Assembly: GCF_026410285.1 (NCBI RefSeq)
Contig: NZ_JAPMLP010000007.1
Location: forward strand, 1 to 64,000
Source: Sulfitobacter sp. F26169L
Lineage (GTDB): Bacteria; Pseudomonadota; Alphaproteobacteria; Rhodobacterales; Rhodobacteraceae
Reading direction: 5' to 3'
Length of the DNA: 64,000 bases
The notes beneath the pieces were generated by a model. The model saw only the letters and a list, made by a program, of their open reading frames with translations. It had not been told where the DNA came from and searched no databases. Below, in pieces: positions 1-64,000 of the stretch. Each line of letters starts with the position of its first letter. Position 1 is the stretch's first letter. Position numbers and translations under genes: made by a program.

Positions 1-1
1 A

Positions 2-172
2 GGCGCGCGCACCCTGCTGATTGACGAAGCCTTTCGCGGTACGCTTTGCGCGACCACAGGCTGTATGCCGTCCAAACTTCTCATTGCGGCAGCGCGCGCT
101 GCGCATGATGCAAGAGGCATTGACCTCGACGCCGACCGCTTGATTGTGGGAATCCCCGCAGCCTGTTTCTAA
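2..172 (+). pseudogene. Truncated FAD-dependent disulphide oxidoreductase (dihydrolipoamide dehydrogenase-like)
   Basis: The open frame enters from before the window and reads about 56 residues to a TAA at 170-172. It contains the redox-active disulphide motif of the class-I pyridine nucleotide-disulphide oxidoreductases (TLCATTGCMPSK, Cys-x4-Cys) followed by a helix rich in Ala, as in dihydrolipoamide dehydrogenase or mercuric reductase. In this family the motif lies about 40-50 residues from the N terminus and the enzyme is roughly 450-480 residues, so the frame stops after less than a fifth of the protein. Similarity is lost near base 140-150 and no NAD-binding or dimerisation domain follows. 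A run of seven T at 234-240 lies downstream. The part before the window is unseen; I read it as a 3'-truncated relic. Confidence 0.6.
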
Positions 173-238
173 CGATCTTCCTCGGGCCACTTGAAAGCTA
201 ACTGACCTCCGTTGCAGCAATGCTTCGGGGGGCTTTTT

Positions 239-802
239 TTATTCATCTTCGCTTTGATCGGCAATCTGCTGCTTTTCGTCGGCGGGATACTCGAAAACCG
301 AAGAATATTTGTTTCGCCAAAGCGCGTCTTGAGCTACGGCAACAAACCTTCGTGTTTTTGCATCGGAAAGTACCTGTTCAAGAACTTCGGCTGGAACAAG
401 AATTTGGTGCGACATTCCCGGTTCAAGCTTAACGGGGCATTTGTCGTCAATGTCCTAGTTGCTTAGGCTGGTGTGGCACCACCCAATGCGGCGCGGAAAC
501 CTCCGAAATCGAAAAATGTGTTCAAAGCTTTCGGACAACTTGGTCCGTCGCCAATGATAAACAAGAGAGACATTCGAAATATGGACGGCATGAGCCGAAG
601 GGTTTTGAACCGAAATCATTGCCCCGTGAACGGTTTCGTCACCAACCGTTTCCATCCCAAAGACAACGTAAACCCGAACTTTGGGCTGCGCCCGAACCAC
701 GTTCCAGAAGAAAACCGCTGTCGAAAGCACCGCCGCGTAAATTGCGAGATATGAAGTTAAGATCAATCGGCTATCCTTGAGTGTGATAATTTCGAACGTC
801 AC
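239..802 (-). pseudogene. Small membrane protein gene interrupted by an in-frame TAG
   Basis: From a GTG at 802 the frame runs 115 codons to TAG at 455-457, then stays open in the same frame for another 71 codons to TAA at 239-241. Both halves look coding: the first has one membrane segment (about residues 14-36) followed by a beta-rich stretch (VRVYVVFGMETVGD, SVQNPSAHAVHISNVSL); the second reads DIDDKCPVKLEPGMSHQILV and onward with a normal charged composition and an acidic tail. The family was not identified; it looks like a single-pass protein with a small soluble domain. Either the gene is a recent pseudogene, the base is a sequencing error, or a 115-residue product is made. The GTG start is chosen because sequence further upstream looks non-coding; the ribosome site is weak. 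Confidence 0.6.
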
Positions 803-954
803 GACCTGAATAACTGTCGAAGTTCGTCGCAATTGTGAGCAAACTTGGCCGAAGGGACACTGCTTCCAGCCAAATCCGCGACATGCATCACAACATGCAA
901 AGCAACAATCGCCCTTCAATTTTTGCAATAAAAACAAGAACCTAAAGAGGATTA

Positions 955-1042
955 TGGCGGAGACGAAGGGATTCGAACCCTCGAACGCTTGCACGTTACT
1001 CCCTTAGCAGGGGAGCGCCTTCGACCACTCGGCCACGTCTCC
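955..1042 (-). tRNA. tRNA-Ser (anticodon GCU)
   Basis: Read on the minus strand it begins GGAGACGTGGCCGAGTGG and ends with the matching acceptor strand CGTCTCC, discriminator G and an encoded CCA. The anticodon stem is CTCCC/GGGAG around loop CTGCTAA, giving anticodon GCT. A long variable arm (TAACGTGCAAGCGTTC) marks it as a class-II tRNA, and the T arm carries GGTTCGAATCC. It decodes AGC/AGU serine codons. Confidence 0.96.
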
Positions 1043-1417
1043 GCCGCCGTGTCTATGATCTAAAGCACCGCATAACAACTCCTTTTTTATGTATCCGGCA
1101 CTTTTTGTCGAGGGGTTTGTTTTCATTTGATTTCCCGTGGTCTGTCGACGGTCTGTGTGTTTCAAAAAGCTGTGGGTACGTACTTTGTTCCTGAACCGGT
1201 TTGCCTGACTGTGCCTGGTTTCGCATTAAAGCATTGACGCCTGTGCGTCTGAGGGGCACGTCGGAGAAACGAGCCAGTCAGTTGGAGATTGAATTTTGTT
1301 GTCCTACGGCGTTCGTTGGCGCATGAAGAAACCTGTTATGGTTCGGGCAGTTTGCACTGGCGTGCTGAATCTCCGAATTGTCCGGCTAGCATGGCTATCA
1401 GGGGTTGGTTTACAGCG
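1043..1417. other. Intergenic stretch with no recognisable gene
   Basis: This 375-base spacer lies upstream of both the minus-strand tRNA-Ser and the plus-strand sulfotransferase-like gene, so it should hold divergent promoters. Short open frames on both strands show no family resemblance. No convincing promoter, operator or hairpin was seen. Confidence 0.4.
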
Positions 1418-2134
1418 ATGGATAAGGTGAAAATTCTGGTTGTCGGTTGCGGGCGTTCGGGTACGGGTTATTTTGCGAAAACCCTGCAAAGAAATGGCAT
1501 TCCAGCAACTCACGAGGGTATTTTTAACCTCGAAAAAGAGTTGGCAGACAGTGACATGCAGACTCCTTTTCTGTGCGAGTCTTCATGGTATGCGGCACCT
1601 TATATTGACCGGATAGAAGGGTTGACGCACGTATTTCATTTAGTGCGCAACCCGTTGAAAGTGATGTCATCCTTCTACCGTATCGGGATGCTGGCATCCG
1701 GCCCTTTGCGGCATATCTCCCAAGGTTATCCAAAACGCTATTTCGGCAATCCCAACCGACCAGCTGAGAAAATTGCGGCTAGAACAGAATTTGTTATGCG
1801 CCATCGGGAATTTTTACAAACGAACGGGCAACTCTTTGAGCCGCAGACCGAAACCGGGCGGCTGGACAAATACTGGTGGCATTGGAACCAGATGATCGAG
1901 GACAAGGCTACCAAAACAGGGGCATCGTACCGGCGGATCCAGTTGGAGCAGTTGGGGAACAACGTCGGGGAGCTCGGTAAATTTTTCGGCCTGAGAGGCT
2001 TCACTCTGGATGTACCGCCGCAAAATCTGAAAATGAACTACCGTCCACGAAAAATGCCGCCTACCGTGCTTTCCGAGGCGACATACGAGCTTGCGCGCGC
2101 CTACGGGTACCCGCACGAATACCTTGTCCAGTAA
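1418..2134 (+). CDS. P-loop sulfotransferase-like protein
   Basis: A 238-residue protein with the two PAPS-binding signatures of the sulfotransferase superfamily: a 5'-phosphosulphate loop at residues 10-18 (GCGRSGTGY) and a 3'-phosphate motif near residues 77-85 (RNPLKVMSS). An aromatic cluster (DKYWWHWNQM) follows in the second half. The fold would transfer sulphate from PAPS to a carbohydrate, lipid or small molecule, but the acceptor cannot be told from the sequence. ATG 1418 starts directly before the P-loop strand as is usual; in-frame ATG 1391 and GTG further upstream are alternatives with no better ribosome site. It stands alone and converges on ychF. No sulphate-activation gene is nearby, so the biochemical activity is inferred from fold only. 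Confidence 0.8.
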   Translation: MDKVKILVVGCGRSGTGYFAKTLQRNGIPATHEGIFNLEKELADSDMQTPFLCESSWYAAPYIDRIEGLTHVFHLVRNPLKVMSSFYRIGMLASGPLRHISQGYPKRYFGNPNRPAEKIAARTEFVMRHREFLQTNGQLFEPQTETGRLDKYWWHWNQMIEDKATKTGASYRRIQLEQLGNNVGELGKFFGLRGFTLDVPPQNLKMNYRPRKMPPTVLSEATYELARAYGYPHEYLVQ

Positions 2135-2189
2135 TCTAATTCAGTAGTTGATGCATATTGGCTGCATTGAGCGCCGATTAAAGCGGTGA

Positions 2190-3287
2190 TCAGGTGTTGA
2201 ACAGGAAGTGAAGCACATCACCGTCTTTTACGGTATAGGCCTTACCTTCTGCGCGCATTTTTCCCGCTTCCTTGGCAGGGCCTTCGCCGCCAAGTGACAC
2301 AAAATCATCATAGGCAATGGTTTCCGCGCGGATAAATCCCTTTTCGAAATCCCCGTGAATCACGCCTGCGGCTTTCGGAGCTGATGTGCCTTGTTTGATG
2401 GTCCAGGCACGTGCTTCTTTTGGTCCTACGGTGAAATAGGTCTCAAGGTGCAGCAGCTCGTACCCGGCGCGGATCAGACGGTCCAGACCGGCTTCTTCCA
2501 GATGCATATCCTCAAGGAACATCGCTGCGTCTTCGGCATCAAGCTGGCTGATCTCTTCTTCGATCTGTGCTGAAATGATGACAGCTGAATTTCCCTGTGC
2601 CGTTGCCATTTCAGAAACAGCGCGGGAGAATTCGTTTCCGTCCGCCGCGTCCGCCACACCTACGTTGCAGACGTAAAGCACGGGTTTGGTGGTGAGCAGC
2701 TGCAACATGCGCCACGCTTTTGCGTCTTCTTCGTCGATTTCCACAACGCGCGCGGGCTTGCCATCTTCGATAGCGGCTTGGGCGGCGGCCAGAAGACGGT
2801 CTTGCTGCACCGCGTCCTTGTCGTTGCCCTTGATCTTGCGCACCAGCCCCGCACGGCGTTTTTCAATGCTTTCCAAGTCAGCAAGCATCAGTTCGGTTTC
2901 AATCGTCTCCGCATCCGCAACGGGGTCCACACGGTCTTCGACGTGGGTAACGTCAGCATCTTCAAAACAACGCAGTACATGGGCAATGGCATCTGTTTCG
3001 CGGATGTTGGCAAGAAACTGGTTGCCCAGACCTTCGCCTTTGGATGCGCCTTTGACCAGACCGGCAATATCGACAAAAGTCATGCGGGTAGGGATGATAC
3101 TTTTCGAGCCGGCGATTTCGGCCAATGTATCCAGACGCGCATCAGGAACGGCGACTTCGCCTACGTTCGGCTCGATCGTGCAAAAAGGAAAATTGGCGGC
3201 CTGCGCGGCGGCAGTGCGGGTGAGTGCGTTGAAAAGCGTCGATTTGCCCACGTTTGGCAAGCCTACGATACCCATTTTGAAACCCAT
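2190..3287 (-). CDS. ychF: Ribosome-associated ATPase/GTPase YchF (Obg family)
   Basis: A 365-residue Obg-family NTPase of normal length. The G1 loop GLPNVGKS lies at residues 9-16, followed by switch and G3 motifs (DIAGLVKGASKGEGLGNQF) and the helical coiled insert, with a C-terminal TGS domain (HLETYFTVGPKEARAWTI ... GDVLHFLF). YchF/OLA1 proteins prefer ATP, bind the ribosome and act in translation and redox stress responses. The ATG at 3287 is preceded by a GAGG ribosome site; the longer frame to 3314 adds nine residues without family support. In many alphaproteobacteria ychF sits beside pth and rplY; here rplY is about 3 kb away on the other strand and pth is not in the window. Confidence 0.96.
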   Translation of the reverse strand: MGFKMGIVGLPNVGKSTLFNALTRTAAAQAANFPFCTIEPNVGEVAVPDARLDTLAEIAGSKSIIPTRMTFVDIAGLVKGASKGEGLGNQFLANIRETDAIAHVLRCFEDADVTHVEDRVDPVADAETIETELMLADLESIEKRRAGLVRKIKGNDKDAVQQDRLLAAAQAAIEDGKPARVVEIDEEDAKAWRMLQLLTTKPVLYVCNVGVADAADGNEFSRAVSEMATAQGNSAVIISAQIEEEISQLDAEDAAMFLEDMHLEEAGLDRLIRAGYELLHLETYFTVGPKEARAWTIKQGTSAPKAAGVIHGDFEKGFIRAETIAYDDFVSLGGEGPAKEAGKMRAEGKAYTVKDGDVLHFLFNT

Positions 3288-3356
3288 GACGGCGTCCTCT
3301 TTTGCGTTTGGCACCTGTTATGGCGTCACAGGCACGGACGCAAGCACAGCCTTGTA

Positions 3357-3542
3357 CTACTGTGCCGCTTCCCGAGAAGAAAATATGAGCAGCCATGCCA
3401 ACAAAATGAACATCGGATGGGTCAATCCGCCGGAAAACACTAGGGCAGGGACCCAGATGAAAAACACAACCACCCCAAGGATCGGACGCCCCGTAAGGAT
3501 GATAGACAGCGGCGGTAGCAAAATAGCGAGTATGTAATTCAT
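3357..3542 (-). CDS. Small YqaE/Pmp3-like membrane protein
   Basis: A 61-residue, very hydrophobic protein with two predicted membrane helices. It starts with the YILAILLPPLSIILTGRP segment, which resembles the LAxLLPPLxV core of the YqaE/Pmp3 proteolipid family, and has a second helix near PMFILLAWLLIFS. Pmp3 proteins are stress-linked modulators of membrane potential. The second half departs from the usual family pattern, so the assignment is tentative while the coding call is fairly safe. It lies 69 bases upstream of ychF on the same strand. Confidence 0.65.
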   Translation of the reverse strand: MNYILAILLPPLSIILTGRPILGVVVFFIWVPALVFSGGLTHPMFILLAWLLIFSSREAAQ

Positions 3543-3643
3543 GACCCATCAAATAGGGGCTCTGTCCGAATTTTCCAGCCCTGCATTGATTTCCCCCGCC
3601 GAATTGGGCATTCATCGCCAACACCTACCCGAAAGGCCTTTCC

Positions 3644-4435
3644 ATGACCCGTATTGACGCCAAATTTGCCGAGCTTGCCGCCCAAGGAAAGAAGGCGTTT
3701 GTTTCCTATGTGATGGCCGGTGACCCTGACTTTGACCGCTCGCTGGAGATCGTGCGCGGTCTGCCCGCTGCTGGCGTCGATATTATCGAGCTTGGCCTTC
3801 CCTTCACCGACCCGATGGCTGACGGCCCCACAATCCAGATGGCAGGGCAGCGCGCGCTGGATGTTGGCATGACGCTCAAGCGGACGCTGGAGCTGGCGGC
3901 GGCCTTCCGCAAGGAAGACGACACGACGCCGATTGTCCTGATGGGGTATTACAATCCGATCTATTCGATGGGCGTTCCCGCATTTCTGGTCGCTGCAAAG
4001 GCCGCAGGAATTGACGGGCTGATCATCGTCGATCTGCCGCCGGAAGAAGACACAGAGCTATGCATCCCTGCACAAGAGGCGGGATTGAACTTCATCCGTC
4101 TGGCCACGCCCACAACAGATGACGCGCGCCTGACCCGTGTGGCAGAAAACACCTCCGGCTTCGTGTATTATGTCTCGATCACCGGCATTACCGGTGCTGC
4201 CGAAGCGCAGGCAGATGATGTATCCCCCGCTGTTGAGCGTATCCGCAAAGCGACGGGCCTGCCCGTCGTGGTCGGATTTGGGGTTAACACGCCTGAAAAA
4301 TCCCGCGCCATTGCAGCAGTTGCTGACGGTGTTGTTGTCGGCTCCGCTATCGTCAGCCAGATCGCAGCGGGCAAAAGCACAGATGACATACTGGCGTTTG
4401 TGAAAACCCTGTCAGACGGCGCCCATTCAGGCTGA
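3644..4435 (+). CDS. trpA: Tryptophan synthase alpha subunit
   Basis: A 263-residue TIM-barrel protein of normal length. It cleaves indole-3-glycerol phosphate to indole, which passes through a tunnel to the beta subunit to form tryptophan. The two catalytic acids are present: Glu49 in [11 protein letters not shown] and Asp60 in MADGPTIQ. The phosphate-binding loops near the C terminus ([10 protein letters not shown] and GVVVGSAIV) are also intact. trpB and trpF are not in the window, so trpA appears to be separated from the rest of the pathway. Confidence 0.97.
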
Positions 4436-4610
4436 CGCCAGCATCAGGATGCACACAACGTCGCGCTCCCATGTCTAAGCGAGGTAATCCGGCCCGTTCG
4501 TTTCACGCTGTGCAAGACGCACAAAATGACGGGCGGCTGCAAGAAATTGCATCGTTGCTCCACGCTCGGCGGATTGGTACACAAACATAACCAACAACCG
4601 GAAAGCAGCC

Positions 4611-5777
4611 ATGCCCGTCATCACCAACATCGACGATCTCAAACGCATTCACCGCCGCCGCGTCCCAAAGATGTTTTATGACTACGCCGAAAGCGGCAGC
4701 TGGACTGAACAGACCTTCCGCGAGAACACCTCGGATTTTGACCAGATCCGCCTGCGCCAGCGCGTGGCAGTCGATATGTCGGGGCGCAGCACTAAATCCA
4801 CGATGATCGGGGAACAGGTGGCAATGCCCGTGGCGCTGGCCCCCGTGGGGCTTACCGGCATGCAGCACGCAGATGGCGAAATGAAAGCGGCACGCGCTGC
4901 CGAAGCCTTCGGCGTGCCGTTTACCCTGTCCACTATGTCCATCAACTCCATAGAGGATGTGGCTTCAGCCACCAATAAGCCTTTCTGGTTCCAGCTATAT
5001 ACCATGCGCGATACCGATTACGTCTCGCGCCTGATCGAACGCGCGCGCGCTGCGAAATGCTCCGCACTTGTAATCACGCTGGATTTGCAAATTCTCGGTC
5101 AGCGCCACAAAGACATCAAGAATGGCCTGACAGCACCCCCCAAGCTCACCCCCTCCACCATCGCCAATCTGGCAACCAAATGGCGCTGGGGCATCGAAAT
5201 GCTGCAAACCAAAAACCGCAGTTTTGGCAATATTGTCGGTCATGTGAAAAACATCTCCGACGCATCAAACCTCAGCGCGTGGACGGCGGAACAGTTCGAT
5301 CCCACACTGGATTGGGGCAAAATCGCCAAGATCAAAGAGCAATGGGGCGGCAAAGTCATCCTCAAGGGCATCCTGGATGCCGAAGACGCAAAAATGGCGC
5401 TGCAAGTTGGCGCTGACGCGATCATTGTCAGCAATCACGGCGGCAGACAGCTTGATGGCGCGCTCAGTTCAATCCGCATGCTGCCCTCGATCCTCGATGC
5501 GGTCGGCGATCAGGTCGAAGTCCACCTCGACAGCGGCATCCGCTCGGGTCAGGATGTGTTGAAAGCGATGGCGATGGGGGCCAAGGGCACCTACATCGGA
5601 CGCGCTTATATCTACGGGCTTGGCGCGATGGGTCAGGCTGGCGTAACCCGCGCGCTTGAGGTCATCCACAAAGAACTCGACACCACAATGGCGCTGTGCG
5701 GAGAGACAAAAGTGACCAACCTTGGTCGGCACAACCTGCTGGTACCCAAAAACTTCGAAGGTGACTGGCAGGACTGA
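4611..5777 (+). CDS. lldD: FMN-dependent L-lactate dehydrogenase
   Basis: A 388-residue FMN alpha-hydroxy-acid dehydrogenase. The active-site block SNHGGRQLDG places the catalytic His at 276 and the substrate-binding Arg at 279. The N-terminal tyrosine/phosphate region (RVPKMFYDYAESGSWTEQTF) and the FMN-binding ending (DSGIRSGQDVLKAMAMGA) are typical. LldD oxidises L-lactate to pyruvate and passes electrons to quinone at the inner membrane. The length and loop sequence fit lactate dehydrogenase, although related enzymes acting on mandelate or glycolate are hard to exclude. Its stop codon overlaps the start of the next gene (TGATG), so the two are probably co-translated. Confidence 0.9.
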   Translation: MPVITNIDDLKRIHRRRVPKMFYDYAESGSWTEQTFRENTSDFDQIRLRQRVAVDMSGRSTKSTMIGEQVAMPVALAPVGLTGMQHADGEMKAARAAEAFGVPFTLSTMSINSIEDVASATNKPFWFQLYTMRDTDYVSRLIERARAAKCSALVITLDLQILGQRHKDIKNGLTAPPKLTPSTIANLATKWRWGIEMLQTKNRSFGNIVGHVKNISDASNLSAWTAEQFDPTLDWGKIAKIKEQWGGKVILKGILDAEDAKMALQVGADAIIVSNHGGRQLDGALSSIRMLPSILDAVGDQVEVHLDSGIRSGQDVLKAMAMGAKGTYIGRAYIYGLGAMGQAGVTRALEVIHKELDTTMALCGETKVTNLGRHNLLVPKNFEGDWQD

Positions 5778-6367
5778 TGCTGGTCTTTTCAGCGCAAAAC
5801 CTTGTCCTGCTTTCCGTGCCAAAAACGGGCTCGACCGCCATGGAGGTGGCGCTAAAGCCTTGGGCGGATATCGCGTTTTACAAACACCGCAAACATACTC
5901 CCGTGGGGCGCTACCAGCGTAAAATCGCGCCGTTCCTTTGTGATGCCTTCGGGCTGGAGCCCGAAACCATGGCCGTCATCCGCGCTCCGCTTGAACACTT
6001 GCGCAGCTGGTACCGCTATCGCGCGTCAACGCTGGACGTAAATTTCGACACTTTCGTTCAGGCCGTCATTTCTCCTGACCCGCCTGATTGGGCCCGCATA
6101 GGCACACAGTTAAACTTCCTAACTACGTCGTCAGGAATATTGGGCATCACCCACCTGTTTGCCTACGAAGCCCAGCCAACCCTGCGCAACTGGCTAAATC
6201 AGCGCATGGGCGCTAACATAACATTCAAGCCGCAAAATGTATCCCCTCCCGCCGACACGACCATAACATCTTCCACCCGCTCGGCTTTCGAGACAGCTTA
6301 CGCAGCAGAAACCACTTTACACGCCAGAACAGTTGCCGCAGGCGGCCACCTCATCCAGATGCCCTAG
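5777..6367 (+). CDS. Sulfotransferase-fold protein coupled to lldD
   Basis: A 196-residue protein starting one base inside the lldD stop. Residues 12-23 (LSVPKTGSTAME) form a P-loop of the sulfotransferase type, and VIRAPLEHLRSWYRYRA resembles the 3'-phosphate motif (R-x-P-x6-S-x-Y). The C-terminal part carries a conserved-looking FKPQNVSPP segment. Many Rhodobacterales encode small proteins of this kind annotated as sulfotransferase family, with no known acceptor. The coupling to lldD suggests shared expression but gives no clear functional link. The frame is intact and ends just before a hairpin-rich repeat. Confidence 0.75.
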   Translation: MLVFSAQNLVLLSVPKTGSTAMEVALKPWADIAFYKHRKHTPVGRYQRKIAPFLCDAFGLEPETMAVIRAPLEHLRSWYRYRASTLDVNFDTFVQAVISPDPPDWARIGTQLNFLTTSSGILGITHLFAYEAQPTLRNWLNQRMGANITFKPQNVSPPADTTITSSTRSAFETAYAAETTLHARTVAAGGHLIQMP

Positions 6368-6370
6368 GCT

Positions 6371-6433
6371 ATTTCTTTTGGCCAAAAATATCCCGGGGGA
6401 ATTGGTCCGCAGGACCAAGGGGGCAGCGCCCCT
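6371..6433. repeat. Intergenic element with two tandem hairpins
   Basis: The element begins ATTTCTTTTGGCCAAAAATA and continues through CCCGGGGG into two adjacent perfect hairpins: TTGGTCC/GGACCAA around GCA (6402-6418) and GGGGC/GCCCC around AGC (6420-6432). There is no T tract, so it is not a classical terminator. The leading part recurs, inverted, at 50711-50741. Elements of this general look are frequent at gene ends in Rhodobacterales genomes; the function is unknown. Confidence 0.6.
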
Positions 6434-6625
6434 AATAACCCTTGCAACCAGCACCGTGTTCTCCGCAAAATAACTCGAAGACAACAGCCCCGACACACAG
6501 CCACCATCGCGGTAGCAACACATTGCATTTATCTCTTTCCCTAAAACAGATTCGCGTCTATACGCGCCACTTCATGCGGGACGACAGCCTTGGAGGCGTT
6601 CCGCCCTAACATTTGGAGAATTATT

Positions 6626-7291
6626 ATGGCCGGAGAGATCCCAGATCTTGAAGCTCAGGTACGCACGGGGACAGGCAAGGGCGCCGCTCGTCAGGCACGC
6701 CGTGATGGCATGGTACCGGGTATTGTTTTTGGTGGCGATGTTGACCCGCTTCCCATCAACATCCCGTTCAACAAACTGCTGACCATGCTGCGCAAGGGCC
6801 GCTTCAAGGCGACCCTGTTCAACATGAAGGTGGAAGGCCACGATGACGTGCGCGTTATCTGCCGCGATGTCCAGCGTCACGTTGTAAAAGACCTGCCAAC
6901 GCACGTCGACTTCATGCGCCTGAAGCGGACCACAAAAATCAACCTGTTCATCAATGTCGACGTAGAAGGCGAAGATGAATGCCCGGGCCTGAAAAAGGGC
7001 GGCACACTGACGCTTGTACGCCCGGAAATCGAATTGGTTGTTACGGCTTCGGATATTCCAGAAAGCATCGTGATCGACATCTCCAAAATGGAGATTGGCG
7101 ACAATCTGACCATTTCGGATGTAACGCTGCCCACAGGCTCCAAGCCGGTCATCGATCGTGACTTTGTGATTGCACAGGTTTCCGCACCTTCCGCACTGGT
7201 TTCTGCCGGTGACGAAGACGATGATGTTGCCGCAGACGAAGTGCCAACGACCGAGATGGATCCCCCGAACGGCGAACAGGCCGACAGCTAA
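6626..7291 (+). CDS. rplY: 50S ribosomal protein L25 (general stress protein Ctc type)
   Basis: A 221-residue long-form L25. Residues 1-95 form the 5S-rRNA-binding domain ([20 protein letters not shown], with GIVFGG following), and the rest is the TL5/Ctc beta domain. It ends with an acidic, probably disordered tail ([11 protein letters not shown] and on). The protein sits on the large subunit and binds 5S rRNA. ATG 6626 is chosen because it follows a good ribosome site (TTTGGAGAATT); the frame extends upstream without family support. It is followed directly by a strong terminator, so it is probably transcribed alone. Confidence 0.96.
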
Positions 7292-7314
7292 ATCTACCGG
7301 ACGTGAAAAATTAG

Positions 7315-7345
7315 ACGGGGTTCCCTTCGGGGAGCCCCGTTCTCG
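7315..7345 (+). terminator. Rho-independent terminator after rplY
   Basis: Arms ACGGGGTTCCC and GGGAGCCCCGT pair around a TTCG tetraloop with one wobble, followed by the T-rich TCTCGTTTTC. It lies 23 bases after the rplY stop. Confidence 0.85.
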
Positions 7346-8268
7346 TTTTCGGGGTTTGCAACAGTACAGATAAATCCAGCGGTTATAGTCGTTCTAACCA
7401 TTGGATCAGGTAGCGTCAGCAAATCAACGAACCGCATCTTGGGCGGTGGATAGATTCTGCCGGACGTGACGCCAAATTTTAGGTGGTCGTTTTGCATCCG
7501 GGCTTGCAGTGCGTGGAGATCCTGTACGCGTTGACATAGAAACAAGCAGTGCGAACCGGCTTCGTGGACTGTTTTATGCCCGCGCATTTTCCAGAAATTC
7601 TGATGCGGAGCCGCCTCGTTGTTCTAGATGTTGTGGTGTTTTTAGTGGGTGAATCGGCATAGAAGAACGAAAGGCTGTCCAATTTCATAGCTTGTGCGCT
7701 GATTGCTTACATATCGAATGAGATATTTCTGCATCTCGCGTGGAGCAGATGAAAAGTACACAATTTTATTTCACCGGATGAGATCTGCCAGATTAAAGCA
7801 AAGCGTCAAAGAACGCTGCAAGTCTGCTCAAGCTAGTGTTGAAACATCAAGGATAATCTTAGCCCCGACTTGCGAAGAAACTGGACGCTTTTGGCAACAG
7901 TGAGCAAGAGGTGGTCGTCGCCAACAAGTTATTCCGAATGATACGAGCCGAAATTACAGGCTCCTGACGAGCGCCAACGCATCGTTTTGAGTGAACCGGT
8001 TCGATGAATCTTATGACACCGTCAAGTGATACACGCTGGCCGGAATCAAATGAATGGCATTTCCCCATTCATTTTTGTCTATGGTGGTCTGATAAACATT
8101 TACGAAGCTGACAGTATCCTCACATCGACCGTGGAAAATAATTTAAGTCAGGGCGATAGACGGCTTGATCATCATTCAAGTTCGATGTCGCAACTCTGGG
8201 GCTGTTTCCTGATACGCCATGGACCTTTGGAACGTTTAGTAAACTCATCGGTGTGATCGCGCCCTTGA
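7346..8268. other. 0.9-kb stretch without a convincing gene
   Basis: All six frames are broken into short pieces, and none of them shows a family motif. The base composition is more AT-rich than the flanking genes. Short protein-like runs occur on both strands (for example about 7860-8010 and 8026-8256 on plus), as expected of decayed coding DNA, but I could not assign an origin. No terminal inverted repeats or transposase motif were recognised. Confidence 0.4.
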
Positions 8269-9453
8269 TTATGATTTCACCCAAAGCTCGCGTTTGGTGT
8301 TACACAAGCACTCGTGGCCGCTTTCGGTGATCAGAATAGGTTCTGTTATCTCCAGACCGCCATCATCCAGCCACAGGGCAGGCATGAAATGAAACGTCAT
8401 TCCCGGTTCAAGTATGGTGGTATCGCCGCGCCGGAATGAAATCGTGCGCTCGCCCCAATCAGGTGGATAGCTGATCCCGATTGCATAACCGCATCTGCTG
8501 TCCTTTTCGAAACCGGCCTTGTTCAGCGTTGCGTTGAATGCGTTGGCGATGTCCTGCGCCTGATTGCCGGGTCTGGCCTGTTCCAGACCGGCCTCGATGG
8601 CATCCAGAACGGCGGTTTCAGCGTCGCGGTATTTTTGCGGCACTTCACCCAGAAACAGCGTGCGTGACTGCGGGCATTGATAACGCCGGTGCGCGCCCGC
8701 AATTTCGAAAAATGTCGCCTCGCCGGATTGCATGGGGCGGTCATCCCATGTCAGATGCGGGGCAGTCGCGTCCATTCCGGACGGGGCCATTGGCACAATA
8801 GCAGGGTAATCCCCCCAGAACCCGTCCACACCGCGGATGCTGGTGGCGTAGATTTCGGCGATCAATTCGTTTTTGCGCGTACCAGGCTCGGCAAATTCAA
8901 AAATGCGCTCGTGCATCACTTCGGTGATGCGCGCGGCGCGGCGCATGTATTCGATCTCGCGCTCCGATTTCACGGCGCGTTGCCAGTTGACCAGTCCGGT
9001 TGCGTCTTTGAAAGTGGCTTTTCCAATAGCGCCCGTCAGCGTTTCATGCGCTTTTGCAGAGTAGTAATAATTGTCCATCTCGACGCCGATTGTCGCGTTT
9101 TCCAGCCCGACCTCTGCCAATAGGTCGGCCAGTTCCTGCATCGGGTGTTTGTCGGGGTTCTGCACAAACGTATCATCGTAGCCACGGATGCTGTCATCAT
9201 TGTCCATGAACACAGTGCGCCGCGCGCCCAGTGCATCCATCGCTCGGCCCCACCACAGCGGATCCCCCTCCAGCGTCAGGATCACACCCTGAAACACATA
9301 GAACGACCAGCCATCATACCCCGTAAGCCATGACATATTCGAAGGATCGCTGACAAAAATCGCGTCATAGCCCTTGGTGGTCATGGCCGCGCGGGTTTTG
9401 GCAATTCGGCGCTGGTATTCGGCAGTTGTGAAGTTGTTTTGAAATGTGGTCAT
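8269..9453 (-). CDS. doeA: Ectoine hydrolase DoeA-like M24 protein
   Basis: A 394-residue pita-bread-fold (M24) protein. Several blocks match ectoine hydrolase DoeA/EutD: PSNMSWLTGYDGWSFYVFQG near residue 38, AVKSEREIEYMRRAARI in the middle, then AHRRYQCPQSRTLFLG and GISYPPDWGERTISFR. DoeA opens the ectoine ring to give N-acetyl-diaminobutyrate in the cytoplasm, the first step of using the osmolyte as carbon and nitrogen source. As in DoeA and creatinase, the metal ligands of true aminopeptidases are only partly kept. It is transcribed away from the DoeD-like aminotransferase. A paralogous M24 amidinohydrolase with another substrate remains possible, because the ectoine transporter and DoeB/DoeC genes are absent here. 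A ribosome site (AAAGG) precedes the ATG. Confidence 0.75.
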   Translation of the reverse strand: MTTFQNNFTTAEYQRRIAKTRAAMTTKGYDAIFVSDPSNMSWLTGYDGWSFYVFQGVILTLEGDPLWWGRAMDALGARRTVFMDNDDSIRGYDDTFVQNPDKHPMQELADLLAEVGLENATIGVEMDNYYYSAKAHETLTGAIGKATFKDATGLVNWQRAVKSEREIEYMRRAARITEVMHERIFEFAEPGTRKNELIAEIYATSIRGVDGFWGDYPAIVPMAPSGMDATAPHLTWDDRPMQSGEATFFEIAGAHRRYQCPQSRTLFLGEVPQKYRDAETAVLDAIEAGLEQARPGNQAQDIANAFNATLNKAGFEKDSRCGYAIGISYPPDWGERTISFRRGDTTILEPGMTFHFMPALWLDDGGLEITEPILITESGHECLCNTKRELWVKS

Positions 9454-9806
9454 GTGCCGGCCTTTGATAGATGGGTTGCCACAGGGGCGGAGACATTTCT
9501 CATATGGCTGATTATTGGTCCCTTTTCAGCGTGTATGCCGACCAATTGCGCCGCCAAACCGTTCTGGTCCGACCTTTTGCCAGAATTGGAGAAAAATGCG
9601 GCTAGCGGATGCCCTGAACCGACGCGCCAGTTCAGAGACGGCGGCGGCCATTTCATCGGCTTGGCCGGCAAAACGGGACATCACATCGGGTCAGTGCGCA
9701 ATCGAATATCCCAATGGAATCGCGGCGCGCACTGGAAGCATGTCAAAAAGTGAAATACGTTTGCTGGGATTGGACCTGATCCGTGGCGCAAAGCAAGGAG
9801 CATAAA
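9454..9806. other. Divergent promoter region between doeA-like and doeD-like genes
   Basis: The spacer of 353 bases separates two divergently transcribed genes that probably share a pathway, so it should contain both promoters and any operator. I saw no clear operator palindrome. A 51-codon minus-strand frame lies inside (listed separately). Confidence 0.4.
9526..9681 (-). CDS. Possible 51-residue basic protein (uncertain)
   Basis: A short frame from ATG 9681 to TGA at 9526 encodes 51 residues beginning MSRFAGQADEMAAAVSEL and containing RRFRASASRIFLQFWQKVG. It looks like an amphipathic helix followed by a basic stretch. No family was recognised, there is no evident ribosome site, and it sits upstream of the doeA-like gene on the same strand. 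It may be a small gene, a leader, or chance. Confidence 0.2.
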   Translation of the reverse strand: MSRFAGQADEMAAAVSELARRFRASASRIFLQFWQKVGPERFGGAIGRHTR

Positions 9807-11183
9807 GTGAACAAGCAACTGAACAACGATCAACTGACGCAATGGGATCATGACCATTTTTTCCACCCCTCTACACATCTGGCGCAGTTCGCCCGCCGCG
9901 AGATGGGCAACCGGATTATCCAGACAGCAAACGGCGTACATATCACGGATCGCGAGGGCCGAAGCTCGCTGGATGCGTTTGCGGGTCTTTATTGTGTGAA
10001 TGTCGGGTACGGGCGCACGGAAATTGCTGATGCAATTGCACAGCAGGCGCATGAACTGGCCTATTACCACTCCTATGTCGGGCACGGCACCGAGGCCTCC
10101 ATCACCCTGTCCCGCATGATCGCAGAGCGCGCCCCCGAAGGCATGAACCATGTTTACTACGGCATGTCCGGCTCCGATGCGAACGAGACAAACATCAAGC
10201 TGGTCTGGTATTACAACAACATCCTCGGGCGGCCCGAAAAGAAAAAGATCATTTCGCGCTGGCGCGGCTATCACGGATCGGGCCTGATGACAGGCTCGCT
10301 GACGGGGCTGGAGCTGTTTCACAACAAGTTCGATTTGCCGTTATCGCAGGTTGTCCACACCCAAGCGCCTTACTATTTCCGCCGCAAGGATCGCACGATG
10401 AGCGAGGCCGATTTCAGCGCCGATTGCGCGCAAAAGCTGGAAGAACTGATTTTGCACGAAGGCCCCGACACCATCGCCGCATTTATAGGTGAGCCGGTTC
10501 TGGGCACAGGTGGCATCGTGCCACCGCCCGCTGGTTATTGGGATGCCATCCAGAAGGTATTGCAAAAGTATGATATCCTGCTGATCGCGGACGAAGTCGT
10601 CACAGGCTTTGGCCGGTTAGGCACGATGATGGGGTCGGATCATTACGGGCTTAAGCCCGACCTGATCACCATCGCCAAAGGTCTGACATCTGCTTATGCG
10701 CCGCTTTCGGGGTCTATCGTCTCCGACCGCATGTGGGATGTTCTGGAGCGTGGTACAGATGAATTCGGGGCCATCGGTCACGGCTGGACCTATTCGGCCC
10801 ATCCAATCGGTGCTGCGGCGGGTGTCGCCAACCTGAAGTTGATTGATCAACTGAACCTAGTTTCGAATGCGGGCGATGTGGGGGCCTACCTGAACAAAGC
10901 CATGAATGATGCGTTGGGGGATCACGCCAATATCGGGGACATTCGCGGCGAAGGAATGCTGTGCGCTGTCGAGCTGGTCAAGGACCGCGATGATCGGGTT
11001 TTCTTTGATGCAGCAGATAAAGTCGGCCCTCGGATTGTTGCGAAAATGTTTGATCTGGGTGTCATCGCGCGCGCGATGCCACAGGGCGACATCATCGGGT
11101 TTGCGCCGCCGTTTTCACTGACCCATGATCAGGCGGACGAGGTGGTTGCCGCCACCAAAGCCGCAGTTCTGGATGTTTTGTAG
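9807..11183 (+). CDS. Class-III aminotransferase, DoeD-like
   Basis: A 458-residue fold-type I, PLP-dependent transaminase. The start GTG 9807 follows a strong AAGGAG site six bases upstream; the frame also opens at GTG 9783. Key features are the N-terminal WDHDHFFHPSTHLAQFARRE block, GMSGSDANETNIKL, the cofactor-binding IADEVVTGFGRLGTM, and the Schiff-base lysine at about 291 in ITIAKGLTSAY. The N-terminal block and FAGLYCVNVGYGRTEIADAI are characteristic of aminotransferases in ectoine-degradation clusters (DoeD/Atf), which convert diaminobutyrate to aspartate semialdehyde. Its position opposite a DoeA-like gene supports that role. Related enzymes act on taurine, putrescine or beta-alanine, so the substrate is inferred. 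Confidence 0.85.
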   Translation: MNKQLNNDQLTQWDHDHFFHPSTHLAQFARREMGNRIIQTANGVHITDREGRSSLDAFAGLYCVNVGYGRTEIADAIAQQAHELAYYHSYVGHGTEASITLSRMIAERAPEGMNHVYYGMSGSDANETNIKLVWYYNNILGRPEKKKIISRWRGYHGSGLMTGSLTGLELFHNKFDLPLSQVVHTQAPYYFRRKDRTMSEADFSADCAQKLEELILHEGPDTIAAFIGEPVLGTGGIVPPPAGYWDAIQKVLQKYDILLIADEVVTGFGRLGTMMGSDHYGLKPDLITIAKGLTSAYAPLSGSIVSDRMWDVLERGTDEFGAIGHGWTYSAHPIGAAAGVANLKLIDQLNLVSNAGDVGAYLNKAMNDALGDHANIGDIRGEGMLCAVELVKDRDDRVFFDAADKVGPRIVAKMFDLGVIARAMPQGDIIGFAPPFSLTHDQADEVVAATKAAVLDVL

Positions 11184-11257
11184 GCCAGTCGGGAATTGGT
11201 GTGGGGTATCGCGCCGGGCAGGCGGTGCGATACCCGAACGCATAGGGGCGGCGCGTG

Positions 11258-12403
11258 ATGGCATCTGATCTTGCAGCATTGACCCGCTTGCGCCACTGGC
11301 TTCATGCCCATCCCGAAATTTCCCGCCAAGAGGTTGAAACCGCCAGATACATGCGCCGGTTTCTTGACCAGCACGCAAAGCCCGACAGCATAGTGCCTCT
11401 GCACGGCGCAGGGTTCGCTGCCGTTTACGGTGCTGCGAAGACCGGCAAAACCGTGATGCTGCGGTGCGAACTGGACGCCCTTCCGATCCACGAGATAAAC
11501 ACCGATCTGCCCTATCGGTCGATCTATGACGGCGTCGGGCACAAATGCGGCCATGACGGCCATATGGCGATCATGGCAGGTGTTGCGCTGCGGCTTATGC
11601 GCGAACCTGCGGCGGGACGGGTAGTTTTACTGTTCCAGCCGGACGAAGAGACCGGCACAGGCGCAAGATCATGCTGCGACCATCCGGCATTTCAGGCTCT
11701 TGCGCCGGATTTTGTATTCGCCCTGCATAACCTTCCCGGATATCCGCAAGGCCAAGTTGTTTGCCGTACCGGAACATTCTCGTCCGAAGTCAAATATGCA
11801 GCCGTGACATTCAGAGGGCGCGAAGCCCACAGCGCACAGCCCGAAACGGGTGCCAGCCCATCCCGCGCCATGGCCGAACTGACGTTGAAAGCCTATGAAA
11901 TTCAGGCGCAGTATGATTCGCCTGACAGCTACGCTCTTGTTGTGCCGGTCTATAGCCGGATGGGTGTGCAGGCGTCCGGCATCAGCCCCGCCGCAGGTGA
12001 GGTCCAATATACCCTGCGCGCAGCCAATGGTGAAACCGTGCAGGCGATGTGGTCTGAATTGTCCCAAGCTGCACAAAACCTTGCAACACGGGACGGGTTG
12101 GATGTTAGCTTTGAGACGAAAGAAGAATTTGGCGCGACGGTCAACAGGGACACCGCGGTGACGATGATCCATCGCGCAGCAGCCCAAGCGGACCTTTCCT
12201 ATCATTGTGCAAAAATGCCTTTCCGCTGGGGTGAGGACTTTGGTGAGTTTCTCAAACGTTATGATGGCGGAATGTTCGGGCTGGGTGCGGGTGAAAACCA
12301 GCCCGACCTGCACAATGCAGATTATGACTTTCCGGATGAGATAATCTATGGCGGTGTTCGTGTGTTTTATGAACTGATCAAAATTGCACAACAGCAGGAT
12401 TAG
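11258..12403 (+). CDS. M20-family amidohydrolase
   Basis: A 381-residue di-metal amidohydrolase of the M20D type (hippurate hydrolase, N-acyl amino acid deacetylase, IAA-amino-acid hydrolase). Metal and catalytic motifs are present: RCELDALPI, GHKCGHDGHMA and PDEETGTGA. The dimerisation domain lies in the middle (GREAHSAQPETGASPSRAM) and the last ligand is near HNADYDFPDE. It starts 74 bases after the aminotransferase on the same strand. In this setting it could deacetylate an N-acetyl-diaminobutyrate intermediate, a step normally done by the unrelated DoeB, but that is inference. GTG 11255 is an alternative start three bases upstream. Confidence 0.85.
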   Translation: MASDLAALTRLRHWLHAHPEISRQEVETARYMRRFLDQHAKPDSIVPLHGAGFAAVYGAAKTGKTVMLRCELDALPIHEINTDLPYRSIYDGVGHKCGHDGHMAIMAGVALRLMREPAAGRVVLLFQPDEETGTGARSCCDHPAFQALAPDFVFALHNLPGYPQGQVVCRTGTFSSEVKYAAVTFRGREAHSAQPETGASPSRAMAELTLKAYEIQAQYDSPDSYALVVPVYSRMGVQASGISPAAGEVQYTLRAANGETVQAMWSELSQAAQNLATRDGLDVSFETKEEFGATVNRDTAVTMIHRAAAQADLSYHCAKMPFRWGEDFGEFLKRYDGGMFGLGAGENQPDLHNADYDFPDEIIYGGVRVFYELIKIAQQQD

Positions 12404-12432
12404 TAACTACCGTACTTCAGTCATCCAAGCCT

Positions 12433-13283
12433 GTGTTTCCTGAAATACGACCGATGCTATCCGAACAGGGGGCGCGCTTTGGCGTGGATTACGGTCTTAT
12501 TGACAGCCACACGTTCAGCATGGACACGACGGGAACCGTCGGCTGTGTCACCAACAATAACGACGGCGCCTTCGACTACGTGCCAACAGCGCGTTCGAGA
12601 GCCTTGCAGCAGGGGCCACAGCGACCGATACCGTGGATGACGGTCAGGGCAGCACATACACCGGGACAGTCACCGTCACCGTGACCGGCACCAACGACGC
12701 AGCGGACATAGGAGGGGTAATTTCAGGTTCGGTCATTGAAGCCGGAGAGGTAATTAACAACACCGATCCGGATGGTAGCATTGTCAGTGGTACTACTACA
12801 GCTTCGGATAGCGACAAGGCGAACAACACGTTTCTCCCAATCATATCCGGCTCCGCCGATATGGAGTATGGCGCCTCTTGATTGATGCGGCTGGTATCTG
12901 GACCTATACGTTGGACAATGACAATGCGGCGGTTGAAGCACTGGTGGCGGGTGGTATGCTGACGGATACTTTCACAATCATGTCGCGGGACATGACTGCG
13001 CAGCAGGTCAGCGTGACGATCAATGGCGCGGACGATTGTCCTTACCTTTGACGGCTACGATATAGACAACAGTAGAGAAGTGGAGTTGCTTCTGAACGGA
13101 TTATCGCTCGGGTTCTTGCGTGCAGGTGTCCGCGATGGTCTGAAGGAATACCAGTTCGTGCTGAGTGCCGCTGACCAGCAGATCGGGGATAACCCGCTGG
13201 AGTTTGTGCAATCTATTGATAACGCTTATCACTGGGGTGTGACTGAACTTACGGTTTCGGATGATCCGTTTGCAATAATTTGA
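12433..13283 (+). pseudogene. Remnant of a VCBS-repeat RTX-type adhesin, several frameshifts
   Basis: Four protein pieces in three frames read in order like the C-terminal end of a large surface adhesin. Piece 1 (about 12495-12580) has DSHTFSMDTTGTVG and NNNDGAFDY; piece 2 (about 12580-12878) has ANSAFESLAAGATATDTVDD, GTVTVTVTGTNDAAD and ISGSADMEYG; piece 3 (12881-13030) has IDAAGIWTYTLDNDNAAVEA and QQVSVTINGADD; piece 4 (13023-13283) has TFDGYDIDNSREVELLLNG, ending HWGVTELTVSDDPFAII. Pieces 1-3 are consecutive VCBS repeat segments and piece 4 resembles a C-terminal module of RTX proteins. Frame changes near 12578, 12878 and 13030, and the missing N-terminal kilobases, show that it is dead. 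The GT-rich repeats fit a horizontally variable adhesin gene. Confidence 0.85.
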
Positions 13284-13595
13284 TACGGATTTAAACTCCA
13301 ATCTAACGCATACATACATTATGCGGCGCGTCTTCATCATTAGAGGGGCGCCGTTTTTGTTTTGTTTACCGTGGCCTCCAAGCATGATGTCGGTCTGAAA
13401 GAGCGGGACGGGAGCTTTGCAATGGTTTTCTTGGCGTGTGGAGTGGACGTATCCTGAAAACACCTAGGCGATGCCGGATATCCAATGCGGTGCATTTTGC
13501 GGTTCGTGGGTTTGCCGCTGATATTCGTCCAAAAACCTTCTTCGGTTCGAAATCAGTCTCGGGAGGTTGCGTTGACGCGCTTTTGTCAGCGCCGT
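13284..13595. other. Spacer between adhesin remnant and lipocalin-like gene
   Basis: The stretch is convergent (plus-strand pseudogene, minus-strand gene). Apart from the terminator at 13324-13365 it contains only short, unconvincing frames. It may hold further eroded sequence. Confidence 0.4.
13324..13365 (+). terminator. Terminator-like hairpin after the adhesin remnant
   Basis: Arms CGGCGC (13324-13329) and GCGCCG (13348-13353) close an imperfect stem followed by TTTTTGTTTTG. It lies 40 bases past the last adhesin codon and was probably the original terminator of that gene. Confidence 0.6.
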
Positions 13596-14654
13596 TCAGG
13601 GTTGGTCGTACCCTGTCATCTCCAGATAACCGATGCCGCTGCGGTTTCCGCTGACGCGCACGGGGCCCTCCCAATAGGGGACCGACATGTCCATCCACGT
13701 CTGCGTGTTCACGGCCTCTATAATCACGTCGACAGCGTGATCAGGCACGCGCACATGCCAGCGGGTAGGGATGCTGCGCCCGCCTACATCCGACGTGGCC
13801 AGCGGTGTCGCATCAAAGCTGCCGTCGGGCAGGGCGGTGGTGGCGCCGTCAGGTGTGATCCATGTGCCGGAAGTGTAATAGGTGCCGTCCGCCTGACGCA
13901 GGCGGAATCCCATCAGCTTTTCGCCTGCATCGAAAGACAATGAGAACCAATCCCATCCGGTCTGGTCGGCGGCCAGCGGCTGGGAAGACCATTCGCGGTC
14001 AAGCCAGGCGGTGCCGGTGACAGGAATATCACCTTCGGGCAGCGTGATGGTGCCAGCCAGTGCAAAGAAGGGTTGCGAGTAGTAATAGCTGGCCTGCCCC
14101 TGTTGCGATTTGACGGAATAGCCCCCTTCGCCGTGGAAAACCAGCGGTCCTTGAGCGTCAAGCGTGACATCATAGGCGAATTGCGATCCTGACGCGCGCA
14201 GTTTCAGGGCGTCAAAGGATGCGCCGCGCAGGTGCCAGTCGTCTATCCAGGCTTCGAAAGGGGCGGCGCTCACACCTGCCTGTCCGATGGCGCCGCGCGC
14301 CAGCCGCTCTGATGTGTAGTGGGCATCGGGCGTGGTCACGGCTGCATGGCCCAGCCATATCTGGGGGCTGTCCCAGCCCTTGCCGGTGTGCGGTGCCAGC
14401 GCCGAGCGGAACAACGTCCACTGCAAACCATAGGCGGTGCCGTCCGGCCCTGTCATGTTGGCGGTCAGATACCACCATTCAATGCGGTAATCGGGATGCG
14501 CGCCGTGATCGGCAGGGAAATCGAATTGCGGTGCGGGTGCGGGCGTTGAAAACCCTTCAGCATCGCTGCCCAAACCGGAAAATCCCTGCGCGGACAGGCC
14601 AACAGGGGCGCACAACGCAATGAGAGCGACAAAGGCTGCGAATTTAACGTTCAT
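13596..14654 (-). CDS. Secreted lipocalin/CrtC-fold protein, AttH-like
   Basis: A 352-residue protein with a Sec signal peptide (MNVKFAAFVALIALCAPVGLSAQG). The mature part matches the AttH/CrtC-type double lipocalin family: FPADHGAHPDYRIEWWYLTANM, then LQWTLFRSALAP, GTAWLDREWSSQPL and WDWFSLSFDAGEKLMGFRLR. The family includes carotenoid 1,2-hydratase CrtC, but most members beside ABC transporters (as in attEFGH) have no known reaction. The two upstream genes encode exactly such a transporter, and its permease overlaps this start by 11 bases. No carotenoid gene is nearby, so I do not call it CrtC. TTG 14660 is an alternative start. Confidence 0.85.
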   Translation of the reverse strand: MNVKFAAFVALIALCAPVGLSAQGFSGLGSDAEGFSTPAPAPQFDFPADHGAHPDYRIEWWYLTANMTGPDGTAYGLQWTLFRSALAPHTGKGWDSPQIWLGHAAVTTPDAHYTSERLARGAIGQAGVSAAPFEAWIDDWHLRGASFDALKLRASGSQFAYDVTLDAQGPLVFHGEGGYSVKSQQGQASYYYSQPFFALAGTITLPEGDIPVTGTAWLDREWSSQPLAADQTGWDWFSLSFDAGEKLMGFRLRQADGTYYTSGTWITPDGATTALPDGSFDATPLATSDVGGRSIPTRWHVRVPDHAVDVIIEAVNTQTWMDMSVPYWEGPVRVSGNRSGIGYLEMTGYDQP

Positions 14655-17031
14655 TTGCAAATACTTTCAACAGTTCAGCCGGCGGTACGCGCGCAAGCCT
14701 GCGCGCAGGCCAAGCAGCGGCCAGCACCGCCGCGACCAAAGCAAAAAGCCCCAACACTGCGTAATCACGCGGGAAAACATACATCGGCAGACGCCAGCCG
14801 AATGCCTCTACGTTCACTACAGCAAGCAAGACCCACGCCAGCGCAAGACCCAGTGGCAGCGCAAGCGTTGCGGTCAGGATCGCAAGGATAACCGCGCGGA
14901 TCAGTTCCAACTGCCCCAGGCGCCGTCGCGTTAATCCCAACGCCCACGCAGGGGCCAGTTGCGGCACCCGCATCCCCGCAAGTGTCAGCAAGCTCATAAA
15001 AATGGCGAAACCTGCCACACTCAAGGTCAGCACGTTCAATGCGGCGGTAACGGTGAAAGTGCGTTCAAAAACCCCGAGAGAGAATGCTTTGATCTGTGCT
15101 TGATCCGTTATCGACTGCGCGGAAAGGCCAAAATCATCCATCAGTGCGGTGCGCAGGGCGGCGGGATCATCCGTGCGCAGGCCAAATCGGGTGGCGCGCA
15201 CCTGCGGGTGTAACGCGGTGAACAGCGGCTCGGCGACAATTGCCTGACCGATGGGATTGCCGTAATCGCCGAACACGCCAGCGATGGGCAGCGCGACATC
15301 GGGGGCGATTTGCAGCGTATCGCCGATCCACAGGTCCGCGCGCCGCGCGAGTTGTTCATTCGCAAGCACGGCCTCTCCTGCGGCGATGCGGTCCCAAACA
15401 TCTGGCGTTGCCGCCAACAAATCCCAATTGTCACGATAGGTCGCCCCGATCCGCGCGCCATATAGTTCCGCAGGCATATCCGCCAACTTCGTATCGATCG
15501 ACAAAAGCGGCAGAATTTCCGATGTCAGCGGTTCTACAAAGCGTTCAAGCGCTGCGGCCTGTCGCGGGCTGTCGGTTTCGATATAAAGTTCGGATGCAAG
15601 CCGTTGATCCAGAAATCCGGTAAACGTCAGGCGGAAGCTGGAGACCATTGTCGATACGCCCACGTTTGCCGCCATTGCCAGAAGCAATGCCATCAATGCA
15701 AGGCTGAGGCCCGAAAGCTGCTGCCGCGTGTCGGCCCAGAACCACTGCGCTGTAACGCCTTTTGCCCATGATTGCGCGACTGACAGAACAGCATCCAGAA
15801 ACAGGGGCAAGGCAAGGGCCGCACCGATCAACAGGCAGGCGAGTAAACCAAAACCCATGATCAACCCGTCCCCGAACAGCGCCAGAACGCCCGCCAGCAC
15901 CAGCAATAACAGGCTTGCCAGCATTTGTATCCGGCGCATGGCGCCGCGCGCGTTTGCCCATGCGCGCGGCTGCGCACTGGCCAGCAGCGGCATACGCGCC
16001 ACCGAAACCAACGCTCCGGTGGCTGCGATCGCTGTGCCCAGAACCGATATGGCCAAACCCGACAGCCACCAGGAGGGACGCAATTGCAATGTGCCCGATA
16101 CCTGCGCGCCATATAGTCCCTTGAGCGTGGCGGCGACATCGGGCAGCAGGCTGGCGGCCACGATATACCCCAGACAGACGCCGATTCCCCCGCCCGCCAG
16201 CGCCAGAAGCAGCAGTTCCGCCGCCATCAGCACCACCAACCGCCGCAGGGGCATTCCCAGCGCGCGCAGGGTGCGCACCATGGCGCGGCGCTGCTCGAAC
16301 GCGAGGCCGATTGCACCATGGACAATGAAAACCCCCACCGCAAAGCTGAGCAGGCCAAAGGCGGTCAGGTTGAGGTGGAAACTATCCGTAAGGCGCGCCA
16401 CATCAGAGCCGCCTTGCGCCGCGCGGCGGACCAGATCGGGGGCAACCACTCCCAGCGGTTTCTGCGCGACAGGTTGGTTGCGCGCCACAATCAGACGGCT
16501 CAGCGTACCCGTGGCATTCAGCAAGCGCTGCGCTTGGTAGATGTCGGTGATGGCGGTGTTCGGCGCGATTGCCGGTTCAATAACAAGGGGCGCGTCAATA
16601 ATGCCGCGCAATTTCGCAGCGGTATCCTCATTGGCGAAAACAGCCGGATTTTCCAGAAAGTCGGGCAGCGACATACCGCCACCGTCGCCCACAGGCCCAA
16701 GACCGTTTGGCGCTGTCAGCGGATCAATTCCCAGCAGTTGCACAGACACCAGCTTCCCCTCAACCACGGGGCTGACAAGCCAGCCCGCGCGGCGCAGCGC
16801 GATGAACGTCTCTTGCGGTATTTGGTTTCCGGTTTCGGGCAGAAGCTGGTCGTATTGCCCTTCACCCAGCGTTGCGGCGGCGGCATCATAGCTTGCGCGC
16901 GCTTCCGCGTTCACGGCCTGCACACCCGACCATAGCGCTGTTGCCAGCGCTAGACCTGCAATCAGCGTAAACAATTGCAGCGGGTTACGCCGCCAATGGG
17001 ACCACAACGCAGACAGACCGGCTGCTGTCAT
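14644..17031 (-). CDS. ABC transporter permease with two FtsX domains
   Basis: A 795-residue MacB/FtsX-type permease. It has an N-terminal membrane helix (PLQLFTLIAGLALATALWSG), a large periplasmic domain, a first FtsX bundle near residues 220-380, central membrane helices, a second periplasmic domain and a C-terminal FtsX bundle (AALNVLTLSVAGFAIFMSLL to the end). This duplicated form works as one polypeptide in place of two permeases and is typical of type VII ABC machines, which move lipids or lipoproteins or do mechanical work across the periplasm. It overlaps the ATP-binding gene by four bases (ATGA) and the AttH-like gene by 11, so all three form an operon. Confidence 0.9.
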   Translation of the reverse strand: MTAAGLSALWSHWRRNPLQLFTLIAGLALATALWSGVQAVNAEARASYDAAAATLGEGQYDQLLPETGNQIPQETFIALRRAGWLVSPVVEGKLVSVQLLGIDPLTAPNGLGPVGDGGGMSLPDFLENPAVFANEDTAAKLRGIIDAPLVIEPAIAPNTAITDIYQAQRLLNATGTLSRLIVARNQPVAQKPLGVVAPDLVRRAAQGGSDVARLTDSFHLNLTAFGLLSFAVGVFIVHGAIGLAFEQRRAMVRTLRALGMPLRRLVVLMAAELLLLALAGGGIGVCLGYIVAASLLPDVAATLKGLYGAQVSGTLQLRPSWWLSGLAISVLGTAIAATGALVSVARMPLLASAQPRAWANARGAMRRIQMLASLLLLVLAGVLALFGDGLIMGFGLLACLLIGAALALPLFLDAVLSVAQSWAKGVTAQWFWADTRQQLSGLSLALMALLLAMAANVGVSTMVSSFRLTFTGFLDQRLASELYIETDSPRQAAALERFVEPLTSEILPLLSIDTKLADMPAELYGARIGATYRDNWDLLAATPDVWDRIAAGEAVLANEQLARRADLWIGDTLQIAPDVALPIAGVFGDYGNPIGQAIVAEPLFTALHPQVRATRFGLRTDDPAALRTALMDDFGLSAQSITDQAQIKAFSLGVFERTFTVTAALNVLTLSVAGFAIFMSLLTLAGMRVPQLAPAWALGLTRRRLGQLELIRAVILAILTATLALPLGLALAWVLLAVVNVEAFGWRLPMYVFPRDYAVLGLFALVAAVLAAAWPARRLARVPPAELLKVFANER

Positions 17032-17684
17032 GCCAGTAACCCCTGGCGCAGGTGAAGCTGGCGCGACATCTGGTTGGCCAGCCGCGGCGAGTGGGTCACC
17101 ATGACCAGCGCGGCACCGGTTTGGGCCACCAGCGCGAGCATTTGGGTCATCACCTCGCCCGCGGTTTCCTCATCCAGATTTCCGGTAGGTTCGTCGGCAA
17201 GGATTAGCTTTGGCCGGGCGGCAAGAGCGCGCGCAATCGCGACCCGCTGCTGCTGGCCGCCTGATAACTGATCGGGGTATTTTTGCAGATGGTCGCCCAA
17301 TCCCAGCGCATCGGCCAACTCGCGCGCGCTGGTGGGGGAATAAGAATCCGCTAGGCGCGCCTGAAACGCGATGTTCGCTGCGATATCAAGCGAGGGGATC
17401 AGATTGAACTGCTGGAAAATGATCCCGACACTTTCGCGGCGCAGGGCCGCGCGCCCTCCATCATCCAGTTGCGTCACATCCTGACCTGCCAGCGTGATGC
17501 TCCCCCCATCGGCGGCGTCCAACCCTGCAATCAGATGCAACAGCGTGCTTTTGCCAGATCCGCTTTCACCTGTGAGGGCCAGCGTATCACCCGCTGCAAC
17601 AGTCAGGTCGATCCCGCGCAGTACCGGCACAGGCCCTTCGGCACCGGAGTATGATTTAGTAAGAGCTTTGACAGTCAGCAACAT
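17028..17684 (-). CDS. ABC transporter ATP-binding protein (LolD/MacB type)
   Basis: A 218-residue nucleotide-binding domain with Walker A GESGSGKST, Q loop (IFQQFNLIPSLDIAANI), signature LSGGQQQRVAIARAL, Walker B LILADEPTGNLD and switch His in MVTHSPRLA. The sequence class is that of LolD, FtsE and MacB. ATG 17684 is chosen because GGAGG precedes it closely; the frame continues eight codons to a TTG at 17708. It is the first gene of the three-gene operon and powers the duplicated FtsX permease. The cargo is unknown; an AttEFGH-like role is inferred from gene order. Confidence 0.92.
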   Translation of the reverse strand: MLLTVKALTKSYSGAEGPVPVLRGIDLTVAAGDTLALTGESGSGKSTLLHLIAGLDAADGGSITLAGQDVTQLDDGGRAALRRESVGIIFQQFNLIPSLDIAANIAFQARLADSYSPTSARELADALGLGDHLQKYPDQLSGGQQQRVAIARALAARPKLILADEPTGNLDEETAGEVMTQMLALVAQTGAALVMVTHSPRLANQMSRQLHLRQGLLA

Positions 17685-17840
17685 TCGGGCCTCCGCAGGT
17701 TGTGACAAGACCTATCCCAGATGCGGGCAAAGGCCAGCCACAATCGCCCCCGATCGGGCCATTTGTCGCGCTGGGGCTGGTCGCTGCACTGTGGGCCGCT
17801 AGATGACCAATCTGATGATGTTTGGCAGGAGAGTGGAACA

Positions 17841-18308
17841 ATGGAACTGACACCGGAGTGGGAATATGTTGCCGATACCGTGATGGGGGGCATTTCAACC
17901 GGCGGGATCACCCGCACACGGATTGACGGGCGCATGGCAACCCGCCTGAGCGGTGAGGTGTCGTTGGAAAACCATGGCGGGTTCGTCCAGATGGCGTTTG
18001 ATCTGGCAGGCGGGGCGGTGATGGATGCCTCTGGCTGGTGTGGGGTGGAACTGGACGTGCTGGGCAACGGGGCGCAGTACGAATTGCGCCTGCGCACCGA
18101 CGAGCTGACAAAGCCCTGGCAATCATACCGTGCGGCTTTCGACGCGCAGCAGAATTGGCAAACCGTCCGCCTGCCATGGGGCGATTTCGAGAAGCGGAAA
18201 ACCGAACAACCGTTCAACCCCGCGCGTCTGCGCCGGATCGGTGTGCTGGCGATAGGTGCGGAAATGAGTGCCGACATCTCTGTCGCGTCAATCCGTCTTT
18301 TCGGCTAG
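17841..18308 (+). CDS. CIA30-domain protein
   Basis: A 155-residue protein of the CIA30 (complex I intermediate-associated protein 30) family, which has a carbohydrate-binding-module-like beta-sandwich. The family start is seen in WEYVADTVMGGISTGGI, with RLSGEVSLENHGGFVQM and SYRAAFDAQQNWQTVRLPW following. In mitochondria the family helps assemble complex I; bacterial members have no firm role. The ATG follows an AGGAGAG ribosome site, and earlier codons are not conserved-looking. It diverges from the ABC operon. Confidence 0.85.
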   Translation: MELTPEWEYVADTVMGGISTGGITRTRIDGRMATRLSGEVSLENHGGFVQMAFDLAGGAVMDASGWCGVELDVLGNGAQYELRLRTDELTKPWQSYRAAFDAQQNWQTVRLPWGDFEKRKTEQPFNPARLRRIGVLAIGAEMSADISVASIRLFG

Positions 18309-18540
18309 GGGGCTGTGAGTATCTTTGTAATATTGTTTTTATACAATGGATTGAGGGTGGTTTCTAAGGTGGATATCTGGAGCTAATATGCATTTTTTGA
18401 AAATACTTTTAATGTTCAAGGGCTTATTTCACTAAGTTAACGCTCGTTGACGCAATGCGTGCAAAGAGTACATCCTAAGTATTTGATAAAGATAAGTATT
18501 AATTCTTTTGTTTATCGGGGCTGGTCGTCGTGGCGGCTGC

Positions 18541-18583
18541 TTTGTGCAGACCGCCGGTTGATAAACGGGCGGTCTGCGCAAAA
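18541..18583 (-). terminator. 15-bp hairpin after the uronate-dehydrogenase-like gene
   Basis: Arms TTTGTGCAGACCGCC (18541-18555) and GGCGGTCTGCGCAAA (18568-18582) pair with one wobble around a 12-base loop. It lies three bases past the stop of the minus-strand gene. There is no T tract, so it may be a terminator, a 3' stabiliser or a small palindrome. The flanking 18309-18530 is strikingly AT-rich and has no gene. Confidence 0.55.
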
Positions 18584-18585
18584 GG

Positions 18586-19434
18586 TCAACTCTTCTTCGT
18601 ATCGTCGATTACGTTCATTCCGGCCAATCCGGAGTTGCCCAAATCGACTCCTGCAAATGGGCCGCCGTGGCACATGTGATGGGGGTCCTGCGGATCCATA
18701 GTAGGCTCGGCAGCGAGCACTTCGGCAGCGAACTGTTCGGCATTGTCTTTCGGGCGATAGCCCAGAAAGCTGGCTTTTGAATTATTGACAGGCGCGCGGT
18801 CGTTGTTGCTGACGCCGTAGATCACCGCAAATCCGGTGACAGGCGTTTCAATGCAGCGGGTCACCAACTGGATCAGATCATCGTAGCTGAGCCATGAACC
18901 GAGCGCGCGGGCATTGTTGACCTGCGCACAGGACAGAATGCGCATGTGTACGCTTTCCAAGCCGCGCTTTTCCCAATACATGCGGCCCAGATCCTCGGTA
19001 AAGCATTTGGCGAGCCCGTAGAATGTATCGGGGCGGTGCGCCACTTCGGTGTCGATAAACTGGTTTTTCGGATACATGCCCACCGCGTGGATGGATGATC
19101 CGTATACAACGCGGCGAACACCATGGCGCGACGCGGCTTCCCAGACATTGTAAGAGCCGATAAAATTCGGGCCGAGCAATTGCTCGAAAGGTCCTTCGTC
19201 CACAAACGCGCCCATGTGAACCACCATGTCGGCACCTTTGATGACCGTCTCCATGGCGTCAAAATCGGCCAGATCGGCCTGCATATAGGTTTCTCCAGCA
19301 TAGAGGTTTCCCGGAGAGTCCTTGATATCGGTGGAAACAAGTTCGTCGCACAGCGCCGCAAGTGGTTCACGCAGATATGATCCAAGGCGGCCTGCGGCCC
19401 CTGTCAGAACAAATTTCTTGAGTTTTTCGGGCAT
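18586..19434 (-). CDS. NAD-dependent SDR, uronate dehydrogenase-like
   Basis: A 282-residue extended short-chain dehydrogenase. The Rossmann motif is TGAAGRLGSYL, the active-site serine lies in VVYGSSIHAVGMYP and the Tyr-x3-Lys pair in FYGLAKCFTEDLGRMYW. Several stretches (FEQLLGPNFIGSYNVWEAA, SYDDLIQLVTRC, FLGYRPKDNAEQFA) match hexuronate dehydrogenases (Udh), which oxidise uronic acids to aldarolactones. It is the last gene of the minus-strand catabolic operon, 113 bases after hyuB. No aldarate pathway gene is near, so a related sugar or hydroxy-acid substrate is possible. The start at 19434 is preceded by AAAGG. Confidence 0.85.
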   Translation of the reverse strand: MPEKLKKFVLTGAAGRLGSYLREPLAALCDELVSTDIKDSPGNLYAGETYMQADLADFDAMETVIKGADMVVHMGAFVDEGPFEQLLGPNFIGSYNVWEAASRHGVRRVVYGSSIHAVGMYPKNQFIDTEVAHRPDTFYGLAKCFTEDLGRMYWEKRGLESVHMRILSCAQVNNARALGSWLSYDDLIQLVTRCIETPVTGFAVIYGVSNNDRAPVNNSKASFLGYRPKDNAEQFAAEVLAAEPTMDPQDPHHMCHGGPFAGVDLGNSGLAGMNVIDDTKKS

Positions 19435-19547
19435 GATCCGGCCTTTCATTATGGGTTTTTCGGATTGTTGTTTCGCAGTGGACGCAGTGGTGTGTGCTGG
19501 GCGTGACCGTTGGCGCGCTAGATTGGTCGTTATGGTGATTGCGGGCG

Positions 19548-21248
19548 CTAGATATCCTCTCCCGCGCGAATGGCGTCTTTCACTTTTTCGATATCTTCGG
19601 CGGATACGCTATAGTCATCGAGCGCAGATCTTTCAGAAATGTAACCTTTTGCAAGATCACGCATGATTGCGGCCTTGTCGCGCTCGGCTGGGAGACCGTA
19701 ACCTGCACCACCGGGAAATGCCATCCGGACGCGGGTGCCGGGCGGCACAGATTGGCGGCCCTTGCCTTGCATCGGTGTACCGTCATCGCGGGCAATTGTA
19801 GTAGGCGCGCCATTACCGCCGCCACGGCGGCCACGGGCGGGGTGATCAACACGGTCCAGCATGGCAGAGATATCGAACTCGTACCCTTCACGCGCACCGA
19901 CCTCCATGTATTGCCCCAGCCCGCCACGCTGGCGACCCACGCCGCCAGATCCGGGGCGCAATTCCTTGCGCCAGATGATCACCGGGCCTGCGTGCTCGGT
20001 CGCTTCAACCGGCATTGTCATAACGCCCGAAGGAAAGGCGGTGGCGTTTAGCCCGTCCACCTGCGGGCGCGCACCTGCACCACCCGAATTGAATGTCAGC
20101 ACTTCGGCGCGCTTTGCCCCTTGGGGCGCAGTGTCAAGCGGGCGCAGGGAGATCTGGAAATTGCACAGACATCCAGCGCCTTCAGCAGGCACAACATCGG
20201 GCAGGATCTTGTCCAGCGCGTCATAGACCGTATCGGGGACGAAATGTCCCACGATGTGGCGCAGGGCAACAGGCGCGGGGTGCAGCGCGTTTACGATGGT
20301 GTTTTCCGGCGCATACACCTCGAACGGTTCCAGCGAGGCCGCGTTGTTGGGGATTTCAGGCGCGATGGCACATTTTAGCGCGTAGCAGGCGTAGGCCTTT
20401 GCATAAACCAGCGGACAGTTGATGCCCTTGGGGTCCAGACCCGAGGTGCCTGTGAAGTCGGTCAAAATCCGGTTTTCCTCAATCGTGAGGGCGACGCGCA
20501 TGGTGATGGGCGCAGCAAAACCGTCGACTGTCATTTCGCCGCTGGCGGTGGTGCGGGGCAGGGCGGCGATCCGCTCCAGCGTGGCGCGGCGGGAGTTGTC
20601 AAAGATGAATTCGGCAATCCCTGTCAGGTCGGGCAGGTTGAATTCGTTGATCATCTCTATCAGACGGCGGTGGCCGATTTCGTTGCAGGTGGCCAAGGCA
20701 TAGAGGTCACCAACCAGTTGATCAGGTTCGCGCACGTTGCCGCGCACAATGCGCAGGAGCGTCTGGTCCACTTCGCCCTTGTCGGCAAAGCGCATGATCG
20801 GCAGGTAAAGCCCCTCTTCGTAGACCGAGTTCGCATCCGCCCCGAAACCGCGACCGCCGATATCGACCACATGCGCGGTGCAGGCGAAAAAACCGACCAG
20901 CGTGCCGTTGTGGAATGACGGGGTGACCATGGTTATGTCATGCAGGTGGCCAGTGCCTTCCCAAGGATCATTGGTCAGGTACACATCGCCCTGCGCCATC
21001 GTTTCGCGCCCGATACGGCGGATGAAATGCGCGACGGAATCCGCCATGGCATTGACGTGACCGGGGGTGCCTGTGACCGCTTGGGCCAGCATCCGGCCCC
21101 GTGCATCATAAACACCGGCAGACAGATCGCCCGCTTCGCGTACCGATGTTGAAAACGCTGTGCGCACAAGCGCTTGTGCCTGCTCCTCTACGATCGAGAT
21201 CAAGCGGTTCCACATCACCTGATAGGCCACATTTGACGGGCTGTTCAT
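19548..21248 (-). CDS. hyuB: Hydantoinase B/oxoprolinase-family subunit
   Basis: A 566-residue HyuB-type subunit with characteristic blocks: FSTSVREAGDLSAGVYD near the start, QGDVYLTNDPWEGTGHLHD, NSGGAGARPQVDGLNATAFP and RPGSGGVGRQRGGLGQ. With HyuA it makes an ATP-dependent amidohydrolase that opens cyclic amides such as N-methylhydantoin, 5-oxoproline or related rings; acetone carboxylase belongs to the same superfamily. The ATG overlaps the hyuA stop by four bases, so the subunits are translationally coupled. The substrate is not evident. Confidence 0.92.
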   Translation of the reverse strand: MNSPSNVAYQVMWNRLISIVEEQAQALVRTAFSTSVREAGDLSAGVYDARGRMLAQAVTGTPGHVNAMADSVAHFIRRIGRETMAQGDVYLTNDPWEGTGHLHDITMVTPSFHNGTLVGFFACTAHVVDIGGRGFGADANSVYEEGLYLPIMRFADKGEVDQTLLRIVRGNVREPDQLVGDLYALATCNEIGHRRLIEMINEFNLPDLTGIAEFIFDNSRRATLERIAALPRTTASGEMTVDGFAAPITMRVALTIEENRILTDFTGTSGLDPKGINCPLVYAKAYACYALKCAIAPEIPNNAASLEPFEVYAPENTIVNALHPAPVALRHIVGHFVPDTVYDALDKILPDVVPAEGAGCLCNFQISLRPLDTAPQGAKRAEVLTFNSGGAGARPQVDGLNATAFPSGVMTMPVEATEHAGPVIIWRKELRPGSGGVGRQRGGLGQYMEVGAREGYEFDISAMLDRVDHPARGRRGGGNGAPTTIARDDGTPMQGKGRQSVPPGTRVRMAFPGGAGYGLPAERDKAAIMRDLAKGYISERSALDDYSVSAEDIEKVKDAIRAGEDI

Positions 21249-23332
21249 TCGTCTGTCTCCCTTGTGGTGATGTCGATACAGCCGTCAGGCTGGCGCACGG
21301 CCACCCTGCTGGCGGGAACGATGATCGTCGTCTCGTCCTCGGTGATGGTTGCGGGGCCGCTGATTGTTGCGCCGGATACGATCTTGTTGCGATGATAGTT
21401 TTTGGCCTCCACGGTGCTGCCGAGGGCCGCATCGAAAACGCTGCATGTGCTGTTTATTTCGGCAATGCTGCTGCCGCTATCCTGCTGCACCCGCGCCACG
21501 GGTTGGGGCGGGGTGGTGGCGTTGACCGACCAAACGGTGATTTCGATGTCCATACCCGCCACGGCACGGCCAAACAGGCGGGTGTAGTCGGCCTCGAACA
21601 GCGCCTCGAACGCTGCCGGATCAGGGTTCTGCGCCTGCTGCGCCGTCAATGTGACGGGAATTTCCCAACCTTGGCCTTTGTAACGCATATAGACTTTGTA
21701 TTCCGCGATAATCTCCGCATCAGGGGCGCAGGTGCGCACAAATGCGGTCGCTTCCGATTTCAGTTCGGCCAGCAAAGTGGTCACTGCGGGCCCGTCAAAT
21801 CCGGCAAGGGTCATGTAGACAGACCGGGTCGCTTCAAAGCTGAACGGTGCGCGCAGGAACCCGATAGCAGAGCCCACGCCCGCCCCCGGTGGCACAAGCA
21901 GGCGATTAATGCCCAGTTTTTCGCATAGACGCGCCGCGTGGAGCGGGGCGGCACCGCCAAAGGCGATCATCGTGTATTCCGACAGGTCTTCGCCGTTTTC
22001 AACGGCATGGACACGGGCGGCATTTGCCATGTTTTCATCGACAACTTCGGCCAGTCCGAAAGCAGCTGTTGTCGCATCCAGCCCCAGCGGTGTGCCCAGT
22101 GTCGCAAGCATGGCGTCATTTGCGGCTTTTACGTCCAGTTTGATGGAACCACCGGCAAAGTTATCGCCATCAAGCTTGCCCAGCACCAGATCGGCATCGG
22201 TGACAGCGGGACGGGCGCCGCCGCGGCCGTAACACGCCGGGCCGGGTTCCGATCCGGCGCTTTCGGGCCCGACGCGGATTTGGCGCATGGCATCGACATG
22301 GGCAAGGGACCCACCCCCCGCGCCGATTTCAACCATATCGATCACGGGGATAGATATCGGCATGCCCGAGCCTTTTTTGAAACGATAGCTGCGGGCGACC
22401 TCGAAAACGCGGGATGTTTTCGGCGTCTGGTTCTGGATCAGGCAGATTTTGGCGGTGGTGCCGCCCATGTCAAAGCTCAGCACCTTGTCCAGCCCGTAGC
22501 GCGCAGCGATATGCGCGGCAAACACAGCACCACCCGCAGGGCCGGATTCAACCAGCCGCACAGGGAAGTCGGCGGCGCTCTCGATAGAGATAATTCCCCC
22601 GCCCGAATGCATCAGGAAGATGGAGCACCCCACACCTTCCTCGCGCAACCGCCCTTCAAGGCGTCCCAGATAGGATTTCATCAGCGGTTTGATATAGGCG
22701 TTGGCGACCACGGTGTTAAAGCGCTCGTATTCGCGCATTTGCGGCGATACTTCGTGGCTGAGCGATATCATCACATCGGGCAGGCGTTTGGCCAACACAT
22801 CGCGCACAAGACATTCATGCGCTGGGTTCAGATAGCTGTGCAGCAGGCCAATGGCGACACTGGTATATCCGGCAACCGCAATTGCCTCGACCACGGGTTC
22901 GATATCAGCAGCGGTGAGGGGGACCAGCTCGCCACCGGTCGCATCAATGCGGCCCGGAACGGTATAGCGCATCTGGCGCGGCAGAAGCGGTTCGGGCAGT
23001 TGCAGATTGAGATCGTACTGCTCAAACCGTGACTCGGTGCGCATTTCGATCACGTCGCGGAAACCTTCGGTGGTGATCAGGGCGGTTTTTGCGCCGCGTC
23101 GCTCGATCAGGGCGTTGGTGGCCAGCGTTGTGCCGTGGATGATCTGGGTAATTGCAGGCGGGGTCAGCCCTGCCTTGGTGCAAACCTGATGCATTCCGTC
23201 AATGATCGCGTTTTCGGGGGCGGCGTAGGTTGTCAAAACCTTGGTGGAGAAGCTTTCTCCGTCAACCTCCAGCACCACATCGGTAAACGTGCCGCCAATA
23301 TCAACGCCCAGACGCGCCTCTTGCTTGGTCAT
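21245..23332 (-). CDS. hyuA: Hydantoinase A/oxoprolinase-family subunit
   Basis: A 695-residue HyuA-type subunit with the actin/hexokinase-fold ATPase signature GVDIGGTFTDVVL (residues 9-21) and later phosphate motifs (SFDMGGTTAKICL and YTMIAFGGAAPLHA). It has the ATPase core and C-terminal domain expected for the family. It phosphorylates or activates the cyclic amide that HyuB then opens. A GAGG ribosome site precedes the ATG. It follows a GNAT gene by 14 bases in the same operon. Orientation and spacing suggest one transcript from the FAD oxidoreductase gene through to the SDR gene. Confidence 0.93.
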   Translation of the reverse strand: MTKQEARLGVDIGGTFTDVVLEVDGESFSTKVLTTYAAPENAIIDGMHQVCTKAGLTPPAITQIIHGTTLATNALIERRGAKTALITTEGFRDVIEMRTESRFEQYDLNLQLPEPLLPRQMRYTVPGRIDATGGELVPLTAADIEPVVEAIAVAGYTSVAIGLLHSYLNPAHECLVRDVLAKRLPDVMISLSHEVSPQMREYERFNTVVANAYIKPLMKSYLGRLEGRLREEGVGCSIFLMHSGGGIISIESAADFPVRLVESGPAGGAVFAAHIAARYGLDKVLSFDMGGTTAKICLIQNQTPKTSRVFEVARSYRFKKGSGMPISIPVIDMVEIGAGGGSLAHVDAMRQIRVGPESAGSEPGPACYGRGGARPAVTDADLVLGKLDGDNFAGGSIKLDVKAANDAMLATLGTPLGLDATTAAFGLAEVVDENMANAARVHAVENGEDLSEYTMIAFGGAAPLHAARLCEKLGINRLLVPPGAGVGSAIGFLRAPFSFEATRSVYMTLAGFDGPAVTTLLAELKSEATAFVRTCAPDAEIIAEYKVYMRYKGQGWEIPVTLTAQQAQNPDPAAFEALFEADYTRLFGRAVAGMDIEITVWSVNATTPPQPVARVQQDSGSSIAEINSTCSVFDAALGSTVEAKNYHRNKIVSGATISGPATITEDETTIIVPASRVAVRQPDGCIDITTRETDE

Positions 23333-23346
23333 GCTTTATCCTCGCG

Positions 23347-23790
23347 TTAAAGCTTTATGTCGTAGGTCACCCACGGTGTGCGGGTTGCCATACGGTCATA
23401 GACGCTGCGGGCACGGTAGTTATCCTCGGCAGTGATCCAGCGGATCATGGTCCAGCCCTTTTCGCGCCCGACAGCGCTGACCGCGTCGATCAGCGCTTGC
23501 GCCGCACCGCTGCCGCGCGCGGCGGGATCAACAAACAGGTCATCCAGAAAACCGCGCGTATTTGCCGCCAGTGGTGATGAAAAAGGGCGATAATGGGTAA
23601 GGCCGATCAGCCTTCCGTCTTGCTCGGCGACAAGGCCGTTTACCTCGTGGGTGTCGTCGTTCAGCCAGCCCCAAACGGTCTGCCGCATGGCATCGGTTTG
23701 CTTGACACCATAGAAATCTGCGTACCCCTGATACAGTTTTTCCCACGCTTCTTTGTCGGCGGGGGCAACGGGGCGGGTGGTTACGGTCAT
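23347..23790 (-). CDS. GNAT-family N-acetyltransferase
   Basis: A 147-residue GNAT domain. The acetyl-CoA loop is seen in DLFVDPAARGSGAAQALIDAV and the last strands in WITAEDNYRARSVYDRMATR. It starts after AGGAG. Lying between the FAD oxidoreductase and hyuA genes, it may acetylate an amine intermediate or protect against a toxic one, but the substrate cannot be read from the sequence. Confidence 0.9.
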   Translation of the reverse strand: MTVTTRPVAPADKEAWEKLYQGYADFYGVKQTDAMRQTVWGWLNDDTHEVNGLVAEQDGRLIGLTHYRPFSSPLAANTRGFLDDLFVDPAARGSGAAQALIDAVSAVGREKGWTMIRWITAEDNYRARSVYDRMATRTPWVTYDIKL

Positions 23791-23810
23791 GGCAGGCTCC
23801 TGTGCGGCAT

Positions 23811-25007
23811 TCAGATCACGGCAGTTTCAAGGAAAGGCACGCCGCGCGGTGCGCGGTTTACATCAAACGCGCCCAGATCAAGGGAGCGGTATGTACCGTA
23901 TGCAATCAGTTCGGCAATGCCGCGCCCCATCGCGGGAGATTGCTGCAACCCATGGCCCGAAAAGCCGTTCACAAAGATGAAGTTCGGGCAGCTTTCGGCG
24001 CGGCCCAGCAGCGCATTCTGGTCAAGTGTGTTGTAGGCGTAGTGCCCGACCCATTCGTTGACTACCTTGATCGCTTCGAATTGCGGAACACGGGCGGCGA
24101 TTGTCGGCCAGACCTTGTTTTCCCAAAGGCTGTGATCAAAAGTGAAATCATCGTAAGCAACATCGGTATCGTCATCAGGTGCGGCACCCGCCATATAGTA
24201 TTTTCCGTCGGTGCGAAAATGCACACCCGAAGGGTCGATAGTAAGTGGCAGATCACGGTCAAGCGGCTGCGCGGCATCAAAGATAAACGTATAGCGTTTG
24301 CGCGGCACAACAGGAATTTCCAGCCCCGCCATACGCGCGGTAGCCGCCGCGCGCGGGCCCGAGGCGTTGACGACTGTGCCGCAGGCAATTTCGGTGCCAT
24401 CCGCCAGTGTCACGCTTTGCACGGCATCGCCTGCGCGTGTAATCGCGGAAACCTCGGCATGGATATACTCGACACCATTCGCGCGCGCACCGCGTTTGAA
24501 CCAGTCAAACATGGTGCCCCCGTCGAAATAACCCTCATCCACCAGATTATGATTGCCGGCGAGAATGTCATCCAAATGGTAGAAGGGGTAGGCGGCGGCG
24601 ATTTCATCGCGGCTCATGTGTTTTGTGCCTGCACCCAGACTGTGCTGCACGGCCTGTGTCTGTTTCAGGGTTTGCGCGAATTCGGGCGTGTCGGCCAGAT
24701 ACATATAGCCAAAGCTGTGGATCGTCAGATGCGGCACGTCGGGGTTGCCGCCCATGTAGGTGCGGAAATTCTTGATAAACTCTGCGCCGAACTGGCTGAC
24801 CGATATGTTGGTTGCATTGCTGAACTGCTGCCGGATGCAGCTGTTCGTGTGCGAAGTTGAAGCATAGGTATAGGTTGGATCACGTTCCACAACCAAAACG
24901 CGCCCGTCAAATCCGGCCATCTGCGTCAGCCACCACGCCACGGAAGAGCCAAAGACAGCGCCGCCGATGATCACCACATCATAACTGGAACGGGAAGGGG
25001 TATGCAT
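23811..25007 (-). CDS. FAD-dependent amine/amino-acid oxidoreductase (DAO family)
   Basis: A 398-residue protein with the FAD Rossmann motif VVIIGGAVFGSSVAWWL near residue 11 and a second FAD contact in VVERDPTYTYASTSHTNSCI. The DAO-fold ending is NFIFVNGFSGHGLQQSPAMG. The group includes sarcosine, dimethylglycine and D-amino-acid oxidoreductases, which oxidise a C-N bond to an imine. The frame is open upstream to 25352, but the Rossmann strand fixes the start near 25007. It is the first gene of the operon with hyuAB and probably supplies or processes an N-substituted amino acid whose ring form HyuAB opens; this is inference. Confidence 0.88.
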   Translation of the reverse strand: MHTPSRSSYDVVIIGGAVFGSSVAWWLTQMAGFDGRVLVVERDPTYTYASTSHTNSCIRQQFSNATNISVSQFGAEFIKNFRTYMGGNPDVPHLTIHSFGYMYLADTPEFAQTLKQTQAVQHSLGAGTKHMSRDEIAAAYPFYHLDDILAGNHNLVDEGYFDGGTMFDWFKRGARANGVEYIHAEVSAITRAGDAVQSVTLADGTEIACGTVVNASGPRAAATARMAGLEIPVVPRKRYTFIFDAAQPLDRDLPLTIDPSGVHFRTDGKYYMAGAAPDDDTDVAYDDFTFDHSLWENKVWPTIAARVPQFEAIKVVNEWVGHYAYNTLDQNALLGRAESCPNFIFVNGFSGHGLQQSPAMGRGIAELIAYGTYRSLDLGAFDVNRAPRGVPFLETAVI

Positions 25008-25309
25008 GGCGTCGCTCTGCGGTTGTTTCGATGGGGTGAGGATAATCATGTCAAACCGTAGATGCCCAGTGGTTTTCTGTCCGAAAATGTCGCGCGATCG
25101 TGCGCAGGGTTTTGCGGTTGCGGTATCAGGTCCGGCCAGGCTGTTGTTGTCTTGCACAAATATCCTGCGTGCGCGTCTATCGACAGCACCCGGGCGGTTC
25201 AGCCTGACCGCTTTCAACGAATTGCAAATGTCCGGCAATATCATCCGCGCATTTGACATTGCGATCCAATGCGTCACTTTCAAATCCTTAGGGTAGCGGG
25301 TGTCATTGA
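25008..25309. other. Divergent spacer upstream of the catabolic operon and the sigma gene
   Basis: About 300 bases between the minus-strand operon and the plus-strand ECF sigma gene. It should contain both promoters. I could not identify a convincing ECF-type -35/-10 pair. Open frames on both strands extend through it but look non-coding. Confidence 0.4.
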
Positions 25310-25855
25310 ATGGAACGTCACGAAATCGAAACGCTGATTGGTCGGGTCGCACTGAATGACCGTGCAGCTTTTACCCTGCTTTACGATGCTACCTCTGCGA
25401 AACTTTTCGGTGTCTGCCTGCGTGTGTTGAACAATCGCGCCGCAGCAGAGGATGCCATGCAGGACAGCTTTGTTAAAATCTGGAAGAACGCCGGGCGGTA
25501 TCAGGCCAATGGGCTCAGTCCGATGACCTGGCTAATCACGATCGCACGAAACACAGCGATCGACCGGATACGCGCAACCCGCAAGGGGCATCAGGACATT
25601 GACACTCCCGGGCTGGAGCTGGCGGCGACAGGGGCAGGGCCCGAAGCGCTGGCTGTTGCGGGGGCTGAGGCGAAGCGGCTGGTGAACTGTCTGGATGAAC
25701 TGGCAGAGGATCGCGGTGCTGCCGTGCGCGGCGCGTATCTTGACGGGCAAACCTATGCAGAGCTTGCGGCAGCTTTTTCAGTGCCGATCAATACGATGCG
25801 CACGTGGTTGCGCAGGGGGCTTATTTCCCTCAGGGAGTGTATGCGCCGTGAGTGA
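25310..25855 (+). CDS. ECF-family RNA polymerase sigma factor
   Basis: A 181-residue sigma-70 protein with only regions 2 and 4. Region 2 spans about residues 20-90 (LLYDATSAKLFGVCLRVLNN, then AEDAMQDSFVKIWKNAGRYQ and WLITIARNTAIDRIRATRKG). Region 4 lies near residues 125-175 (AVRGAYLDGQTYAELAAAFS and a helix-turn-helix with MRTWLRRGLISLRECM). Its stop overlaps the anti-sigma start by eight bases, a usual coupling that keeps the pair in balance. The layout resembles SigK/RskA-type pairs. The target genes are unknown. Confidence 0.93.
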   Translation: MERHEIETLIGRVALNDRAAFTLLYDATSAKLFGVCLRVLNNRAAAEDAMQDSFVKIWKNAGRYQANGLSPMTWLITIARNTAIDRIRATRKGHQDIDTPGLELAATGAGPEALAVAGAEAKRLVNCLDELAEDRGAAVRGAYLDGQTYAELAAAFSVPINTMRTWLRRGLISLRECMRRE

Positions 25856-26552
25856 TTTTTCCGATATAGACGACGTACCCCAGCCCGAAGGGGCCGACCT
25901 TCTTGCAGCAGAGCTTGTTCTGGGCCTGCTCGAGGGTGAAGAGCGTCTTGCCGCGCAGCGCAGGGTGGCCAGTGACGTTGAATTTGCAGCGCTGGTTGCC
26001 GCATGGCAGGAACGTATGGTCGCCATGACCGACAGCATCGAACCGGTGGTGCCGCCCAAGCGGGTAAAAAAGCGTTTGATGAAAGCGCTGTTCAACGCGC
26101 CTGCTGTGCCGCTCTCCGAACGTATCTGGGTGTGGAAAGGTCTTAGCTTTGCCGCGATTGCGTTGGCGGCTTATTTGGGCATTCAGCAATTGGGGCCGGA
26201 ACCGCCGGTTGCAGGTGACGTGCTGTACGCCACGCAGCTGACGGGCGAAACAGTGCCCCTACAGGTGTTGGCGGTACTTGATCCCTTGCGCGGTGATCTT
26301 ACCGTCAGCCGTGTCGCGGGCGAAGAGGCGCGCGGACGGGCATTCGAACTCTGGGCGATTCTACCGCAGCAGGCGCCGGTATCTTTGGGCGTTCTGCCTG
26401 TTGACGAAAAAATGCGCGTGGTCTTGCCGAATGATTTACGCAGCCGCGCTGCTGAAATCACGCTGGCAATATCTGACGAACCGCAAGGCGGCTCCCCTAC
26501 AGGTGCGCCTACAGGGGCTGTGCTGGCAGCATCCGCCGTCACGGAAATTTAA
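25848..26552 (+). CDS. Anti-sigma factor, RskA-like
   Basis: A 234-residue membrane protein: cytoplasmic N-terminal anti-sigma part (ADLLAAELVLGLLEGEERLA and on), one transmembrane helix about residues 93-112, and a periplasmic RskA-type domain (PLQVLAVLDPLRGDLTVSRV ... GRAFELWAILPQQAPVSLGV). Proteins of this type hold the ECF sigma factor at the membrane until an envelope signal triggers proteolysis. The GTG start at 25848 follows a GGGAG site and overlaps the sigma stop. The start is supported by the acidic N terminus (VSDFSDIDDVPQPEG). Confidence 0.9.
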   Translation: MSDFSDIDDVPQPEGADLLAAELVLGLLEGEERLAAQRRVASDVEFAALVAAWQERMVAMTDSIEPVVPPKRVKKRLMKALFNAPAVPLSERIWVWKGLSFAAIALAAYLGIQQLGPEPPVAGDVLYATQLTGETVPLQVLAVLDPLRGDLTVSRVAGEEARGRAFELWAILPQQAPVSLGVLPVDEKMRVVLPNDLRSRAAEITLAISDEPQGGSPTGAPTGAVLAASAVTEI

Positions 26553-26914
26553 AACGGAAGATATGCCAACCTGTTGAAATCTATACTTTGCGCATGTGCG
26601 GTTAATCCGGCATGCGCTGTTGGGCCGCAGTGATAACTTGGTTCGGCATGTTGATTTAAGACCATCAAAGATGTGCAAACCTCTCTTGTATGAGTGTCTG
26701 CAATTATCGCTGCATTAGCATTGCGGAATTGGTTTTCGGTGCTGGTTGGATTCGTTTTTTCTGGACCGGCGCATAACACATGGTCATCAATAGAGTATGG
26801 ATGCACCTGTGATCGACGCTTTGCACCGCGCTTGCGCTAGGCCTGATGTTCTCAGGCGTGGTTTTAACGCGGCTTGGCTGTTCCGGTTTGTTTCAACAGG
26901 TCGAGGGTGATGGA
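26553..26914. other. Spacer after the anti-sigma gene, no gene seen
   Basis: It probably holds the promoter of the following two-gene unit. The following frame is open from 26846, but the ribosome site and family start favour 26915. No hairpin terminator was seen after the anti-sigma gene. Confidence 0.35.
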
Positions 26915-28570
26915 GTGAAGAACTTTATTGCTCCCCTACCGCAAATGCCGTTGCGCCCCCCCGAAGAGGTGATGCGCCTTTCGCGTTTGGGGTCGATGTT
27001 TCCGACGCGTCTGTCGTTTTTGCGCTGCCTTATCCGCCGCCTGTCTGATGAACAGGCGCAGGTGAGCCAGCACGTCTGGCAGATGTGCGACAATGGATTT
27101 GGCCATGCTGTATTCAGCATCGATCTAGGGGGCTTTACCTATTCGCTGGTTGCTGTTTCAACCGATCTGCCAGCGGAATTGCGGACGGATCGTGCGATCG
27201 CTACCGCGTGGGATAGTGCCTATGTCTTGTTTGACGGTATTCCCGATGCAGATGACATCACGCGGATCGTGAAAAATGCCCCCCTGCAAGAGGCAGGCCG
27301 GTTCGGGCCGCGCGATCTGGTGTTAAGTCGTGCAAACAAATCTGTCCGCCTGTTCGATCATGTCACACAGGCACTGCGCGCCGGACGCCAGCCCGACGCA
27401 GAACTGATCCGTGATATCGGCTATCTGATGCGCACAACCGCTGTCTATGGCAACGGCAAATTCGGCATCGCGGATCGGGCCAGCTACGATACCCGTCCCG
27501 GACTGGGCGGCCCGTTTGCCGCTGAAATGCTGACGGTCTGGCTGATCCGGCATTTCACCCACGCGCTGGCAGAACACGTTGGGCGCGGCACGCTTGACCG
27601 TGAAACCAAGCGGCATCTGGGGGTTGGGAACTCCACAGGGCTTGGCATGGCACCCTTTCTGGTGACCCATCCGGTGCTGTTGAACAACTGGATGATGGCG
27701 CGCGAAACGGCGCTGGCGCGTGTGTGCGCGGTGACACATCTGACAGAGGCGCAGATCGCGCGGTTGGGGGTATTGGCGGCGCGCGCCAGCGCGCATCTGG
27801 CGCAGTGGACTGTTTCCGATAACGCCCATCAAGCCCGCATCGAACTGTTGGGCGAGGATTGGGCGAATGCGGTTGCTGTGCTGACCCCACAGGCACTGGC
27901 GCGCGAAATGCCCGTTTGTGCTGCCATGCAGTCCGTCCGGAAGATGAGCAAGGATGTTCAGGAATTGATGGCGGCGCTGCTGATAGAGCCGTTCGGCGAT
28001 TTGGTCGACGGGTTGGCCGATAGCATGGCCGATCCGTTCGGGGCCTATGCGCCGTGCCTGCCAGACACGGAGGCGCTGCGCGCGCAGATCAAGCAGTCGT
28101 TCGGTTGGGCGCTGGACGTGGATTATGCGCAAAAAGATAACTGCGGTCAGTTCTGGTATGTCTCCGAGGCCAAAATGGAGCCGCGACTGGGCCAGCGTTT
28201 CGAGGAAGACGGCGCTTTGATGGAGACACCGTTAGACATCGCGCGCCGCGTACAGGCGGCCTATGCTGACCTGCCTGACACTGCCGAACGGGTCAGCGGG
28301 TTTCTGGCCCGTCATCCCGACCACGCCCTTGCAGTCGAGCGTGTGACGCTTGCAGCCACTTACCCCTACGCTGAAATCCGCGATAATCTGATTTCGCAGA
28401 AATGCTTGCCTGTCGATATGCTGCGCTGCAAACTGTCCTTTTTCGGCGCCTCCAAATTCGACCCCAAGTCGGATCGCTGGACACGGATTAATCTGTGTCA
28501 GGGTGCGCCCCTCGCGGACGAGCTGAACTGGGACGCAGACGATTGGTGGCTGCCGGTGTTTGCTGCATGA
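26915..28570 (+). CDS. Uncharacterised 551-residue protein coupled to DUF3726
   Basis: A 551-residue, apparently soluble protein with no membrane helix, signal peptide or nucleotide loop that I can see. Notable segments are RLGSMFPTRLSFLRCLIRRL near the N terminus, NGFGHAVFSIDLGGFTYSL, and the central VYGNGKFGIADRASYDTRPG. Later parts include HLGVGNSTGLGMAPFLVTHP and the C-terminal NCGQFWYVSEAKMEPRLG. The Gly/Asn-rich blocks look like a catalytic or cofactor site. I do not recognise the family. GTG 26915 follows GAGG; an upstream in-frame start at 26846 is possible. Its stop overlaps the next ATG (ATGA), so the pair is co-translated and probably works together. Confidence 0.8.
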   Translation: MKNFIAPLPQMPLRPPEEVMRLSRLGSMFPTRLSFLRCLIRRLSDEQAQVSQHVWQMCDNGFGHAVFSIDLGGFTYSLVAVSTDLPAELRTDRAIATAWDSAYVLFDGIPDADDITRIVKNAPLQEAGRFGPRDLVLSRANKSVRLFDHVTQALRAGRQPDAELIRDIGYLMRTTAVYGNGKFGIADRASYDTRPGLGGPFAAEMLTVWLIRHFTHALAEHVGRGTLDRETKRHLGVGNSTGLGMAPFLVTHPVLLNNWMMARETALARVCAVTHLTEAQIARLGVLAARASAHLAQWTVSDNAHQARIELLGEDWANAVAVLTPQALAREMPVCAAMQSVRKMSKDVQELMAALLIEPFGDLVDGLADSMADPFGAYAPCLPDTEALRAQIKQSFGWALDVDYAQKDNCGQFWYVSEAKMEPRLGQRFEEDGALMETPLDIARRVQAAYADLPDTAERVSGFLARHPDHALAVERVTLAATYPYAEIRDNLISQKCLPVDMLRCKLSFFGASKFDPKSDRWTRINLCQGAPLADELNWDADDWWLPVFAA

Positions 28571-29055
28571 ACTGCTCGGCAAACGAAGTCATGATGCTGG
28601 CCGCCAAGGCCGCGCGCGGGGCGGGTGCGCCCCCTGCGCAGGCGGCACGGTTCGGAGTGGCGGCAGCGGCGCATTTGATGGCGGGGCGTGATGATGGGGT
28701 GTTGGGCCGTGCGCTGGCCGCACTGCCAAAAGGTGCAATCATCGAATTGCCGCTGGCCATCAATTGTATTGAAGAGCGCGCAGAGCAGGGCCGGGCATGC
28801 GGTGCGCTGCATGGCTTTGAGCGCAGCCTTGTCCAAAGCTATGTTTCGACCTTGCCCTACACAGCTGCTCTGAATGACGATGACATCCTGCGCATTGACC
28901 TGACAAAACCGGCACAGCGGACGCCGGTGCAGCGGATTGATCTGTGTGACGAAATCTATCTTGGGTGGGCCGCACTGGCGGCGCGTATTCTGGTGCCGGA
29001 AAGCGCTGCATCGCGCCAGTCCGGCGCGGGTGCCGGTCTAAGCGATAACGATTAG
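28567..29055 (+). CDS. DUF3726-domain protein
   Basis: A 162-residue protein beginning [20 protein letters not shown], the typical opening of DUF3726, a small family of unknown function. A helical N-terminal half is followed by a beta-containing part ([20 protein letters not shown]). It overlaps the 551-residue gene by four bases upstream and the convergent truA by four bases downstream. The tight coupling suggests the two proteins form a complex or enzyme/accessory pair. Confidence 0.8.
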
Positions 29056-29819
29056 GCGAAGGGCGATGTTTCATAGGTGACGCTTGCAAGATACAGCCCG
29101 TGGGGCGGCGACACAGGCCCGCAAGCCGCGCGGTCCCGCGCCTCTAGCGCGGCTTTTACATCCGCCGGCTTCAGCGATCCACTGCCCACCCGCTCCAACG
29201 TCCCGACAAAGCTGCGCACCTGATTGTGTAGAAACGAGCGCGCGCGCACGTCGAGGCGTATTTCCAGGCCGTACTCTGTCTCGACCTCGAAAATATCCAG
29301 TTTATCCAATGTCTTGATAGGGCTTAGCGATTGGCAGATGGTGGAACGGAATGTCGTAAAGTCATGCTGGCCCAGCAAATGGCTTGCCCCTTCCTGCATC
29401 GCGGCCAGATCCAGCTTTTGCTTTACCTGCCAGACCCGGCCTTTTGTCAGGGTCAACGGTGCGCGGCGGGGCAGGATGCGAAAGAGATAGCGCCGCTCCA
29501 GCGCGGAGAACCGCGCGTGGAACGTATCCGGCACAATGGCACAATCCACAATCGCCACCGGATGCGGCTTGATGTGGTAATTCAACGCTTCGGACAGGCG
29601 GAAGGGCGTCCAGTCGCGCGCAAGATCGACATGGGCCACCTGCCGCAAGCCGTGAACGCCTTTGTCTGTCCGCCCCGCCGCTGCAATGTTGTGGGTGCCC
29701 TTCTCCAGCCGCGCCAGCGCAGCCTCGATCGTTCCCTGCACCGAGGGGTGATCGGCCTGACGCTGCCATCCGTGGAACGGCGCGCCGTCATATTCAACTG
29801 CAAGTACATAGCGTGGCAT
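29052..29819 (-). CDS. truA: tRNA pseudouridine(38-40) synthase TruA
   Basis: A 255-residue pseudouridine synthase that modifies U38-U40 in the anticodon arm of many tRNAs. The catalytic aspartate is Asp52 in [17 protein letters not shown], and the N-terminal strand [18 protein letters not shown] and the later [15 protein letters not shown] block are family hallmarks. The frame opens 34 codons earlier, but the first strand fixes the ATG at 29819. Its end overlaps the DUF3726 gene by four bases, in convergent orientation. Confidence 0.96.
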
Positions 29820-29906
29820 AAAAGGGGCTTTATCGCGGGTGCTGCCCTGTGGCAATCCCTGTGGAACCGCCCTATGTAAGACCCAACAAAAAGGGCATGA
29901 ACGCGC

Positions 29907-31322
29907 GTGGTACTTTCTCAAATCGCCGACGGCATCTGGCGGCAGGTCGAAGCCGTGCAGGATACAGTTTCGGAAACCTTCTTCGAGCCGGTGATCCGGC
30001 TGGGTGTGACGGGGCTTGCCCGATCGGGCAAGACGGTTTTCATCACGTCGCTGGTGGCCAATCTGATGGATCGTGGCCGGATGCCCGCGCTTGTCGCGGC
30101 AAGCGAAGGGCGGATCGAGGCGGCGTTTCTACAGCCCCAGCCAGACGATACGATCCCGCGTTTCGAATACGAGGCACATCTGGGCGCGCTGACCGCCGGT
30201 TCACCCAGTTGGCCCGACAGCACCCGCGCAGTGTCCGAATTGCGGCTGAGCCTGCGGGTAAGACCAAAGGGGCTGCTTTCGGGATTGCAGGGGCCGCGCA
30301 CCGTGCATCTGGATATTGTCGACTATCCTGGCGAATGGCTGCTGGATCTGGCGCTGCTGGATTTGAGTTATGATCAATGGAGCGCGCAAACGCTGGGCCG
30401 CATCGCCCCGCGCGAGCAAGCGCGCGAATATCTGGCGCTGGTCGCGCAAACAGATGCACAGGCACCACTTGAAGAGCCGCAGGCCAAGGCATTGGCGCAT
30501 AGCTTTGCCGCGTATTTGACGCAGGCGCGCGCCGACGGCTTTTCCGATTGCACACCGGGGCGGTTTTTGTTGCCCGGCGATCTGGCCGGATCACCGGTGC
30601 TGACATTTGCACCGCTGCCCGCCAGCAGCGCAGACAATCGCAAAAGCCTGCGTCGGGAAATGGCCCGCCGCTACGAGGCCTACAAGCGCGAAGTGGTCAA
30701 GCCGTTTTTCCGTGATCACTTTGCCCGTATCGACCGTCAGGTTGTGCTGGTGGATGCGCTGGGCGCAATCAATGCAGGCCCCCCAGCGGTCGAAGACCTG
30801 CGCGCAGCGATGAGTGAAACCCTCGCCGCGTTCCGGCCCGGACGAAACAGTTTCCTCACCGGTTTGCTGGGCGGCAGGCGGGTTGAGAAAATTCTGTTTG
30901 CGGCGACCAAGGCAGATCATTTGCACCACAGCCAGCACGCGCAACTGACGGCGATTATGGAGGCGCTGACCCGTGATGCGCGTGAGCGGGCGCGATTTGC
31001 CGGGGCCAAAACGCAGGCGCTTGCCATTGCTTCCCTGCGCGCGACCACCGAAGCGACGATGACACACGAAGGAGCAGAACTGAATGTCGTGCGCGGCACC
31101 CTGCTTGAGACAGGCAAACAGGCCGCATTCTATCCCGGTGATCTGCCCGATGATCCGGGGGCCTTGCTGAACCCTGCACGGACGGGGGCGCAAAAATGGC
31201 TTGATGCAGATTACCAGATTATGCGCTTTGCGCCTTCACCGCTTACCTTGCGCCCCGGTGACGGGCCGCCGCACATCCGGCTGGACCGCGCCGCAGAATT
31301 TTTGATTGGAGACCGGTTATGA
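29907..31322 (+). CDS. ycjX: YcjX-family P-loop protein
   Basis: A 471-residue YcjX/DUF463 protein. The Walker A loop is GLARSGKT at residues 36-43, with [14 protein letters not shown] as the probable Walker B/G3 region and [12 protein letters not shown] late in the domain. YcjX proteins are NTPases linked in enterobacteria to phage-shock and envelope stress operons, and their mechanism is unclear. The start is a GTG after an AAAAGGG stretch. The stop overlaps the GNAT start (ATGA), and ycjF follows, forming a ycjX-GNAT-ycjF operon. Confidence 0.93.
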
Positions 31323-31768
31323 GCGTCGTCACAATCCGCCCTGCACGCACGCTGGATGCAGGTAAATTGGCTGATATCATGGGGGCGGCCAACGCGCAGC
31401 TTGGATGGCTGCCAAAGCTCTACAGCGGTGCAGAAGAAATTATGCTGGTGGGCGATATGATTGCCGCCGGTTGGGTGCGCACGGCCTATGTGGACGACGC
31501 GCTTGCCGGATTTATTGCCCGCAAGGGGACCGAGATTCACGGGTTGTATCTGCGACCGCACTTGCAAGGGCAGGGGGTGGCGCGCAAATTGATCACGGAT
31601 GCGCAGCGCAACGCAAATAACCTGGGCCTGTGGAGCTATCAGGCCAACGAACGCGCGACGCGATTCTACGGCAAGGCCGGATTTGGAGAGATTAGCCGCA
31701 CGGATGGTGAGGGCAATGATGCCAAACTGCCGGACATCCGGTTCGAGTGGCAAAGGGAGAATGGCTGA
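31319..31768 (+). CDS. GNAT-family N-acetyltransferase in the ycjX-ycjF operon
   Basis: A 149-residue GNAT protein. The acetyl-CoA loop is IHGLYLRPHLQGQGVARKLI and the C-terminal strand is RATRFYGKAGFGEI. It is translationally coupled on both sides: it overlaps ycjX by four bases and the ycjF-like start by one. The substrate is unknown. Confidence 0.9.
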   Translation: MSVVTIRPARTLDAGKLADIMGAANAQLGWLPKLYSGAEEIMLVGDMIAAGWVRTAYVDDALAGFIARKGTEIHGLYLRPHLQGQGVARKLITDAQRNANNLGLWSYQANERATRFYGKAGFGEISRTDGEGNDAKLPDIRFEWQRENG

Positions 31769-32781
31769 TGGCCAAGGGCCCCGTACTTTTTGATCTGGAT
31801 GACGAAGCGGGCACGCGTCCCTCTGTGGCGGATGCGCCGCCCGTAAATGATATTGGCGAACCGGACGCGCCGAAGGGGCAGGCGATGCAGATTGCGGCGC
31901 GTTTGGCCGCGCGCAAACCTTCGCGGCTGACGCGGCTGTTCTGGGGCCTGTTGGCGGCGCTGATCGGTGCGCTGGTATCCGTCGCGGCGTGGAATTTCAT
32001 CACCGATCTCATGGCGCGGTATCCGCTGGTCGGCACGGCGATGTCCGTTTTGCTGGGCGCGTTTTTGCTGGTGCTGGCGCTGGTTGCGCTGCGTGAACTG
32101 GCCGCCATTGGGCGTTTGGGGCGGCTGGATGGCTTGCGTCACAGTGCGGTTCAGGCACTTGCCCACCAAGATCTTGCTGCCGCGCGCGATGTAACCGACC
32201 GGCTTGTGCGCTTGTACAAGGGCCGCGAGGACACGCGCTGGGGCCGTGAGCGTCTGGCGGAATTGCGCGAAGACCAGTTCGACGCGGCGGCGTTGCTGGC
32301 CGTTGCCGAGACCGAAGTGCTGGCGCCGCTGGATGCTGCCGCTCAACGTGAAGTCGAAGCGGCGGCGCGGCAGGTTGCAACCGTGACCGCGCTGGTGCCA
32401 CTGGCGCTGGCAGATGTTGCTGCCGCGCTTACGGCAAATCTGCGGATGATCCGGCGTATTGCCGAAGTTTACGGCGGGCGCTCCGGCTTTTTCGGCAGTT
32501 GGCGGCTGACCCGTGCGGTGCTGTCGCATTTGGTGGCAACGGGCGCAGTCGCGGTGGGCGATGATATGATCGAACCGATCCTCGGGGGATCGTTGCTGGC
32601 AAAGCTCAGCCGCCGGTTTGGCGAAGGGCTGGTGAACGGTGCGTTGACCGCGCGTGTCGGCGTGGCCGCGATGGAGGTCTGTCGCCCGCTGCCTTTTACC
32701 CCTGCCGCACGACCCAGAGTACGCAAGATAATCGCGCGCAGTCTCGGTGGATTGTTCAGTAAGTCGGACAAGGAAAGCTAG
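31768..32781 (+). CDS. ycjF: YcjF-like membrane protein (TIGR01620 family)
   Basis: A 337-residue inner-membrane protein. After an N-terminal cytoplasmic stretch it has two membrane helices (LFWGLLAALIGALVSVAAWN and TAMSVLLGAFLLVLALVALREL) and then a long alpha-helical domain ending in a region with GSWRLTRAVLSHLVATGAVA. This matches YcjF, the partner of YcjX in many proteobacteria. ATG 31768 overlaps the preceding stop by one base and follows GGGAG. Confidence 0.9.
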   Translation: MAKGPVLFDLDDEAGTRPSVADAPPVNDIGEPDAPKGQAMQIAARLAARKPSRLTRLFWGLLAALIGALVSVAAWNFITDLMARYPLVGTAMSVLLGAFLLVLALVALRELAAIGRLGRLDGLRHSAVQALAHQDLAAARDVTDRLVRLYKGREDTRWGRERLAELREDQFDAAALLAVAETEVLAPLDAAAQREVEAAARQVATVTALVPLALADVAAALTANLRMIRRIAEVYGGRSGFFGSWRLTRAVLSHLVATGAVAVGDDMIEPILGGSLLAKLSRRFGEGLVNGALTARVGVAAMEVCRPLPFTPAARPRVRKIIARSLGGLFSKSDKES

Positions 32782-32856
32782 GGTTTCCATAATTTGCATG
32801 GCATGGCTGCGCGGTTAGGTTATCAGAACGCAAAGACAGAAACGGGATACGAGCAG

Positions 32857-35655
32857 ATGGAAGCCCTTTTGGTATTTTTGGCACTTGTGGTGCTGGCCAT
32901 TCCCGTAACGCTGGTTGTGTTGGTGATCGGCCAATCGGGTCTGCGCAGACGTCTGGAAGACGCGGAGCGTGAGATCAAGGCGCTGCGCCGTGGCAGTGTT
33001 GCAGCGCAAACAAATGTCACGCCTTCAACCGCATCGCAGCCCGTAGCACCAAAACCCCCAGCCGCAGACCCCGAGCTTGCGCCTGCAATCCCGCGCGACT
33101 CTGGCCCAACCCCCGAGCCACGGGCGCAAGCGCGAACCGCGCCGCCGCCTATTGTCGAGGCATCTTCACCGCCCCCGCGGGCGCCATCACCTATCGCCCA
33201 GGCTCTCTCAAACCTCGGGCCATGGCTTCAGCAGAACTGGTTTTATGCAGTTTCGGCGGCATCGCTGGCACTGGCGGGGATATTCCTTGTGCAATACGGC
33301 ATGGAAAACGGCCTGCTGCCGCCGCGGGCGCGTGTCGCCGCGGCACTTGCCTTTGGCGCGGCGCTGATCGGTGTGGGCGAGTTTATTCGTCGCCGCTTTG
33401 GCGATGATGCGGGTTCGGCCACGGCCTATCTGCCTTCGGTGTTTTCCGGTGCAGGGATCGTTACATTGTTCGGGGCAATCCTGTCGGCGCGTATGCTGTA
33501 TGACCTGATCGGCGGTGGAGCAGCGATGGGCGGCATGGTGATTGTTGCACTGATCGCGATTGTTCTGGGCTGGATGCACGGGCCGCTATTGGTGGCGGTG
33601 GGTGTCATCGGTGCGTATGGTGCGCCGGTTGTGCTGGGCAATTCCAACAGTGATCCCAGTCCGTTGTTCGGCTATTTCGCGGTTGTCGCTGTACTGGGAC
33701 TGGGCGTGGATACAATCCGGCGCTGGGGCTGGATATCTGCGCTGACGCTTTTTCTGGCATATCTTATGGGCCTTGCCATTGTGCTGGACGGACGCGGCGC
33801 AACTGCCTGGACGGGGCAGTTGTACTTTGCAACACTTGCGCTGCTGGCCATCCTGATCCCTGCACGCAGCTTTTCACCCGATCATGCTGGCCCGCCAGCG
33901 ATGCTCGGGGTACTGGGGCGGATGACCATCGGCGCAAAAGCACGCGGTGTCCACTGGCCATCCTTCCCCACGCTGATGGCATTTTCCAGCGTCGCGGCAA
34001 GCTGTGTGATTCTGCTGATCCTCTGGAAGCCGGGGGAGGCGGAGATCTGGCTCAGTGTTGGTCTGCTCACCGTGCTGAGCGTTGTGCTGATCGGTTGGTC
34101 CGGCCGGGCGCCGGCATTGCAGGATGCGGCATTGCTGCCGGCCCTTACCTTGTTGCTGTCGATCTTTGCGCAGGCGGAAAACCGGCGCATCAGCTACACC
34201 CGCTTTACCCAGACCTATAGTGAGAATGTCGAAGCGGTCTTTCCTTGGGTAATCACGATCCTGGTGGGCATCGGCGTGGCCATTTCGTTTGTTGCGATAT
34301 GGCGTTCCCTGCGCGGGGGGCAGTTTGGCGTGATCTGGGCCGTGGTTGCCGCAGTCTATGCGCCCGCAATGGCCATTGTGCTGGAGGCAAGCTGGCACCC
34401 TGCGAAAGTGATCGGCCCTTATCCGTGGGCCCTTCACGCGGCTGCGCTGGCGGTGCTGATGGCATTGTTTGCCGAGCGGTTTGCCCGCCATGACGGGGCG
34501 GCCCGCCTCAGGGTCAGTTTTGCGGTGATGTCTGCATTATCGTGTATGGCGTTCGCTTTCGTGATTGTGCTGAGTTCGGTTGCGTTGACGGTGGCGCTGG
34601 CCGTCACGGTTGTTGCTGCTGCCGCGCTGGACCGCCAATGGAGCCTGCCACCGCTGGGCTGGTTCATCGCAGTTGGTGTTGTGACACTTGGCTATCGTCT
34701 GGTGGTCGATCCGGGGCTGCAATACGGCGCAGAGGGGCCGCTGGGCGGTGTTCTGCTGGCTTATGGCGGCACGTTGGTTGCGTTTGTTGCCGCGCTGTGG
34801 CTGTTGCGCCCGCTTGCGCGCAGGACTGCGCAGGTCATGCTGGATTCTGCTGCATGGTCAACCGCTGGCCTGTTGGTCAGTCTGCTGCTGTTGCGCTGGA
34901 TCGAAAGCGCAGTGGGGAGATCCTATGTCGATACACACTGGAGCCTTGGCCTGAATGCGGCGATCTGGCTCGGGCTGGCGCTGGCGCAGGTGCAACGCAC
35001 CGAGGGTCGCACAAGCGCCCTGCTGGACAAGATCCGCTGGGGATTGGCGGGAGTGTTTTCCGTGATCGGTGTCAGCGCGCTGGCAATTGCGCTGAGTGAT
35101 CAGAACCCGCTGCTGATTGGTGGCGAAACAAGCTTTGTCTTTGGCCCGGTGCTGGTCAACACGCTGGCTGCGGCTTATGCGTTGCCTGCGCTGGTGCTGC
35201 TGCTGGGGGCGTGGCGGCTGGTCAGGATTGATCACCGTTTGCGTGTTGTACTCGCGGCGGCTGGTGCTGCGCTGCTGGCGTTCTGGGGCTTTGCCGTCAT
35301 CCGCCATTTCTGGCAGGGGGGCGATGAAATGCGCCTGACCTTCGGTATATCGCAACCCGAACAGTACACCTACACAATCGTGCTGCTTATTGTCGGGGCC
35401 GGTCTGTTCTATCAATCGCTTGCGCGTCGTTCTGCGGTGATCCGCAAGGCGGGGCTGGTGGTGATCGGTCTGGCTGTGGCCAAGGTATTCATGATCGACA
35501 TATCCGATCTGGATGGCCTGACGCGGGTATTCTCGCTGCTGGTGCTGGGCCTGTCGCTGGCGGCCCTTGCATGGCTGAACCGCTGGGCGCAGGACCGTGA
35601 CCGCACAGCAGAGGGTGGCACAACCGGACCGCCTGATTTGCCCGCACAGGAGTAG
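32857..35655 (+). CDS. DUF2339 multi-pass membrane protein
   Basis: A 932-residue protein with an N-terminal helix (LLVFLALVVLAIPVTLVVLV), a short coiled-coil (RRRLEDAEREIKALRRG), and a Pro/Ala-rich linker to about residue 120. More than twenty hydrophobic helices follow. The DUF2339 core begins near WLQQNWFYAVSAASLALAG. The role is unknown; members look like transporter or polymer-handling membrane proteins. The C terminus is charged and cytoplasmic-looking. ATG 32857 precedes the first helix; upstream codons are unlike the family. It lies 75 bases after the ycjF-like gene and may belong to the same transcript. Confidence 0.88.
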   Translation: MEALLVFLALVVLAIPVTLVVLVIGQSGLRRRLEDAEREIKALRRGSVAAQTNVTPSTASQPVAPKPPAADPELAPAIPRDSGPTPEPRAQARTAPPPIVEASSPPPRAPSPIAQALSNLGPWLQQNWFYAVSAASLALAGIFLVQYGMENGLLPPRARVAAALAFGAALIGVGEFIRRRFGDDAGSATAYLPSVFSGAGIVTLFGAILSARMLYDLIGGGAAMGGMVIVALIAIVLGWMHGPLLVAVGVIGAYGAPVVLGNSNSDPSPLFGYFAVVAVLGLGVDTIRRWGWISALTLFLAYLMGLAIVLDGRGATAWTGQLYFATLALLAILIPARSFSPDHAGPPAMLGVLGRMTIGAKARGVHWPSFPTLMAFSSVAASCVILLILWKPGEAEIWLSVGLLTVLSVVLIGWSGRAPALQDAALLPALTLLLSIFAQAENRRISYTRFTQTYSENVEAVFPWVITILVGIGVAISFVAIWRSLRGGQFGVIWAVVAAVYAPAMAIVLEASWHPAKVIGPYPWALHAAALAVLMALFAERFARHDGAARLRVSFAVMSALSCMAFAFVIVLSSVALTVALAVTVVAAAALDRQWSLPPLGWFIAVGVVTLGYRLVVDPGLQYGAEGPLGGVLLAYGGTLVAFVAALWLLRPLARRTAQVMLDSAAWSTAGLLVSLLLLRWIESAVGRSYVDTHWSLGLNAAIWLGLALAQVQRTEGRTSALLDKIRWGLAGVFSVIGVSALAIALSDQNPLLIGGETSFVFGPVLVNTLAAAYALPALVLLLGAWRLVRIDHRLRVVLAAAGAALLAFWGFAVIRHFWQGGDEMRLTFGISQPEQYTYTIVLLIVGAGLFYQSLARRSAVIRKAGLVVIGLAVAKVFMIDISDLDGLTRVFSLLVLGLSLAALAWLNRWAQDRDRTAEGGTTGPPDLPAQE

Positions 35656-35846
35656 CCCTGTCTTCAAGACACGCTTGCCCCCTCTGGCCTGCGCGCTTAT
35701 AAGCCCGTCAAGATGACAGTTCACCTGATCATACAGCGAATTACTTCCCCGGCGCTCAGCCTGTCCTGAGCTGCCGGGCAAAGGTGTTTGAACCGCTCGC
35801 ACCGCTTCCCTGATTTTGAAATTTCCGACCATAAAGGACGCGCCAC

Positions 35847-38765
35847 ATGTGTGCCGACACTCCACAGACACCAGAATATAAATCCACCCTGAACCTGCCA
35901 AAGACCGATTTTCCAATGCGCGCCGGCCTGCCCAAGCGCGAGCCTGCGTGGCTGGAGCGGTGGGAGCAGATCGGCATCTATGACCGCCTGCGCGAAAAGG
36001 CCAAGACCGAAGCGCGCAAGCCGTTTACCCTTCACGATGGCCCGCCCTACGCCAACGGCCATTTGCATATCGGTCATGCGCTGAACAAAACCATCAAGGA
36101 TATGATTGTGCGCAGTCATCAGATGATGGGTTTTGACGCACGCTATATCCCCGGCTGGGATTGCCACGGCCTGCCGATCGAATGGAAGATCGAAGAGCAG
36201 TACCGCAAGAAGGGCCGCGATAAGGACCAGGTGCCAATCAATGAATTCCGCGCCGAATGTCGCCAGTTTGCCGCCGGTTGGGTAGATATTCAGCGCGAAG
36301 AGTTCAAACGCCTTGGCATCACAGGCAACTGGGAAAACCCCTATCTGACGATGGATTTCCACGCCGAGCGCGTGATCGCAGAGGAATTTATGAAATTCCT
36401 GATGAACGGGACGCTGTATCAGGGATCAAAGCCCGTGATGTGGTCACCGGTCGAGCAGACCGCACTGGCGGAGGCCGAGGTCGAATATCACGACAAGGAG
36501 AGCTTCACGATCTGGGTGAAGTTCAACGTTGTGGGCACGGGGGATGCGACGCTGGATTCGGCAAAGGTTGTGATCTGGACGACAACACCGTGGACAATGC
36601 CAAGCAACAAGGCCGTTGTTTACGGCGCGGGCATCTCTTACGGCCTGTACGAGATCACGGGCCGTCCCGAGGAAAGCTGGGTCAAGATCGGCGATCGCTA
36701 TCTGCTGGCGGATAATCTGGCCGAGGGCGTGCTGACGGCTGCGCGGCTTGATGAGACGATGTACCGCCGCTTGTGCGATGTGAGCCAGGATGATCTGGCA
36801 AAGATCAAATTGCAGCACCCGCTGGCCGGTGCCGAGGGCGCGGACGGAGAGTGGGACGACCTGCGTGATTTCCGCGCGGCTGATTTTGTGACCGATACCG
36901 AAGGTACGGGGTTTGTGCATTGTGCGCCAAGCCACGGTCTGGAGGAATATGACCTTTACCGCGAGCTGGGGATGTTGGGGCAGGTGATCACCTATAACGT
37001 GAACCCCGATGGACGTTACCGCGATGACCTGCCGTTCTTTGGCGGCAAGGCGATCCTCAAGCCTAACGGCAAGGAAGGCAACGCCAACGCCGCCGTCATC
37101 GACAAGTTGGTCGAGGTGGGCGGCCTGCTGGCACGTGGCAAGATCAAACACAGCTACCCGCACAGCTGGCGCTCCAAAGCGCCGGTGATCTATCGCAACA
37201 CGCCGCAGTGGTTTGCTGCAATCGATAAAAAGGTCGGTGATGGTCAGGACCAGCACGGCGAAACCATCCGCGAGCGTGCGCTGACCGAGATTGATAACGT
37301 TAAATGGACTCCGAAATCGGGCCGCAACCGACTGCATGCGATGATGGAGGCACGCCCCGACTGGGTGCTGTCGCGCCAACGCGCATGGGGTGTACCGCTG
37401 ACTTGTTTTGTACGCAAAGGTGTCCTGCCCACAGACGAAGAGTTTTTGCTGCGCAATGCAGAAGTGAACGCGCGTATCGTTGAGGCATTCGAGGCCGAGG
37501 GCGCGGATGCTTGGTATGAAGATGGCGCGAAAGAGCGTTTCCTGAGCGGCATCGTCAACCCTGACGACTACGATCAGGTGACCGACATTCTGGATGTGTG
37601 GTTTGATTCCGGCTCGACCCACGCCTTCACCCTGCGCGACCGCGAGGACGGATCGGAAGACGGGATCGCTGACGTTTACATGGAAGGCACCGACCAGCAC
37701 CGTGGCTGGTTCCACTCGTCACTGTTGCAGTCGTGCGGCACCTACGGGCGTGCGCCTTATCGGCAGGTCGTGACCCATGGTTTCACGCTGGATGAAAAGG
37801 GCATGAAGATGTCCAAATCTGTCGGCAATACAATTGTGCCGGAAAAGATCATCGAGCAATACGGCGCGGATATCCTGCGTCTTTGGGTGGCGCAGACCGA
37901 TTATACCGCCGACCAGCGGATCGGGCCGGAAATTTTGAAAGGCACTGCCGACAGCTATCGCCGCTTGCGCAATACCATGCGTTACATGCTCGGCTCATTG
38001 CCCGATTTCGATGCGGCGCGCGCTGTGCAAGCCGAAGACATGCCAGAGCTTGAGCAGTTGATGCTGCACAAGCTGGCGGTGCTGGATGGTGTGGTGCGCG
38101 ACGGCTATGCAAGGTTTGATTTTCAGGGTGTGTTCCGCGCGATATTCGATTTCGCAACGCTGGACCTGTCGTCCTTCTATTTCGACATCCGCAAGGATGC
38201 GCTGTATTGTGATGGCGATACAACGCGCCGCCTGTCTGCGCTGACGGTGCTGGACCACCTCTATGCGCGGCTGACCACATGGCTGGCCCCGATTCTGCCG
38301 TTCACAATGGAGGAAGTCTGGCTGGAGCGTAACGGAGCCGACACATCGGTGCATCTGGAGGATTTCCCCGCCACGCCTGACAACTGGCGCAACGATGCTT
38401 TGGCCGCGCGGTTTGAAAAAATCCGCATGGTGCGGCGCGTAGTGACAGGCGCGCTTGAAGCGCAGCGCACGGCAAAGGTGATCGGTTCGTCACTTGAGGC
38501 CGACCCGACCGTATATCTGGATGCGGAGCTGGCGGAAGTGATGCCGGATGCGGATACATTCGCCGATCTGTGCATCACCAGCCAGATTACGCTGATCGCC
38601 GAGGATGCGCCTGCTGATGCCTTTACTTTGCCCGACATCACAGGCGTTGGCGTGACATTTGCCAAAGCGGACGGGGACAAATGCGCGCGCTGCTGGAAGG
38701 TGTTGCCGGACGTTGGCACGCACACGCACGACGCAGTATGTGCGCGGTGTGATGGCGCGCTCTGA
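35847..38765 (+). CDS. ileS: Isoleucine-tRNA ligase
   Basis: A 972-residue class-I synthetase that charges tRNA-Ile. The HIGH motif is at residues 74-77 (GHLHIGHALNK) and KMSKS at about 654-658. The CP1 editing domain occupies the middle (VIWTTTPWTMPSNKAVVYGA). A C-terminal zinc finger is visible as CARCWKVLPD and VCARC. The sequence class is the bacterial type I enzyme. The ATG follows AAAGGACGCGCCAC. A strong terminator follows directly, and no T-box-like leader is present, as expected outside Gram-positives. Confidence 0.98.
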   Translation: MCADTPQTPEYKSTLNLPKTDFPMRAGLPKREPAWLERWEQIGIYDRLREKAKTEARKPFTLHDGPPYANGHLHIGHALNKTIKDMIVRSHQMMGFDARYIPGWDCHGLPIEWKIEEQYRKKGRDKDQVPINEFRAECRQFAAGWVDIQREEFKRLGITGNWENPYLTMDFHAERVIAEEFMKFLMNGTLYQGSKPVMWSPVEQTALAEAEVEYHDKESFTIWVKFNVVGTGDATLDSAKVVIWTTTPWTMPSNKAVVYGAGISYGLYEITGRPEESWVKIGDRYLLADNLAEGVLTAARLDETMYRRLCDVSQDDLAKIKLQHPLAGAEGADGEWDDLRDFRAADFVTDTEGTGFVHCAPSHGLEEYDLYRELGMLGQVITYNVNPDGRYRDDLPFFGGKAILKPNGKEGNANAAVIDKLVEVGGLLARGKIKHSYPHSWRSKAPVIYRNTPQWFAAIDKKVGDGQDQHGETIRERALTEIDNVKWTPKSGRNRLHAMMEARPDWVLSRQRAWGVPLTCFVRKGVLPTDEEFLLRNAEVNARIVEAFEAEGADAWYEDGAKERFLSGIVNPDDYDQVTDILDVWFDSGSTHAFTLRDREDGSEDGIADVYMEGTDQHRGWFHSSLLQSCGTYGRAPYRQVVTHGFTLDEKGMKMSKSVGNTIVPEKIIEQYGADILRLWVAQTDYTADQRIGPEILKGTADSYRRLRNTMRYMLGSLPDFDAARAVQAEDMPELEQLMLHKLAVLDGVVRDGYARFDFQGVFRAIFDFATLDLSSFYFDIRKDALYCDGDTTRRLSALTVLDHLYARLTTWLAPILPFTMEEVWLERNGADTSVHLEDFPATPDNWRNDALAARFEKIRMVRRVVTGALEAQRTAKVIGSSLEADPTVYLDAELAEVMPDADTFADLCITSQITLIAEDAPADAFTLPDITGVGVTFAKADGDKCARCWKVLPDVGTHTHDAVCARCDGAL

Positions 38766-38785
38766 GCGGGTTACCGACTAATGAT

Positions 38786-38815
38786 AAAAGGGGCAGGCAC
38801 GGGTCTGCCCCTTTT
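38786..38815 (+). terminator. Terminator after ileS
   Basis: A perfect 11-bp stem, AAAAGGGGCAG with CTGCCCCTTTT, closes over the eight-base loop GCACGGGT; the second arm ends in TTTT. It lies 20 bases past the ileS stop. Confidence 0.9.
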
Positions 38816-38889
38816 CTGGTTTAACATGCGGCGGCTCAACCCGCATAAACCGGATTGAGCATTGGCATTGCCACAGCCATATTGGCCTG

Positions 38890-39345
38890 ATGAAAACATG
38901 CACTGTCCCTACGCAATTCGGCGATCTGGTCCTGACACAGGATGGCCGGCACATCACCAAGCTTGGCTGGGGGCAGGCCCCGCGTGAGGACAGTACAGAT
39001 CTGTTGGACGAAGCGCGTCGCCAGTTATTGGCCTATGACGCCGGAGCGTTGGAAGTATTTGATTTGCCGTTGCGCGTGCAGGGGTCGGATTTCCAGCGCG
39101 CGGTTTGTGCTGCGATGTCCGCGATTCCGTTCGGCGATACCTGTACCTACGGCGATATTGCCAAACAGCTTGGCGTGCCTGCGCAATCGATCGGGCAGGC
39201 CTGTGGTGGCAATCCGATTCCGGTGATTATTCCCTGCCACCGTGTAATGGGCGCAAAGGGGCTGACAGGGTTTTCCGGCGCAGGCGGGGTTGAAACGAAA
39301 GTCGCGCTGTTACGCCACGAGGGTGCTGGCGGTTTTCTGATCTAG
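38890..39345 (+). CDS. ogt: Methylated-DNA-protein-cysteine methyltransferase
   Basis: A 151-residue suicide repair enzyme that takes alkyl groups from O6-alkylguanine. The acceptor cysteine is C116 in PVIIPCHRV. The DNA-binding helix is seen in FGDTCTYGDIAKQLG with the arginine-finger region GNPIPV, and a short N-terminal domain precedes them. There is no Ada regulatory domain, so it is the Ogt/MGMT type. Its 3' end overlaps convergent pcs by four bases. Confidence 0.93.
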   Translation: MKTCTVPTQFGDLVLTQDGRHITKLGWGQAPREDSTDLLDEARRQLLAYDAGALEVFDLPLRVQGSDFQRAVCAAMSAIPFGDTCTYGDIAKQLGVPAQSIGQACGGNPIPVIIPCHRVMGAKGLTGFSGAGGVETKVALLRHEGAGGFLI

Positions 39346-40040
39346 ATGTCTTTGCCATCATACATGATTTGTTGCGCGATCCCGGCAAACAGCAAATAGA
39401 TCGACGTAATCACCAACCCCCACGCGGCCCAGCTTTCGGGATGAAAGTTTACCCAAGCGGCCCAGCCAGCAAAAAATGTCCACGCTATTGCCATTGGCAG
39501 CGTTACAGCGCGCCAGCGCTCTGTGCGGACGGGGTGAACAAATTTCAGAGGGATAAACATGGTGATTGAAAGGAAGGTCACCAGAACGAGGCTGATATAC
39601 CACGGCACGTTGAGCGCAAAGATCACCAGCACCAGCATGTTCCAGCATCCGGGAAAGCCGGAGAAAGAGTTGTCTTTTGTCTTCATGCGGTTGTCTGCAA
39701 AATACATCGCGCTGGCAAAGGTAACGATGATAATCATCAACCACCCGCTCCATCCGTCCATAAGGCCGGATTTGAACAGGGCAAAGGCGGGGATAAAGAC
39801 ATAGGTGAGGTAATCAATGATCAGATCCAGCAGCACGCCGTCAAATTCGGGTGCGTTGGATTTGACATCGTATTTGCGCGCCAGCGGCCCGTCGATACCA
39901 TCCACAAAGAATGCAACAACCAGCCACAAGAACATCATGTCATATCGCGCATCCACAGCGGCAAGCATGGCAAGCATGGCGAAAACGGCACCTGTCGCGG
40001 TGAGCAGGTGAACAGCGAGGGCTTTTTGAGTGATAGTCAT
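39342..40040 (-). CDS. pcs: Phosphatidylcholine synthase
   Basis: A 232-residue CDP-alcohol phosphatidyltransferase with about eight membrane helices. The catalytic signature is present as DGIDGPLAR followed by FDGVLLDLIID (D-G-x2-D-G-x-x-A-R-x8-11-G-x3-D-x3-D type). Pcs condenses choline with CDP-diacylglycerol to make phosphatidylcholine in one step, a route common in rhizobia and Rhodobacterales. Within the family the length and the QQIMYDGKD-type ending fit Pcs better than Pgs or Pss. The start ATG 40040 is preferred to 40055. Confidence 0.9.
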   Translation of the reverse strand: MTITQKALAVHLLTATGAVFAMLAMLAAVDARYDMMFLWLVVAFFVDGIDGPLARKYDVKSNAPEFDGVLLDLIIDYLTYVFIPAFALFKSGLMDGWSGWLMIIIVTFASAMYFADNRMKTKDNSFSGFPGCWNMLVLVIFALNVPWYISLVLVTFLSITMFIPLKFVHPVRTERWRAVTLPMAIAWTFFAGWAAWVNFHPESWAAWGLVITSIYLLFAGIAQQIMYDGKDI

Positions 40041-40085
40041 AAGGGTGTCTCGCAAATCAGGGGCGGGGATGCAAAAGGAAAAATA

Positions 40086-41024
40086 TCAGGCGCGCGGATG
40101 CGCACGGTTGTAAACTTCCATCAGGCGCAGCGTGTCAACCGCAGTATAGGCCTGTGTGGTCGAAAGGGATGCGTGGCCCAGCAATTCCTGAATGGCGCGC
40201 AGATCTCCACCGGCATCCAGCAGGTGGGTAGCAAAGCTGTGGCGCATGGCGTGGGGCGTGGCGCTGGCGGGCAGGCCTAACTGCATACGCGCGCTGGCCA
40301 TGACTTTCTGGATCGCCCCGGCGGACAATGCGCCGCCTCGGACACCGCGAAACAGTGGTTCCTTGGCTTGTTGCGGGTGAGGGCAGACGCGCAAATAGGC
40401 ATCAACTGCATCACGCGCAGCAGGAAGAACCGGCACAACACGTTCCTTGCCCCCCTTGCCGACAATACGCAACACATCGGGCAGCGGCGCATCGGCGCCA
40501 CACAGGCCAAGTGCTTCTGATATGCGCAAGCCACAGCCCCAAAGCAGCGTCAAAACTGCAACATCACGCGCGGCCACCCATGGATCGCGGGCTTGGGTTT
40601 CGACGCAGCTGATCAACTCGCGCGCGGCATCAACGGCCAGCGGGCGCGGCAGCTTTTTGGTAAATTTCGGCGAGCGGGTGGCCAGAACGGCCGTAGGTTC
40701 AAATCCTTCACGCTCGGCCAGCCAGCGATAGAACGCTTTTACCGCGGATAGTTTGCGTGCAAGGCTGCGCGGCCCCACATCGGCGCTGCGGGTCTGCGCC
40801 ATCCATGAACGCATATCGCTCACGGTGATCTTTGCCAGTGCGCCGAGGCCAGAGGTGCCCCCGTGATGCACACTGATGAAGGCCAGAAATTCGGTCACAT
40901 CGCCGCGATAGGCGGTCAGCGTATTTTCTGCGGCCCCTTTCAGGGCGCGCTGTTGGTCCAGCCACGTTTGCAGCGCGTCCCGCGCAGCGGGAGAAATGGC
41001 AAGCGTATCTTGCGGCGTGCTCAA
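40086..41024 (-). CDS. xerC: Tyrosine recombinase XerC
   Basis: A 312-residue site-specific recombinase. The N-terminal SAM-like core-binding domain is seen in RALKGAAENTLTAYRGDVTEFL. Catalytic residues include Arg in GCGLRISEAL, His-x2-Arg in HAMRHSFATHLL, LGHAS, and the nucleophilic Tyr in TTQAYTAVD. With XerD it resolves chromosome dimers at dif. The likely start is a TTG at 41024 that overlaps the DUF484 stop (TTGA), so xerC is co-translated with it, an arrangement common in proteobacteria. Confidence 0.93.
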   Translation of the reverse strand: MSTPQDTLAISPAARDALQTWLDQQRALKGAAENTLTAYRGDVTEFLAFISVHHGGTSGLGALAKITVSDMRSWMAQTRSADVGPRSLARKLSAVKAFYRWLAEREGFEPTAVLATRSPKFTKKLPRPLAVDAARELISCVETQARDPWVAARDVAVLTLLWGCGLRISEALGLCGADAPLPDVLRIVGKGGKERVVPVLPAARDAVDAYLRVCPHPQQAKEPLFRGVRGGALSAGAIQKVMASARMQLGLPASATPHAMRHSFATHLLDAGGDLRAIQELLGHASLSTTQAYTAVDTLRLMEVYNRAHPRA

Positions 41025-41728
41025 GACAGCCAGCGGCGCATCGAACGCTCGAAAACGCCGGTAAAGAACGCCAACAGATCGGTGCCTTGCTGTGGGCCGA
41101 ACATATGCGGATCTTCGGACCCCAGAACCAACAGGCCGGGCAGGCGGCCTGCGCCAAAGTCCAGCTTCAGGCAGGCTTCGGACCTGATCCATTCCGCATT
41201 CGGGCCATAAATCATCTCGGAGGCATCCTGCACCGAGCGCAGGGTGACCTGCCGCACGGCACCGCCGCGCCCCTGGCTTAGATAATTGTCAATGAAACCG
41301 GGTTCGGCCACGCTCAGCACTTCGCCAAGGCGCTGCACGGCGGGGTCGCTGTCATTCTGAACTGATTCGAGAACCAGCTTGGCGGCATCGACGCGCAGAA
41401 TATCCGCCACTTCGCCGCCCAGATCGCGCAGAAATGTCTCGAACTCGACCGGATCAAGCATACGGAGAATCGCACGGTGTATCTGGTTGGTGCCTGCAAG
41501 ATTCTCGTAGGCTGCGGCGATAACACTGCGGTGGGTGTCTTCCAGACGGTCAAGCCGTGTCTCCAGCCGTTCCATCGCGATGCCGCGTAGATCGACGATA
41601 TTACCGCCCATCGCTTTTTCATTGGCAGCGATCAGGGCCTGCATGACATCACTGTCGTCCAGAATCACATCGGGTTGCGAAATGATCGCCTCGCGTAGGG
41701 CGTCTTCAATCTTTGGGCTGCTGCTCAT
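41021..41728 (-). CDS. DUF484-family protein
   Basis: A 235-residue GAF-like protein of the DUF484 family, usually encoded just upstream of xerC. It has an N-terminal helix pair (LRDALREAI-like segment, then GGNIVDLRGIAMERLETRLD) and a C-terminal GAF-type domain with GPNAEWIRSEACLKLDFGAG and LLVLGSEDPHMFGPQQGTDL. Its function is unknown; the steady pairing with xerC suggests a link to chromosome segregation. ATG 41728 follows GAGAG. Confidence 0.9.
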   Translation of the reverse strand: MSSSPKIEDALREAIISQPDVILDDSDVMQALIAANEKAMGGNIVDLRGIAMERLETRLDRLEDTHRSVIAAAYENLAGTNQIHRAILRMLDPVEFETFLRDLGGEVADILRVDAAKLVLESVQNDSDPAVQRLGEVLSVAEPGFIDNYLSQGRGGAVRQVTLRSVQDASEMIYGPNAEWIRSEACLKLDFGAGRLPGLLVLGSEDPHMFGPQQGTDLLAFFTGVFERSMRRWLS

Positions 41729-41982
41729 GCTGCTCTCGTGTTGTTTTGTGGCTCTATAGCACGGCAGATTTCGGTTTTCTGCCCTTTTTTGGATGTCGGT
41801 GCGCAAACGTGCTAAAATTGCCGTTCATCAGGACGGCGTGAATGACACATTGCCCTGATTTTGCAAGCAATACTCGTGTGGAGGTGGTGCAGGTCACAAA
41901 CACATCCGGACAACCCTGCACCACATTTTGCGTTAAAACGGGACCATTTGCGCGACCTGCCAGGGGGCCTCGCCAGGCGCGT

Positions 41983-42636
41983 TTACAGAATTTTCTGGCC
42001 GGTCTTTTCCCAGTCTTTCATAAACTGCTCCAGACCTTTGTCCGTCAGCGGGTGGGTGGCCAGCTTGCGGATCACTTCTGGCGGCGCGGTCATCACATCG
42101 GCGCCAACCAGCGCACATTCGCGCACATGCCCGACAGAGCGGATGGAGGCCGCGAGGATTTCTGTGTCAAACCCGTAGTTGTCATAAACTGTGCGGATAT
42201 CTTCGATCAGGTCCATGCCATTCAGATCGATGTCATCCAGACGGCCGATAAAGGGCGAGATGAACGTCGCACCGGCTTTGGCCGCAAGCAGCGCCTGATT
42301 AACAGAAAAACACAAGGTCACGTTTACCATTTTACCCTCATCCGACAGTACCTTGCAGGCTTTCAGGCCATCCCATGTCAGGGGCAGTTTAACGGCGATG
42401 TTATCCGCGATCTCGGCCAGTTTGCGGCCCTCGGCAATCATCGCGTCTGCTTCCATAGCAACAACCTCGGCAGAAACGGGGCCGGAGACGATGTCACAGA
42501 TTTCCTTGGTCACTTCGAGAATATCGCGGCCTGATTTCAGGATCAGCGAGGGGTTAGTTGTCACCCCGTCGACCATGCCCAGATCGTTCAGCTCGGCGAT
42601 GTCCTTGATTTCGGCAGTATCAACAAAAAATTTCAT
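41983..42636 (-). CDS. tal: Transaldolase (FSA/TalC type)
   Basis: A 217-residue single-domain transaldolase of the short subfamily. The Schiff-base lysine is K83 in [13 protein letters not shown], and the opening [18 protein letters not shown] and the TTNPSLI motif are hallmarks. It moves a dihydroxyacetone unit between sugar phosphates in the pentose phosphate pathway; fructose-6-phosphate aldolase activity is an alternative within the subfamily. GAAGGA precedes the ATG. It diverges from priA. Confidence 0.95.
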
Positions 42637-42750
42637 ATCTGGTCCTTCACGGTTGGAATGGGGCGCAGGGCGGTTATGTTGGGCCAGAGATTGGCACATG
42701 TTCCATGACGCTGATAGCCCCCGTTCCCCTCAGGCGCAAGGAAGCCACGG

Positions 42751-44946
42751 TTGTCCCCAAGTATGTTCTTTGATGAAGGTATGCTGGTTTCTGTGTTGAC
42801 GACACAGCCGCTGGACCGTGCGCTGGATTATAAAGCGCCCGAAGGGGGCTGCCATCTGGGTGCATTTGTCGAAGTGCCGCTGGGGCCGCGCAAGGTGATT
42901 GGCGTGGTCTGGGGTGCGGGGCAGGGAGATTATGATTACAGCAAAGTCCGCTCGGTTCTGCGGGTGCTTGACGCAGCACCAATGCGCGCTGAAATGGTCA
43001 GCTTTCTTGAAAAATCCGCCGCGTACACACTGACACCGCTCAGCGCGATGCTGCGCCTTACCACCCGCGCCCCGGGATTGGGCGATCCGCCCTCGATGCG
43101 CAAAATATACCGGCGCGGCACAGGGGAGCCTGACCGCATGACGCCTGCGCGCACCAAGGTTCTGGAAACGCTCAGCGAATACGGGGATTTGTCCTTCACC
43201 CTCAAGGAACTGGCAGAGATGTCGGGGGTGACGTCTTCGGTGATCAAGGGGCTGGTCAAGCAGGACGTAGTCTATGAGGAAGACAGCCCGCGCGACTTAC
43301 CGTTTCAGCGGTTGGACCCTGATTTGCCAAGCAAGGAACTAACGCCGGATCAGGCGGCGGGTGCAGCGATGCTGGCTGCGGGGGTGGCATCGGGTGAGTA
43401 TGGTACAACGCTGCTGCGCGGTGTAACCGGATCGGGCAAGACCGAAGTTTATCTGGAAGCGGTGGCAGCGGCCCTGCGTGCGGGACGGCAGGCATTGGTG
43501 TTGCTGCCGGAAATTGCCCTGACGGCCGAATTTTACACCCGCGTGCAAGCGCGCTTTGGCGCAAAACCCGCCGAGTGGCATTCCGGTGTGACGATGACAG
43601 AGCGGCGGCGCATCTGGCGGATGGTCGGCCAGGGGCAGGCGCAACTGGTGATCGGCGCACGCTCGGCGCTGTTTTTGCCGTATCAGAACCTTGGTCTGAT
43701 TGTCGTCGATGAGGAGCATGATACCTCTTACAAGCAGGAAGACGGTGTTTTGTATAATGCGCGGGATATGGCGGTGCTGCGTGCCTCTATCTGCGGGGCG
43801 CATGTGGTGCTGGCATCGGCCACCCCATCACTGGAAAGCTGGGCGAATGCGCAATCGGGCAAATATGCCAAACTGGAACTGACATCGCGTTTCGGACCTG
43901 CGGTAATGCCGACAATGGGCACGATAGATATGCGCAGCGAAGGTCTGCCCTCGGATCGCTGGATATCGCCCAAACTGAAATCCGAAGTCGATGCGCGGCT
44001 GGCGCGGGGCGAGCAGGCGATGCTGTTCATCAACCGCCGCGGCTATGCGCCGGTGACCCTGTGCCGTGCCTGCGGCCACCAGATCGGCTGTGATGATTGT
44101 GATGCGAAAATGGTGGAGCACCGTTTTCTCAAGCGTTTGATCTGCCATCAATGCGGCGAGAGCAAGCCGATGCCTACTGTCTGCCCTTCCTGTGAGGCGG
44201 AGGACAAACTGGCGCCTGTCGGGCCGGGTGTGGAGCGGTTGGGCGAGGAGGCGCACGTATTGTGGCCTGATGCGCGTATCGCGACGCTGAGTTCGGATAT
44301 GTACGGGTCGGCGCGCGCATTGAAAGCCGAGATTGCAGGCATCGCGCAAGGATCGGCGGATATCATCATTGGCACGCAACTGGTCGCGAAGGGGCATAAT
44401 TTTCCCAAGTTGACACTGGTGGGTGTGATTGATGCGGATCTGGGCCTGACGGGCAGCGATCTGCGTGCGGCGGAACGGACGTTTCAATTGATGCGGCAGG
44501 TTGCGGGGCGCGCTGGGCGTGCCGAAGCCCCCGGAACCGCACTTTTGCAGACCTATCAGCCTGATCATCCGGTCATTCGCGCGATTCTGGCAGGGGATGA
44601 GGAAGGTTTCTGGAAAGCGGAAGCCAAAGAACGGATGCAGGCAGGGATGCCGCCCTATGGCCGACTGGCGGGGATTATTCTAAGCGGGCCGGATGTGGCC
44701 GCAGTATTTGATGCCGGCAATCAGTTGGCGAGAAACGATCGTGCCTTGCGTGACGTTGGAGCGCAGGTCTACGGACCTGCACCAGCCCCGATTGCGCGGG
44801 TGCGGGGGCGTCACCGCGTAAGGCTGTTGGTCAAGGCGGATAAAAATGTGGCCCTGCAACGGGCGCTGGGCATTTGGGTGAGCCAGATCAAACTGAAGGG
44901 TGATTTGCGCCTTGCAGTCGATATTGATCCGCAGAGTTTCTATTGA
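42751..44946 (+). CDS. priA: Primosomal protein N' (replication restart helicase PriA)
   Basis: A 731-residue superfamily-2 helicase that reloads the replisome at stalled forks. It has the N-terminal 3'-DNA-binding domain (LVSVLTTQPLDRALDYKAPE), Walker A GVTGSGKTEVY near residue 224, a DEEH box, and the zinc-binding insertion CRACGHQIGCDDCDAK followed by CHQCGES and CPSC. The helicase C-terminal motifs include IIGTQLVAKGHNFPKL and QVAGRAGR. The TTG at 42751 has an AAGGAAG site at good spacing; ATG 42763 is also plausible. Confidence 0.96.
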   Translation: MSPSMFFDEGMLVSVLTTQPLDRALDYKAPEGGCHLGAFVEVPLGPRKVIGVVWGAGQGDYDYSKVRSVLRVLDAAPMRAEMVSFLEKSAAYTLTPLSAMLRLTTRAPGLGDPPSMRKIYRRGTGEPDRMTPARTKVLETLSEYGDLSFTLKELAEMSGVTSSVIKGLVKQDVVYEEDSPRDLPFQRLDPDLPSKELTPDQAAGAAMLAAGVASGEYGTTLLRGVTGSGKTEVYLEAVAAALRAGRQALVLLPEIALTAEFYTRVQARFGAKPAEWHSGVTMTERRRIWRMVGQGQAQLVIGARSALFLPYQNLGLIVVDEEHDTSYKQEDGVLYNARDMAVLRASICGAHVVLASATPSLESWANAQSGKYAKLELTSRFGPAVMPTMGTIDMRSEGLPSDRWISPKLKSEVDARLARGEQAMLFINRRGYAPVTLCRACGHQIGCDDCDAKMVEHRFLKRLICHQCGESKPMPTVCPSCEAEDKLAPVGPGVERLGEEAHVLWPDARIATLSSDMYGSARALKAEIAGIAQGSADIIIGTQLVAKGHNFPKLTLVGVIDADLGLTGSDLRAAERTFQLMRQVAGRAGRAEAPGTALLQTYQPDHPVIRAILAGDEEGFWKAEAKERMQAGMPPYGRLAGIILSGPDVAAVFDAGNQLARNDRALRDVGAQVYGPAPAPIARVRGRHRVRLLVKADKNVALQRALGIWVSQIKLKGDLRLAVDIDPQSFY

Positions 44947-45096
44947 TCGTAGTGTTTTCGGCCCCGACCGGCGCAACGATCTGTTTATCGGGAAGCAAAA
45001 CGCGATGGCTGTGCGGGTTGAAGAGTGCACCTTCGCACGGATAATGTTCGGTTTATTCCTATCGCTTTTGTCTGATCGCGGGCGTAAAGCTGGGCT

Positions 45097-46329
45097 ATGA
45101 TAGATTTTCTGACCCTTGATGACGCCAAAAACCAGCCGTTGTGGCGCCGCCCCGTAGCGCTGTTGTTTCTAATGGCGATGGCGATGCCGGTAGCGTTTTT
45201 CACATGGTATGCGCTGCTTAATAATTTTGTTCAGGAGGTCGCGCAATTTGACGGTGCGGACATTGGCCTGCTGCACACAATCCGCGAAATACCGGGATTT
45301 CTGTCGTTTCTGGTGATTTTTCTGATCATCATCGTGCGTGAGCAGGTGTTGGGGCTTGTCTCGCTAATTTTGCTGGGCGCAGCGACTGCTGTGACGGCGT
45401 GGTTTCCGCAATTGACAGGAATTATGATCCTGACATTTCTCAGCTCGGTCGGGTTTCACTACTATGAGACGGTGAACCAGTCGCTGCAGTTGCAATGGTT
45501 GCCGCGAGAGCGCGCGCCGCAAATTCTGGGCTGGCTTATGGCGACCGGATCGGCGGCGACGTTCTGCGTTTATTTTGTGATTATGGTCCTTTGGGAGCCT
45601 CTGGGGCTGACCTATAACATCGTCTTTATGACAGGTGGCGGTATTACAATGGGTATTGCGCTGTTCGCCCTGCTTGCCTTTCCGCAATACGAAAGCCCGC
45701 ATCCGCAGATCAAGCGGCTGGTGCTGCGTAAGCGGTATTGGTTGTATTACGCGCTGCAATTCATGTCCGGCGCGCGTCGACAGATATTTATGGTATTTGC
45801 CGGATTTATGATGGTCGAAAAATTCGGCTTTGCCGTGCATGAGGTTGCGGGCCTGTATCTGGTCAATCTGGTTCTGAACATGCTGATCGCGCCATTGCTG
45901 GGGCGCATCGTCGGCCGGTTTGGCGAGCGTAATGCGCTGATGTTTGAATATACCGGTCTGGTGTGTGTGTTCCTTGCCTACGGCGGTGTGTACTTCTTTG
46001 ACTGGGGATTTCAGGTGGCCGCAGTGCTTTACGTGCTGGATCACATGTTCTTTGGTCTTGCTTTGGCATTGAAGACGTATTTCCAGAAGATCGGTGCGCC
46101 GGGTGATATGGCGCCCACTGCGGCAGTCGCGTTTACCATCAACCACATTGCGGCGGTGTTTTTACCTGTGACCTTGGGGCTTTTGTGGCTGGTGTCGCCT
46201 GCGGCGGTGTTTTTGCTGGCGGCGGGGATGGCGTTTGTATCATTTGTGCTGTCCACCCTGATCCCCCGCCACCCCGACACGGGCAATGAAACGGTATTTG
46301 TGGCACGCAGGCTGAAAGCGGCAGAGTGA
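45097..46329 (+). CDS. Major facilitator superfamily transporter
   Basis: A 410-residue carrier with about twelve hydrophobic helices. Distinct segments include PVALLFLMAMAMPVAFFTWY in helix 1, HYYETVNQSLQLQWLPRERA in a loop, and GRIVGRFGERNALM, which resembles the MFS loop motif G-x3-D/G-R-x-G-R. The substrate cannot be told. It stands alone between priA and prmA. Confidence 0.88.
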   Translation: MIDFLTLDDAKNQPLWRRPVALLFLMAMAMPVAFFTWYALLNNFVQEVAQFDGADIGLLHTIREIPGFLSFLVIFLIIIVREQVLGLVSLILLGAATAVTAWFPQLTGIMILTFLSSVGFHYYETVNQSLQLQWLPRERAPQILGWLMATGSAATFCVYFVIMVLWEPLGLTYNIVFMTGGGITMGIALFALLAFPQYESPHPQIKRLVLRKRYWLYYALQFMSGARRQIFMVFAGFMMVEKFGFAVHEVAGLYLVNLVLNMLIAPLLGRIVGRFGERNALMFEYTGLVCVFLAYGGVYFFDWGFQVAAVLYVLDHMFFGLALALKTYFQKIGAPGDMAPTAAVAFTINHIAAVFLPVTLGLLWLVSPAAVFLLAAGMAFVSFVLSTLIPRHPDTGNETVFVARRLKAAE

Positions 46330-46416
46330 ACAGGCTAACAGCACGATGACATAGTCACACTTGACGCGCCATGCGCGCGGCCCTACCCGAACGCTGACAT
46401 AAACAGGAGCCGATAG

Positions 46417-47289
46417 ATGCCGACCTTTACCGCATTGACCACGCTGAGCGGCCGTGATGCTGCCTATAAGCTAGGCGAAGCTATGGAAGCGTTGACCCCT
46501 GAACCCACGGGGGTAGGGGTTTTCGAGATGGAAGACGGATCCGGCTTGTGGGAAGTTGGAGGGTATTTTGAGGAACGCCCCGACGAGACTGCCCTTGCGG
46601 TGCTGGCAACGGCGATGGACGCAAAGACGTTTGTCGTGTCCGAGTTGCCGGAGACAGATTGGGTCGCCCATGTGCGCCGTGAGCTTGCCCCGGTCGAGGC
46701 AGGGCGGTTTTTTGTCTATGGCTCCCATGATTCGGACAAGGTGCCGGATAATTGCGAGCCGTTGTTGATTGAGGCCGCAATGGCGTTTGGTACAGGACAT
46801 CATGGTACTACGCTGGGATGTTTGCGCGCGCTCGACATGTTGGCGAATGACGGCTTTGTCGGACGCCGCGTGGTCGACATCGGTTGTGGCACGGCAGTAT
46901 TGGCGATGGGTGCTGCGCGGATCTGGGACGATCCGGTGCTGGCGTCCGATATTGACGAGGTCGCGGTGGATGTTGCCCGCGCCAACGTAACTGCAAACGG
47001 TCTGGAGGGGCGGGTGAACTGTGTCGAGGCGGCGGGTTTTGATCATCCCTCGCTTGCAGCCGCAGCCCCTTTTGATCTGGTTTTTGCCAACATCCTGAAA
47101 GGCCCGCTAATTGCGCTGGCACCGGACATGGCGGCAGCCATGTCAGAAGGGGCGTATGCGATTCTATCTGGCGTCCTGAACGAGCAAGCCGATGAAGTGA
47201 TTTCGGTTTATGCAAAATTCGGCATCAATCTGCATCATAGGGAGAGCATTGGTGACTGGACGACAATTGTGCTTCGGAAAATCAACTAG
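46417..47289 (+). CDS. prmA: Ribosomal protein L11 methyltransferase
   Basis: A 290-residue SAM methyltransferase that trimethylates ribosomal protein L11. The AdoMet loop is VVDIGCGTAVLAMGAARIW, with an acidic residue in ASDIDEVAVDVARANV. The substrate-binding motif is FANILKGPLIALAPDMA, in the position of the usual NILA-P-L pattern. The N-terminal L11-binding domain is divergent, as usual in alphaproteobacteria. The start follows AGGAG. Confidence 0.94.
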   Translation: MPTFTALTTLSGRDAAYKLGEAMEALTPEPTGVGVFEMEDGSGLWEVGGYFEERPDETALAVLATAMDAKTFVVSELPETDWVAHVRRELAPVEAGRFFVYGSHDSDKVPDNCEPLLIEAAMAFGTGHHGTTLGCLRALDMLANDGFVGRRVVDIGCGTAVLAMGAARIWDDPVLASDIDEVAVDVARANVTANGLEGRVNCVEAAGFDHPSLAAAAPFDLVFANILKGPLIALAPDMAAAMSEGAYAILSGVLNEQADEVISVYAKFGINLHHRESIGDWTTIVLRKIN

Positions 47290-47400
47290 AATTAACCCTA
47301 TTTATGGTGAATCCGCCGCATTTGCCCAAATTTTGCCACATTCTGTGACTAAAACTTTTCCCAACAACGGTGGGGGCTGTTGTTAAGAGAGACCACTGCC

Positions 47401-47748
47401 ATGGTTTACACAAGAGAAGACTTTAATGCCCGTGTCGGTAACGTAGATAAGAAGCAATCGCGTCTGGTCCGCCGCGGCTATACCACCCGTGTTGATAAAA
47501 ACGGCATGATTATTGCCAAGCCGAAATCGATGCGGCTGCGGTTTCCTGTCAAGGGTGCGTTTCTGCTGGTTCTCAGTTTCCTATGTTTTAAGGCGTTTAT
47601 GCTGTTTGCAAACGGTCCTGACACGTATCAGGACCGCTTGGCGACCTTGCAAAACGGCAATTTCATCGAAATCTTGGGGGCGCGTGTTCTCGCCATTGAT
47701 CCTGCGACGCAATTTATTGTCGATCATGTAGGACCTTTCTTGCGCTAG
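47401..47748 (+). CDS. Conserved single-pass membrane protein of unknown function
   Basis: A 115-residue protein: a basic N-terminal domain (VDKKQSRLVRRGYTTRVDKN and following), one membrane helix (GAFLLVLSFLCFKAFMLFA, about residues 53-71) and a 45-residue periplasmic tail (QDRLATLQNGNFIEILGARV). No catalytic motif is visible. It starts after AAGAGAG and ends before a terminator. The positive cytoplasmic segment and short periplasmic tail resemble small divisome or envelope factors, but nothing proves that. Confidence 0.8.
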   Translation: MVYTREDFNARVGNVDKKQSRLVRRGYTTRVDKNGMIIAKPKSMRLRFPVKGAFLLVLSFLCFKAFMLFANGPDTYQDRLATLQNGNFIEILGARVLAIDPATQFIVDHVGPFLR

Positions 47749-47828
47749 GTTATTGGATACCGCTGTGGCCAAGCTTTCCGGGGGGAGAGGCGGCTACAGC
47801 GGGTGTATGCACAGGGCTTTTGTGCACA

Positions 47829-47863
47829 AAAGGGCCGCACCGGTATTTCCAGTGCGGCCCTTT
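47829..47863 (+). terminator. Terminator after the 115-residue membrane protein gene
   Basis: Arms AAAGGGCCGCAC and GTGCGGCCCTTT form a perfect 12-bp stem over an 11-base loop, followed by AATAAAT. On the opposite strand the same hairpin is followed by TTTTGTG, so it could work in both directions. Confidence 0.75.
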
Positions 47864-47875
47864 AATAAATTGCGA

Positions 47876-47903
47876 TAAAAATCGGTGGCGCCACAGCGCC
47901 ACC
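47876..47903 (-). terminator. Terminator after the DUF1127 gene
   Basis: On the minus strand GGTGGCGC and GCGCCACC pair around TGTG, then GATTTTTATCG follows. It sits eight bases past the DUF1127 stop and is oriented for that gene. Confidence 0.8.
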
Positions 47904-47910
47904 TGATTTC

Positions 47911-48129
47911 TTAGCGGATCATTGTGCTGCGTGCGACGCTATCGATGTCGCCACGGTCAAGCCCGATGTCAGCCAGTTCACGGTCTGTCAGGTTTGACAG
48001 CGCTTTGCTGGTAACGCGTGCATCGTTCCATGCGCTGAATGAATTCGCCAGATCGGCTGCAAAGGCAGAAACGCGGTTTGCAAATGTCGCAACGCCGTAG
48101 GTTGTGCGGGTAGTGTCAAAAGTAGCCAT
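47911..48129 (-). CDS. DUF1127-domain small protein
   Basis: A 72-residue protein with the C-terminal DUF1127 helix ALSNLTDRELADIGLDRGDI typical of small alphaproteobacterial proteins. DUF1127 proteins bind RNA or affect phosphate and RNA metabolism in some alphaproteobacteria. The start at 48129 follows AGAAGGACGG. It has its own terminator and a long upstream spacer, so it is probably a single-gene unit. Confidence 0.9.
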   Translation of the reverse strand: MATFDTTRTTYGVATFANRVSAFAADLANSFSAWNDARVTSKALSNLTDRELADIGLDRGDIDSVARSTMIR

Positions 48130-48468
48130 TGGAGCCGTCCTTCTATTTTGGGGTTGTGCCGGTTTCCCCGACGCCATGGGGGGCAGATAGGCCGCAAAAT
48201 GATTTCGGGCAAGGGACGAGTATGCACAGCTGATATGCGCTGTCTGCATGGCGTCATTACCTGCTAAATTACCGAAAATGTTGTGAAAATCAAGCTCGAA
48301 AAGTGTCGTTATTGGTGCGCGGAGTGTCGTATTTTGCTGTGGTGCAGCGCCTGATGTCTGTTGGCGACATTGCGGTGTCGCGATTGGGGGTGCGATCAAA
48401 AGATGTATGCAATGTTCGCCTTTCGTGCTACTGCATCCAAAAAGCAACAATATCGAGGATTTGGGCAG
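48130..48468. other. Divergent spacer between DUF1127 gene and ruvC
   Basis: It holds the promoters of both genes. On the minus strand TTGCCC and TATCTG at 17-base spacing (48184-48212) could be the DUF1127 promoter. On the ruvC side AGTGTCGT occurs twice, 21 bases apart (48302 and 48323), with a further GTGTCG at 48375. No SOS box was recognised. The ruvC frame is open upstream to 48361, but this part is unlike RuvC. Confidence 0.4.
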
Positions 48469-48978
48469 ATGATACGAGTGATCGGAATCGATCCGGGCCT
48501 GCGGAATATGGGGTGGGGCGTGATCGACGTGGCGGGAAGCAAGCTTAGTCATGTTGCGAACGGGATCTGTCACTCTGACACAGGTGTTGATCTGGCAGAT
48601 CGTCTGCTGACTCTTCATGCCCAGTTGACCCGTGTGTTCACGACCTACCGGCCGCAAACGGCCGCGGTTGAACATACGTTTGTAAACAAGGACGGGGTGG
48701 CGACATTGAAACTTGGGCAGGCGCGGGGGATTGCCTTGCTGGTGCCCGCGCAAATGGGTCTCACCGTGGGCGAATATGCGCCCAATAACGTGAAAAAGAC
48801 GGTTGTAGGAGTAGGCCACGCGGATAAAGGGCAGATCGCGCATATGGTGCGGATGCAATTACCCGGTGTGCAGTTTGAAGGGCCGGATGCCGCAGATGCG
48901 CTGGCCGTGGCAATCACCCATGCCCACCACGGCGGCGCGTCAAGCTTTGCTGCCGCAGTTGCGAGGGCGTCGGCATGA
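48469..48978 (+). CDS. ruvC: Holliday junction resolvase RuvC
   Basis: A 169-residue endonuclease that cuts Holliday junctions symmetrically as a dimer. All four catalytic acids are present: Asp8 (IGIDPG), Glu68 ([11 protein letters not shown]), Asp140 and Asp143 (GPDAADALA). Its stop overlaps ruvA by four bases (ATGA), so ruvCA are co-translated. ATG 48469 is chosen by the family start [10 protein letters not shown]. Confidence 0.97.
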
Positions 48979-49637
48979 TTGGAAAACTGACAGGCCGTAT
49001 CGAATACCGCGCTGCGGATCATGTGCTGATTGATGTGCGCGGGGTTGGCTATCTGGTGTTTTGCTCCGAGCGCACGCTTGCCGGTCTGCCGCCTGTGGGT
49101 GAGGTGGCGGCGGTTTACACTGATTTGCTGGTGCGCGAGGATTTGATGCAGCTCTTCGGGTTTACCACGCTTGCCGAAAAAGAGTGGCATCGGCTGCTAA
49201 CCAGTGTGCAGGGCGTAGGCGCCAAGGCGTCGCTTGCGATTCTGGGTGCGCTTGGCCCTGATGGTGTTGGCCGCGCCATTGCGCTGGGCGATTGGAATGC
49301 AGTGAAAGTGGCCAAAGGGGTCGGGCCCAAGATTGCACAGCGCGTTGTACTGGATTTGAAAGACAAAGCCCCCGCCATGATGGCGATGGGGGGCGGTGTT
49401 GCCGAGGCGCTAGGCGAGGTCGAGGCTGAGGTCATCGAGACACCTGCCAAGCGCCGCGCGCCCGCACCCGCGCCTAACGCATCGGCGCAGTCAGAGGCGC
49501 TTTCGGCGCTTTCAAATCTGGGGTACGGTCCGGGTGACGCGGCGGGGGCGGTGGCACAAGCTGCGGGCGAAGCGCCGGATGCGGATACTACAGGGCTCAT
49601 TCGTGCGGCGTTGAAACTTCTGGCGCCAAGAGAGTAA
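48975..49637 (+). CDS. ruvA: Holliday junction branch-migration protein RuvA
   Basis: A 220-residue protein. The N-terminal OB fold starts [20 protein letters not shown], helix-hairpin-helix motifs follow ([20 protein letters not shown] and [20 protein letters not shown]), and a flexible linker precedes the C-terminal RuvB-binding domain ([20 protein letters not shown]). Tetramers hold the junction in a square while RuvB pumps DNA. ruvB follows after 45 bases. Confidence 0.97.
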
Positions 49638-49682
49638 TGTGCGCAAAACACGCCCCCTCGGGGCCAATCGCTCGGGGGCGGC

Positions 49683-50702
49683 ATGATTGATAGTGATCCG
49701 ATAGTGCGGCCAGAGGGCATGCCTGAAGATTTTGACCGCGCGCTGCGTCCGCAGATGCTGGAAGAATTTGTCGGCCAGGCGGAGGCGCGCGCGAACCTGC
49801 GGGTTTTCATCCAGAGTGCGAAGCAGCGCGAAGAGGCAATGGATCATACGTTGTTCCATGGCCCACCGGGATTGGGAAAAACGACGCTGGCGCAGATTAT
49901 GGCGCGCGAATTGGGGGTCGGGTTCCGGATGACGTCCGGCCCCGTACTGGCTAAAGCCGGTGACCTTGCTGCGATCCTGACCAATCTGGAAGCGCGCGAT
50001 GTGCTGTTTATCGACGAGATCCACCGCCTCAATCCGGCGGTGGAGGAGGTTCTGTACCCCGCACTGGAAGATTTCGAGCTTGATCTGGTGATTGGGGAAG
50101 GCCCCGCCGCGCGGACTGTGCGGATTGAATTACAACCCTTTACGCTGGTCGGGGCGACAACGCGGATGGGCCTGCTGACCACGCCCCTGCGCGACCGTTT
50201 CGGCATACCCACAAGGTTGGAATTTTATACAGAAGACGAATTGTTCATTATTGTTGAGCGCAATGCGCGCAAATTGGGATCCCCCGCCGACGAGGGCGGC
50301 GCGCGCGAGATTGCGCGCCGCGCAAGGGGAACACCGCGTATTGCCGGACGGTTGCTGCGCCGCGTTGTCGACTTTGCCGTGGTTGAGGGGGATGGCCGCG
50401 TCACCCGTGAACTGGCTGATATGGCGCTGACGCGTCTCGGGGTGGATCATCTAGGACTTGATGGTGCTGACCGGCGGTATTTGCGCTTGATCGCGGAGAA
50501 CTATCAGGGCGGCCCTGTCGGGATCGAAACAATGTCTGCGGCGCTGAGCGAAAGCCGTGATGCGCTGGAAGAAGTGATCGAGCCGTTTTTGCTGCAACAG
50601 GGTTTGATCCAGCGGACCCCGCGCGGCAGGATGCTGGCGCAGAAAGCATGGGTGCATTTGGGAATGCAGCCGCCCAAACGGGACGTTGATCTGTTTGGCT
50701 GA
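49683..50702 (+). CDS. ruvB: Holliday junction helicase RuvB
   Basis: A 339-residue AAA+ motor. Walker A GPPGLGKT is at residues 60-67, Walker B DEIH in [12 protein letters not shown], sensor 1 in [13 protein letters not shown] and the arginine finger region in [14 protein letters not shown]. The C-terminal winged helix is in [20 protein letters not shown]. With RuvA it drives branch migration. It is part of the ruvCAB operon, which goes on into the Tol-Pal genes. Confidence 0.98.
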
Positions 50703-50710
50703 GGGCTGGA

Positions 50711-50741
50711 TCTGGATATTTAAGGCCAAAAGAAATAGGGC
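50711..50741. repeat. Second copy of the intergenic element (inverted, partial)
   Basis: Read on the minus strand this piece is GCCCTATTTCTTTTGGCC followed by TTAAATATCCAGA. It matches 6366-6393 (CTATTTCTTTTGGCC then AAAAATATCC) apart from two bases, but lacks the two hairpins. It lies in the short gap between ruvB and the next gene. Confidence 0.55.
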
Positions 50742-50749
50742 ATCACGAT

Positions 50750-51379
50750 ATGAAACCGGATGAAATAGAAGCACTGTTCACGCGCGAGGACGGGCAGTTT
50801 GTTTTTGCGCGTTGGGGGCGGCCCATCGCGCCGGTTGTTTTCGGTGTTGAAGAGGCCACGCTTGAAGTCGTCAAAGGCGCGTTGGAAGCGGTGAGCGTGC
50901 TTGCTGGGCATAAGATGGCAGAGACGGATGCCGAGCTTGGCTCCAACCTGATGATGTTTTTCTTTTCCGACTGGAAAGAGTTGCTGGATGTGCCGGGAAT
51001 GGATCGGCTGGTGCCTGACTTGGGGCCGTTGGTGGAAAAATTGATAGGCGTCGATGCCAATCAATACAGGTTTTTCCGGTTTGACGCGCAAGGTGCGATC
51101 AAGGCGTGTTTTGTGTTTTTGCGCATGGATGAACACCTGAGCGCGGTTCCGGCGCAGACGTTGGCGCTGAGCCAGATTGTACAGTCCTATCTGCTGTGGT
51201 CGGACGAGGCATTCAAGGCGCAGTCTCCTCTGGCGGTGTCGGGTGATACGACGATCCTGCGCCCTGACATAGCCGGGCTTGTCCGTGCGGCCTATGATCC
51301 GGTTTTGCCGGCGGCCGCAACTGACGCCAGCCATGCTTTGCGGTTGTATGCGCGGATGCAGGCGGGGAGTGTGCAGTGA
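50750..51379 (+). CDS. Conserved protein of unknown function between ruvB and ybgC
   Basis: A 209-residue soluble protein without a signal peptide or recognised catalytic motif. Segments such as EDGQFVFARWGRPIAPVVFG and FFSDWKELLDVPGMDRLVPD look conserved. I recall similar genes at this position in Rhodobacterales but no assigned function. Its stop overlaps the GTG start of ybgC, so the two are coupled. Confidence 0.85.
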   Translation: MKPDEIEALFTREDGQFVFARWGRPIAPVVFGVEEATLEVVKGALEAVSVLAGHKMAETDAELGSNLMMFFFSDWKELLDVPGMDRLVPDLGPLVEKLIGVDANQYRFFRFDAQGAIKACFVFLRMDEHLSAVPAQTLALSQIVQSYLLWSDEAFKAQSPLAVSGDTTILRPDIAGLVRAAYDPVLPAAATDASHALRLYARMQAGSVQ

Positions 51380-51762
51380 TACACCGCAAGAAAATACGCG
51401 TATATTACGAAGATACCGACATGGCAGGGATTGTGTATTACGCCAATTACCTGCGCTACATCGAACGCGCGCGCAGTGACTGGGTGCGCGATGTCGGTAT
51501 TGATCAACTGGCGATGAAGGACGCAGGCGTTGTGTTTGCCGTGCGCCGGGTCGAGGCGGACTACATATCCCCTGCGAGATTTGATGATGTGCTGGAAGTG
51601 CGCACCACGCTGGACAGCCTCGGCCCCGCGCGCATGGTGATGATGCAGGAAGTTTGGCGGGACGATTTACTGATATTCACCGCGAAAGTGCTGATTGTCT
51701 GTATTGGTGCCAGTGGAAAGCCTGTCCGGCTTCCGGCGGAATGCCGCCTGCTGCAAACGTGA
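51376..51762 (+). CDS. ybgC: Tol-Pal-associated acyl-CoA thioesterase YbgC
   Basis: A 128-residue hotdog-fold thioesterase. The active-site block YYEDTDMAGIVYYANYLRYI holds the catalytic Asp and the dimer contact. YbgC hydrolyses short- or long-chain acyl-CoA and is regularly encoded ahead of tolQRA, where it may tie phospholipid synthesis to envelope constriction. The start is a GTG that overlaps the previous stop. A 109-base gap to tolQ could hold a promoter. Confidence 0.95.
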   Translation: MIHRKKIRVYYEDTDMAGIVYYANYLRYIERARSDWVRDVGIDQLAMKDAGVVFAVRRVEADYISPARFDDVLEVRTTLDSLGPARMVMMQEVWRDDLLIFTAKVLIVCIGASGKPVRLPAECRLLQT

Positions 51763-51871
51763 TCGGGCGGGGCTACGCTTGGCTCTCGCTTTTTGCCTTG
51801 CGCTGCGCTAGATTTACGCCAAATGGAGCCTGACAACGGGCCCGACCGAGGCAGAAGAGTAGAGCAAACAC

Positions 51872-52567
51872 ATGCAGACAGCATTGATCGCAGCCGAAAT
51901 TGGCGGCAGCATTACCGTATGGGGCATGTTTGCCCAAGCGACGTTTACCGTGAAACTGGTGATGATCGCGCTTATCGTGGCAAGTTTCTGGACGTGGTCG
52001 ATCATCGTTCAGAAAACCATTCAGTACCGCGCAGCCAAGCGGGAAGCGGAAGAATTTGACCGTGCGTTCTGGTCCGGTGAACCGCTGGACGGGCTGTATG
52101 ACCAGATTGGTCCGGAGCCTGCTGGCGCGGCACAGAAGATATTTGCCGCAGGAATGACGGAATGGCGGCGCTCGCACCGTGAGGACGGCGGGCTGATTCC
52201 GGGCGCCACAGCGCGGATCGACCGTTCGATGGATGTGGCGATTGCGAAAGAGGCGGAGCGTCTGGAGAAAGGACTGCCTGTTCTGGCAACCACAGGATCG
52301 ACCGCGCCGTTTGTTGGGCTCTTCGGAACTGTATTCGGTATTATGAACGCATTCATTGAAATTGCAGAGCAGCAGAATACAAATCTTGCTGTTGTTGCCC
52401 CTGGTATTGCAGAGGCGTTGCTGGCGACGGGTCTGGGTTTGATGGCGGCGATTCCGGCTGTTGTGTTTTATAACAAGCTAAATGCTGACAGTGACCGCAT
52501 CCTTGGTGGGTACGAAGCTTTTGCGGACGAATTTGCCACCATCCTCAGCCGCCAGTTGGATAGCTGA
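51872..52567 (+). CDS. tolQ: Tol-Pal proton channel subunit TolQ
   Basis: A 231-residue MotA/ExbB-family protein with three membrane helices: about residues 17-40 (VKLVMIALIVASFWTWSIIV region), 140-160 and 175-200 (LLATGLGLMAAIPAVVFYN). It also has the conserved cytoplasmic part ending in GSTAPFVGLFGTVFGIMNAF. With TolR it forms a proton-driven motor that energises TolA during cell constriction. tolR follows after three bases. Confidence 0.96.
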   Translation: MQTALIAAEIGGSITVWGMFAQATFTVKLVMIALIVASFWTWSIIVQKTIQYRAAKREAEEFDRAFWSGEPLDGLYDQIGPEPAGAAQKIFAAGMTEWRRSHREDGGLIPGATARIDRSMDVAIAKEAERLEKGLPVLATTGSTAPFVGLFGTVFGIMNAFIEIAEQQNTNLAVVAPGIAEALLATGLGLMAAIPAVVFYNKLNADSDRILGGYEAFADEFATILSRQLDS

Positions 52568-52570
52568 ACC

Positions 52571-53038
52571 ATGGCGGGTGTGATGCAGAAAAACGGTGGC
52601 GGCAGGCGGCGCAGACGGCGCGGCGGTGCCCAACCGATGGCCGAGATCAACATCACGCCTTTTGTTGACGTGATGTTGGTGTTGCTGATTATTTTCATGG
52701 TGGCGGCACCATTGCTGACGGTGGGTGTGCCGGTTGAATTGCCAAAAACGGCTGCGCAAGCGCTGCCTGCGGAGCAAGAAGAGCCGCTGACCGTGACGAT
52801 CACTGCCGAAGGTGGCGTGCAAATCATGACGACCGAGACACAGCGTGAAGATTTGGTAACAAAGCTGCGCGCCGTTGCCGCAGAGCGTGAGGGAGACCGC
52901 GTGTTCCTGCGCGCGGATGGTGCTGTGCCTTATAGCACTGTGATGGAGATCATGGGCGCGTTGAACGCCGGCGGTTTTTCAAACATTGGTCTGGTGACGG
53001 ATATTGGCGGTCCAACGCTGGACGGATCCGGAAACTAA
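52571..53038 (+). CDS. tolR: Tol-Pal proton channel subunit TolR
   Basis: A 155-residue ExbD-family protein with a basic N terminus, one membrane helix about residues 31-50 and a periplasmic domain. The proton-carrying Asp is D33 in NITPFVDVMLVLLIIFMVAA. It works with TolQ and TolA. The gene ends three bases before the tolA start. Confidence 0.96.
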   Translation: MAGVMQKNGGGRRRRRRGGAQPMAEINITPFVDVMLVLLIIFMVAAPLLTVGVPVELPKTAAQALPAEQEEPLTVTITAEGGVQIMTTETQREDLVTKLRAVAAEREGDRVFLRADGAVPYSTVMEIMGALNAGGFSNIGLVTDIGGPTLDGSGN

Positions 53039-53041
53039 GTG

Positions 53042-54136
53042 ATGTCGCGCGCGCGCAAAACAGGCAATATCGTCTCCGGTGTCGGGCATTTTGTCCTCAT
53101 CGGCTGGATTCTGTTTGGCGGGGTGTTCACGTCGCGCCCCGATCCTGTCGAGGTGCAAGAGGTCGCGATGATCTCGGGTGAGGAGTTTCAGGCTATGGTG
53201 GATGCGTCGCGCCAGCCGGTAGAAGTGGCAGAGACACCAACACCTGCCGCGCCGGAAGTGACAGAAGACGCGCCTGAAGTGGATGCGGCGCCGGAAGAGC
53301 CTGCTGCCGCCCCGATCCCCGAAGTTGCAGAGCCCGCGGAGGAACCTGTTGAAGAGGTTGCGCCCGAAGTGTCGCAGGCAGCGCCCGAACTGCCGCAGCC
53401 ACCTGCCGAAGTGACTGTTGAGGATGCGCCGGTGGAGGAAACACCTGTCGAGCGCCCGGCAGAGGTGGTTGCGCCGGAGCCTGCACCGCGCCCCGAACCC
53501 GAAACAGTTCAGGAACCGACACCGCAAGAAGCAGTGGTTCCCGAGGAAACGGGCGAGACAGTAGAGCAACCGCAAGAAGCCGCTGAAACGCCCGAAGCAA
53601 CCGACCGGATTGTAACCGAGGCGGCCCAGCCCCCTGCATCGGCTCCCAACGCGTCAATGCGCCCACCCGCGCGCCGCCCGTCGGCGCCGCGTCCGACACA
53701 AACCACACAGGCGCCCGCTACGCCTTCTCAGGAAGAAAGCACTGTGGACGATGCGGCGGTACAGGCCGCACTTGAGGCGGCGCTGAGTTCTGCGGCAACA
53801 GACGTGCCGACAGGGCCGCCGATGTCATCGGGCGAAAAGGATGCGCTGCGGTTGGCGGTGCAAAACTGCTGGAACGTTGATCCCGGTGCGCGCTGGGCGC
53901 AAACGACCGTGACCATCGCCATGAGCATGACCCAGGATGGCAAGGTTGTGTCCTCGTCGCTGCGCATGATTGCCAGCGAAGGCGGTGATGCCTCTACCGC
54001 CAATGCTGCGTTTGGCGCGGCGCGCAGGGCGATTTTGCTCTGTCAGAAAGAGGGCTATCCGCTGCCGCAGGAAAAATACGGCCAGTGGAAAGAAATCGAG
54101 ATGACATTCAACCCCGAGAGGATGCGGATAAGATGA
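53042..54136 (+). CDS. tolA: Cell envelope protein TolA
   Basis: A 364-residue protein with the TolA architecture: a short cytoplasmic end and one membrane helix (VSGVGHFVLIGWILFGGVFT), then a long Pro/Glu/Ala/Val-rich linker about residues 50-235. The C-terminal domain has a cysteine pair (QNCWNVDPGARW ... LLCQKEGYPLPQEKYGQW) and ends [10 protein letters not shown]. TolA links the TolQR motor to Pal in the outer membrane. The linker is acidic and proline-rich, unlike the Ala/Lys-rich helix of E. coli TolA. The stop overlaps the next ATG by four bases. Confidence 0.92.
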   Translation: MSRARKTGNIVSGVGHFVLIGWILFGGVFTSRPDPVEVQEVAMISGEEFQAMVDASRQPVEVAETPTPAAPEVTEDAPEVDAAPEEPAAAPIPEVAEPAEEPVEEVAPEVSQAAPELPQPPAEVTVEDAPVEETPVERPAEVVAPEPAPRPEPETVQEPTPQEAVVPEETGETVEQPQEAAETPEATDRIVTEAAQPPASAPNASMRPPARRPSAPRPTQTTQAPATPSQEESTVDDAAVQAALEAALSSAATDVPTGPPMSSGEKDALRLAVQNCWNVDPGARWAQTTVTIAMSMTQDGKVVSSSLRMIASEGGDASTANAAFGAARRAILLCQKEGYPLPQEKYGQWKEIEMTFNPERMRIR

Positions 54137-54597
54137 GGGGTGTGGTTTGCCTGTTGGGTATGGCGTGTTGCGGCACAGCTGCAGGTGCCGACAATGCTAT
54201 GCGCCCCAAGGAAAGGCCGCTGGTGCAGGACGAGGTCGTACAGCTTGTGCAGGTAATGTCGCCGGTATTGCCAAAGGCCGCATCAGACGCGTCGCTGAAT
54301 GATGCACAAAAGGCGACATTGCTTGGCGAGATCGTTGCATGCTGGTCGGTGCCCAAAGGTGCGCCGCAAGTGAAGCTTGGTTTCTCGCTGGACAGAAGCG
54401 GAAAGCCGAAGACGGGTTCAATCCGCGAGATTTCCCATGTTGGAGGGGCGAAAACGGCTGTTCAGTCGGCGTTTGCTGCTGCAAAACGGGCGGTTTTGCG
54501 CTGTGGGAGAGATGGATACACTCTCCCCGTTGAGAAATACCAACAATGGCGGGATATTGAACTGACGTTCAACCCTGAAAGGACGAGTTTACGATGA
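54133..54597 (+). CDS. Exported duplicate of the TolA C-terminal domain
   Basis: A 154-residue protein with an apparent signal peptide ([20 protein letters not shown]) and a domain clearly homologous to the C terminus of TolA encoded just before. Shared features are the cysteine pair ([11 protein letters not shown] ... [12 protein letters not shown]), the [17 protein letters not shown] block and the same order of strands. It lacks the membrane anchor and the Pro-rich linker, so it should be free in the periplasm. It overlaps both tolA and tolB by four bases, so it is made with them. Its role is unknown; it may bind Pal, TolB or the divisome in competition with TolA. Confidence 0.85.
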
Positions 54598-55916
54598 AGT
54601 TTTTGAGCATCTTTGCAGCGCTGATCTGTGCGCTCGGTCTTGCAACCGCTGTCAGCGCGCAGCAGGGGCCGCTTCGCATTACCATCGAGGAAGGCATCAT
54701 TCAGCCGCTTCCTTTTGCAGTCCCCGATTTTCAAGCTGAAACAGGCGAGGCGGGCCAGCTGGCCGGTGATCTGGCGCGGGTAATTGCCGCGGATTTGCAA
54801 GGCACCGGTGTTTTCAGGGAAATTCCCAACTCGGCCTATATCGCGCAATATGATGATTTCAACGCGCCGGTTTCCTTTCCCGACTGGAAAGCAATCAACG
54901 CGCAGGCGCTGGTGACGGGCGCCGTGTCGGTGTCTGGCAACAATGTGAATGTAAAGTTCCGCGTTTATGACGTGGTATCGGGCACCAATCTGGGTGAGGG
55001 GCTGCAATTTTCCGGCACCACCGACGGCTGGCGGCGCATGGCGCATAAGGTTGCGGATGAGGTTTATTCGCGCATCACCGGCGAGGGCGGGTATTTTGAC
55101 AGCCGCGTTGTGTATGTCTCTGAAACCGGCCCCAAGGATGACCGTAAAAAGCGTCTGGCAATCATGGATTATGACGGTGCGAATGTCAGCTATCTGACCG
55201 ACAGCAACGCGATTGTATTGGCGCCGCGGTTCTCACCATCGGGCGACCGCGTGCTTTATACCAGCTACGAAAGCGGATTTCCGCGCATTTACGTTCTTGA
55301 TATCGGCTCGGTACAGCAGCGGGTGCTGGAAAGCGCGGAAGGCACGATGAGCTTTGCGCCGCGTTTCTCGCCCTCCGGCAACACGGTTGTGTTTTCGATC
55401 AGCCAGGGCGGGAACACGGATATCTATTCGATGGATATCGGATCGGGGCAATCGGTGCGTCTGACCAACACGCCAGCGATCGAAACCGCACCCAGCTACA
55501 ACCCCGATGGTAGCCAGATCGTTTTTGAAAGTGACCGTTCCGGCACGCCGCAGCTCTATATCATGTCCGCTTCGGGTGGTGAGGCACGGCGCATTTCCTT
55601 TGGTGAGGGGCGGTACGGCACGCCTGTCTGGTCGCCGCGCGGTGATCTTGTGGCCTTTACCAAGCAACACGCAGGGCGGTTCCATATCGGTGTGATGCGC
55701 ACCGATGGATCAGAAGAGCGTTTGCTGACCGCGTCGTTTCTGGATGAGGGTCCGACATGGTCGCCCAATGGCCGTGTGATCATGTTCACGCGCGAAACGC
55801 AGGGCGAAGGCGGCGCATCTTCGCTGTACTCCGTTGACATCACAGGCCGCGTTTTGCGGCAGGTAAACACACCCGAAGGCGGATCAGACCCCAGTTGGTC
55901 ACCGCTTCAGCAGTAA
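54594..55916 (+). CDS. tolB: Tol-Pal periplasmic protein TolB
   Basis: A 440-residue protein with a signal peptide ([20 protein letters not shown], cleaved near AQQ), an N-terminal alpha/beta domain, and a six-bladed beta-propeller of repeats such as [34 protein letters not shown] and [18 protein letters not shown]. TolB binds Pal and controls its link to peptidoglycan. It overlaps the upstream gene by four bases. Confidence 0.97.
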
Positions 55917-55987
55917 TCCTTTCCCCGTTGTGCCCCCTTGTGCTAGCTTGGGGAAACAATAAAAAATCTTAAGCGAGATCGAGACAG

Positions 55988-56515
55988 ATGAAATTCCTAC
56001 CCATGAGCCTTCTGGTGGCGGCCGTTGCGCTGTCTGCCTGTACCAATCCAAACCGTTTCGGCAATGATGATGCCCTCAGCACCCCTGCCAATCCGGCGGG
56101 AACCGCAGGGTTAAACGGCATCGTTCCGGGCAGTGCGAATGATCCCACCTCAACGGCCTATTTCAACCAGACCGTCGGGGACCGCGTCTTGTTCCTGATT
56201 GACCAGTCAACGCTGACGGCCGAAGGGCGCAGCACGCTGGACGGTCAGGCTGGCTGGCTGATGACAAACTCCGATTATCAGGCGATCATCGAGGGCCACG
56301 CGGACGAGCAGGGCACGCGCGAATACAACCTTGCCCTTGGTGCGCGCCGCGCAAATGCCGTGCGTGAATATCTGCTGTCCAAAGGCGTGCCTGCATCCCG
56401 CCTGCGGGTTGTCAGCTATGGTAAGGAACGCCCGATCGAGATTTGCTCGAACGAGGCATGTTATGCCAAAAACCGCCGCGCGGTCACTGTGCTGGCCGGT
56501 GGTCAAACAAGCTAA
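55988..56515 (+). CDS. pal: Peptidoglycan-associated lipoprotein Pal
   Basis: A 175-residue lipoprotein: the lipobox is ALSAC with Cys18 as acylation site. An OmpA-like peptidoglycan-binding domain follows, seen in DRVLFLIDQSTLTAEGRSTL, IEGHADEQGTREYNLALGAR and VVSYGKERPI. It anchors the outer membrane to the cell wall and is pulled by TolQRAB during division. A 71-base gap before the gene may hold a separate promoter. Confidence 0.97.
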   Translation: MKFLPMSLLVAAVALSACTNPNRFGNDDALSTPANPAGTAGLNGIVPGSANDPTSTAYFNQTVGDRVLFLIDQSTLTAEGRSTLDGQAGWLMTNSDYQAIIEGHADEQGTREYNLALGARRANAVREYLLSKGVPASRLRVVSYGKERPIEICSNEACYAKNRRAVTVLAGGQTS

Positions 56516-56528
56516 GTAGGGGAACCGG

Positions 56529-57347
56529 ATGATGCGTTTTGCTTTTATCTTTGCCGTTGTTCTGGGGGCGGTTCCGATGGGTGCCGTTGCGCAGGATGCG
56601 CAAACCCTTGCCGATATCCGGCAGGAGCTGACCGTGCTGAATGTCGAGATGACCAAGCTCAAACGCGAACTGGCGACAACCGGCACCGCAGGCGGTGTGC
56701 AACTGCCTGCTTCTGTCCTGGAGCGTGTGAATGCAATGGAAAGCGAGTTGTCGCGGGTGACCGCAAAGACAGAAGAGCTTGAGTTCCGCATCAATCGCAT
56801 TGTCGATGACGGCACCCGCCGGATTGCCGATCTTGAGTTTCGTCTGGTAGAGCTGGAGGGCGGTGATATTTCATCGCTGGGCGAGACGACAACATTGGGG
56901 GGTGCGGATCAGGCCACGGCACCCGCACCGGCACCCGTACCTGAAACCAACACAAGCCAGCTCGCCGTGGGCGAGCAAGACGATTTCAAGCGGGCGCAGG
57001 AGGCGCTCGCATCAGGTGACTTTCGCGCCGCCGCAGACCAGTTTGCGGCCTTCAATCAGGCCTACCCCGGGTCTCCGCTAGCGGCGGAAGCCGAGCTGCG
57101 TCGCGGGGATGCGCTGGAAAGTGTCGGAGACACACGCGAAGCCGCGCGGGCCTATCTGGCAAGCTTTGGCGCTGCGCCCACAGGGCCTAACGCGCCTGAA
57201 TCGCTGTACAAGCTGGGCGCCGCGCTCGGTGTGCTTGGCCAGACATCGGAAGCCTGTGTGACACTGGCCGAAGTGCCTGTACGCTTTCCCGATACGCCAG
57301 CAGCAACAAGCGCGGAGGGCGAGCGGAGCAAGCTCGGATGCGGCTAG
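56529..57347 (+). CDS. cpoB: Cell division coordinator CpoB (YbgF)
   Basis: A 272-residue periplasmic protein with signal peptide (MMRFAFIFAVVLGAVPMGAV), an N-terminal coiled coil (LADIRQELTVLNVEMTKLKR and ESELSRVTAKTEELEFRINR), a Pro-rich linker, and C-terminal TPR repeats (FKRAQEALASGDFRAAADQF and following). CpoB couples peptidoglycan synthesis to Tol-driven constriction. It starts 13 bases after pal and overlaps tilS by ten bases. Confidence 0.94.
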   Translation: MMRFAFIFAVVLGAVPMGAVAQDAQTLADIRQELTVLNVEMTKLKRELATTGTAGGVQLPASVLERVNAMESELSRVTAKTEELEFRINRIVDDGTRRIADLEFRLVELEGGDISSLGETTTLGGADQATAPAPAPVPETNTSQLAVGEQDDFKRAQEALASGDFRAAADQFAAFNQAYPGSPLAAEAELRRGDALESVGDTREAARAYLASFGAAPTGPNAPESLYKLGAALGVLGQTSEACVTLAEVPVRFPDTPAATSAEGERSKLGCG

Positions 57348-58606
57348 ACCAAAACTGGGTGCAGCAGCAGGGCGCTGATTGCGCGCTGCTGCAAGCGGTT
57401 GATGCTGCGTTTCAGAACGATTTGCCCGGACGTATCGGCATTGCCGTTTCTGGCGGTGGAGACAGCATGGCGTTGTTGCATCTGTTTGCGCGCTGGTCGG
57501 TGCAAACCGGCCACCCCATCGCTGCGGTCACAGTGGATCACGGACTGCGCCCGGAAAGCCGCGCCGAAGCGGATGGCGTTGCGCAGATGTGTCGCTCCTT
57601 GGCAGTGCCGCATGACATTCTGACGTGGGAAAAGCCGAAAGGTGCCGGCAATCTGGCGGCAGCTGCACGCGATGGGCGATATACGCTGATGGCGCACTGG
57701 GCCAGTCAGCGCGGCATTGGCGGCATCTCTTTGGGCCATACCCTTGACGACAGCGCCGAAAATTTCATCATGCGACTGGGACGGGCAGCGGGTGTTGACG
57801 GTTTGTCCGAAATGGAGCGGTGTTTTCAGCGCGAAAGCGTTTTGTTCGCCCGTCCGTTGGGGCAGCATCGACGGGAAGATCTGCGCAAATATTTGGTGCG
57901 GCATGAAATTCATTGGGTGGAAGACCCCAGCAATGATGATCCCCGCTATACCCGTACAAAAGCGCGCCGCGTATTGCCCGCACTGGCCGAAATAGGCGTG
58001 ACCCCCGGCAGCATCCAGCACACCGCCACCGCGCTAAGGCAGGCACAAAGCGCGCTGGCACATTACACGCGCGTCGAAGCCGAGCGGCATGTGACACAAC
58101 AGGCAGGCGATTTGCTGTTTCCACTGTCAATGTTGCAGACGGTTCCCGAAGATATCAGGCGGCGGTTGTGGGGGGCTGCGTTGCAATGGGTTGGGTCGCG
58201 CGCTTATCCGCCGCGCAAGTTTTCGGTACGTGATCTGGAGTGTGAATTGCACCGAAAGCAGCGCGTCACCCTGTCGGGCTGTGTGATTATGAAACGGCAG
58301 CACCATTTGCGTATCACCCGCGAATATAACGCGGTGAAAAACACCTGCACCCCCACGGGCGCGCTGTGGGATTCGCGATGGGCGTTAAACGGCCCCCATG
58401 CGCATGATCTGTCCATCCGTGCATTGGGCGGGGCTGTGAATGACATCCCCGACTGGCGCGAAACCGGTGTGCCGCGACGCAGTTTAATGGCATCTCCTGC
58501 GGTTTGGCGGGGTGAAACACCCGTTGCGGTGCCGCTGGCAGGGTACAATCGCGACTGGACAGCACAGATCGTCGCAGATTTCGCCTCTTTCCTGCTTTCG
58601 CATTGA
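57338..58606 (+). CDS. tilS: tRNA(Ile)-lysidine synthase TilS
   Basis: A 422-residue N-type ATP pyrophosphatase. The PP loop is SGGGDS at residues 38-43, followed by the ATP/tRNA-binding VTVDHGLRPESRAEAD and LGHTLDDSAENFIMRL motifs. TilS turns C34 of the CAU-anticodon tRNA-Ile into lysidine, which is essential for reading AUA. The C-terminal domain is shorter than in E. coli, as is common in alphaproteobacteria. It overlaps cpoB by ten bases. Confidence 0.95.
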   Translation: MRLDQNWVQQQGADCALLQAVDAAFQNDLPGRIGIAVSGGGDSMALLHLFARWSVQTGHPIAAVTVDHGLRPESRAEADGVAQMCRSLAVPHDILTWEKPKGAGNLAAAARDGRYTLMAHWASQRGIGGISLGHTLDDSAENFIMRLGRAAGVDGLSEMERCFQRESVLFARPLGQHRREDLRKYLVRHEIHWVEDPSNDDPRYTRTKARRVLPALAEIGVTPGSIQHTATALRQAQSALAHYTRVEAERHVTQQAGDLLFPLSMLQTVPEDIRRRLWGAALQWVGSRAYPPRKFSVRDLECELHRKQRVTLSGCVIMKRQHHLRITREYNAVKNTCTPTGALWDSRWALNGPHAHDLSIRALGGAVNDIPDWRETGVPRRSLMASPAVWRGETPVAVPLAGYNRDWTAQIVADFASFLLSH

Positions 58607-58683
58607 ACTAACCGCGTCAGTCTCTATCTTAGGGAAGTAGTCGGAGGAGTCCCCTCGGCTGAGATGTATTCAGGAGAGTTTCG

Positions 58684-60606
<1,923 letters not shown>

Positions 60607-60642
60607 TCGGTTTTGATTAAAGACACGCTACAAATACTCATG

Positions 60643-60673
60643 GGCCTCGCATATTGCGGGGCCTTTCCTTCTT
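60643..60673 (+). terminator. Terminator after ftsH
   Basis: GGCCTCGCA and TGCGGGGCC pair around TAT with one wobble, then TTTCCTTCTT follows. It lies 36 bases past the ftsH stop. Confidence 0.8.
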
Positions 60674-60713
60674 GGACGTCTGGTTGCGCTGTGCGCAAAA
60701 CGAGGAGCATTAA

Positions 60714-61301
60714 ATGCCTGCACTGATCCCAACAGAACACTATGCGACGATCAGATGGCTCGGGGTTGTGCCGGACCGTGCGGCAAGCCTGAAAGCAATG
60801 CCGCGTGAGGCACTGACCCTCACTTATGCGGGGCCGGAGGAGGAAGACCACGGCGGGCTGACCCGCCCTTCCTGTAGCCGCGTGCTGTCGCAATATCCCC
60901 GTGATACGGAAATCCGCAACACCCGTCAGTTGTGCGTGATGAGCGCGGAAGAACTGGCCGTTATCGCAGCGGGCATTGATGTGGCCGCGCTGGACCCCGG
61001 CTATATGGGCGCAACGATGGTGATCGAGGGGATCGCGGATTTCACCTATGTGCCGCCTTCATCGCGCTTGCAGGCAGAATCCGGCGCGACGATCGTTGTC
61101 GATATGGAAAACCGCCCCTGCATGTTGCCAGCGCGGGGCATTGAGGCAGACATGCCAGGCCACGGAAAGGCGGTAAAAAACGCGGCCAAAGGCCGGCGCG
61201 GCGTAACCGCATGGGTCGAACGGGAAGGCGTGCTGCGCATCGGTGAAAAACTGCGCCTGCATATTCCCGACCAACGGCCATGGGCGCCAGGAATGATCTG
61301 A
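60714..61301 (+). CDS. MOSC-domain protein
   Basis: A 195-residue protein whose C-terminal half fits the MOSC fold: YMGATMVIEGIADFTYVPPS, then IVVDMENRPCMLPARGIEAD and KGRRGVTAWVEREGVLRIGE. MOSC domains bind molybdenum cofactor or handle its sulphur. A cysteine in ENRPC could be the cofactor ligand. No molybdoenzyme gene is near. The ATG follows GAGGAG. Confidence 0.85.
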   Translation: MPALIPTEHYATIRWLGVVPDRAASLKAMPREALTLTYAGPEEEDHGGLTRPSCSRVLSQYPRDTEIRNTRQLCVMSAEELAVIAAGIDVAALDPGYMGATMVIEGIADFTYVPPSSRLQAESGATIVVDMENRPCMLPARGIEADMPGHGKAVKNAAKGRRGVTAWVEREGVLRIGEKLRLHIPDQRPWAPGMI

Positions 61302-61491
61302 CCGGAAATTTCGCGGAAGATATGGGTGCATGATCGGAAACGGCTGGTGCTACAGGTTTCCAAAAGGAAAGATTGTCGTGGGGCCGCGCCGCAACGCGCG
61401 TGATAAATGTCGTAATCCAGACCTGTCTGCGCGTCAGGCCCTTGTACACACTTTTAAGAATCTGCCAAACCAGCACAAAACGGGGTAAACC

Positions 61492-63168
61492 ATGGCTTTC
61501 AAAACCGACATTCAGATTGCGCGCGAAGCGAACAAGAAACCCATTCAGGAGATCGGCGAAAAGCTGGGTATCTCTTCGGATGATCTGCTGCCCTACGGCC
61601 ATGACAAGGCGAAGGTGAGCCAGAGTTTCATAAATTCGGTTCAGGACCGTAAGGACGGCAAGCTGATCCTTGTGACCGCGATCAACCCGACACCTGCTGG
61701 TGAAGGCAAGACGACAACGACCGTGGGTCTGGGTGATGGTCTGAACCGTATCGGCAAAAATGCATGTGTGTGCATCCGCGAAGCGTCACTTGGGCCGAAC
61801 TTCGGGATGAAGGGTGGTGCCGCAGGTGGTGGTTACGCTCAGGTTGTCCCGATGGAAGAAATGAACCTGCACTTTACAGGCGATTTTCACGCGATCACAT
61901 CCGCGCATAACCTGCTGTCGGCGATGATCGACAACCACATCTATTGGGGTAATGAGCTGGAGATTGACGCGCGCCGCGTTGTATGGCGCCGCGTTGTTGA
62001 CATGAACGACCGTGCGTTGCGCACGATTACCGCGTCTTTGGGTGGTGTTTCCAACGGTTTCCCGCGTGAGGCCGGTTTTGATATTACTGTTGCTTCCGAG
62101 GTGATGGCGATCCTGTGTCTGGCGAAAAATCTGGAAGATCTGCAAGAGCGTCTTGGCGCGATGATTGTGGCCTATCGTCGTGACCGCTCGCCCATCTATT
62201 GCCGCGACATCAAGGCGGATGGTGCGATGACGGTACTGTTGAAAGATGCAATGCAGCCGAACATCGTCCAGACATTGGAAAACAACCCCGCGTTTGTACA
62301 CGGTGGCCCGTTTGCCAATATCGCGCATGGCTGCAACTCGGTTATTGCCACGACGACTGCACTAAAATTGGCGGATTATGTGGTGACCGAAGCAGGATTT
62401 GGTGCCGATTTGGGTGCCGAGAAGTTTATGAACATAAAATGCCGCAAAGCCGGACTGGCGCCGTCGGTTGTGGTGGTTGTTGCTACCGTGCGTGCAATGA
62501 AGATGAACGGCGGCGTGGCCAAGGCCGATCTGGGCACAGAGAATGTTGAGGCGGTTGAGAAAGGCTGTGCAAACCTCGGGCGTCATGTTGAGAATGTGAA
62601 ATCGTTTGGTGTGCCGGTGGTTGTGGCGATCAACCATTTTGTAACCGATACAGACGCAGAAGTGCAGGCAATCAAGGATTACGTGGCTGCTCAGGGGGCC
62701 GAAGCGGTCTTGTCCCGCCACTGGGAGCTTGGATCGGAAGGATCTGCAGACCTTGCCACCCGCGTGGCCGAAATTGCCGATGCCGGAGAGGCCAATTTCG
62801 AGCCCATTTATCCCGACGACATGCCGCTTTTCCAGAAGATCGAAGCAGTTGCCAAAAAGATTTACCGCGCGGACGAGGTGCTGGCGGATCAGAAAATTCG
62901 CAACCAGTTGAAAGATTGGGAAGCGCAAGGGTATGGCAATCTGCCGGTCTGTATGGCGAAAACGCAATACAGCTTTACCACCGATCCTGACCGTCGCGGC
63001 GCGCCTGTGGGGTTCTCTGTGCCGGTGCGCGAAGTGCGCCTGTCGGCTGGTGCGGGTTTTGTGGTGGTGATCTGTGGTGAGATCATGACCATGCCGGGCC
63101 TGCCGCGCACGCCTTCAGCCGAGAACATCAAGTTGAATGCCGATGGTGATGTCGAAGGCTTGTTCTGA
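61492..63168 (+). CDS. fhs: Formate-tetrahydrofolate ligase
   Basis: A 558-residue enzyme that joins formate to tetrahydrofolate with ATP. The P-loop-like motif [19 protein letters not shown] starts at residue 67, and the family blocks [20 protein letters not shown]-like, [15 protein letters not shown] and [15 protein letters not shown] are intact. In marine Rhodobacterales Fhs, with FolD downstream, carries one-carbon units from methylated compounds or formate. A terminator separates it from folD. Confidence 0.97.
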
Positions 63169-63188
63169 TCGGCGGATTCTGTTTGGGA

Positions 63189-63222
63189 AATCGGGGCAAA
63201 GGGTGAACCCTTTGCCCCGATT
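63189..63222 (+). terminator. Hairpin between fhs and folD
   Basis: A perfect 15-bp stem, AATCGGGGCAAAGGG with CCCTTTGCCCCGATT, closes on a TGAA tetraloop. The second arm ends in only three T, so it may end transcription only partly and let some transcripts run into folD. Confidence 0.75.
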
Positions 63223-63273
63223 TGGCCTGCCGGCCATGAGTTTAGAGGAAAAATGAAGAGAGGATGTGGGGCA

Positions 63274-64000
63274 ATGGCTGCGACAGTTATTGACGGTAAG
63301 GAATTTGCGGCGCGGGTGCGGGGGCAGGTTGCTACGCATGTGACACGTCTGAAAGACGATCACGGGATCACACCCGGTCTGGCGGTGGTGCTGGTGGGTG
63401 AAGATCCGGCCTCGCAGGTTTATGTGCGCTCTAAAGGGAAGATGACGGTTGAGGTCGGTATGAAATCGGTCGAGCACAAACTGGATGCGGACACGTCCGA
63501 GGACGCGCTGCTGACGCTGATCGAGCAGTTAAACAACGATCCTGAAATCCACGGTATTCTGGTGCAACTGCCGCTTCCCCAGCATCTGAATGAAGATCTG
63601 GTGATCAATTCGATCGATCCGGCCAAGGATGTTGACGGGTTTCATGTATCGAACGTGGGTCTGTTGGGGACAGGCCAGAAAAGCATGGTGCCTTGTACGC
63701 CGCTGGGGTGTTTGATGATGTTGCGCGATCACCATGGCTCAATCTCGGGGATGGATGCGGTGGTGATCGGTCGCTCCAATATTGTGGGCAAACCGATGGC
63801 GCAGCTGCTGTTGAATGACAGCGCAACCGTAACTATTGCGCACAGCCGGACCAAGGATCTGGCTGATGTTGTGCGCCGTGCCGATATTGTGGTTGCTGCT
63901 GTCGGGCGTCCTGAACTGGTGCAGGGCGACTGGATGAAGAAAGGGGCCACGGTGATTGATGTCGGCATCAACCGTCTTGATGCGCCGGAAAAAGGTGAAG
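63274..64000 (+). CDS. folD: Bifunctional methylene-THF dehydrogenase/cyclohydrolase FolD (3' end outside)
   Basis: The first 242 codons are present; the usual length is about 290-300. The active-site Tyr50/Lys54 pair is in [10 protein letters not shown], followed by [12 protein letters not shown] and the NADP-binding [18 protein letters not shown] and TVTIAHSRT. FolD interconverts 5,10-methylene-, methenyl- and 10-formyl-THF, continuing the Fhs reaction. ATG 63274 gives the family start [14 protein letters not shown] 63253 with a nearby AGAGGA site is an alternative. Confidence 0.96.

Follow-up and report, generated by a model that had tools for sequence, protein, structure and literature searches.

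A free TolA domain III gene overlapping tolA and tolB in Sulfitobacter, and the open reading frames that appear to outlast it

Results

An additional gene in the tol operon

The stretch of DNA analysed here (64,000 nucleotides of Sulfitobacter sp. F26169L; hereafter the window) carries genes in the order tolQ, tolR, tolA, a 154-codon open reading frame (ORF), tolB and pal. The tolQ and tolR ORFs that precede tolA match MotA_ExbB and ExbD. The 154-codon ORF, referred to below as the free copy and its product as the free protein, is laid out with its neighbours as follows.

53039..54136, + strand: tolA, 365 codons from a GTG, with an ATG at 53042; encodes the anchor, a proline-rich linker and domain III
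54133..54597, + strand: free TolA domain III gene, an open ORF of 154 codons plus stop
54133..54136, + strand: ATGA, shared by the tolA stop and the start of the free copy
54133..54189, + strand: probable signal peptide, residues 1-19, with cleavage inferred after AGA from sequence and hydropathy
54295..54582, + strand: domain III fold, approximately residues 55-150, from predicted structure and fold matches
54340..54342, + strand: codon of C70, one half of a presumed disulfide; the Cys is invariant in 42 sequences
54502..54504, + strand: codon of C124, presumed disulfide partner of C70; the Cys is invariant in 42 sequences
54523..54528, + strand: CTCCCC, 71 nt upstream of the tolB start
54553..54570, + strand: last strand, residues 141-146 (DIELTF), from alignment, predicted structure and fold matches
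54577..54582, + strand: GAAAGG, likely ribosome-binding site of tolB, within the final codons of the free copy
54594..54597, + strand: ATGA, shared by the stop of the free copy and the tolB start
54594..55916, + strand: tolB (TIGR02800, E 1.4e-132, 442.6 bits against a cut-off of 343.15)
55988..56515, + strand: pal (TIGR02802, 137.6 bits against a cut-off of 125.35)

The four-base overlap with both neighbours that a first-pass annotation of this DNA had described is thus present as ATGA at each end, the stop-start overlap by which translationally coupled gene pairs are recognised. In all 12 tandem copies read from this and other genomes, the start overlaps the tolA stop by 4 or 1 nt. The GC content of the free copy by codon position (0.61, 0.49 and 0.58) is gene-like, weakly so.

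The free protein carries a TolA domain III without domain II and probably without anchor

Searched against its own genome, the free protein matches the C-terminal end of TolA (E 6.0e-22, with 40% identity across query residues 26-154) and, at E 1, nothing else beyond itself. This agrees with the first-pass annotation, which had taken the ORF for a copy of TolA domain III on the strength of a shared cysteine pair, a QW(K/R)(E/D)IE(M/L)TFNPER block and a common order of strands. The pair (C70, C124) and a 12-residue form of the block are both present in the free protein, and an alignment of 42 free and TolA domains together with two predicted structures bears out the common features. C70, W71, C124, W139, F146 and P148 are invariant across that alignment, and F146 and P148 of the last strand are invariant in all 11 free copies. 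Helices are predicted at residues 57-68, 107-124 and 133-139 and strands at 79-86, 98-103 and 141-146, in a model whose residues 1-50 are of low confidence (pLDDT 54-61). A separate prediction for domain III of TolA from the same genome has the same order of elements plus two extra short helices.

Fold comparison leads to the same family. The best solved match found by Foldseek was the TolA domain III chain 2x9a_B (E 2.2e-3, with none reaching 1e-3), and VIA Z values were 11.4 (2x9a_B), 10.1 (1tol), 10.0 (1lr0) and 9.7 (6s3w), all of them TolA domain III; among these top matches are complexes of the domain, 6s3w containing a TolB peptide and 2x9a containing phage g3p. The TonB C-terminal domain (TIGR01352, PF13103), which has a related fold, stands lower in the structure list (Z at most 8.1), and the free protein of the window matches no sequence model of that family. 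Because a sequence-profile search of the PDB returned no TolA chain, only one spurious match at E 0.55, the link to solved TolA structures is one of fold rather than of sequence. A Pfam scan of 11 members of the free-copy group gave nothing relevant, and the TolA model TIGR02794 scored 13.1 bits on the free protein, below its cut-off of 59.45. The free protein of the window matched no Pfam model. The window's own TolA fared no better with these models, having no TIGR02794 match at E 1, and this family is therefore poorly modelled.

Compared with full-length TolA, the free protein has the domain III fold but not the long domain II that spans the periplasm, the presumed cleavage site and the domain being separated by only about 35 residues. 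Fold, cysteine pair, F-x-P last strand and operon are shared with known examples (TIGR02794; 2x9a, 1tol, 1lr0, 6s3w), whereas domain II and probably also the inner-membrane anchor with its motor contact are missing and the domain has a gene to itself.

The first-pass annotation had a signal peptide in place of the anchor and linker. The linker is indeed absent; an export signal in place of the anchor is probable, as judged by eye and hydropathy. The N-terminal 21 residues resemble a signal peptide, with a hydrophobic stretch followed by A-G-A that we read as cleavable; the protein is probably exported and left unanchored in the periplasm. No clear lipobox is visible by eye. We also considered that this signal had been borrowed from tolB at a duplication breakpoint, but the two N-termini look unlike each other by eye.

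The gene is patchily distributed and often lost

A survey of tolA-tolB gaps in relatives, which the first-pass annotation had suggested, finds that the gene recurs but is patchy, and mostly absent or decayed. ORFs in the same position occur in three other Sulfitobacter genomes, seven genomes of other genera and Jannaschia pagri, where the free copy begins directly after the tolA stop; the nearest named relatives with the gene are Sulfitobacter isolates and MAGs. A family-wide search of 295 genomes, sampled at close to one per genus, found matches in 272 of them, in most cases to TolA proper. Among the 20 other genomes with at least two matches, which were the ones inspected, seven have an ORF of 118-236 codons directly after tolA (G133, G063, G032, G025, G144, G284 and G002). 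Intact tandem copies are present in at least eight of the 295 genomes including that of the window, a count that diverged copies below threshold would escape. Plasmid-borne relatives were not found at E 1e-5. Taking an ORF after tolA, an export-like N-terminus and a domain III without domain II as the definition of a paralogue group, the window and 10 of the 11 other tandem copies belong to it; the N-terminus of G144 is ambiguous, and G120 is left out. Between its tolA and tolB, the latter genome has another full TolA-like ORF (L122:4997-6352), which is 452 codons long and encodes a hydrophobic stretch near the N-terminus.

The usual state is to have no insert. The tolA-tolB spacing is at most 60 nt in 101 of 109 loci (a set in which some genomes appear twice) and at most 20 nt in 53 of 64 further loci; in the latter survey, several gaps from outside the genus probably reflect a mis-called start of tolB, since they contain ORFs in frame with it. 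Within the genus, TolA was found in 59 of 62 genomes and the junction read in 58 (G342 ends at a contig edge); adding G212, which bears a different genus label but falls inside the clade, gives 59 clade junctions. Four of these hold an intact copy (G000, the window genome, with G309, G348 and G336), 29 hold a stretch of 112-244 nt and 26 are gapless. We refer to the 29 stretches as remnants and to the frames within them as bridges.

In a tree of TolB, TolR, TolQ and FtsH, the nine closest genomes including the window's comprise three with intact copies and six with remnants, the window's sister G334 having a remnant only. If regain is excluded, and on a topology read without node supports, this requires at least five losses. 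The first-pass annotation had made its proposal depend on a fold match and on the state of the gene in close relatives: the fold match is there, and of the eight nearest relatives two have the gene intact (G309, G348) and six have it decayed (G311, G212, G347, G334, G328 and G349). The outcome is mixed, the gene being neither missing from every close relative nor kept as a rule.

These patterns bear on whether the free domain is a fourth, stoichiometric subunit, partnering TolB or TolA in a stable complex and, for example, readying the TolB N-terminus. ATGA overlaps are over-represented in genes that encode subunits of heteromeric complexes (PMC10666635, in part), and five genomes encode, elsewhere, other proteins in which an export-like N-terminus is joined to a C-terminal domain III. 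Against such a role, however, the gene has been lost repeatedly while the other genes of the operon show no visible change, and since close spacing is the common tolA-tolB state, the overlap needs no special cause. We consider a fourth subunit improbable. The five proteins just mentioned (L123 in G271, L125 in G076, L127 in G199, L129 in G313 and L130 in G327) are approximately 224-329 aa long, lie away from tolB and have an N-terminal part of unknown nature; three of them were scanned and gave no Pfam match above cut-off, and one of 198 family genomes (G076) has a counterpart of the N-terminal part of the G313 protein.

Intact copies are loosely constrained

Full-length frames of 154 codons are present in G000 and G309, with 152 alignable codons. 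For the three pairs among G000, G309 and G348, maximum-likelihood omega of the free copy was 0.060, 0.250 and 0.106, and an omega of 1 was rejected in each (2dlnL 57.4, 27.1 and 35.1); for the pair G348-G336 the best value was near 0.15. Counting by NG86 gave 0.196, 0.252 and 0.294 in the three computable pairs of six, the first two from the G000/G309/G348 trio, in which one pair was too saturated. These values are rough, because dS of the free copy is saturated (1.4 to 7.5), and they are pairwise among relatives rather than specific to the tip branch of the window genome. TolA domain III in the same G000/G309/G348 pairs has an omega of 0.017-0.030, and dN by counting in these genomes is 0.46-0.57 for the free copy versus 0.036-0.061 for TolA domain III. 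Intact Sulfitobacter free copies are therefore under loose purifying selection and change approximately tenfold faster than the domain III of TolA.

On a tree of 77 domains most free copies group together; there are four label changes, of which starred branches force at least two, and the branches are long, so that it would be unsafe to choose between one duplication and several. A recent duplication was rejected given that the free copy is only 40% identical to the TolA domain of its own genome; those of other genera either are old or arose independently.

Rapid divergence and repeated loss are also what an arms race would produce if the free domain were a decoy that soaks up phage minor coat proteins or bacteriocins gripping TolA domain III, thereby shielding TolA. 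Phage g3p and colicin N do bind TolA domain III where TolB binds it (PMC4339652, in part), and both the tenfold difference in rate and the patchy distribution fit. Omega, however, shows no sign of exceeding 1 (0.06-0.29 across pairs), a PADLOC scan of four proteins returned no match and so a known defence family is rejected, and this analysis identified no phage or bacteriocin that uses Tol in this bacterial family. A decoy is in our judgement unlikely.

Remnants keep an open frame while the encoded peptide drifts

Compared with a profile built on the final 62 residues of intact copies, 16 of 28 remnants scored at least 10 bits and above all 200 of their own shuffles, which kept single-base composition only (G351 was left out of the scoring). 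Remnants of G316, G333 and G326 also exceeded all shuffles, at lower scores, and nine did not; for G331, G305, G318, G302, G308 and G312 at least 10 of 200 shuffles score as well, and these may not derive from the gene.

The frame that runs on from the tolA stop is mostly open. Across the 29 remnants it contains 6 stops in 1,339 codons, compared with 46 and 60 in the other two frames (1,317 codons each) and 54 expected from base composition. It is open throughout in 24 of 29 remnants versus 6 and 5 for the alternatives. Stop counts are not independent across related genomes, but with one genome per clade the frame is still open in 15-16 of 18 clades, as grouped by hand from the TolB/TolR/TolQ/FtsH tree with G351, which lies outside that tree, as its own group. 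With the starts that our script chose, the frame shares 4 nt with the tolA stop in 26 of 29 remnants, and its end lies -5 to +4 nt from the tolB start in 24 of 29. Frames fall short of tolB in G349 (by 53 nt), G328 (47), G345 (31) and G316 (14), and in G302 the open frame continues into tolB; the recent remnants of G328 and G349 contain in-frame stops. Shuffles of 28 remnants that preserved dinucleotides and both gap ends gave 10.2 spanning frames on average and at most 17 in 500 trials, as against 24 observed. Gap length is 1 modulo 3 in 22 of 29 remnants, as two ATGA overlaps demand. As a control, the first 66 nt after tolB and before pal in the same 28 genomes have 23, 38 and 24 stops in the three frames, without depletion.

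The encoded peptide has no such constancy. In nine sister pairs pN (0.07-0.45) and pS (0.08-0.53) of the bridges are alike, while tolB pN in the same pairs is 0.003-0.033. A joint likelihood fit over five independent sister pairs (174 codons, kappa fixed at 2.5, first 2 and last 10 codons omitted) is best at an omega of 1.0-1.2; a value of 0.5 is 4.1 lnL units worse and one of 2.0 is 2.4 worse. The frame of the remnants is thus kept and its peptide drifts neutrally. Beyond what the first-pass annotation described, then, the gene is patchy and fast-evolving and, in relatives, erodes to a short frame seemingly kept for translation alone. Outside the Sulfitobacter clade we noted two bridge-like ORFs with ATGA at both ends, of 63 codons (L220, G208) and 47 codons (L236, G186).

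These observations raise the question of whether the window's own gene is already a relic, an intact ORF whose protein no longer matters there and which is on its way to becoming a bridge that serves coupling only. The frequency of decay speaks for this: remnants occupy 29 of 59 junctions including that of the sister G334, and the nine close genomes imply at least five losses under the same exclusion of regain. Set against it are the full-length frames of G000 and G309, with an omega well below 1, unlike the bridges, and, weakly, a gene-like codon-position GC. We regard a relic in the window genome as rather unlikely, although not far-fetched.

Likely start signals of tolB lie within the insert

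AAAGG is found within 30 nt upstream of tolB in 26 of 28 remnants and in all four intact loci. In none of these 32 genomes does it occur in the last 30 nt of tolA, compared with 14 of 23 gapless genomes. Where there is an insert, this likely ribosome-binding site thus nearly always lies in it and not at the end of tolA, so that the start signals of tolB sit in the adjacent copy.

The bridges also conserve individual nucleotides. Of the 28 remnants (the L065-L114 set), 18 have [CT]TCCCC 69 to 71 nt before tolB, with other nucleotides at fixed spacing, and in 18 clade representatives further nucleotides are conserved at fixed distances, including TTCCCC approximately 50 nt before the ribosome-binding site. 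Bridges would accordingly be under some other constraint too. The key positions were picked on the bridges themselves, and the independent comparison is with tolA ends only, for which 14 of the 23 gapless genomes and 18 of the 32 others could be scored. Two explanations for these nucleotides were discarded: the reported CenR motif is TGA-N8-TGA (PMC9275681, in part), which rejects TTCCCC as a CenR site, and a conserved RNA hairpin had an RNAalifold energy of -6.2 against a column-shuffle mean of -0.9 (sd 1.3), yet 1 of 100 shuffles was lower and the stems have only 2-4 pairs.

Separately, we observed that [CT]TCCCC may be a promoter or regulator site. In G032, G025, G284, G002 and Jannaschia pagri (L117, L118, L120, L121 and L139) a spacer of approximately 100-180 nt between the free copy and tolB holds TTCCC. 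Upstream of pal (55917-55987 in the window) many clade genomes have TTCCC and, after it, TGTGNTA, which may be a pal promoter; of 55 genomes scored, 12 have [CT]TCCCC itself there.

Discussion

The identity of the domain, its position, the constraint on intact copies and the open frame around neutral amino acids are computed results. From these we infer export of the protein, its binding to TolB, a damping role, and coupling as the cause of the open frame. The account that we prefer combines the two: an exported free domain III competes for TolB, is accessory to the Tol machine and, once lost, erodes into coupling bridges. We regard this joint reading as plausible, if still short of probable.

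The gene would be an old partial copy of tolA comprising domain III alone, translated in relay with tolA and tolB through the two ATGA overlaps. In E. coli, TolB, colicin N and phage g3p all bind TolA domain III by strand addition on its last strand, with weak demands on sequence (PMC4339652, in part). The exposed last strand of the free protein would most likely bind the TolB N-terminus as that of TolA does, and since the free protein keeps the strand that TolB binds, TolB is a better-founded partner than Pal, the other candidate of the first-pass annotation, by analogy with the E. coli complex (PMC4339652, in part). An untethered domain has no way to transmit the force of TolQR, so that it would compete with TolA and in this way damp or buffer the engagement of TolA with TolB.

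A man-made precedent exists in E. coli, where secreted TolAIII is co-expressed to release periplasmic protein (PMC6195910, in part), and by analogy a free domain III can disturb the envelope. That construct, a signal sequence plus domain III that makes cells leak (cited in PMC6195910, in part), is also a free periplasmic domain III, but it is a laboratory product made at high level, whereas the free copy is a natural operon gene presumably expressed at or below the level of TolA. The harm that high levels of periplasmic TolAIII do to E. coli argues for a natural protein that either is weak or has another role. Counting against our main reading is the rarity of the intact gene (4 of 59 clade junctions).

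The gene would be accessory and often lost by its lineages, and its position may explain what loss leaves behind. The tolQRAB genes of Rb. sphaeroides form one transcription unit (PMC9275681, in part), termination-reinitiation coupling is nearly lost at gaps of approximately 20 nt (PMC10666635, in part), and untranslated RNA invites Rho (PMC12548453, in part). Because the gene lies inside a coupled operon and holds the ribosome-binding site of tolB, its loss would rarely leave untranslated RNA; instead, the lost gene's frame would shrink to a short bridge that carries ribosomes from tolA to tolB. An eroding gene between the two would endanger tolB unless it were translated, which would explain open frames that encode neutral peptides. 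The principle of a ribosome-delivering ORF has precedent: short upstream ORFs and mycobacterial MIRU elements are, like the bridges, translated and coupled to the next gene, with a peptide thought to be irrelevant (PMC12548453, in part). Unlike these, the Sulfitobacter bridges occupy the site of a full domain gene in relatives, from which at least 16 of 28 derive, and what the present analysis adds is the series from constrained domain to bridge. In the open-access literature searched we recognised no description of a natural free domain III, of a gene intervening between tolA and tolB, or of comparable bridges, and we saw no mention of such a gene in a study of TolA/TonB evolution (PMC12204202, in part).

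Taken across the genus, the gene would exist in three states: absent, a constrained free domain III, or a frame that selection keeps for translation only while its peptide drifts. The intact protein would be a competitor of TolA for TolB, or a decoy for phages and bacteriocins that use TolA, and the remnant a ribosome bridge that guards tolB from uncoupling or Rho-dependent polarity. We lean, by a modest amount, towards this view being correct. Natural genes for a free domain III coupled to tolA and tolB suggest that some bacteria tune or shield their Tol machine. The remnants, for their part, form a natural series of an uncommon kind, with the reading frame retained and its protein not, and through them one can test directly what an untranslated gap between tolA and tolB costs.
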